Shown: positions 1-30,945 of the stretch, one piece after another
Position numbering within the stretch: position 1 is the first letter of the stretch
Layout of the letters: each line of letters opens with the position of its first letter
IMG/VR virus record: IMGVR_UViG_3300037558_000964
Coordinates: 1 to 30,945 of that record
DNA: 30,945 nt
Direction: 5' to 3' (one strand)
From: a virus
The notes under the pieces: generated by a model
Databases searched by the model: none
Told to the model about the DNA's origin: nothing
What the model saw: only the letters and a program-made list of their open reading frames with translations
Translations under genes and position numbers: made by a program

Positions 1-78
1 TACGGAAATATTGTTGGCTACTTGATCGAAGCTGTCAAAGAATTGTCTGAGAAAGTTAAAGAGTTGGAGGCAAAGTAA
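1..78 (+). CDS. C-terminal end of a tail fibre-like protein (partial)
   Basis: The window opens inside a reading frame whose last 25 residues begin YGNIVGYLIEAVKEL and end in a lysine/glutamate-rich helix, closed by TAA at 76-78. Phage tail fibres that carry a C-terminal S74-type intramolecular chaperone often end this way, with a short hydrophobic stretch followed by a charged coiled coil. The tail-fibre genes immediately downstream fit that reading. Too little is present to identify the domain itself. The GGAGG at 66-70 serves as ribosome binding site for the next gene. Confidence 0.5.
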   Translation, partial: YGNIVGYLIEAVKELSEKVKELEAK

Positions 79-79
79 A

Positions 80-1384
80 ATGGCATTACAAACTAGCGGT
101 GCAATTTCATTAGATCAAATTCATGTAGAAGCAGGGGGAACTTCCACAACTACTGCTACTATTAATGACACAGATATTAGAGAACTAATAACTGAACCTA
201 CAGGAGTACTTGGTAGTAATTCTTTATCCTTTAACCAGTGGTACGGTGCGGAAGCAAATATTGCAGGCCAAGTTCTTATTCCTATAGGAACAAGTGGAAC
301 TACTCAATACACTCTTCCTATGGGCGTTCAGACTATATGTGTATTTATTATAACCCCTGGGCGTAGCGGATATACAGCTTCCAACCAACTAACGGCAGGA
401 TGGGGTGGTGCAGGCGGTAACATGGGGTATTGGAATCATATTGATGTTAGTGGTGCAGGATCAACCGTAGCTCCTGTAGTTGAATTTCAATGGAGTTATT
501 ATGTAAATTGGCAATCTCCGTATTACGATTATGGTTCTAAACTTAGAATGAAATGGTGGCCTGGAGCATCAAATACTCCTTACGCTTCTTGGAATCAAGG
601 AGATGGGGCCCAATACCAAGACCAAGCTTATACTGGTAAGGGCATAAAAATGGAGCATGGAGACCAGACTAATCCAGGGAGAACGCTTACTAAATATGGT
701 ACTAGTTTTATCTTTAATAGTACCATTTCTAATGAAGACTCTAATCAGACAGTAAGGGGTGGAAGAGGCGGTAAAGGAAATCAGGGTGGCAGCGGTGGAG
801 GCGGTGCGTCAGGATATTCAAATTCTAGTGGAAACGCTGATTCTAGAGCAAACCAAGGCCCCAACCCTCCTAGCCTATGTAGATCAGGGGGTGATGGAGG
901 GGCTTCAAATTCGACAGGTGGCACGGCAGGATACGACGCTCTTGTAAACTCTGGCGGTGCAGGAGGTGCAGGAGGTACTTATGCTTATAATTGGGGTCAA
1001 GGTGTAGGAAAAGGTGCAGGCGGCGGTGGAGTAGGAATTTTAGGTGTGGGGTCTACAGGTTCTGGCGGTGCGGTAGGATCTAGCAACAACTCTTATTCAA
1101 TAGTACGAGGCGGTGGAGGAGGCTCTGGTGGTCAAGACGGTGGAACGGTAACACGGTCAGCACAAACTTTCAGCGGTACTGGTGGATATTATGGATCAGG
1201 CGGCGGCGGCGGTGGATCAGTGCAGTTTGGATCAGGGGGTCTGTACGGAGGCGGAGGCGGTGGCGGTGGTGCAATGTGGAATTATGGGCCATCGTCATAT
1301 GGTGCGGCAGGAGCCCCTGGAACAGTAAGGCTAATGTGGGGGAATAACCGTGCATACCCTTCAACGAATGTGGCAGATCAATAA
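80..1384 (+). CDS. Glycine-rich tail fibre/adhesin protein
   Basis: A 434-aa virion protein, probably part of the tail fibre or receptor-binding apparatus. Residues 1-55 (MALQTSGAISLDQIHVEAGG onward, ending near a WYGA motif) form a short N-terminal module common in marine phage structural proteins. A middle region (about 60-220) is rich in W, Y and N. Residues about 225-415 are dominated by GG and GGxGG runs, and the end carries GTVRLMWG then PSTNVADQ, a tail seen on many glycine-rich tail proteins. Such runs can form polyglycine II helices, as in the S16 gp38 adhesin, so host recognition is a reasonable inference. GGAGG at 66-70 precedes the ATG. The stop overlaps the next start by one base (TAATG). 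Confidence 0.75.
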   Translation: MALQTSGAISLDQIHVEAGGTSTTTATINDTDIRELITEPTGVLGSNSLSFNQWYGAEANIAGQVLIPIGTSGTTQYTLPMGVQTICVFIITPGRSGYTASNQLTAGWGGAGGNMGYWNHIDVSGAGSTVAPVVEFQWSYYVNWQSPYYDYGSKLRMKWWPGASNTPYASWNQGDGAQYQDQAYTGKGIKMEHGDQTNPGRTLTKYGTSFIFNSTISNEDSNQTVRGGRGGKGNQGGSGGGGASGYSNSSGNADSRANQGPNPPSLCRSGGDGGASNSTGGTAGYDALVNSGGAGGAGGTYAYNWGQGVGKGAGGGGVGILGVGSTGSGGAVGSSNNSYSIVRGGGGGSGGQDGGTVTRSAQTFSGTGGYYGSGGGGGGSVQFGSGGLYGGGGGGGGAMWNYGPSSYGAAGAPGTVRLMWGNNRAYPSTNVADQ

Positions 1385-1854
1385 TGGCAACAAAAACTTG
1401 GCAATGGATTAAAATTGTAAATGGAGAGCCAGTCGAAGGTCTTCATCCACATGATAGTATTGAAAATGCAGGCATAAATTTAAATGATGAAAATTGTGAG
1501 TATGAATTAATAGATGTTACAGAAATTTATGACAGATCATTTGAAAGCACTATTGGTTTTTATGAACGAATATCTGATCCACTAATAAAAAAGATTGATG
1601 GTACATGGACGGCTATCCCCCAAAAAACTCAATTAACAGGTACAGACTTAATTTTGAAAAAAAACTCAATAAGAGAGCATTTTTTAGCAGCGGCACAAGA
1701 AGAAATAGCTGCGGCAAATGAGTTAATAAATACACTTACGGATGAAGTGCAAATAAAAGGATGGGAACAACGAATAAAGGATTTGAATAATTATGAACAT
1801 AACGAAAGCGACCCTAGTTTCCCCCCATTACCTGAGGATTGTGTGCCAAAATGA
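1384..1854 (+). CDS. Hypothetical protein in tail-fibre cassette; possible fibre assembly chaperone
   Basis: A 156-aa protein I cannot assign to a family with certainty. The N-terminal half is acidic and probably beta-rich. The C-terminal half (about 95-140) is helical and charged, and the end has a tryptophan, RIKDL and a proline-rich FPPLPE segment. Phage tail fibre assembly proteins often end in a similar tryptophan/charged helix plus proline layout, and this gene sits directly after a fibre gene, so a chaperone role is possible but only inferred. It starts with the ATG that overlaps the preceding TAA, without a good Shine-Dalgarno, which suggests translational coupling. Its own stop overlaps the next ATG (ATGA). 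Confidence 0.6.
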   Translation: MATKTWQWIKIVNGEPVEGLHPHDSIENAGINLNDENCEYELIDVTEIYDRSFESTIGFYERISDPLIKKIDGTWTAIPQKTQLTGTDLILKKNSIREHFLAAAQEEIAAANELINTLTDEVQIKGWEQRIKDLNNYEHNESDPSFPPLPEDCVPK

Positions 1855-2471
1855 CAACTGAACCAATTTATTTATTCCCTACATCTGTTTTAAAACGATC
1901 TTACGACAAGGCATTTTTAAACGAACTTGAGTATATAAAAACAAAAATTAAGTACAGAGATGGTTACGATCACGCTTTTTCTGAAGAAGTAAATATTTTA
2001 GAAAAACCTGAGTTAGTAAAAATAAAAAAGTTTATTCAAGAAACTTTAGACTACTATATGGAAGATATCTGGAGTGCTGTTGAACGAGTAGTCCCTACTA
2101 TTAGTTGGACTAATTTAAATACCAAAGGAGCAATGCACAGTAAACACTGGCATAGCAATTCTATATTAAGTGGAGTTTTTTATTTTCAAACAACTGAATC
2201 AACTCCAATTACTTTTTATAACCCAATACCTCATACATCACTTCAAGTTGAATATAAAAACATAACTCCCTTTAACGCTCTGTCCCATGATACACAAATA
2301 GAAAGTGGTGATGTGATTATTTTCCCTTCACCCTTACTGCACTCTGTATCATACAACCAGAATGATGAAGACAGATATAGCTTGGCATTTAACACTTTTA
2401 CAAAAGATGGAATTATTGGATCTAAAGAAAAATTAACATTTTTAGGCAGGCAGGAGCAAATAAATGAGTAG
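1851..2471 (+). CDS. 2-oxoglutarate/Fe(II)-dependent oxygenase family protein
   Basis: A 206-aa protein of the double-stranded beta-helix 2OG-Fe(II) oxygenase type (the PF13759-like group of marine phages and bacteria). The first metal-ligand region is HWHSNSILSGVFYF (histidines 99 and 101). The distal region reads SGDVIIFPSPLLHSV with His164, followed by R175 in DRYSLAFN, the expected place for the basic residue that binds 2-oxoglutarate. Members hydroxylate or otherwise oxidise substrates, and the substrate here is unknown. Lying between fibre genes, it might modify a tail protein or a host surface molecule. I start at ATG 1851, which overlaps the upstream stop, rather than an in-frame TTG at 1839 that would sit on top of the GAGG at 1834-1837. 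Confidence 0.8.
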   Translation: MTTEPIYLFPTSVLKRSYDKAFLNELEYIKTKIKYRDGYDHAFSEEVNILEKPELVKIKKFIQETLDYYMEDIWSAVERVVPTISWTNLNTKGAMHSKHWHSNSILSGVFYFQTTESTPITFYNPIPHTSLQVEYKNITPFNALSHDTQIESGDVIIFPSPLLHSVSYNQNDEDRYSLAFNTFTKDGIIGSKEKLTFLGRQEQINE

Positions 2472-4563
2472 AGCAAGAGATCGAGCAGACGGAAAAATCA
2501 CTGGCAATATAGTTCCTGCGTCACACGAAGCGTTTAGTCTAGGGTCAGACACGGCTCGATTTAACGATGGCTTTTTCTCAGCATCAACTGTTGATATTGG
2601 TGGTTTAAAAATATCAAAAGACAGCAATGGGGATGCAGAGTTTAAAGATAGCTCTGGTGCATTTAAAAAAATAATTGCTAACGAAATTCAATTAGGTACA
2701 GGTACAGATAAAGTTGTTGTAAAAAGAAATTCAACTACAGGTGCAGTTCAGTTTAATACAAGCGACGGTAGCTCTGAAACTGCGGATGCAGCAGGAGGTG
2801 GCTCTAGCGTAACTGTTTCAGATACTGCCCCTGCATCTCCCTCCGCAGGAGATTTGTGGTATAGTTCGGCTGACCTTAAAATGTACATCTATTACAATGA
2901 TGGCAACTCTAGCCAGTGGGTACAAGTCGGTACTGGTAGTTCTTCTAGTAGTTCAGGGTCAGGTGTTGCAGTCTATGCAAATACAGGTGCGTTGCCCACC
3001 AGTAATAATATTACAGGAAATTTAGCTTTTGTTACGGCTAATACTGGTTTTTATATTTGGAATGGCAGTGGTTGGTATAGAATGGCAGTAGTTAATACTA
3101 CTCCTACAATTTCAGCCCCTAGTTCTGGTGCAAATGTTTCTCTAGCAACAGATGGAACTGCAACTTTAGTTGAAATAACAGCCACAGATACTGATGAAGG
3201 AACTACTCTACAATATTCGTATACAGTATCAACAGGGAGTCTTACGAATGGGGGAGGTGCAACTGCTGCCGTGAGTACATCTAGCACATCTAGTGGTACT
3301 TATTCAGCTTTAAATGCTTCGACAAACACAACAAATAGATTTTTCAAAGTAACTCCGTCTACAAACAGTAGTTATGCAGGGACTTTTAGTCTTACTTTTT
3401 CCGCTACGGATTCTATTAATACTGCTCAAACAACCCAAAACTATACTGCTGCATGGTTTTCTTTTACGACAGCAGCAGGTTCTCTTGGTACACTGTTTAA
3501 TTCGGCTAGAACTGCATCAAATCTAACAACTTCAACAATTGCAGTAACTGGTGCTAGTGTTACGTTTGCATTACAATCTGGAAGTCTCCCTACAGGACTA
3601 AGTTTAGCTTCTAATGGGGTAATTTCTGGTACAGCGAATGCAGTTGGAACTGATGCTACCTCAAACTTTACGATAAGGGCTACTGATAGTACAGGGCTTT
3701 ATGTCGATAGGGCATTTTCTATAATAGTAAAAGCTCCTGTTCAAGTTGCATTTACTTCTAATGGTACTTGGTCTGTCCCAACAGGGATTACTACGGTTGA
3801 AGCCCTTGTTGTTGGTGGCGGTGGTTCTGGAGGATATAATAATACAGCCCGTGGAACTGGTGGTGGTTCTGGAGGACTCATCCACATTACAAACTGGAAT
3901 GTTTCAGGTGCATCATCATATGCAATAACAATCGGAGCAGGGGGAGTCGTGAATAACACTGGAGGTACTCACGCTTCTGGATCTAATACAACCATCGTAG
4001 GGGGATCGAAAACCTTAACGGCTAATGGTGGTGGTCGAGGTGGTGCGGCTGATGGTTCTAATAACAATGAAACTGGAGGATCTGGCGGTGGTGCATGGTA
4101 CGGCTTTACTGGTTCTGCTAACCCCAGAGCAGGAAATCAACCTTCTAATACATCCGATGGTGTAAACACATATAATTCAACTGGATTTGGTAATGCAGGA
4201 GGTACAGGTAGTAATTCCAATCCCTACGGTTCTGGCGGTGGAGGTGCAGGAGCTTCAGGGGGCAATTGGAATGCAGGACAAGATGGCGGAATAGGTAAAG
4301 ACCTTTCCTCTGAATTTGGCACAGCAGTTGGAACTAGTGGTTGGTTTGCTTCTGGTGGTTCATCAACTCCCTATAACGCAGGCACTTTGAGTCCCTCTCT
4401 TGCGGTATTTAATGATAACGCAAATCGTGAATACGGCGGTGGAGGAGATGGTGTAAATAGTACAACTTCACCAGTATCTACTGTAAACGGCATAGCTAAT
4501 ACTGGTGGTGGCGGCGGTGCAGGTGGATCAGGCGGTAGTGGCATAGTCATACTTAAATACTAA
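2464..4563 (+). CDS. Large tail fibre protein with Ig-like and glycine-rich domains
   Basis: A 699-aa modular tail protein. Residues 1-110 form a fibre-like N-terminus with SLGSDTARFNDGFF, typical of the shaft segment preceding phage fibre repeats. Residues about 120-155 hold a short module with AGDLWYSS and WVQV. Residues about 340-422 resemble a putative Ig (He_PIG) domain, with LPTGLSLASNGVISGTA. From about 427 a FTSNGTWSVPTGITTVE motif opens a glycine-rich domain that runs to the end (GGSGIVILKY). This architecture is typical of adhesive tail fibres that recognise the host surface. The start overlaps the oxygenase gene by 8 bases, with CAGGAG about 7 bases upstream. The stop is followed by the AGGAG of the next gene. 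Confidence 0.8.
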   Translation: MSRARDRADGKITGNIVPASHEAFSLGSDTARFNDGFFSASTVDIGGLKISKDSNGDAEFKDSSGAFKKIIANEIQLGTGTDKVVVKRNSTTGAVQFNTSDGSSETADAAGGGSSVTVSDTAPASPSAGDLWYSSADLKMYIYYNDGNSSQWVQVGTGSSSSSSGSGVAVYANTGALPTSNNITGNLAFVTANTGFYIWNGSGWYRMAVVNTTPTISAPSSGANVSLATDGTATLVEITATDTDEGTTLQYSYTVSTGSLTNGGGATAAVSTSSTSSGTYSALNASTNTTNRFFKVTPSTNSSYAGTFSLTFSATDSINTAQTTQNYTAAWFSFTTAAGSLGTLFNSARTASNLTTSTIAVTGASVTFALQSGSLPTGLSLASNGVISGTANAVGTDATSNFTIRATDSTGLYVDRAFSIIVKAPVQVAFTSNGTWSVPTGITTVEALVVGGGGSGGYNNTARGTGGGSGGLIHITNWNVSGASSYAITIGAGGVVNNTGGTHASGSNTTIVGGSKTLTANGGGRGGAADGSNNNETGGSGGGAWYGFTGSANPRAGNQPSNTSDGVNTYNSTGFGNAGGTGSNSNPYGSGGGGAGASGGNWNAGQDGGIGKDLSSEFGTAVGTSGWFASGGSSTPYNAGTLSPSLAVFNDNANREYGGGGDGVNSTTSPVSTVNGIANTGGGGGAGGSGGSGIVILKY

Positions 4564-4574
4564 GGAGATAATTA

Positions 4575-5819
4575 ATGGCTTTAAATTTTCCAAACAGCCC
4601 TTCTAATGGCGATACAGCTACTTTGGGGGGAGTAGTTTATACTTATCAAACTTCTTCAACGACATGGCAAGCGGCAAGTGCGTCTTCATCACCCTCTCTA
4701 TCGGTTACAACCGCTTCTGCGTCTGGCTCTGGAGGACTAGCCTACAACAGTTCTACTGGCGTATTTACGTTTACACCTGCCGTAGTTGGCGGTGGAACTT
4801 TTAATTCTCTAACAGACACTACCGTATCTACTTCAGACCCTACAATATCAACTAACCCTACTGCTATCGGACACCTTTGGATAAACAAAACGAGTGGCGA
4901 GGGTTATGTTTGTACAGATGCAACTGCTAATGCAAATGTCTGGAAAAATATTGGCAAGGGAACTGTCAATGTTGCTCCTATTACAGCCTATAGTGCTGAT
5001 TTTTTAGTCATTGCAGGTGGAGGAGCAGGTAGTTCAACACCTTCACTTGGAGTTGGAGGAGGCGGTGGGGCAGGTGGCTATAGAGCCTCTTACAACAATG
5101 AAGCAAGTGGTGGCGGTGGTAGTTCTGAGAGTGCCTTAACTTTTAATGTTTCTACAGTATATACAATTACCGTAGGAGCAGGGGGTACAGGCATTGCAGG
5201 GACTGGGTCAGCAGGGGATGCATCGTCAATCGCAGGATCAGACATAACAGACATCACTACTGTTGGAGGAGGTGCAGGAGGTCGATACGCTGTAGGTTTA
5301 GGGGCTGTAAATAATGGCGGTTCTGGTGGAGGCGGTGGTCAAAATAATGGCGGTAGTGGATCTGGAACAACAAACCAAGGTTACGCTGGAGGTGGCGGCG
5401 GTGGTTCGGCAGGTGGCGGTGGTGGTGGAGCAGGTGCAGTAGGACAAGCTACAACTGGTACTGCCTCTGGTGGTTTTGGAGGAACTGGCGTTGCTTCAAC
5501 AATAACAGGAACTTCCGTTTTTCGTGCAGGTGGTGGAGGAAAAGGGGGTTATCCTTCTGGTACTTTTACTGGTGGTGTAGGTGGCGGTGGTGATGGATAT
5601 GGAAGTATCACCGCAGGGGAACACGGAACTGTAAACACAGGATCTGGTGGAGGAGGAACAAGAGATGGTGCTAGTGGCGGTAACGGTGGTTCTGGAGTCG
5701 TTATTTTAAGGATGCCCACAGCGGCATATTCTGGAACAACAACAGGTTCACCTACGGTGACTACTGATAGTACAGATACTATTTTAGTATTTACTGCTTC
5801 TGGCACATACACAGGTTAG
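4575..5819 (+). CDS. Glycine-rich tail fibre protein
   Basis: A 414-aa tail protein. The N-terminus (MALNFPNSPSNGDT, then YTYQTSSTTWQ) is a common first module of marine phage tail proteins. Residues about 80-125 include a GHLWINKTSGEGYVC segment. From about 143 (ADFLVIAGGGAG) to 372 the chain is glycine-rich with a GGGGGAGGYRAS block, and GGSGVVILRM closes that domain. The last 40 residues are threonine-rich. It shares its glycine-rich architecture with the proteins at 80-1384 and 2464-4563, so the three are probably related fibre or adhesin subunits. AGGAG at 4563-4567 gives good spacing to the ATG. Confidence 0.75.
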   Translation: MALNFPNSPSNGDTATLGGVVYTYQTSSTTWQAASASSSPSLSVTTASASGSGGLAYNSSTGVFTFTPAVVGGGTFNSLTDTTVSTSDPTISTNPTAIGHLWINKTSGEGYVCTDATANANVWKNIGKGTVNVAPITAYSADFLVIAGGGAGSSTPSLGVGGGGGAGGYRASYNNEASGGGGSSESALTFNVSTVYTITVGAGGTGIAGTGSAGDASSIAGSDITDITTVGGGAGGRYAVGLGAVNNGGSGGGGGQNNGGSGSGTTNQGYAGGGGGGSAGGGGGGAGAVGQATTGTASGGFGGTGVASTITGTSVFRAGGGGKGGYPSGTFTGGVGGGGDGYGSITAGEHGTVNTGSGGGGTRDGASGGNGGSGVVILRMPTAAYSGTTTGSPTVTTDSTDTILVFTASGTYTG

Positions 5820-5827
5820 GAAACAAA

Positions 5828-6172
5828 ATGGCACACTACGCAAAAGTTGTAAACGAAAAAGTTGTAAAAGTAATTGTTGCAGAAGCAGAATTTTTTAATA
5901 CTTTCGTTGACACAAGTTCAGGCGAATGGATACAAACATCATATAACACACAAAAAGGCGTTCACTTAACAGGGGGAACTCCTTTACGAAAAAATTACGC
6001 AGGAATAGGATATTCTTACGATAAGGATAAGGACGCTTTTATTTCTCCTCAACCTTTTGCTTCTTGGGTATTAGATGAAGATACTTGTGTTTGGAATGCC
6101 CCTGTAGCTTACCCTAGTGATGATAAGGATTACAAGTGGGATGAAACAACGCTTAAATGGGTTGTTCTCTAA
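5828..6172 (+). CDS. Conserved marine-phage hypothetical protein, tail-cassette end
   Basis: A 114-aa protein with no catalytic motif I can see. It begins MAHYAKVVNEKVVKVIV, has a central WIQTSYNTQKG and RKNYAGIGYSYDKDKDAF, and ends in tryptophan-containing repeats (SWVLDED, WNAPVAYP, YKWDETTLKWV). Small proteins of this layout accompany tail-fibre genes in marine T7-like and T4-like phages, and are presumed structural. That link is from general knowledge of such genomes and its function is unknown. AGGAA lies 7 bases before the ATG. It is the last gene of the cassette and is followed by a 220-base gap with the promoter for the next block. Confidence 0.7.
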   Translation: MAHYAKVVNEKVVKVIVAEAEFFNTFVDTSSGEWIQTSYNTQKGVHLTGGTPLRKNYAGIGYSYDKDKDAFISPQPFASWVLDEDTCVWNAPVAYPSDDKDYKWDETTLKWVVL

Positions 6173-6265
6173 TAACACTTGCAATAACATTAGTTATACT
6201 GTTCTAGAAGGTGTAGCATTACAATGGTAAGAACTAAGAAACGCCATCTACTTACGCCAATTAGC

Positions 6266-6296
6266 TATAACAATAAAACCTTGTAAAATTGTTATA
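6266..6296. promoter_or_regulatory. Inverted repeat overlapping the 6281-6309 promoter
   Basis: TATAACAAT at 6266-6274 is perfectly repeated in inverse orientation as ATTGTTATA at 6288-6296, with 13 bases between. The promoter's -35 hexamer lies in the spacer and the right arm lies in the -35/-10 gap. That arrangement suits an operator. It could also form a weak AT-rich hairpin, but no T-run follows, so it is not a terminator. Confidence 0.35.
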
Positions 6297-6309
6297 AAAA
6301 GTGTATAAT
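6281..6309 (+). promoter_or_regulatory. Sigma70-type promoter for late genes
   Basis: TTGTAA (6281-6286) and a perfect TATAAT (6304-6309) are separated by 17 bases. Transcription would start near 6316, leaving a leader of about 77 bases before the gene at 6393. It sits in the only long rightward intergenic gap of the late region (6173-6392). The leader also contains a weak ACAGC/GCTGT hairpin at 6344-6362. Confidence 0.6.
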
Positions 6310-6392
6310 AACAAGTAATTTCACAACATTTGTATTGTAAAAAACAGCCTGTATTTAGCTGTAAAATTCTCTTAATTAATAGGAAATAAGAT

Positions 6393-7868
6393 ATGTCACA
6401 ATACCTAACAACGGTTGATAAAGCTTTAGTTGATAAGCACGGATGGTCGTTGGACCCTAGTTCTGGAAAAGCCCTACACCCTAGTACAGGTTCGCCTATG
6501 GAAAACAGTACATATGAAGGCTGGGCTACGACTAATCCAAAATTTTACGATACGGGATACAGCCCTAGTGCTAACGCAGTGGCATCATCAGGATACACCT
6601 CAGAAGATCCAATATTTCAGGCTGTTGCTAATAACAATGCTATTGCTAATTCAGAAACAACGGCGGCAAGCTCAAATGGAATTATGGCCGCTGGTCCTAA
6701 CGTAGATGAATCCTCTGGAAATGCCAGCGTTACTGCTGACGGTAACAGCAACTCTGGGGTTATGGCTCCATCTGAAGTTGTGGCTCCATCTGTAGATCTT
6801 TCAGGCGTAACCAATGCTATAGGCGGTGTTGGCTCTCAAGTAACAGGAGTTTCTAATCAAGTAGGTGGTATAGGAACCCAAGTAAGCGGCGTTGGTTCTC
6901 AAGTAACAGGAGTGTCCGATCAGGTAGATGCTGTAGCTAGTGAAATAGCTGGTGTTAATACCGCCGTGACAGGGGTGGGAACTCAAGTAACAGGAGTGTC
7001 CGATCAAGTAACAGGCATAGCTAATCAAGTATCAGGCGTTACAGACAGTGTTGGAACTGTTTTAACAAATCAAGATAATATTGCGTCAGGTGTCAGCGGT
7101 CTTGCTGAAGGACAAACAGCCAACACAGCGTCAATAGAACAGGCAATCCAAGATAAATTTAATCTTACTGACGCTCAAATACAGCAACTTTCTTCGGATA
7201 TTTTGTCAGGCCAAACAACATTAGCAGAGTCTTTAAACAAAATGTCTGTGTCAGCCGACACTTATTATGGCGGTCTTGCCGAAGGACAGGCAACAATGCA
7301 AAACTCTTTAGGAGGTGTGCAGAGTGACGTTACAGATTTTAGAACTACCTACGATGAAAACACAACACAGGCGAACAAACAGCAAGGGCAGCTTATGTCG
7401 AGTGTTGCTGGTGGTTTTGACATGGCACAACAGCAAAGACAGGCTATAGCAAGTCAATCGCCAACAGTAGCGGCGGCTTCTCCAGCGTCGTCCTCGTCTA
7501 TGTACAGTGACACTGCTAAAAGCGTTACTCAAGGTGTTGGGCCTACTAATGATGACCAAGTTCAAAGTCAAAACCAATATCTAACAGCTTTAAATGCTAT
7601 AAAAACGTCCGCTAATGAGTTAGCCGCCCAAGACCCGTCTAATGCAATGCTACCTGTACTTAGCCAAGTAGCGACAGCTTTTGACACAAATGGAAAATTA
7701 ATAGCTGAAAATACTTCCGCTGATGGTGGTCTTTTCGCTAGGCTTATTGATGCTACAGGAAACTTGATCACAAGTACCTTTGACAGCTTGGGCCAAAGAA
7801 CCAATCAAACCTCAATTAACTTAAATACTTTATTTGCTCAGTATGCACAGAGCGGATTAATGGCATAG
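6393..7868 (+). CDS. Virion structural protein with heptad-repeat coiled coil
   Basis: A 491-aa protein of unknown specific role. Residues 1-135 are low-complexity and rich in S, N, A and T. Residues 139-224 are near-perfect heptads of the type VxxQVTG (VGSQVTG, VSNQVGG, VSDQVTG), with V or I in the core positions, predicting a long, probably trimeric, coiled coil. The region 235-345 holds two GLAEGQ motifs and helical glutamine-rich sequence. The C-terminus (385-491) is helical and amphipathic. Its position between the tail fibres and lysis genes suggests a tail or internal virion component. AGGAA at 6381-6385 precedes the ATG, and the promoter at 6281-6309 probably drives it. Confidence 0.7.
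   Translation: MSQYLTTVDKALVDKHGWSLDPSSGKALHPSTGSPMENSTYEGWATTNPKFYDTGYSPSANAVASSGYTSEDPIFQAVANNNAIANSETTAASSNGIMAAGPNVDESSGNASVTADGNSNSGVMAPSEVVAPSVDLSGVTNAIGGVGSQVTGVSNQVGGIGTQVSGVGSQVTGVSDQVDAVASEIAGVNTAVTGVGTQVTGVSDQVTGIANQVSGVTDSVGTVLTNQDNIASGVSGLAEGQTANTASIEQAIQDKFNLTDAQIQQLSSDILSGQTTLAESLNKMSVSADTYYGGLAEGQATMQNSLGGVQSDVTDFRTTYDENTTQANKQQGQLMSSVAGGFDMAQQQRQAIASQSPTVAAASPASSSSMYSDTAKSVTQGVGPTNDDQVQSQNQYLTALNAIKTSANELAAQDPSNAMLPVLSQVATAFDTNGKLIAENTSADGGLFARLIDATGNLITSTFDSLGQRTNQTSINLNTLFAQYAQSGLMA
6807..7064 (+). repeat. Degenerate tandem 21-bp repeats coding for heptads
   Basis: About twelve heptad codons in a row repeat with 21-bp periodicity. The 15-base string TCAAGTAACAGGAGT occurs exactly at 6836-6850, 6899-6913 and 6983-6997, offsets of 63 and 84 bases, which are three and four repeat units. 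The exact copies indicate recent duplication within the coiled-coil segment of the gene at 6393-7868. Confidence 0.7.
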
Positions 7869-7876
7869 GAGTGACC

Positions 7877-8605
7877 ATGCACCCAGATCAAGTTTCAGTA
7901 ACAGGCGTTAACTTAGTAAAGAAGTTTGAGGGGCTTCATAAACTTAAAGACGATGGATTAGTTCATGCATATAGATGTCCAGCAGGAAAGTGGACTATAG
8001 GATGGGGTGTATGCAGAGGTGTACGCTCTGGAATGCGTATTACAAAGGATGAGGCGGAGACTAAACTTTTAGACGAGCTTACCGATCATTCTAAATGTAT
8101 TTATCGTTTAGTTAATGTTCCTTTAACACAACATCAATTTGATGCTCTTACCTCATTTATCTATAATCTAGGAGAGCCAGCATTTAAGTCTTCCACTCTT
8201 TTAAAGAAACTTAATAAAGGTTTATATGACGAAGTTCCAGAACAATTGATGCGATGGAACAAGGCCCGTGTCGATGGTACTCTTACTCCTTTAAGAGGCC
8301 TTACTAGAAGACGCTCTGCCGAAGCCGCTTTATTTGCTATGGATACAAAACTAGCAGATGATGGCGGAGATATCATGGCTCAAAAGCCACAGGCAGAAGC
8401 CCCAAAACCTCTTACAAAAAGTAAGACAATGGCTGGTGTTGGTATAGCTGGAGCCGCTACCGCAATGGGCGAAGTAAGCACTCAACTAGAAGGGCTTACA
8501 AGTTACTCCGACAGCTTAAAAACTTTGTTTCTTGTATGTGCGATAGCTGGCATAGGTTTAGCCGCTTACGCTAGATTTAAAGACCACAAAGAAGGGGTTC
8601 ACTAG
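7877..8605 (+). CDS. GH24 phage lysozyme (endolysin) with C-terminal membrane segment
   Basis: A 242-aa T4/P22-type lysozyme that cleaves the peptidoglycan glycan backbone to release progeny. Catalytic Glu18 lies in KKFEGL, and AYRCPAGKWTIGWG supplies Cys34 at the usual Asp/Cys position and Thr40. About ten extra residues sit between Glu18 and Cys34 compared with the common E-8-D spacing. The core ends near residue 155 (RRRSAEAALF). A linker rich in P, K and A follows, then a small glycine/alanine hydrophobic patch (185-198) and a clear transmembrane segment (about 216-231, TLFLVCAIAGIGLAAY) with a basic tail. That tail may hold the enzyme at the membrane or act like a holin. I choose ATG 7877, since AGGAG at 7867-7871 would overlap the alternative GTG at 7871. 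No other holin is obvious. Confidence 0.88.
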   Translation: MHPDQVSVTGVNLVKKFEGLHKLKDDGLVHAYRCPAGKWTIGWGVCRGVRSGMRITKDEAETKLLDELTDHSKCIYRLVNVPLTQHQFDALTSFIYNLGEPAFKSSTLLKKLNKGLYDEVPEQLMRWNKARVDGTLTPLRGLTRRRSAEAALFAMDTKLADDGGDIMAQKPQAEAPKPLTKSKTMAGVGIAGAATAMGEVSTQLEGLTSYSDSLKTLFLVCAIAGIGLAAYARFKDHKEGVH

Positions 8606-8609
8606 TGTC

Positions 8610-8741
8610 GTGGTCAAAGTAGCAAGCCTACCAAAAAGTAGATTTATTGCCTACGACGACGATGGAAACATACTAGTAATAACCACTCAAAAAGGCGTTC
8701 TCCACCAAGTTATTAGAGAGTACGAAAGAGACAAAGAATGA
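8610..8741 (+). CDS. Small conserved-type hypothetical protein in lysis cassette
   Basis: A 43-aa frame from GTG 8610, reading MVKVASLPKSRFIAYDDDG and ending EYERDKE. It fills the gap after the lysozyme gene exactly, and its TGA overlaps the next ATG (ATGA at 8738-8741), which argues that it is translated. GAAGGGG at 8591-8597 is a distant ribosome binding site. There is no membrane segment. Short proteins with this KSRFI/DDDGN/VITT layout occur in marine phages, but I know of no function. Confidence 0.6.
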   Translation: MVKVASLPKSRFIAYDDDGNILVITTQKGVLHQVIREYERDKE

Positions 8742-8995
8742 TTGGTCTTATCACAGGAAAAATTAAAACAGCCGTAATTATACTTTTATCTGTAGGTCTT
8801 CCTATACTGTACGTCCTTGGACGAATGGGGGGTGGGGCAAAAGTTAAGCAAACTGTTTTAAAAGAAGAAGCTGAGAAAGCTGAAAAAAGAGCAGATTTTT
8901 ACAAAAAGATGGCAGAGCATGAACAAATTATTGAAGATGACCGTCCTCGTAATCACGATGACTTTATTAACAAATTGCGGTCAGACGGTCTATAG
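8738..8995 (+). CDS. Rz-like inner-membrane spanin subunit
   Basis: An 85-aa protein with a short N-terminal segment, one transmembrane helix (about 10-29, TAVIILLSVGLPILYVLGRM) and then a charged coiled coil (about 38-66) ending in RPRNHDDFINKLRSDGL. This is the layout of an i-spanin, which bridges inner and outer membranes with its lipoprotein partner in the last step of lysis. The gene follows the endolysin and overlaps, in another frame, a lipoprotein gene (8919-9188), the arrangement familiar from lambda Rz/Rz1. The assignment rests on topology and context, since spanins share little sequence. Confidence 0.65.
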   Translation: MIGLITGKIKTAVIILLSVGLPILYVLGRMGGGAKVKQTVLKEEAEKAEKRADFYKKMAEHEQIIEDDRPRNHDDFINKLRSDGL

Positions 8996-9188
8996 AACAA
9001 ACATGGAAATTTACTGCCCAACTTTAAAGAGTTACGCAGATGATCATGGTGGGATTATTGCTGACGAACTTGTTGAAGCAGAAGAGTTTGTAAACATGAC
9101 AAACACTATAGACACTCTAGAAGACTACTACGCTCTGAGAAAGAAAGTAGAAGCCTGTCATGCAGAGTCTAAAAAGGGAGTGAACTAA
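8919..9188 (+). CDS. Rz1-like outer-membrane lipoprotein (o-spanin candidate)
   Basis: An 89-aa protein starting inside the preceding gene and sharing 77 bases with it in another frame. The first 20 residues are a lipoprotein signal: basic MNKLLK, a hydrophobic stretch, and a lipobox LLTNC with Cys20 as the acylation site. The mature part, about 69 residues, is acidic and helical (EAEEFVNMTNTIDTLEDYYALRKKVEAC) and lacks the proline richness of lambda Rz1. With the upstream inner-membrane partner it makes a plausible two-component spanin. It could instead be a different phage lipoprotein. Its stop overlaps the next start by one base (TAATG). Confidence 0.62.
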   Translation: MNKLLKMTVLVITMTLLTNCGQTVYRTNMEIYCPTLKSYADDHGGIIADELVEAEEFVNMTNTIDTLEDYYALRKKVEACHAESKKGVN

Positions 9189-11389
9189 TGCTGAATGCAA
9201 GCTCAATGGCGGCACAAAACACTGAAATAGAAAAGGCTTCAGTAGGTAGCGATAAAACCTTTAAAGAAACTCTTGAGACAGGTGCAAACGCTGTTACGGG
9301 AGCCATTGAATCTGGGATATCAAGTATAAATAGTGGGGCGACTAAAGCGTTTAATGCGGTTAACGAGTTTGCTTCAGACGGGGGCGAAGACGCTTCTTTT
9401 AATTCAGAAACAGGAAAGTTTAATGTAGACTCTGAAGGCAATGCAATGACAGGCATAGCCAGTGCAGAGTCTGGTGGAATGGACCTATTAAAACTAGCGG
9501 TGCTATCCATTACTGACCCTCTAGCCGCCGCCAAACAAAACCCTTATTGGGATAGTTCAGCTAACGAAAACAAAGGCGGATATGATAAATCTAGAGATGT
9601 AGACGGCGACGGTCTTCCTGATTACGACTCTAACGGTAAAAAAATAACCTTTAGTTCAGAATGGAGTGCGGAAAGTCAGAAAATTATAATGGGGGAAGAC
9701 GGCAAACCGTCCCATTTTAAAGTTGGCCACGACACTTACAAGTTTAATTCAACTACGGGGCAATATGACAAATATTCAAACGGAGTTAAAGAAGAAAAAA
9801 CAGACGGCACTTCTGGTCAAAAGACAGAATTTGAGCAAATGGTTGAAGAAGAAGAAACTAAACTAAAAAGCGATATGGCTGGCTACATGGAAGAGGCTAA
9901 ACTGCTTGTAGCTAATCAAGACGAAAGTATAAAAGGTTTGCTAGACGACCCTGAAGGGTTTTTAACAGGGGCTGGTTTAAGCGTTTCTGACAGCTTGACC
10001 GCAATAGACGCAGACCAAGACGGTGCAGTGATAGATTCTACAAACCCTAACTACGGATTAGAGGGAGAGACTCCTACAGCTAATGTAAATCAAGTAAAAG
10101 TAAGCGACCTTACTCTTATTGACCAAGTTACAGCAAAAAACGCTGATACATACGACGCAGATACTGTTACAGATTCTTTAACAGGAGAACAGTATAACGT
10201 AGACCCTATTACGGGTAAGGTGTCTGACGAAAGTTTAGTAGACGGCAAAAGTCTTACTATTGACATGGAAGGTTCTGCCACAGGGGTTAATTCAGACGGG
10301 ACTAAGAATTACGTTGGCGAAGCTCTTAAAGAGTATGAAACGCAAAATATTAGTAACATCATTGATACCAGCACAGTTTCTGGAAAACTACTCGCACAGG
10401 AACTAGGCGAAGGAAACTACACAGACACTAAAGCTACTATGCTAGGACAGCTTGAAATACTTAGTAAACAATTTGTTGATCAAGACGGAAACCCTAAGAT
10501 ACCTACTTGGTGTCAGGCATTATCAAGAAATGTCTCTAGAAATATTGCGTTTACAGGTATGTCTGGCTCTGGAGCGTTGGCGGCAATGTGTACTGCGTTA
10601 ATGGAATCTACTCTCCCAGTAGCTGAAGCTGACTCAGGGTTTTTCAAAGACCTGACAATAAGGAACCTTACAAATCGGCAAGAAACTACTATCAACAAAG
10701 CAAAAGTTTTATCTAACTTTGAGATGACAAACGTAGACACAAAAACAAAAGCGGCAATTCAAAACGCCGAAGCATTCTTAAAAATGGATACGTTAAACTT
10801 AACTATCCAAAATGAAGCAGAAGTTATCAACACACAAACGAGAGTAACAGGACTTTTTGAAGACCAAAAAGCTGTAAACGCTCAAAGATTATTTACAGCG
10901 TCAGAACAAAATAAAATGGATATGTTTTATGATAACCTAAGTACGCAAGCTGAAATGTTTGTTGCTGAACAAGTAAACAACATGAAAAAGTTTAACGTCG
11001 GCGAACTTAACGATAACTCTGAGTTTAACGCATCTTTGCAAACTAACCGTGAGCAATTTATAGCAAATATGCAGTTTAATATTGATACGGCAATTGCTGA
11101 ATGGAAACAAAATGTAATCCTAACTGAATACAAAACTAAAGCAGATGCCGCTTCTCAAGATGCAAAGAACCTTCTTGGAGTAAAGCTTGAAGTGATGAAC
11201 CAGCTTTGGGATGAGGCTGATATGCTGTTGGATTACGTTGTGAAGATTGGCGAAAACGATAAAGACAGACAACTAGCACTAGCTGAAATAGCCGCTGGCA
11301 AGTCCGCTTCTAAAGACAGCATCTGGTCTTCTGTACTAGGAGCCGCCGCAGCAATGGGAACTAAATTTGCTTTAACAGGAGGCTTTTAA
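9188..11389 (+). CDS. Large virion-associated protein, probable internal virion (ejection) protein
   Basis: A 733-aa protein of no family I can name. Residues 137-145 (DVDGDGLPD) and 274-283 (DADQDGAVID) are EF-hand or thrombospondin-3-like calcium loops. The C-terminal half (about 480-700) is long, helical and rich in N, Q, E and K, like internal core proteins of podoviruses, and the last 20 residues are small and hydrophobic (SVLGAAAAMGTKFALTGGF). It begins the block of large proteins that ends at 18842 and includes a peptidoglycan hydrolase, so a role in the ejection apparatus is likely. GGGAG at 9177-9181 precedes the ATG, which overlaps the previous stop. Confidence 0.65.
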   Translation: MLNASSMAAQNTEIEKASVGSDKTFKETLETGANAVTGAIESGISSINSGATKAFNAVNEFASDGGEDASFNSETGKFNVDSEGNAMTGIASAESGGMDLLKLAVLSITDPLAAAKQNPYWDSSANENKGGYDKSRDVDGDGLPDYDSNGKKITFSSEWSAESQKIIMGEDGKPSHFKVGHDTYKFNSTTGQYDKYSNGVKEEKTDGTSGQKTEFEQMVEEEETKLKSDMAGYMEEAKLLVANQDESIKGLLDDPEGFLTGAGLSVSDSLTAIDADQDGAVIDSTNPNYGLEGETPTANVNQVKVSDLTLIDQVTAKNADTYDADTVTDSLTGEQYNVDPITGKVSDESLVDGKSLTIDMEGSATGVNSDGTKNYVGEALKEYETQNISNIIDTSTVSGKLLAQELGEGNYTDTKATMLGQLEILSKQFVDQDGNPKIPTWCQALSRNVSRNIAFTGMSGSGALAAMCTALMESTLPVAEADSGFFKDLTIRNLTNRQETTINKAKVLSNFEMTNVDTKTKAAIQNAEAFLKMDTLNLTIQNEAEVINTQTRVTGLFEDQKAVNAQRLFTASEQNKMDMFYDNLSTQAEMFVAEQVNNMKKFNVGELNDNSEFNASLQTNREQFIANMQFNIDTAIAEWKQNVILTEYKTKADAASQDAKNLLGVKLEVMNQLWDEADMLLDYVVKIGENDKDRQLALAEIAAGKSASKDSIWSSVLGAAAAMGTKFALTGGF

Positions 11390-11390
11390 A

Positions 11391-11567
11391 GTGGGAATGA
11401 ATTTACGACAAGCCGTCGAAACAAGCATCAAGTCTTTCTACAAAGGAGAGCCTTTAGCTAAAACAACGGAGGAAGCTGGGGAGGTAATATATACCCTGGA
11501 GTACTTCACAGATATGGGGTCTGAAGACAGTAAAAAGGAAAAGAAGAATGACAAAAAGGATGTTTGA
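11391..11567 (+). CDS. Small hypothetical protein between virion genes
   Basis: A 58-aa frame starting at GTG 11391 with a perfect AGGAGG (11377-11382) eight bases upstream. The protein reads GMNLRQAVETSIKSFYKG near its start and ends in a lysine- and aspartate-rich tail. The predicted helix, the YTLEYF segment and the charged end are all I can describe. It lies immediately after the stop at 11389 and overlaps the next gene by 20 bases, so it is probably translated as part of the late operon. An in-frame ATG at 11397 is an alternative start but is farther from the ideal spacing. Confidence 0.6.
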   Translation: MGMNLRQAVETSIKSFYKGEPLAKTTEEAGEVIYTLEYFTDMGSEDSKKEKKNDKKDV

Positions 11568-12096
11568 TGGGCCTATTGCTGGGGAAAATTACACTTCAGA
11601 TACACGAAACTATGCATGGCATAGGCCGCCTGAACTAAACACTTATGACGAGGGCGTAGAGTTTTTTATTAAACGGCTTTCAGACCCTGAGAAAATGTCT
11701 TTTTATACATCGTCTATGGCAAGCGGATTGTCTATTTTAGACCTTACAACTCATGCCATGCTTCAGATGGTCCAAGACGGCATTGTGACTGTTGATGTTG
11801 GCATTCTAGTCTGTGGGCCAATTGCAAAATCTTTAGAAATGTTGGCAGAAAAACAAGAAATTACTTTTGAAAAGGGTTGGAAAGATACGCCTACAATCAT
11901 GACTCCAGCAATAATGAAGTCCATGATGGCTGCTGAAAATGAAGAGGGGCCAGAGCGAGAAGTTTTAAATATGTTAGAGGAAGACGTTGAAGAAGCCCCC
12001 GTAGGTATAATGGCAGTTGATGACGACTTTGTAGCTTCTACAGAAGAACAAGAAGCTATGATGGGCGTAGCCCAAGAAGACGAAGAAGCCGCATAA
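11548..12096 (+). CDS. Conserved virion-associated hypothetical protein
   Basis: A 182-aa protein. The N-terminus (MFDGPIAGENY, then WHRPPE) and the central TVDVGILVCGPIAKSLEMLAEK match in layout a family common in marine myo- and podoviruses, usually listed as virion or structural hypothetical. The C-terminal third is strongly acidic (EEDVEEAPVG and a final EDEEAA). There are no catalytic motifs. AAGGA at 11536-11540 gives good spacing to the ATG. Its neighbours are large internal virion proteins, so a virion assembly or core role is inferred only from context. Confidence 0.65.
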   Translation: MTKRMFDGPIAGENYTSDTRNYAWHRPPELNTYDEGVEFFIKRLSDPEKMSFYTSSMASGLSILDLTTHAMLQMVQDGIVTVDVGILVCGPIAKSLEMLAEKQEITFEKGWKDTPTIMTPAIMKSMMAAENEEGPEREVLNMLEEDVEEAPVGIMAVDDDFVASTEEQEAMMGVAQEDEEAA

Positions 12097-12173
12097 AACT
12101 TCTTCATACAATGCTAGGGGCGACTCTATGTTGTTTACTTATTTTTTATGCCTCAAACACACAGGATGAACAA

Positions 12174-15100
12174 ATGGTATTACAGTTTAAAGGCGATAGC
12201 TATAGAAGCAGAGCAATAGCACAGTCTAGAAACTCTGGAGGGGGTGTTGTGGCAAAAACAGCCGCTAACTTTATGGAAGGCATAATGGCTATTGATGAGA
12301 GTGTCACTAAAGAGGCCAACTCTCTATCTTTGAGTTTTTTAAGAGAAATAGAATCAAGCAAAACGCTACAGGCCAAGGCTGATGCAGAGTGGGCTACCAT
12401 TCAAGCACATTTAAAAGAATTTAAAAAAGATGAAAGTTGGGACGATGCTTACACTGGTTGGGTAACACAACAATTTTTGAATCGTGGGGTTACTGATACA
12501 GTTCGTGGTGACCTTTTCAAAAATATACAAGAAGGTAACTTGGAAATAATTGTTCCCTCAGAACAAAAAGCAGAAAAGGCAGTTGAGCTAGTTTCTCCTG
12601 AAGAATCCTATGTAACTTTAATGGCGGAACTAGCGGAAAAAGAAAGTAGTGGAGATCATACAGCAAATGTACTTATTGAGAAAGGCTCTCAAAAAGGAAC
12701 GTATGCTATGGGTCTTTATGGGTTTACGGAAAAACGATTAAAAGATTGGGCGGATGTACACTCTGTTGACTACGAAAGCGAAAAAACAAAAAAGTCTTTT
12801 AATGCTAAATTTTTAAATAGTCCAGAATTACAAAATAAAGTAATGCTATGGCATTTAAAAGACCTAGATAAAAGAATAAATAAAATAGGTTTTAATAAAC
12901 TCTCCGAAAATAAAGCAAAGCTTAAAGACGGTACGCCTATTACTAGGAATGGGATGATAGCCGCCGCTCATCTTGGTGGGTTCGGTGGAATGGTTTCGTT
13001 TGTTAAAAGTAAAGGAAATAATAACCCTGACGATCAGTTTGGTACGACTTTAGCGACGTATGCAAAAAAGTTTCAAGGCGGCGGTGCTATAGACAGCGAA
13101 AACAAAAAAGAAGAAACGTTACTGAGCGGTCTGCAAACGTACTTTAATTCTGGCAATAGAGGAAAAAAGAAGGCTATTAAATTAGCTATGAACGCTTATA
13201 ACTTGTCTGAAGACGAGGCGGAACAGTATTTAGTAGGTTCTATTTCAAAGCACGGAACGAAGATTAATGCTAGTAATGTTAGGCTTAAAGCAAACGTAGA
13301 GTTTCCAAAGACCTTTGACGGTGTTTTAGCCGCACAAGCAGAGCTACTAGCAAAATTCCCTGACTTTAAACCCAGTGACGAAGCCCATCCAGCGTTTAAA
13401 AGATATAACGCATTAGATGACCTTAAAAAAATTATGATAACCTCTGAAGACGATCGATATAGACGGGAGATGTTAAATAATCCAAAAAATCTTGAAGCCT
13501 TAGACTTTGATACGTTTAGGCAAATTGTGGTTAAACAAACTGGGGATATTGCAAGAAAGGATTTTGGAGATGATGAAGAAGCGTATTTAAAGGCTGTAGA
13601 AGACGCTATGGATGCAAAAGGATTTGATCTTGCTTTTGATATCTACCTACAACGTCGAAAGTATGCCACATCTCTTTCTAAAATGCCTGATGTAGGAAAT
13701 GTTGATACCAAAACAGATTATGAAGGGTACGAACTAAAAGTGTTACAGGCCTATGGTGTTACCGATAAAGGTGACCTTGATGAAACCGTACAAAAAACAT
13801 TAGAAACTATAGAAAGTTCTTTGAGTACAACTGATCCAAACCTACCAAAAACTTTTGATCATGAGGCCTTACTGCACTTTAGGGAAGAAAATCCACTCGC
13901 TACCTCAAAGGAAACTCTTGCGTTTATGACCAAAATAGCAATGGCGAAAAGTGTAGCAGAAAACAAAAACAAAATGCCATCAACAAAAATGGAAGCCCTA
14001 GCTGTACTTGATAATACTGAGGCTAGTGCTGACCAGCTTAAAGCCGCTAAAAGAATTTTAAACCAGCTTTCTACAAACGATATGAAACCAGTTGGCGGAA
14101 AAACAAATTACACAATAGATGGAGTGACGTATACAAACTACCGATACGACTTATATTTAAAGTATAACCATGTAACACAAGAAAATGAGCTTGTAGATTC
14201 TTATGGTAACAAGGTTGATAATGAAACTCAAATGGCTCGTAAAGAAGAAATTGAAAATGTTACAGCCATCCATAATGCTTTAAGTATTGATACTAGAAAA
14301 CATAACGACATGGTTAACGTTAGCAAAAACTTTGGTCGTCTAATGAAACGCCTTACGGGGATAGTAGAGGAACATCCAAAGGTTATTACCGCTGGGGGTA
14401 CGGTTGCTTCAACGGTTTCTTCCGCTACACTTGACATATCTTCTATATTTTCAACTGTAAATGATTTATTTGGGGGCGAAGATACAACGATAAACAGATC
14501 CGAAGTAGAGAACCGTCTTAGAGAAATAAACTTTTTAGAGAGCGGTCAATCATTAAGAGATTTATTAAATCAGAAAATTACAGATCTTGCTGGGGCTAGA
14601 AAACAGTTTGTTGCTGGGGCAGTGTTAGCCATTTTCACAACGGGGCAAGTTTACGGACAAACAGGCCAAAGTATGTCTAACAAAGATTACGATAGATTTT
14701 CAAAGTTCTTACTAGGGTTTAAAGATTCAAAGAACTTTTTTGAATCTGTAGGAACGTTTATGCAGAGGCAAAATGCAAGTATAAACGATAGTGCGAATGC
14801 CATTAATGGTAGTAGTCTATTTGAGGCTCACGCAAACCAGTATGGGGGAGCAAGGCCTAAACCGACAGCAAAAAATTTAACTGCACTAAAAAACAGTGAC
14901 GAAGAATTTAAAGAGCTTTCTATTTATTTTGACAGGTTAGCAACGAGTTCGATCACGAATGAAAATACAGTAGTTAATCCAGAGGTAACTCAACCTGATA
15001 GCAGTAGCGGTGATCCTTTACTTAACATTGAAACTGACAACGGCGTAGACCCAGCGTTAATAAGAATAGATTTTGATAATTTACCTGACGGCGTTTCCGC

Positions 15101-15176
15101 TCAAGAGGCTTACGATAGTCTTGAAGTAGGTGAAAAGTTTATTGCCACAGATGGCAAAGTTGGAACAAAACAATAA
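12174..15176 (+). CDS. Internal virion protein with peptidoglycan hydrolase domain
   Basis: A 1000-aa protein probably ejected with the DNA, where it opens the cell wall for genome entry, the role of T7 gp16. After a helical N-terminus, residues about 146-303 form a lysozyme/transglycosylase-like domain: the EKESSGD motif has a likely catalytic Glu157, YAMGLYGFTEKRLKDW follows, and an AHLGGFGG block at 265-272 closes the site. The remaining 700 residues are mostly helical, as in podovirus core proteins. A frame extending upstream to ATG 12111 is open, but that start has no ribosome binding site. ATG 12174 has AGGA at 12163-12166. The gap 12097-12173 shows no clear promoter. Confidence 0.72.
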   Translation: MVLQFKGDSYRSRAIAQSRNSGGGVVAKTAANFMEGIMAIDESVTKEANSLSLSFLREIESSKTLQAKADAEWATIQAHLKEFKKDESWDDAYTGWVTQQFLNRGVTDTVRGDLFKNIQEGNLEIIVPSEQKAEKAVELVSPEESYVTLMAELAEKESSGDHTANVLIEKGSQKGTYAMGLYGFTEKRLKDWADVHSVDYESEKTKKSFNAKFLNSPELQNKVMLWHLKDLDKRINKIGFNKLSENKAKLKDGTPITRNGMIAAAHLGGFGGMVSFVKSKGNNNPDDQFGTTLATYAKKFQGGGAIDSENKKEETLLSGLQTYFNSGNRGKKKAIKLAMNAYNLSEDEAEQYLVGSISKHGTKINASNVRLKANVEFPKTFDGVLAAQAELLAKFPDFKPSDEAHPAFKRYNALDDLKKIMITSEDDRYRREMLNNPKNLEALDFDTFRQIVVKQTGDIARKDFGDDEEAYLKAVEDAMDAKGFDLAFDIYLQRRKYATSLSKMPDVGNVDTKTDYEGYELKVLQAYGVTDKGDLDETVQKTLETIESSLSTTDPNLPKTFDHEALLHFREENPLATSKETLAFMTKIAMAKSVAENKNKMPSTKMEALAVLDNTEASADQLKAAKRILNQLSTNDMKPVGGKTNYTIDGVTYTNYRYDLYLKYNHVTQENELVDSYGNKVDNETQMARKEEIENVTAIHNALSIDTRKHNDMVNVSKNFGRLMKRLTGIVEEHPKVITAGGTVASTVSSATLDISSIFSTVNDLFGGEDTTINRSEVENRLREINFLESGQSLRDLLNQKITDLAGARKQFVAGAVLAIFTTGQVYGQTGQSMSNKDYDRFSKFLLGFKDSKNFFESVGTFMQRQNASINDSANAINGSSLFEAHANQYGGARPKPTAKNLTALKNSDEEFKELSIYFDRLATSSITNENTVVNPEVTQPDSSSGDPLLNIETDNGVDPALIRIDFDNLPDGVSAQEAYDSLEVGEKFIATDGKVGTKQ

Positions 15177-15185
15177 GGACGTAAA

Positions 15186-18100
15186 ATGGCTAATGTAAAT
15201 CCTTGGGATACAGGTAATGAAGAACTGGCAGTTGTAACTGCACAAAATCCGTGGGATACGGGTTCTGAAGTATTAGCCATACCGATAATTGAGGGCGGCA
15301 CTGGAGAGGGGGAAGCTACACTACCCCAGACGGAAGAACCTACAGTAAAAGAAAAATACCATATGTCTATGTGGGATGACATGGATAAGAGTGATGCAGA
15401 CGCTGAATATGCACGGTTAGAAAGTCTTGATGAAACTGTGTATGACGAAAAGTCTGGTTTTCTTGTAGTTATTCCGACAGACCAAAATAATCTATCTAGA
15501 CCTGTTACTATTCCAAAACCAGAAACTGTAAGAGAGGGTATTTTTGGCGGAGAAGGTATTTTTACAAAAGAAGAAATGGAAGATATTTCAAATGTTTCAC
15601 TTCTTGGGGGTGCTTCTAAAGATAACTCTCAACGGGAAATGGAAGAAATGGCTCAAAAGGGTGAGATACCTAGTGATCCAAGTATAGAAGAACTAGATAT
15701 GTTAGGCCTGTCTCCTGAAGCAACGACGGGCGTAGGCCAAAAACTTCTTGCTAGTGGGTTTGATGCGTCAGGAGAATGGATAACTTTTGGTGGCTCTGTA
15801 ATAGATTTAGGAATACGGATGGCTGGTGCTACCTCTGAAAAATTAGGTGGACCAGAAATTACTAGCGATTTAGGAGAAAAAATTGTTGGATTTGGGCAGA
15901 GTTTTCCAGATGCGAAAACACAAAATCTTGGAGACTTACTATTAATCGAAGCCCTACCTTTAGCCAATGCTTATGGTTTAGGAAGAAGTGTTGTTAAAAA
16001 GGTATCCGCTGAAGCCCCAAAATATAAGCAGTACTTAATGAAGGCTTTTAGAGAAGCGTCAGGGACGTTAGCTCTAGTCTCTGGCATGGAAGCGGAAACG
16101 GGTGGCCTTCTTGTTGGGGAAGACGCAATGCTACAAATATGGGATGGGTTTGAAAAAGGAGATACTGTAGCTACAAGCAAACTAGCGAATACAGCAAATT
16201 TATTTGCAGATGCTCTAGTTGCATCAGGTATTTTCAATACCGTTGCGTACCCAATTGCCTTTACTTATAACACCGTTGCTCATGGAATGGTTTCGCCCCT
16301 TTATAGTATTACTATGAAGGGAACCGACGCTAAAAGAAAAGAGTTAATGGCTGGTATTTTACAAAAACTAACATCTCATGTGGATAATACTAGCGTGACA
16401 GGAATTGCAAACAACGAAAATAAACAAATTTTAATGAGGGAAATTGTAGAAACCCTTCAGGAAAATAGCGAAATTTTTATAGAGATGGGGAAAAACAAAC
16501 CTATCATAAACCTACAGGTTGATGTAGCTACTGTATTAAAAAATTCAATAAGAAATAATCCAGAAAAAGCGGAAAAACTTAATCCAGTAATTCAAAAACT
16601 TGAGCAATTTGCAAAAGGGTTTGAAGGAACGGGTGGACCTTTATCTACCTCAAGGTCTAGTGTTATAACTCAAGCTGAAAAGGCACTAGATCAGGTTGAG
16701 GGAGTAGCTTTTAATGATATAGCAAACGCATCTGAAAACATTGTAGAAGCTAAACGAGTAGACTTAAACATAGCCCCTGGTGCAGACAACATTAAAAACT
16801 TAGAAGCAACAGTAGAAACTCTTTCAAACAATATTGTTAAAGAAATGCCTTTAAACCTTGAATTAGGATCGAAGGTAGATTCTCTTTTAAGAAATTCTAG
16901 TAGCAATCCTTTAAAAGCTAATACAAAAGTACAAACTTCAAGAAATTTAGCTGAGCAATTAGATGAAGCTGCTACTATATTAACAAACAAAAAGAATGAG
17001 CTTGCTTCTAAAATAAGTGGTGGTGCAGTTAATAAAGACGGTCTTTACGCCATCCTTAAAGCCATGAACGATATACCTAACCTCACTAAAATGGCTAGTG
17101 AAGTAAGCTCTTCAAAGCCTCTTAGTAGCTTGTTAAAAATATTCTCAATTAAAACAAAAAAGGTAAAAGGCAAAAAAGCACCCCAGCCTAAGACAGATGC
17201 GGATTATCTTGTAGACCTAGAAAATTTAATAAAGAAAAACAAATTAGATTTTGGTAAACTGCATAACGAAGTTAGGCCTGAATTAGTTTCTCTTATTAAT
17301 TCATCAGAGGGTCCAATAAAAGCCCAGCTAATAAATCTAAAAAGGTTTATTGATGATGACTCTGTACAGTTTTTATCACAAACAGGCGACAACGTTTTAG
17401 CACAAGACGCACAGGCCTTTATGAAGTTTTACGTGGACGAGTTTGCCCCTTACTTTAAACAAAATGCAAACGGAGTAGATGATCCGCTATCCTCTTGGTA
17501 CAGTGTATGGCAAGAAACAGCTAGACCTAAGAAAGGTGAGTTATCCTCTAGTGCTGGCACATCGTTAAAGCCACGGGCTTTTGAGGAAAAGACCTTTGAG
17601 CTTCTTGAAGAAATTTCTCAAAACCCACTAGGAAGAACTAGTACAGCTTCAGACATTGCAAAACTTTTAAAGACAAGTCCTAACTCTGATCCTGACAAAC
17701 TTTTTGATTATATGTTGCATGACATAGTACAGAGTGTTCAAGTTAGAGTAAGTGCTACTGGGGGGATTGATGATTTAGCAAAAAACGAAATAACTAGTTT
17801 AGGAAATCAGTTAAGTCAGTTTGTTACTTTGATGGAGAGATCAGGGTTTTCAGAAAAAGCAAAAAATCTTAATTCTTTTATAGCTAAGTTAAATCAAACC
17901 AGTGACAACTCTTCACTTTTGGTAAAAACTATTAAAGAAGAAGCTGATAAACTAAAAATTAATTTAGACAAAGCTAAAAAGGACGACTTAAAGGATTTTT
18001 GGACTGTTGTTAAAAGAGAAGGTGTTGACGTTGATATTGCACCAACCTTAGAGCCTGAAAAAGCTTTTGAGAAGTTGTTAAAAACAGACGACGGTAACAC

Positions 18101-18842
18101 TATTAAAAGAGTACAAGAAGTTGTACGAATTGCAGAAGGCCTAGACAGCCCTCTTACTTTAAATGCATTAAGATCTTATTATGCAAAGTATGTGAGTGAC
18201 TTGGCGTTTGGTCAAAAAACAGCATCAGGTGCTAGGTCTGTCAGTCTTTCAAAAACAAATGAAAGTAAAAGACAGTTTGGAACCATACTGGAAGCTGGGA
18301 AAATAATATTCAGAGAAAGTAAAGGAGAGTTTGACTCCCAAACAATGGCTGGCCTTGAGCAGTTTATTAAAATTGCAAGGGGGGTAGACGAAGGAAGAAC
18401 ATCCTTTAGCATTGGACAATCTCAAACAGCGGCGGCAGTTGCGGCACAGTCAGCGGTCAACGGTTTAGTTAAAGTTTTTATAGGCCCATTAACTCGCCCA
18501 GGGGCTAGGATTACGGCTTTCTCTGGCTCTATAATTAAAAGCTTAGACTCAGATGAAATACTTAAAAAATTGACTGAAGATATGTTAGCAAACCCAGCCG
18601 AATTTAAAAGACTTGCTAATGCAAACATAAATTGGCTTAACCCAGAAGTTAAAGAAACCATGTGGAGAGCCGCTGTGAGGTCGTCTTTATATTCCGACGA
18701 TGATAGAAAAGAGTTCAACGATCTATGGGATGTGGCGAAAGATACTCTTGGGATATTAAAAGAGCCTTTAGAAATTGTAGAGAATGCCGCAAAAAATTTA
18801 AAGAGGTCAATACAAGGGCCAGACAGTTTGATGGGGCCATAA
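15186..18842 (+). CDS. Very large internal virion protein
   Basis: A 1218-aa protein, the last of the rightward block. It opens with a duplicated NPWDTG motif (residues 5-10 and 21-26). NPW-type motifs recur at the N-termini of phage internal virion proteins. The rest is long, helical and rich in K, E, S and N, with a more hydrophobic stretch around residues 340-375 that might contact membrane. By size and position it corresponds to the large ejected core proteins of podoviruses, forming a trans-envelope channel with its neighbours. That is inference, as no enzyme motif is visible. AAGGA at 15175-15179 precedes the ATG, and a strong hairpin follows the stop at once. Confidence 0.65.
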   Translation: MANVNPWDTGNEELAVVTAQNPWDTGSEVLAIPIIEGGTGEGEATLPQTEEPTVKEKYHMSMWDDMDKSDADAEYARLESLDETVYDEKSGFLVVIPTDQNNLSRPVTIPKPETVREGIFGGEGIFTKEEMEDISNVSLLGGASKDNSQREMEEMAQKGEIPSDPSIEELDMLGLSPEATTGVGQKLLASGFDASGEWITFGGSVIDLGIRMAGATSEKLGGPEITSDLGEKIVGFGQSFPDAKTQNLGDLLLIEALPLANAYGLGRSVVKKVSAEAPKYKQYLMKAFREASGTLALVSGMEAETGGLLVGEDAMLQIWDGFEKGDTVATSKLANTANLFADALVASGIFNTVAYPIAFTYNTVAHGMVSPLYSITMKGTDAKRKELMAGILQKLTSHVDNTSVTGIANNENKQILMREIVETLQENSEIFIEMGKNKPIINLQVDVATVLKNSIRNNPEKAEKLNPVIQKLEQFAKGFEGTGGPLSTSRSSVITQAEKALDQVEGVAFNDIANASENIVEAKRVDLNIAPGADNIKNLEATVETLSNNIVKEMPLNLELGSKVDSLLRNSSSNPLKANTKVQTSRNLAEQLDEAATILTNKKNELASKISGGAVNKDGLYAILKAMNDIPNLTKMASEVSSSKPLSSLLKIFSIKTKKVKGKKAPQPKTDADYLVDLENLIKKNKLDFGKLHNEVRPELVSLINSSEGPIKAQLINLKRFIDDDSVQFLSQTGDNVLAQDAQAFMKFYVDEFAPYFKQNANGVDDPLSSWYSVWQETARPKKGELSSSAGTSLKPRAFEEKTFELLEEISQNPLGRTSTASDIAKLLKTSPNSDPDKLFDYMLHDIVQSVQVRVSATGGIDDLAKNEITSLGNQLSQFVTLMERSGFSEKAKNLNSFIAKLNQTSDNSSLLVKTIKEEADKLKINLDKAKKDDLKDFWTVVKREGVDVDIAPTLEPEKAFEKLLKTDDGNTIKRVQEVVRIAEGLDSPLTLNALRSYYAKYVSDLAFGQKTASGARSVSLSKTNESKRQFGTILEAGKIIFRESKGEFDSQTMAGLEQFIKIARGVDEGRTSFSIGQSQTAAAVAAQSAVNGLVKVFIGPLTRPGARITAFSGSIIKSLDSDEILKKLTEDMLANPAEFKRLANANINWLNPEVKETMWRAAVRSSLYSDDDRKEFNDLWDVAKDTLGILKEPLEIVENAAKNLKRSIQGPDSLMGP

Positions 18843-18845
18843 AAA

Positions 18846-18871
18846 AACCCCTAGATGTTACTCTAGGGGTT
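18846..18871. terminator. Convergent (bidirectional) terminator
   Basis: AACCCCTAGA (18846-18855) and TCTAGGGGTT (18862-18871) form a perfect 10-bp stem with a 6-base loop, directly between the convergent operons. The seven A's at 18841-18847 become a T-run for leftward transcripts from the RNR gene. On the rightward side only TATTTT follows a few bases on, so termination is probably stronger leftward. Confidence 0.85.
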
Positions 18872-18879
18872 CAACTATT

Positions 18880-18903
18880 TTAACAAGAGGTGAATCTTGT
18901 TAA
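18880..18903. terminator. Second hairpin in the convergent gap
   Basis: TTAACAAGA (18880-18888) and TCTTGTTAA (18895-18903) form a perfect 9-bp stem with loop GGTGAA. There is no strong T-run on either side, so it may support termination, protect mRNA ends or bind a protein. The bases at 18872-18880 on this strand also match the CAACTATTT core of the leader repeat seen ahead of leftward genes. Confidence 0.4.
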
Positions 18904-18932
18904 GAATAATATATCAAATATTACGCACTACG

Positions 18933-20930
18933 TCAACTCGCAATGTCCACAATTTCACAAGAACTTCCCGTACAAGCAAGTGTTTGAGAAGCGACGGTAG
19001 TGTCTTCATGTTCATATTCTGCTAGTTTTGCCCAATCAATTTTAGATGGCATTTTAGACTTAGCCTCTTCATACTCCTCTTTAGAACAGTCTTGAATTGG
19101 AGCTTGTTGATAGACATGATCTACGAAAGGCAAGAACGCAACTCCAGACATTTCATCTAAATGTTTGTACACAAACGCACCTACCTCAAGCCATTCACAG
19201 TCTTTAACATACACAGTAACACTAGGCTTATGCTCACAAAAGTGTCGTTGATAAAGCAACCAAGTTTCTAGTTGCTCAATTGCAGAAACATCTTTTGCAC
19301 ACATCGCACCTTCAGGTGATTTTTTAGGAAAACTAAAAACAGCCGTCGTATCGGGTTTACTTACACAATCTTCTACAGGAATCCCTTGATCCATCATAAA
19401 CTGGGTCAGGGGATCTTTTTTATCGCCCCTCACAGTTCTTATATAATATGGAGCAAACCTCTCATGCAATCCGCTTGCTGTGTTGTTTAGCTCAGAAACT
19501 GTACCAGACGGTTTTACACAGGTAATAGCCGTAGATTGTGGAATACCTAGCTTTTCAGCCCACTTCTTATTTGTCTCAACAGCCGTATGCCTTAGATCTT
19601 CTAAAAGAGCAATAAGTTTGGCTGTTCCTTCTTCTGATCTATCTTTATGAGATAGAATAGGATGGTCTTTAACGCCCGTCATGGACACACCAAGTAATCT
19701 TTCTTCAGAAGTATTTGTAGTCCACTGTTTCCTTAGATACGGAAACTTAGTCCACTGGCTTTGTATGGTTCCAATAATAGTAGCCATTTGTATTTTTTTA
19801 TGAAGGTCTTCTTTCGTATCGTATTCCCTCACAATCACTTCCGTTAAATTACAAAACTGCCCACCTGTTCCAGCAATGGGCTGGCCCACTAACGGTTCTC
19901 CAGACTTAGGGTCTACTTCCAGCTTTGGTCCTCGCAAAATTATTTCAGAACATGGATTCGTACCCCATTCGTAATTAGGGTCACGCCGTCCATTCTTCTT
20001 GACTTGCTTGGTAGAAGCCATACGAGAAAACACACCACGCTCCCCTGATCCAGATTCTACAAGAGAAATCCATTCTCTCATAAACTCACCAATCTTTGGC
20101 TTTTCGGTGTAACAAGCAGAATTGTTTGAGTTGCTAAAATGTGGAGAAGCCTCTGGCAAATACCAAGCACCACTTTTTGCAAATCTCATTTTGTCGTCTG
20201 ATAAGTTACTTAACGAGATCATAGCTGAACGCCTTACTCCCCCTACAACCACTACATCAGCTACCAAGCACATAAGGGAGTGACAATCATAGCTAGACAG
20301 TTTTCGCCCCACGTTTTCTTGAAATAATCTTACAGCAAATTTAAAAAGTTTATTCAGAGGTTCAGGCCCAGAAGCCCGTCCGCCAAACGTCTTTAGCCTT
20401 GCACCATTCGGACGTACTTTTCGTAAATCCCATTTAGGTATTTCTCCTGACCAAAGCAAGGCAAGCACTTGTCGTAAAGCCTTTGCCCATCCTTCTTTGG
20501 AATCAGACACAACAACCGTAGTTTCAGACTCAAAAAGTTGTTCTGGTACAATAGGTAATTTGTTAATGTATTGACGCTCAACTGAAAAGCCGACTCCCGT
20601 TCCGCACATCAGTATATGCATTGCTTCATCAAACGCTTTTGGGTCATCAATCGGCAAGTAAGCACAATTGTACGCACAAGTATTGTCTCTCTCTAAAGCC
20701 TTTCCAGCCGACATTAACGCCCTCATCGACGGCATAACTTGAAAGGTTTCTATCGCCGTCCGTATGCTTTCCAATTCACCTGTTTCAAGAGGTGTAGTGT
20801 TGTTAATATAATCTAACAACCTTTGCACAGTCTCAGACCAATTTTCTCTACGCCCCTCATCTTCAAGCCAACGGGCATATCTACTCTTATAAATAAATTC
20901 TTCATAATCACTTGGAAAGTAATTGCTCAT
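18933..20930 (-). CDS. nrdJ: Adenosylcobalamin-dependent (class II) ribonucleotide reductase, monomeric type
   Basis: A 665-aa enzyme that reduces ribonucleotides to deoxyribonucleotides using coenzyme B12, supplying precursors for phage replication. It follows the monomeric Lactobacillus RTPR pattern: Cys89 in NCAYLP, active-site NPCSE (Cys327, Glu329), Cys360 in QFCNLTE, and a C-terminal redox pair CTGSSC (Cys653 and Cys658) spaced as in RTPR. The length is somewhat below the roughly 740 residues of that enzyme. The host must make or import B12. I start at ATG 20930, five bases after AGAGG at 20940-20936, rather than at GTG 20936, which overlaps that site. It is the last gene of the leftward operon, after MazG, and ends before the 18846 terminator. 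Confidence 0.9.
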   Translation of the reverse strand: MSNYFPSDYEEFIYKSRYARWLEDEGRRENWSETVQRLLDYINNTTPLETGELESIRTAIETFQVMPSMRALMSAGKALERDNTCAYNCAYLPIDDPKAFDEAMHILMCGTGVGFSVERQYINKLPIVPEQLFESETTVVVSDSKEGWAKALRQVLALLWSGEIPKWDLRKVRPNGARLKTFGGRASGPEPLNKLFKFAVRLFQENVGRKLSSYDCHSLMCLVADVVVVGGVRRSAMISLSNLSDDKMRFAKSGAWYLPEASPHFSNSNNSACYTEKPKIGEFMREWISLVESGSGERGVFSRMASTKQVKKNGRRDPNYEWGTNPCSEIILRGPKLEVDPKSGEPLVGQPIAGTGGQFCNLTEVIVREYDTKEDLHKKIQMATIIGTIQSQWTKFPYLRKQWTTNTSEERLLGVSMTGVKDHPILSHKDRSEEGTAKLIALLEDLRHTAVETNKKWAEKLGIPQSTAITCVKPSGTVSELNNTASGLHERFAPYYIRTVRGDKKDPLTQFMMDQGIPVEDCVSKPDTTAVFSFPKKSPEGAMCAKDVSAIEQLETWLLYQRHFCEHKPSVTVYVKDCEWLEVGAFVYKHLDEMSGVAFLPFVDHVYQQAPIQDCSKEEYEEAKSKMPSKIDWAKLAEYEHEDTTVASQTLACTGSSCEIVDIAS

Positions 20931-20953
20931 GTCCACCTCTATGTTTTAGTTGA

Positions 20954-21280
20954 TTATCTATTATCGCCAGAGCCAGAGATCACATCACGGCTCAGACGGC
21001 TGTTTAGTTTTTGTAAATTCATCAAAGCGGCTTGGTCCAAGGGCATATGCATATCATCACAAAGCATGGCACAATACCAAAGCACATCACCGATTTCTTT
21101 AAGAATTTCTACACGGTCATCATCAGACAAACTGTTGTCTTCATCCCGTATATTTTTTTTTATTTTGTCGCAGACTTCTCCAGCCTCAGAAGCTAAGCCT
21201 AATGCTGGGTAAGTGATTTTATACTCATTAGAATACTTTTTAAATTTTCTAGCCTTTGTTTGGTATTCGCCAAAATCCAT
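20954..21280 (-). CDS. MazG-like nucleotide pyrophosphohydrolase
   Basis: A 108-aa MazG-family protein. These enzymes hydrolyse nucleoside triphosphates to monophosphates and pyrophosphate, and phage versions are thought to tune nucleotide or (p)ppGpp pools. The metal-binding signature is visible as SEAGEV (Glu32, Glu35) and KEIGDVLWY (Glu62, Asp65), giving EXXE and EXXD on two helices. LGLASEAGEV is typical of the small, single-domain phage form. Its start overlaps the preceding stop by one base (TAATG), and RNR follows, forming a nucleotide-metabolism pair. Confidence 0.88.
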   Translation of the reverse strand: MDFGEYQTKARKFKKYSNEYKITYPALGLASEAGEVCDKIKKNIRDEDNSLSDDDRVEILKEIGDVLWYCAMLCDDMHMPLDQAALMNLQKLNSRLSRDVISGSGDNR

Positions 21281-21555
21281 TAATCTTTATCCCTCTTTTT
21301 TCTAGTCAAGGCCAGCTTGTCGTTATACCAAATCGCTTTTTTGATATCTTGTGTGCCGCCCTTATAACGCTCTCTCCACAAGTACTTTATGACGTTTCCC
21401 TTCAAGTACGCTTCAAACCCTTCTGGACCCAGACAAGCCTCAATTGCGTCTATGCACTCAATGCCTGACTGATTATAGTGAGGGGGATGATTTACTAGGT
21501 CAGTATCATTGTCATACTGTTGATTTACCTCATGGAGTGGTTCCATCGAATCCAT
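21280..21555 (-). CDS. DUF3310-family phage protein
   Basis: A 91-aa protein with the DUF3310 signature: VNHPPHYN, then GIECIDAIEACLG, a GNVIKYLWR core, and a KKAIWYNDKL end. The family is widespread in phages and its biochemical role is not established. Here it lies between a hypothetical gene and MazG in the nucleotide/replication operon. I start at ATG 21555, which overlaps the upstream stop (TGATG) and has AAGGAG nine bases ahead. The in-frame TTG at 21558 lies further upstream and is less likely. Confidence 0.85.
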   Translation of the reverse strand: MDSMEPLHEVNQQYDNDTDLVNHPPHYNQSGIECIDAIEACLGPEGFEAYLKGNVIKYLWRERYKGGTQDIKKAIWYNDKLALTRKKRDKD

Positions 21556-21899
21556 CAATGCTTTCTCCTTGAAGTTAAGATTTTAGAAAAGTCTATAACT
21601 TTTTCAGCAAGATCTTCTTGAGCCTTCATTGCTTTTACTAATTTGGGGTCTGGCTCAAAGCTCACATCGTCAGACTCTATAAAACCACCTGTGGTTGGAA
21701 AACCTTCTTCAAAGGCAAAGTCGCTCATTCTAACTACAAGTTCAGGTGCGTACTCTACTAATCCAACTATACCTTTGAGAAGCTCGACTATAGTCTCCGC
21801 CTTTTCTTCAGGATAATCTTTTAAAAAATAGTGGTCAATTGTAATACCATGCTCACCAATCATAACCACACCTGTATTCGGTTTTAACTCAACTTTCAT
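21555..21899 (-). CDS. Hypothetical protein in replication operon
   Basis: A 114-aa protein I do not recognise. The N-terminal part (MKVELKPNTGVVMIGEHG) looks beta-stranded. Two acidic helices follow, with EKAETIVELLKGIVGLVEY, then a polar segment and a basic C-terminal tail (ILTSRRKH). No catalytic motif is seen. The start at ATG 21899 has GGGAG (21911-21907) seven bases away. A longer frame runs to 21953 but lacks that support and would extend further into the upstream gene. It overlaps its upstream neighbour by 11 bases and its downstream one by a single base. Confidence 0.65.
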   Translation of the reverse strand: MKVELKPNTGVVMIGEHGITIDHYFLKDYPEEKAETIVELLKGIVGLVEYAPELVVRMSDFAFEEGFPTTGGFIESDDVSFEPDPKLVKAMKAQEDLAEKVIDFSKILTSRRKH

Positions 21900-22257
21900 T
21901 GTCACGCTCCCTTTGGAAATCTCCAATAAGATTAAAAAAATGTTCGGCCTCAATGCACACTAAAGCACTTCTATTATTTGCTTTAACAACCAGCATTGGC
22001 TCAGAAAAAGTCGGGCAATTTACCTTGGCTTGGTCGTACCACTGGTAAATAGCTATATTGTTTCTGCTCTTACACTCAACAGAGTAGGGAAAGTACTTTC
22101 GGGCCAAGGGAGATAACTGAACATCTTCTCCACCAGCACCCATGGAAGTTGACTTAACATCGTCTTTTTCCAAATGCTGTTTAAAAACACCTAGAATCAT
22201 ATCCCTGACGAATTGCTGTAGCTTTCGTCCTTTCGCCTTTGCAGATTGTGTTTTCAT
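21889..22257 (-). CDS. Small PD-(D/E)XK nuclease-like protein
   Basis: A 122-aa protein with a probable PD-(D/E)XK nuclease core. SMGAGGEDVQLSP contains Glu44 and Asp45, and FPYSVECKSRN gives the E-x-K pair Glu61 and Lys63 on the next strand, followed by a conserved-looking YQWYDQA helix. Phage proteins of this size and layout are often Holliday-junction or structure-specific nucleases, and the specific substrate here is unknown. I start at ATG 22257, whose ATGA overlaps the stop of the Cas4-like gene. An in-frame ATG at 22269 would add four residues. Confidence 0.65.
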   Translation of the reverse strand: MKTQSAKAKGRKLQQFVRDMILGVFKQHLEKDDVKSTSMGAGGEDVQLSPLARKYFPYSVECKSRNNIAIYQWYDQAKVNCPTFSEPMLVVKANNRSALVCIEAEHFFNLIGDFQRERDNES

Positions 22258-23099
22258 TCCGCATACCACACCATTCGTGGGTTTTGGGCTTGGCTTTTTG
22301 TTTGTGGACGCAACTCAGCATCGGGCCAGCATGACGATAAGAACTGACAAAACGTACAAGTCATAGCCAGCTTCTTTTTCCCTGTAGGAACCCGTCTAAA
22401 GGTTTCGTCTTCTAACTCAAAGCCCTTCTTAAAAGGCCTATCTTCATCTAGTATTTTGGCAGTCTCTTCCATTCGAGAAAGAATTTCAGTTTCTTCCTCT
22501 GGAGTTAAATCACATTCGACAACTTTCATACCACCCGTGGACTTGTCCATAACAATCCATCCACCAGTGTCCTTGTCTTGACCCTTAGAGTAACCTACTA
22601 GCTGGGGTATATAACCAAAGTCATCAGACTCCTTTAAAGAATCAAAACCTTTTGACCACTTGTTTGCAAACGCCCAAGGAGCCGAAGATTTTATATCATA
22701 AACCTTACCATCAATGTGAATATCATCTTCACCCTCGACAGTATACTTTCCCAGCTTCAACGCTACTTTTTGTTTTCCACCAGTAACATCTGCCCCAGAT
22801 ATCCTCAAAAGAAATGTCTGAAGAATCTCTGTAATATCCCCATGAACCATACGCATCCAGTGGTTGTAGGGCATATCGTTTCGGGTTGCCCCAGCCTTCT
22901 CCTTTTGGAGTTGGCAACGGGGTTTTCCGATATTAGACATTCGTAACCTAAATTTCGGTTCTCTTGGAGTAAGCTGACGCTTTAAAGCATCCCGAAACTC
23001 AGCAACAGCATCTTCAATAAACTCTTCTTTTATGTCGAGTTCATCAAACTTTTGATTTGAGAGACGGGATGAAGCAAGCTCTAATTGTGCTTCAATCAC
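22254..23099 (-). CDS. Cas4/RecB-like PD-(D/E)XK exonuclease with predicted Fe-S cluster
   Basis: A 281-aa nuclease of the Cas4/RecB exonuclease group. Motif I is His86 in MVHGDITE. The acidic motif follows (GEDDIHIDG, Asp126/Asp130), then D-x-K (Asp135, Lys137 in YDIKSS) and QxxxY (Gln166, Tyr170). Four cysteines frame the domain: Cys62 (KPRCQL) and CTFCQFLSSC (248, 251, 257), the usual ligands of a [4Fe-4S] cluster. Such phage enzymes resect DNA ends for recombination or degrade host DNA. No Cas1 or Cas2 lies nearby, so this is a stand-alone phage form. The GTG start overlaps the previous stop (GTGA), with AGGA six bases upstream. Confidence 0.82.
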   Translation of the reverse strand: MIEAQLELASSRLSNQKFDELDIKEEFIEDAVAEFRDALKRQLTPREPKFRLRMSNIGKPRCQLQKEKAGATRNDMPYNHWMRMVHGDITEILQTFLLRISGADVTGGKQKVALKLGKYTVEGEDDIHIDGKVYDIKSSAPWAFANKWSKGFDSLKESDDFGYIPQLVGYSKGQDKDTGGWIVMDKSTGGMKVVECDLTPEEETEILSRMEETAKILDEDRPFKKGFELEDETFRRVPTGKKKLAMTCTFCQFLSSCWPDAELRPQTKSQAQNPRMVWYAE

Positions 23100-23932
23100 A
23101 CCATATCCTGTTCTAGCTCTGAAAGTTCGCTTTCGGCAATCGCTTCCATCGCATTGACTGACATGGATCTTTGTTGAATGGCAGTTGCGTAGTCCTTATT
23201 AACAGACGCATTACCTGTTTTAATAACATCAACAATGACTCTTAGTGTATCTAAGGTCATCTGGTCCATGGAAACGGGAACCTTGAAATCAGGCTTATAC
23301 TCCATTGTATAATACTCAAGGCCACCATTTGAGTGATCTTTTACGGATACTTCAACCCAATAATCATATAATTTTTTCTGTCTAGGGAGTACTTTAAGGT
23401 ACTGATCGTCGAACTGTCCAAAGTTACTAGACTTATTAAATATTATAACAGGTTTGTTCTCAATTGTCACTTCATTTCCGTCCGCATCCTTACCTGTATA
23501 GGTAACAATTGCACGAATAATTCGGTTGCACTTTATGCCTGACCACTTCTTCTTTTCATCATCAGGTCTACCATACCAATTGTCTGGCCTACCGCATTTC
23601 AAGGTTCCTAAACGGTCCCTAAATTCATTCTTAAAGGTTGGGCTTTGGATTGTTGAATTAACATTCTCACCTTTTATATCATCCCAATGGGTGTACTGGT
23701 ATACGTTGCTCAAGGGCCTAATCTTCATAGTCTTTGCATAGACTGGCTCAAGCTCGTTGCTTTTTAGCCAAAGCATACCTCTACCGATTTCACGGCCTTG
23801 TGCATCTCTACCCTTAGTTGTTATTTTTACGATAGGAAATAACTCACTCTTTGACTCCCCAATTCCAAGCAATTCTGCAAAGTCTTTAAGCTCGTCGCCA
23901 CCAATACTTATTTCTTGTAGTTCTGTTGACAT
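23096..23932 (-). CDS. Candidate single-stranded DNA-binding protein
   Basis: A 278-aa protein immediately downstream of the DNA polymerase. The mid-section (about 40-220) is beta-rich with many aromatic and basic residues, for example NVYQYTHWDDIKG and KKLYDYWVEVSVKD. The C-terminus is acidic (ESELSELEQDM), a feature shared by bacterial and phage SSBs that recruit replisome partners. In related marine podoviruses the protein at this place is usually annotated as an ssDNA-binding protein. I see no diagnostic motif, so the call rests on shape and context. AGGAG five bases before ATG 23932 supports the start. Confidence 0.55.
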   Translation of the reverse strand: MSTELQEISIGGDELKDFAELLGIGESKSELFPIVKITTKGRDAQGREIGRGMLWLKSNELEPVYAKTMKIRPLSNVYQYTHWDDIKGENVNSTIQSPTFKNEFRDRLGTLKCGRPDNWYGRPDDEKKKWSGIKCNRIIRAIVTYTGKDADGNEVTIENKPVIIFNKSSNFGQFDDQYLKVLPRQKKLYDYWVEVSVKDHSNGGLEYYTMEYKPDFKVPVSMDQMTLDTLRVIVDVIKTGNASVNKDYATAIQQRSMSVNAMEAIAESELSELEQDMV

Positions 23933-23943
23933 ACTGTCTCCTG

Positions 23944-23959
23944 TAAATAGTTGTGATTC
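23944..23959 (-). promoter_or_regulatory. Leader repeat, partial copy, upstream of SSB gene
   Basis: Read on the minus strand, this is GAATCACAACTATTTA. Its last 12 bases match the 18-base leader element at 27323-27340, and it lies between the candidate promoter and the AGGAG of the gene starting at 23932. Confidence 0.4.
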
Positions 23960-23960
23960 G

Positions 23961-23989
23961 TTTTTAAACTAATACAGTGGCTTAGTCAA
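23961..23989 (-). promoter_or_regulatory. Possible promoter upstream of SSB gene
   Basis: On the minus strand TTGACT (23989-23984), overlapping the polymerase stop codon, is followed after 17 bases by TAAAAA (23966-23961). The -35 is good and the -10 is weak (4 of 6). Confidence 0.3.
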
Positions 23990-26096
23990 GTGGCACTTCA
24001 GATATTTCCATCCAGTTTTTTCCAACTGACATTTCTACATCGAGGGGTATCGATATGTCATAGTCAAACCGCTTTTTTATCTCTGGTGTAATATCTCGCA
24101 TCGACCACACCAAAGCCTTTTTTACTTGGTCTATTTCACTTGGGTGGCAGTCCACCACAATAGAATCATGCACAGTTAAAATCAGTTTTGACTTTAGGTC
24201 TAACTCTTTAAATTTCTTTAATGCTCTGACGCACGATAGGGGAACAATCGTAGCAGTCGCAAAACTTTGACACGGGAAGTTAACAATTTGGGTAGACTGA
24301 CTTACTCGCCCATTTCTAAACTTCTTCACGTTAGGAAAATAGAACTGTCGCCCAGATGGTGTAGTAACTAAACCATTACTTACAACACCTTCTTTTAACT
24401 TAATATGCCACTCTGCCAGCCCCTTATATACATTAAAGAACTCCTTAACATATTTTTGAACGTGAGGTGGTTCTGTGGTCAGCATTCCGCCATAGAGAGG
24501 AGCGAAAGTTGCATACTTATAACGTGATCTCTCGTCTTTAGTTACTTCTAAAGCTGGTTTTTGTAAAACAATTGAAGCCGTCTGCTTATGGATATCTTTG
24601 CCATTGGCGATATCTTCTTCAATTTGTTTGTCGCCTGACAGGATGCCAGCCACCCTAAACTCAAGCCCTGAATAATCAAACTCAACTATACTTCCGTTCT
24701 CAAATCGGCTGACAACAGCCTTTCTAACAGGAAACTTATTGCCTTTAGGTTGATTTTGATAATTTGGTCTAGTTGAACTCAGTCTACCTGTTCTTGTCGT
24801 TGTTTGATTGAACTCAGAGTGAATAAGTCCAGTTTCTCTGGTCCACCTCTTAATGCCCACTACAAAAGAATCTAAGTAAGTATTAATTGCATGAAGCCTT
24901 ATAATTTTAGTGATAAATTCAACTGCAATTGGCTTATTTAATTCATTCGCACGGCTTGTCAGCTTATTAAGAGTAATTTTATCAGTCTTAAAGCCGTTGA
25001 TAGAGGCATCACGTGGGGATAACGGGGCAAGCCGCAAGCCAGCTAATTCACTTTGGGGTACATAGATAGCACCAAGCCCATCGCACATGGTACACTTAGA
25101 TATATTCTTGTACGGGTCACCATTTTTCTTGTACTTTTGAATAACCCCCTTGCCGTTACAGACTTTGCAAGTATGGGCCACAGTTTTATAAACTTTCCTT
25201 GTGGTTGCTCTTACAGAATCAACAAATTTTCGATCATTCATGCGAGGGGCTGGTAAAGGCTTACCTTGGGGGTTTACACCAATATTCCAAATATTTCTGT
25301 GGACCTCACGATCAATAACAGAGCGACTATATATAACAGTCGAGAGGTCTGCCCCTGATTGTAAATTAATAGGAGTATCCCCCATCACTTGCTCAACAAG
25401 TTCTTTTAGACGAGATTGAATTTCTGTTTTCTCAGCAACATAATCACGCTCAACCTCTAGAAGGGTGGGCATATCAATTTTAATACCATTTCGTTCAATC
25501 TCGACGAGAAACTGAAGCATATCCATCGAAAGATCAAACTCTGGTTTTAAACCTTTGTTGTATTGCGTTTCCAAATCCCGTTGCTGTTCGACGTAAATAT
25601 CACGGCACGACAAAACGTCCGCCTCTAAATATTCTAGAACTTTAGCTAATTCTATTTCTTCAAAGCCTTTCCCAGCTTTAAACTCCGCATCCACAAGGTC
25701 AGACTTTTTGAGCGTCACTCGCCGTCGCACGGCAGTCTCTTTTAATGACTTTGAAATATTCATCTGCCCTCTAGCAAACAAATACTCACCAATCATAGTA
25801 CAGTAAATCGTTTCAGGAAGTTTGAAACCTCTTTCAAGTAACTGCAATGTATCGAACTTGGCGTTATGGCAGACCAAAATCTTTTTAGCCGCAAGCCTAG
25901 AGTCCAAGAGAGAACGACTGTCTGGAGTCTCTTTCTCAAGGTGATGAAATACAGAATGTTCGTACCCGTATTCTTCTGTCCACCAACCAAGTGCCACCAA
26001 TTTATTTTTCGGGTTTTTAGCAGAATTGTCGATAACTCCATCTTCTTTTCGATCAACCGTAGTTTCTGCATCCAATACAATTATATCACTCAACAT
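23982..26096 (-). CDS. Family A DNA polymerase with 3'-5' exonuclease and DnaJ-like zinc-finger insert
   Basis: A 704-aa replicative polymerase. The exonuclease domain has LDAETT (Asp9, Glu11), CHNAKFD (His77, Asp82) and EYLEAD (Tyr156, Asp160). The polymerase domain has motif A FDYSGLEF (Asp474), motif B YKYATFAPLYGG (Lys527, Phe531, Tyr535) and motif C TVHDS (His643, Asp644). Between them, residues 310-342 carry CKVCNGKG and CTMCDGLG, two CxxCxGxG units, half of a DnaJ central zinc domain. This insertion is known from HMO-2011 and supports that relationship. Phe531 aligns with E. coli Pol I Phe762. The start overlaps the helicase gene by 11 bases, with AGAGG about ten bases upstream. Confidence 0.93.
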   Translation of the reverse strand: MLSDIIVLDAETTVDRKEDGVIDNSAKNPKNKLVALGWWTEEYGYEHSVFHHLEKETPDSRSLLDSRLAAKKILVCHNAKFDTLQLLERGFKLPETIYCTMIGEYLFARGQMNISKSLKETAVRRRVTLKKSDLVDAEFKAGKGFEEIELAKVLEYLEADVLSCRDIYVEQQRDLETQYNKGLKPEFDLSMDMLQFLVEIERNGIKIDMPTLLEVERDYVAEKTEIQSRLKELVEQVMGDTPINLQSGADLSTVIYSRSVIDREVHRNIWNIGVNPQGKPLPAPRMNDRKFVDSVRATTRKVYKTVAHTCKVCNGKGVIQKYKKNGDPYKNISKCTMCDGLGAIYVPQSELAGLRLAPLSPRDASINGFKTDKITLNKLTSRANELNKPIAVEFITKIIRLHAINTYLDSFVVGIKRWTRETGLIHSEFNQTTTRTGRLSSTRPNYQNQPKGNKFPVRKAVVSRFENGSIVEFDYSGLEFRVAGILSGDKQIEEDIANGKDIHKQTASIVLQKPALEVTKDERSRYKYATFAPLYGGMLTTEPPHVQKYVKEFFNVYKGLAEWHIKLKEGVVSNGLVTTPSGRQFYFPNVKKFRNGRVSQSTQIVNFPCQSFATATIVPLSCVRALKKFKELDLKSKLILTVHDSIVVDCHPSEIDQVKKALVWSMRDITPEIKKRFDYDISIPLDVEMSVGKNWMEISEVPLD

Positions 26097-27309
26097 ATCG
26101 GGATACCTCTGGTTGTATCTGGCATATAATAGTGCCGTGATAACCAGATAGTTTATTCTTGCTGACGGTTATAAAACGGGTGTTGTCTTGCTGGCCGTCG
26201 TCAGTCTCTCCAGAGTGTCTCCCTACTCCTAAGATTATATCAGCCTCACCAGCCTTGCCCATCTTAGAGCCAGCCATAAGCGTATAACTTAAACGGGTTA
26301 CGTTTTCAGCTTCCGCTGAGGCCTGACTTAAAGCAATGACGGCACAGGATGACTTTTTAGCAAGCTCTCGTAACCTTCTATATAGCTCTGCTAACTTTTC
26401 ATGGCTGGCATTATATTTACCTTCAAGTTGGACCTTGTCGGCCTGATCAATGATCACAATATCGGGTTGAATGTAATCAACATAAGCTTCTAGCTTAAAT
26501 AAAGACCACTCCTGTGTGTCTTTCATAATAAGGTTATCTTTTATGTTGGCATACTGTGTAACCGCTTTGAGTGAATCTTTTGTTATCTCCTCACGGGTCA
26601 TACCAGTATAGGCTTGGTAGGCTCTTAACTTAGTTCGTTTAACCTTTTCCTCATTTCCTATATATAGTACCTTTGCACCTTGCTGGCAGAAACCATTCGG
26701 AGCAACGCAGAGTGACACGGCAAGTGCCGTCTTACCTGTTTCGCTGGTGGCGAACAAAATACCAAACTCGCTAGGACCAATGCCGTAAACGTGACTTGAT
26801 AAAGTTCTTAGATTAAACTTGTAGCGATTTTCGTTTGATGTTTCGTAAAGAAGGTCTTCAAGATCATCCGTACAAGCCTCACCAAACTCATCTTCCATCA
26901 TTTCATTTTTAGCAGAAGAACCTAGACGTAGCACCTTATCCCAATTTTCATAATTTCCTTCAGAGATTTGTATTCCTAGATTTGCAAGTTCTCTACCCTT
27001 CTCTTGCTGTATAAGCTCTCTAAGAACATCCACTGCAACTTCTTTGGTAAGAGAGGGGACGCTGGCAATAGATTCTATTATGTCTCTTGTAGCATTTAAA
27101 TCCGCCTCTGTAGCCACAGGATTATTAATTGTGTATAAAGCCATAACGTCATCAACAGTTATGTCCTTTTGGTATTTTTCATGGGCATTTTTAATAGTGT
27201 TAAAGATTACCCGTGATTCGTCGCTAAATAGGCTGTCTTTTAATAGTACTTTATTCTCGTTATAAAATTGATTTTTAAGAATAGTACTTAACAGTTTTGA
27301 TTCTAACAT
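26086..27309 (-). CDS. DnaB-like replicative helicase
   Basis: A 407-aa RecA-fold helicase of the DnaB/gp4-helicase type that unwinds DNA ahead of the polymerase. Residues 1-150 are a helical N-terminal domain (LESKLLSTIL, typical of DnaB-N). The ATPase core has Walker A ATSETGKT (187-194, catalytic Lys193), Walker B DIVIID (283-288), an ALSQAS motif 3 and a SKNKLSGYHGT C-terminal motif. No primase is fused; that function is the separate gene at 27915-28694. I begin at ATG 27309, five bases after GAGG, rather than at GTG 27315, which overlaps it. The 18-base leader repeat lies just upstream, and its 3' end overlaps the polymerase gene. Confidence 0.88.
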   Translation of the reverse strand: MLESKLLSTILKNQFYNENKVLLKDSLFSDESRVIFNTIKNAHEKYQKDITVDDVMALYTINNPVATEADLNATRDIIESIASVPSLTKEVAVDVLRELIQQEKGRELANLGIQISEGNYENWDKVLRLGSSAKNEMMEDEFGEACTDDLEDLLYETSNENRYKFNLRTLSSHVYGIGPSEFGILFATSETGKTALAVSLCVAPNGFCQQGAKVLYIGNEEKVKRTKLRAYQAYTGMTREEITKDSLKAVTQYANIKDNLIMKDTQEWSLFKLEAYVDYIQPDIVIIDQADKVQLEGKYNASHEKLAELYRRLRELAKKSSCAVIALSQASAEAENVTRLSYTLMAGSKMGKAGEADIILGVGRHSGETDDGQQDNTRFITVSKNKLSGYHGTIICQIQPEVSRYVE

Positions 27310-27322
27310 TTGCACCTCAATA

Positions 27323-27340
27323 TAAATAGTTGTGCCACTC
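27323..27340 (-). promoter_or_regulatory. 18-base leader repeat upstream of helicase
   Basis: The minus strand reads GAGTGGCACAACTATTTA, followed by TATTGAGGTGCAA and the ATG. It matches the element at 29285-29302 in 17 of 18 bases. Lying in a short leader between a terminator (27365-27388) and the gene, it could be an operator, an RNA element or part of a phage promoter. Confidence 0.5.
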
Positions 27341-27364
27341 TGTTAGCATGATTCTTAAAAACAA

Positions 27365-27388
27365 TAAAGCCCCAATTAAGGGGCTTTA
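27365..27388 (-). terminator. Rho-independent terminator
   Basis: TAAAGCCCC (27365-27373) pairs with GGGGCTTTA (27380-27388), a 9-bp stem with a 6-base loop. On the minus strand a T-rich tract (TTGTTTTTAAG) follows. It lies four bases past the stop of the 67-aa gene, between it and the helicase. Confidence 0.8.
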
Positions 27389-27392
27389 CTAA

Positions 27393-27596
27393 TTAAGTTG
27401 ATCTAAATTTCATTTTCTCAATGTCGGGTGGAACGTCACCCCTTCTTTCTTTCATTGCGACTTGATGAAACACCACTCTTTTATTTCCTTTTGTAATACT
27501 AGCTATTGCTCCTTCAAGTTTATCTTGTTCGTCAGCAACTTCTCTGAAGCCACCATCTATATCATAATCAATTATGACTATTCCTCTTGCTTTCAT
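27393..27596 (-). CDS. Small conserved marine-phage hypothetical protein
   Basis: A 67-aa protein beginning MKARGIVIIDYDIDGGFREV and ending DIEKMKFRST, with a central EGAIASITKGNKRVVFHQVAMKERRGD. Small proteins of this layout occur in replication regions of marine phages, but no function is known to me. The sequence predicts a beta-strand, a helix and a second strand with a basic patch, so binding to nucleic acid or protein is possible. I start at ATG 27596 because AGGA (27606-27603) sits at good spacing. The frame stays open to 27659, but that start is less well supported. A terminator follows the stop. Confidence 0.65.
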   Translation of the reverse strand: MKARGIVIIDYDIDGGFREVADEQDKLEGAIASITKGNKRVVFHQVAMKERRGDVPPDIEKMKFRST

Positions 27597-27640
27597 TGTA
27601 AATCCTTTTGATGTGCAAAAGATATTCATACCAAAAATTT

Positions 27641-27656
27641 CACCACGGGCGTGGTA
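27641..27656 (-). terminator. Weak terminator-like hairpin
   Basis: ACCAC (27642-27646) and GTGGT (27651-27655) form a 5-bp stem with a 4-base loop, and on the minus strand GAAATTTTT follows. It could attenuate transcription ahead of the 67-aa gene, but the stem is short. Confidence 0.25.
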
Positions 27657-27789
27657 CATTTGGCCTTTTAAATATCGTTTTCCAACGTAAATAATTTATG
27701 TTTATTGGTTTTTTCACAAACTAATCCTTAATAAAGTTACCTATTACTAGCTTGCGAAGTCATTCACTGGCTACTAATTAATAATTAAA

Positions 27790-27918
27790 TTATATGTTGG
27801 GTTTCGGAGGAGCGGTTTGATTGTTACACCAAGCTGACTTTTTAAGATAACAATATCCGCCGCCGTAAAGGATAAATCCGACTCGATACACGGTTAAAGG
27901 TTTTATATTATACTTCAT
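27790..27918 (-). CDS. Short hypothetical protein after primase
   Basis: A 42-aa frame beginning MKYNIKPLTVYRVGFILYGG and ending TAPPKPNI. Its ATG overlaps the primase stop (ATGA at 27915-27918), and AGAGGGG lies about seven bases upstream, strong signs of translation. There is a short aromatic, glycine-containing hydrophobic stretch (residues 10-24) but not a full membrane span, then a proline-rich end. No function can be named. Confidence 0.55.
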   Translation of the reverse strand: MKYNIKPLTVYRVGFILYGGGYCYLKKSAWCNNQTAPPKPNI

Positions 27919-28694
27919 GACACTACCCCTCTTATCTCTCGCTCACTCAGGTTTTTTAAATCTTTTTTAGTCATACGCACCACACTCGTTACAAAATTGT
28001 TAATTTTCTTAGAAACATTTATTGCCTTGCTACTTGCGTCAGCATCAAGAACAACAATTACTTTTTTAAATGATTTTAACTGCACACACTTCTGTATGTT
28101 TATAGATGTTCCTAAAAGTGCAATTCCAGTAAACTCTTTAAGTCTTGATACACTACAGGCGGAAGGTACGTCTTCTACTACAACAGCCGTAGAACCTGTT
28201 CCAACTGCAAACAGATCTTTTGTATCTCCGTAGCTCACCCATTTTGGCATTTGATTATATAAAGCCCTTCCAATTGCACCTAAGTAAGTCTTATTATAAA
28301 AAACAACTCTCTTGTCAATAGGGGAATACTTAATATCTATAAGTTTATTAACGTAAGCCTCATAACTATTACATTTTTTTAGGTAGGTTATAGCCTCTAA
28401 GTGATGTTCGACGTTAGATATAATTGTGGGCAAAGCCTTTGATTTGTTAGGTGACTCAATAACAGGAGACTTATCTAAGGCTCGTCTACAACTGTCTATG
28501 GACCTATTTGTATAATATGCACCTTTAGCAAAGCACGACGCTTTAAAACAATTCCAAAGGATTTTACCGTTACTAGTACGGGAAATAGTAAACTTCTTTC
28601 TTCCACCGCAGAAAGGGCAATCAAGCGTAAGCCTGTCACCCTCTCTTAAAGTGATGTTTTGGATTAACTCCAGTTGTTCAGATCTACTAAACAT
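27915..28694 (-). CDS. DNA primase, zinc ribbon plus TOPRIM domain
   Basis: A 259-aa DnaG-type primase that would lay RNA primers for the phage polymerase. The zinc ribbon is CPFCGG and CFKASC (Cys26, 29, 49, 54). The TOPRIM core has the conserved glutamate in VVVEDVPSA (Glu174) and the DxD motif in VVLDADAS (Asp217, Asp219). It is shorter than bacterial DnaG and lacks a helicase domain. In T7 the two functions share one protein, while here the helicase is separate. It starts right after the 119-aa gene with no strong Shine-Dalgarno, implying coupling, and ends in an ATGA overlap with a 42-aa gene. Confidence 0.87.
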   Translation of the reverse strand: MFSRSEQLELIQNITLREGDRLTLDCPFCGGRKKFTISRTSNGKILWNCFKASCFAKGAYYTNRSIDSCRRALDKSPVIESPNKSKALPTIISNVEHHLEAITYLKKCNSYEAYVNKLIDIKYSPIDKRVVFYNKTYLGAIGRALYNQMPKWVSYGDTKDLFAVGTGSTAVVVEDVPSACSVSRLKEFTGIALLGTSINIQKCVQLKSFKKVIVVLDADASSKAINVSKKINNFVTSVVRMTKKDLKNLSEREIRGVVS

Positions 28695-28695
28695 T

Positions 28696-29055
28696 TTAGG
28701 CTACTGGAAGTTCTGGAGAAACGTATATGAGAAAGACAGGAGATTCTCCAGTAGGAATGTTTGGACGTTCTGCAAACCAGACGTAATCTCCAACGTCTGC
28801 ATACTTTCTCAATTTAGGTATGCTCATACGCTGATCACCTCGTTTGGTTTTGTAGAATTTAATCTTTACTTCTTCTCCGTCTGGATAATCTAAGAATGAT
28901 TTAGCAAAGACGGCATTAACGTATTTATCAGAACCATTTAATGTAATACCAAATTGATTTCGTATCCCAGCTTTAGCGTCTATGATGTATTTACCAACCA
29001 TAGTAGGAGTGAGTTTAAGGTATAACTTTTTTTCTACGAATACTTTATTCCACAT
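28696..29055 (-). CDS. Hypothetical protein in early operon
   Basis: A 119-aa protein I do not recognise. It has alternating strands, with KLYLKLTPTMVGKYIID, a NAVFAKSFLDYPDGEEVKIKFY block and YADVGDYVWFAERP near the end. That pattern of small beta-domain with basic patches recalls a compact nucleic-acid-binding fold, but this is only an impression. It follows directly after the 70-aa gene (TAA then ATG with no spacing), has AAGGAGAG upstream, and is followed by primase two bases later. Placement between the promoter and primase suggests an early function. Confidence 0.6.
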   Translation of the reverse strand: MWNKVFVEKKLYLKLTPTMVGKYIIDAKAGIRNQFGITLNGSDKYVNAVFAKSFLDYPDGEEVKIKFYKTKRGDQRMSIPKLRKYADVGDYVWFAERPNIPTGESPVFLIYVSPELPVA

Positions 29056-29268
29056 TTAAGTTCTCTCCTTACTTTTCCACTCGTTTCCATTCCATTCGTT
29101 TGCCTCTTCCAGCATCTCAATCTTAGTCATAATTTCTACCGCAAGATCTAGTCTGCCTTGGATTACTTGTAGTTCCATTTCAGGTGCTTTGTTAACACCC
29201 CACTCATCTAGTAATCGGTTGCACTCCCATCTTTCTAATCTAAGCCATCTTTTTATCTTCTTCTTCAT
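29056..29268 (-). CDS. Small basic hypothetical protein, first gene after the early promoter
   Basis: A 70-aa protein with a very basic N-terminus (MKKKIKRWLRLERWECNRLL) and a helical acidic C-terminus (IMTKIEMLEEANEW). There is no known motif. The strongly charged halves would suit a small DNA- or protein-binding factor. GAGG lies about seven bases before ATG 29268. The 18-base leader repeat at 29285-29302 and the promoter at 29339-29366 lie directly upstream, so this would be the first product of that transcript. Confidence 0.6.
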   Translation of the reverse strand: MKKKIKRWLRLERWECNRLLDEWGVNKAPEMELQVIQGRLDLAVEIMTKIEMLEEANEWNGNEWKSKERT

Positions 29269-29284
29269 AGTTCACCTCATTGAG

Positions 29285-29302
29285 TAAATAGTTGAGCCAC
29301 TC
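29285..29302 (-). promoter_or_regulatory. 18-base leader repeat upstream of 70-aa gene
   Basis: The minus strand reads GAGTGGCTCAACTATTTA, 17 of 18 bases identical to the copy at 27323-27340. It lies in the leader between the promoter (29339-29366) and the GAGGTG ribosome binding site. Confidence 0.5.
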
Positions 29303-29317
29303 ATGTATGGGTAGTTC

Positions 29318-29335
29318 GGACCCACAGAGCGGTCC
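29318..29335 (-). promoter_or_regulatory. Hairpin at the predicted transcript 5' end
   Basis: GGACC (29318-29322) and GGTCC (29331-29335) form a 5-bp stem with an 8-base loop. It coincides with the expected start site of the 29339-29366 promoter, so it could cap the mRNA or serve as an operator. Confidence 0.3.
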
Positions 29336-29338
29336 TCA

Positions 29339-29366
29339 CTTATAACACTGGAGAATTATTAGTCAA
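29339..29366 (-). promoter_or_regulatory. Sigma70-type early promoter
   Basis: On the minus strand TTGACT (29366-29361) is followed after 16 bases by TATAAG (29344-29339), both near consensus. It would start transcripts near 29332 for the 70-aa, 119-aa, primase and downstream genes. Confidence 0.6.
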
Positions 29367-29445
29367 GCCACTTAATTAGTGTAAGTTATGGGCCTAACAC
29401 CTCGTATCCCTATTAAGTCATTGATTTTAAAGGAGAACCAACCAC

Positions 29446-29483
29446 CCTGAAGGTCGTAGGTTCAAATCCTACCCCCGCAACCA
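29446..29483 (+). other. attP: attP core: 3' end of a tRNA, probably initiator tRNA-Met
   Basis: The 38 bases contain part of an anticodon stem (CCTGA), variable loop AGGTC, T-stem-loop GTAGG-TTCAAAT-CCTAC, acceptor strand CCCCGCA, discriminator A and CCA. No 5' half of a tRNA is present, so this is a fragment. E. coli fMet ends almost identically, and A at position 72 fits the unpaired C1-A72 of initiators; the CCTGA stem and GTAGG arm fit alphaproteobacterial versions as I know them. With an integrase 310 bases away, this is the phage attachment core that would rebuild the host tRNA on integration. Confidence 0.8.
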
Positions 29484-29609
29484 AGTTATTGTTTTCATTG
29501 GATTTTATTTTTAAAAAATGCCCAAATCGTGGTAATGGTAACTTTTGGTAACGAAATGAGCATTTTTTTAGATTTTAGTGATTTATTTGTCGTATTTAAA
29601 ACCGAATCA
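29484..29609. repeat. attP arm region with direct and inverted repeats
   Basis: The AT-rich stretch beside the attP core holds TGGTAA(C/T) three times (29530, 29536, 29546). Two inverted repeats flank it: AAAAAATGC (29513-29521) with GCATTTTTT (29560-29568), and TTAGTGATT (29575-29583) with AATCACTAA (29605-29613). Such arrays suit integrase arm-type or accessory-factor sites. No gene is visible on either strand here. The other side (29367-29445) holds only an imperfect palindrome at 29389-29410. Confidence 0.45.
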
Positions 29610-29762
29610 CTAATATTTTCCTGTAACTTTTAAATAAAGAATTTCCAGTGTTGTCGAAACAGCTATCAGGGGCCAAAATATAGCTGTAACAACTATGTTT
29701 CCTTTTGGCACTTTATAGTCCACCATCATCTCCATTAGTAAAATACTACCAAGACAATGCAT
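29610..29762 (-). CDS. Small membrane protein candidate between integrase and attP
   Basis: A 50-aa frame from ATG 29762 with one hydrophobic span (about residues 24-44, NIVVTAIFWPLIAVSTTLEI) and a short polar end. It would be a single-pass membrane protein of unknown role. The integrase stop is followed by AAGGAGAG, in the same frame, but the first ATG is about 25 bases on, too far for that site. An internal start closer to GGAG (residues 10-15) is possible. Inverted repeats (ACAGCTAT at 29659-29666 and ATAGCTGT at 29680-29687) overlap it, so part of this sequence may instead be attP structure. Confidence 0.4.
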   Translation of the reverse strand: MHCLGSILLMEMMVDYKVPKGNIVVTAIFWPLIAVSTTLEILYLKVTGKY

Positions 29763-29792
29763 TGCTATGTAAATGTATATAATTATCTCTCC

Positions 29793-30869
29793 TTATCCAA
29801 ATCTCTTCATAAGACCCGTTGTAGCCATTTTCTTGGTAGGTCGTACATAAGTAGACAGTATGTTTCTAGACAGATGGCCCGTGACTGATCTGAGTTCGTC
29901 TTCTGTACAGCCAGCCTCTGCCATCTCCGTAGCACCTGTACGTCGTAAGTCCATTAGTTTTAATTCAGACGGTAAGCCAGCCTCTATGCGTATTCTCTGG
30001 GCATACTTATTATATAGTCTGTTGTCCGAATAATGATTGCCTGTAGTCTCACAGATTACAATCTTATTAGTTGGTTCACCTCTTGTTAATGTTTCGATCC
30101 TTTCAAGCAATCTAGGTGAAAGTTGAAGGTCCACTTCTACTCCAGTTTTCTTTTGTTTAAACCGAAAACTAGTGCCATCAAAATTACCCCACGTTAAAAG
30201 TCTCATGTCACTTACTCTCTGGCAAGTGTCGTAGCACATCAAAGCTATTGTACCTATAGAACTAAATCCCATCTTATCAGCGGTGTTAATAAAGTGGAAC
30301 ACTTGTTCCTTTTCCCATAAAACTACTCTAGAAGGTATTCCCTTTAATCCCATCTTAGCGAAGGGGTTCATACGCACTTTTTGATGCTTTAAAGCAATCA
30401 TAAAGAGCCGCCTAAGTACCTTACACATATGTGTAGCCCTGTGCTGGCTATATGTATCACGCACTTGTTTGTATAGTGTCTCCGTAAACTGGCTATCCAC
30501 GTTTCTCAATAGCATCTCACCAAAAAACGTCCGACTTTCACCGATTTTAGTTAAACAAGCCTGTCGAAATAAAGAATCATACGCCACCTTACTGTTACGG
30601 GCTAAGTTCTCATAAGTAAGTGATGTTTTATAGAACCGAATAAAGCCAGCCACGGTGTTTTCATCTTTACTTATCTGTGGATGTTTTCCGTCAAGATAGT
30701 TTTTGTATTCCTCGTCCATTTGACGACACCGAAATACGGCATCCTCCAAATGATCGAAGGTTTCGTTTGTAATTAAAAGAGAATCCCTTAAAGCCTTACT
30801 TGGATTTGCTCTCCAAGTCACAACTCCCCTGTTACTCACTCTTTTCGATAAATATTTGACTTTTGTCAT
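29793..30869 (-). CDS. int: Tyrosine recombinase / phage integrase
   Basis: A 358-aa integrase that would recombine attP with the host tRNA gene. Residues about 70-165 form the SAM-like core-binding domain. The catalytic domain has Arg218 in TCQRVSDM, a lysine in the QKKTG hairpin (240/241), box II MDLRRTGAT with Arg309, His332 in TGHLS and nucleophile Tyr341 in STYVRP. The usual histidine of H-x-x-R is Met306. I start at ATG 30869, five bases after AAGGAG, rather than at GTG 30875. A promoter lies 27 bases upstream and the attP core about 310 bases downstream. No repressor or excisionase is recognised in the window. Confidence 0.9.
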   Translation of the reverse strand: MTKVKYLSKRVSNRGVVTWRANPSKALRDSLLITNETFDHLEDAVFRCRQMDEEYKNYLDGKHPQISKDENTVAGFIRFYKTSLTYENLARNSKVAYDSLFRQACLTKIGESRTFFGEMLLRNVDSQFTETLYKQVRDTYSQHRATHMCKVLRRLFMIALKHQKVRMNPFAKMGLKGIPSRVVLWEKEQVFHFINTADKMGFSSIGTIALMCYDTCQRVSDMRLLTWGNFDGTSFRFKQKKTGVEVDLQLSPRLLERIETLTRGEPTNKIVICETTGNHYSDNRLYNKYAQRIRIEAGLPSELKLMDLRRTGATEMAEAGCTEDELRSVTGHLSRNILSTYVRPTKKMATTGLMKRFG

Positions 30870-30895
30870 TTGCACTCCTTGTTGGTAGGCCTATG

Positions 30896-30924
30896 ACCTT
30901 ACTAAGGGGCGGACTCAAAGTCAA
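30896..30924 (-). promoter_or_regulatory. Sigma70-type integrase promoter
   Basis: On the minus strand TTGACT (30924-30919) and TAAGGT (30901-30896) are 17 bases apart, giving a start near 30889 and a leader of about 20 bases. GACT-CAA-AGTC at 30912-30922 is a small palindrome over the -35, a possible operator half-site. Confidence 0.55.
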
Positions 30925-30945
30925 TAATGAAAATGATTCGTGTTT

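Follow-up and report, generated by a model that had tools for sequence, protein, structure and literature searches.

Podophages of the HMO-2011 type possess a DNA polymerase with a partial DnaJ insert containing two CXXCXGXG motifs (PMC6918029), and according to Qin et al. 2022 (PMC9038755) integrase genes are present in the majority of subgroup I and III phages. Roseophage CRP-3 was shown by sequencing and PCR to integrate in FZCC0040 into a tRNA-Met(CAT) gene, the integration core overlapping the 3' end of the tRNA (Zhang et al. 2019, PMC6918029). The sequence of the CRP-3 attP indicates that the gene published as 'tRNA-Met(CAT)' encodes the initiator. For CRP-212, CRP-235 and the IMG/VR relatives, no published integration test was found in the literature. 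In Islander, anticodon-centred tRNA sites form a main class (PMC4383910). The DNA studied here, a linear IMG/VR record of 30,945 bases analysed over its whole length (the window), comes from a podophage of the HMO-2011 type and is a 31-kb fragment of its genome. It carries an early module of this type with primase, helicase, polymerase and B12-dependent ribonucleotide reductase; the two polymerase motifs read CKVCNGKG and CTMCDGLG (ORF 23982–26096, minus strand). The closest matches of polymerase and integrase belonged to the CRP-3 subgroup with the roseophages CRP-3, CRP-235 and CRP-212.

The attachment site contains a 38-nt core, CCTGAAGGTCGTAGGTTCAAATCCTACCCCCGCAACCA, located at 29446–29483 on the plus strand and identical to an alphaproteobacterial initiator tRNA-Met(CAT) from nt 39 to the CCA end. 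It comprises the 3' strand of the anticodon stem, the variable loop, a perfect T arm (GTAGG-TTCAAAT-CCTAC), the acceptor strand CCCCGCA and ACCA. The left flank ends with GAACCAACCAC, the right flank reads AGTTATTGTTTTCATTGG. An exact tRNA match over 38 nt cannot have arisen by chance. ARAGORN detected no complete tRNA in the window, so the core is a fragment; a tRNA 5' half was absent from the entire 30,945 nt. The only hit of an Rfam scan was a sub-threshold isrF match unrelated to the core. Three host genes (L195, L196, L198) for a 77-nt tRNA-Met(CAT), CGCGGGGTGGAGCAGCCCGGTAGCTCGTCAGGCTCATAACCTGAAGGTCGTAGGTTCAAATCCTACCCCCGCAACCA, which begins with CGCGGGGTGGAGCAGCCCGGTAGCTCGTCAGGCTCATAACCTGAAGG and ends with CCCCCGCAACCA, contain the core with zero mismatches, and in this gene C1 stands opposite A72. 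The C1-A72 mismatch is an established hallmark of initiator tRNA. An elongator-type CAT tRNA (L199) differed from the core at many positions. The first-pass annotation had located an attP within the 3' half of an initiator tRNA-Met; its coordinates, the fragment character and the choice of initiator over elongator were all right, on the evidence of sequence, ARAGORN, host genes and relatives. A megablast search of phages with the 38-nt core gave zero matches, which is uninformative because a single internal base difference in CRP-3 leaves no exact run of sufficient length. The extended attP of the window had no exact copy in IMG/VR.

Between the core and the intact tyrosine integrase gene upstream of it (29793–30875, minus strand, 360 aa) are 309 nt; Pfam PF00589 and the PHROG annotation identify the gene product as an integrase. 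Among the relatives, its catalytic residues (R, K, R, H and Y) are conserved. The xDLRRTG box of the window integrase begins with Met, a position occupied by Arg in 71 of 73 aligned sequences. Two small ORFs that matched no family (28696–29268; the one adjoining the attP at 29056–29268, minus strand) separate the attP from the DNA primase (27915–28694, minus strand) on the side opposite to the integrase. The integrase is located upstream of the primase-helicase-polymerase module, in the same order as in CRP-3. A lone tRNA 3' half resembles a displaced attR fragment, as found in a Rhodospirillaceae MAG (L002), and the window might be read as one end of a prophage (attR or attL) bordered on one side by host DNA. 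The core is flanked by phage genes, however, with primase to the left and integrase to the right, and no host genes adjoining the core were seen in the window. Phage genes in CRP-3 order on both sides therefore identify an attP in unintegrated DNA, and a prophage junction is highly improbable.

We thus hold, with a probability of about 0.94, that the fragment is the attP of a temperate, CRP-3-like podophage of the HMO-2011 type, which the adjacent integrase recombines with the 3' half of the host initiator tRNA-Met. The tyrosine integrase would act on attP and the matching 3' half of the host initiator gene. The prophage end joined to the tRNA 5' half would bring an identical 3' half, rebuilding a working initiator, and the displaced host 3' half would mark the other prophage end. 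The window phage itself probably integrates; actual integration was shown for CRP-3 (PMC6918029).

CRP-3, CRP-212 and CRP-235 each have an initiator 3' half close to the integrase, with the relative orientation of the two as in the window, and such a fragment was also found near the integrase in 63 of 69 related IMG/VR loci. In L131, L141 and L147 the tRNA fragment is upstream of int, and its relative orientation is opposite to the rest of the clade. The fragment could instead be the decayed remnant of a complete tRNA-fMet gene carried by the phage, with no role as attachment site. Decay would not stop at one place, but the 63 relatives share the same 3' part near the integrase, have nearly the same left limit and lack the 5' half. 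Since CRP-3 also integrates at its fragment (PMC6918029), we give decay hardly any credence and retain the attachment site. Together with the three CRP isolates and the window, the 63 loci yielded 67 initiator-fragment sequences. The variant GTAGG...CCTACTCCCGCAACCA occurred in 57 of the 67, the exact 38-mer only in the window and in L175. Five relatives (L141, L147, L168, L179, L181) carried a different tRNA 3' half, ending with GGCCTACCA. A host gene of the form in L141, L147 and L168 is the above-mentioned L199, called tRNA-Met(CAT) and not initiator, and the form in L179 and L181 is similar; the target of these five loci is apparently a non-initiator CAT tRNA. CRP-738 (L200), with an integrase of 30% identity, has near this gene a 3' fragment reading as tRNA-Asn (about 2934–2990, minus strand), apparently its attP.

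In place of the anticodon loop CTCATAA, the window has CAACCAC (29439–29445, plus strand). Just 2 of 7 positions are identical, therefore homology to attB starts at nt 39. CRP-3 has CGTATAC at the loop, with 4 of 7 positions matched. Among 50 dereplicated attPs of the clade, the identity was 100% for A37, 62% for A38, 80% for C34 and 16% for T33, and the whole anticodon loop was kept in eight clade loci. Partial initiator fragments of other viral contigs had the whole loop CTCATAA in 87 of 87 cases among the matches listed. Strand exchange requires an identical overlap, and the phage has to supply all of the sequence 3' of the crossover. Because of these two demands, the crossover in the CRP-3-type clade is most likely situated at about nt 39–45. 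We propose tentatively, at somewhat less than even odds, a crossover that in this clade has moved out of the anticodon loop into the 3' strand of the anticodon stem, with the initiator mostly kept as target and with switches apparently to a non-initiator CAT tRNA in the five loci, and to tRNA-Asn in CRP-738.

Both sides of the core carry conserved elements. The left element TAAGTCATTGATTTTA (29414–29429, plus strand) has a fixed spacing to the core across the clade, and within it TAANNCATTG (29414–29423) is kept in many members. The right element TATTGTTTTCATTGGATTTT (29487–29506, plus strand) contains two ATTG units 9 nt apart, and the paired ATTG (29487–29500) is likewise kept in many members. 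These flanking CATTG elements are probably arm-type sites, the left one a putative arm-type site of the integrase or of Xis, the right one a putative right-arm site.

A phage with an attP may nevertheless be obligately lytic in practice, keeping a relic integrase system by inheritance. Neither a repressor nor an excisionase was identified among the scanned ORFs of the 31-kb fragment, and the missing repressor would fit a relic, as would the unusual Met in the xDLRRTG box. The same holds for the lack of clade prophages: of 292 genomes from one alphaproteobacterial order, that of G338, none had the integrase at E<=1e-30, a result that proves little without a positive control; the second order in this search was represented by one genome only. 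Opposed to a relic are the intact core, flanking elements and catalytic residues, although the clade integrases share only about 45% identity with the window integrase, and the demonstrated integration of CRP-3 (PMC6918029). A purely lytic life is hence considered unlikely, and a functional attP of a temperate phage remains our reading.

An initiator gene of the window type, exact from the loop to CCA, was present in 119 of 385 genomes sampled from the class and in 134 of 148 genomes of one order. The exact 77-mer of the window variant was found on replicons of Pseudorhodobacter, Rhodovulum, Novosphingobium and Nitratireductor, the TCCCGC variant in Sulfitobacter, Loktanella and Thioclava. Since replicons with the 77-mer belong to Rhodobacterales, Sphingomonadales and Rhizobiales alike, the assignment to Alphaproteobacteria in the first-pass annotation stood, but the sequence resolves nothing below the class. 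Kinship with roseophages makes Rhodobacterales (roseobacters) the most likely host. The acceptor CCCCGC, compared to TCCCGC in CRP-3, suggests a host different from the RCA strain infected by CRP-3. The sole exact 39-nt match in the genome contigs searched was in L002, which was rejected as a host pointer, being a 3' fragment in a MAG and not a full tRNA. In this Rhodospirillaceae MAG the lone initiator 3' half (L002:66-104, minus strand) is located downstream of phoB/phoU/pst and followed by a terminator-like sequence; it may be a displaced att fragment or result from chimeric assembly.

An exact match to the last 35 nt of the initiator occurred in at least 120 IMG/VR stretches, and for 87 of 120 among the matches listed only a partial tRNA was present. 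Phage_integrase was detected in 32 of 71 ORFs near partial fragments, with several N-terminal architectures. Thus the initiator tRNA is a common integration target in viral contigs. The earlier view of an unusual target did not hold, with at least 87 other viral contigs carrying partial initiator fragments, many of them beside integrases. The argument from an essential gene was weakened as well: alphaproteobacteria often have several identical initiator copies, up to 7 per genome, therefore the loss of one copy need not kill. Through the window, an uncultured marine phage is linked to a temperate life cycle and to hosts among the Alphaproteobacteria, probably roseobacters, and integration at the initiator tRNA emerges as characteristic of the whole clade of CRP-3-like phages. 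Of modest additional interest are the displacement of the left edge and the switching of targets.

The integration mechanism is already known, and the window phage adds one further member. Closest is CRP-3 (MK613345, HMO-2011-type subgroup III), with 45% amino acid identity in the integrase and 58.6% in the DNA polymerase and with an attP that likewise consists of the 3' half of the initiator tRNA and is oriented as in the window with respect to int. The CRP-3 attP ends with TCCCGCAACCA, whereas that of the window ends with CCCCGCAACCA, and the thymidylate synthase located between int and attP in CRP-3 is absent from this interval of the window (29484–29792). Genomes of the CRP-3 subgroup have about 52–55 kb, compared to the 30,945 bases of the linear window record. 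CRP-212, CRP-235 and the IMG/VR relatives share the integrase and the initiator tRNA 3' half, in L175 with the identical 38-mer, but mostly have the TCCCGC acceptor variant. As in the class A (anticodon-loop) sites of Islander, the tRNA 3' fragment of the attP restores the gene after insertion; in contrast to these sites, the tRNA identity in the clade need not cover the 7-nt loop, and its start in the window is nt 39.
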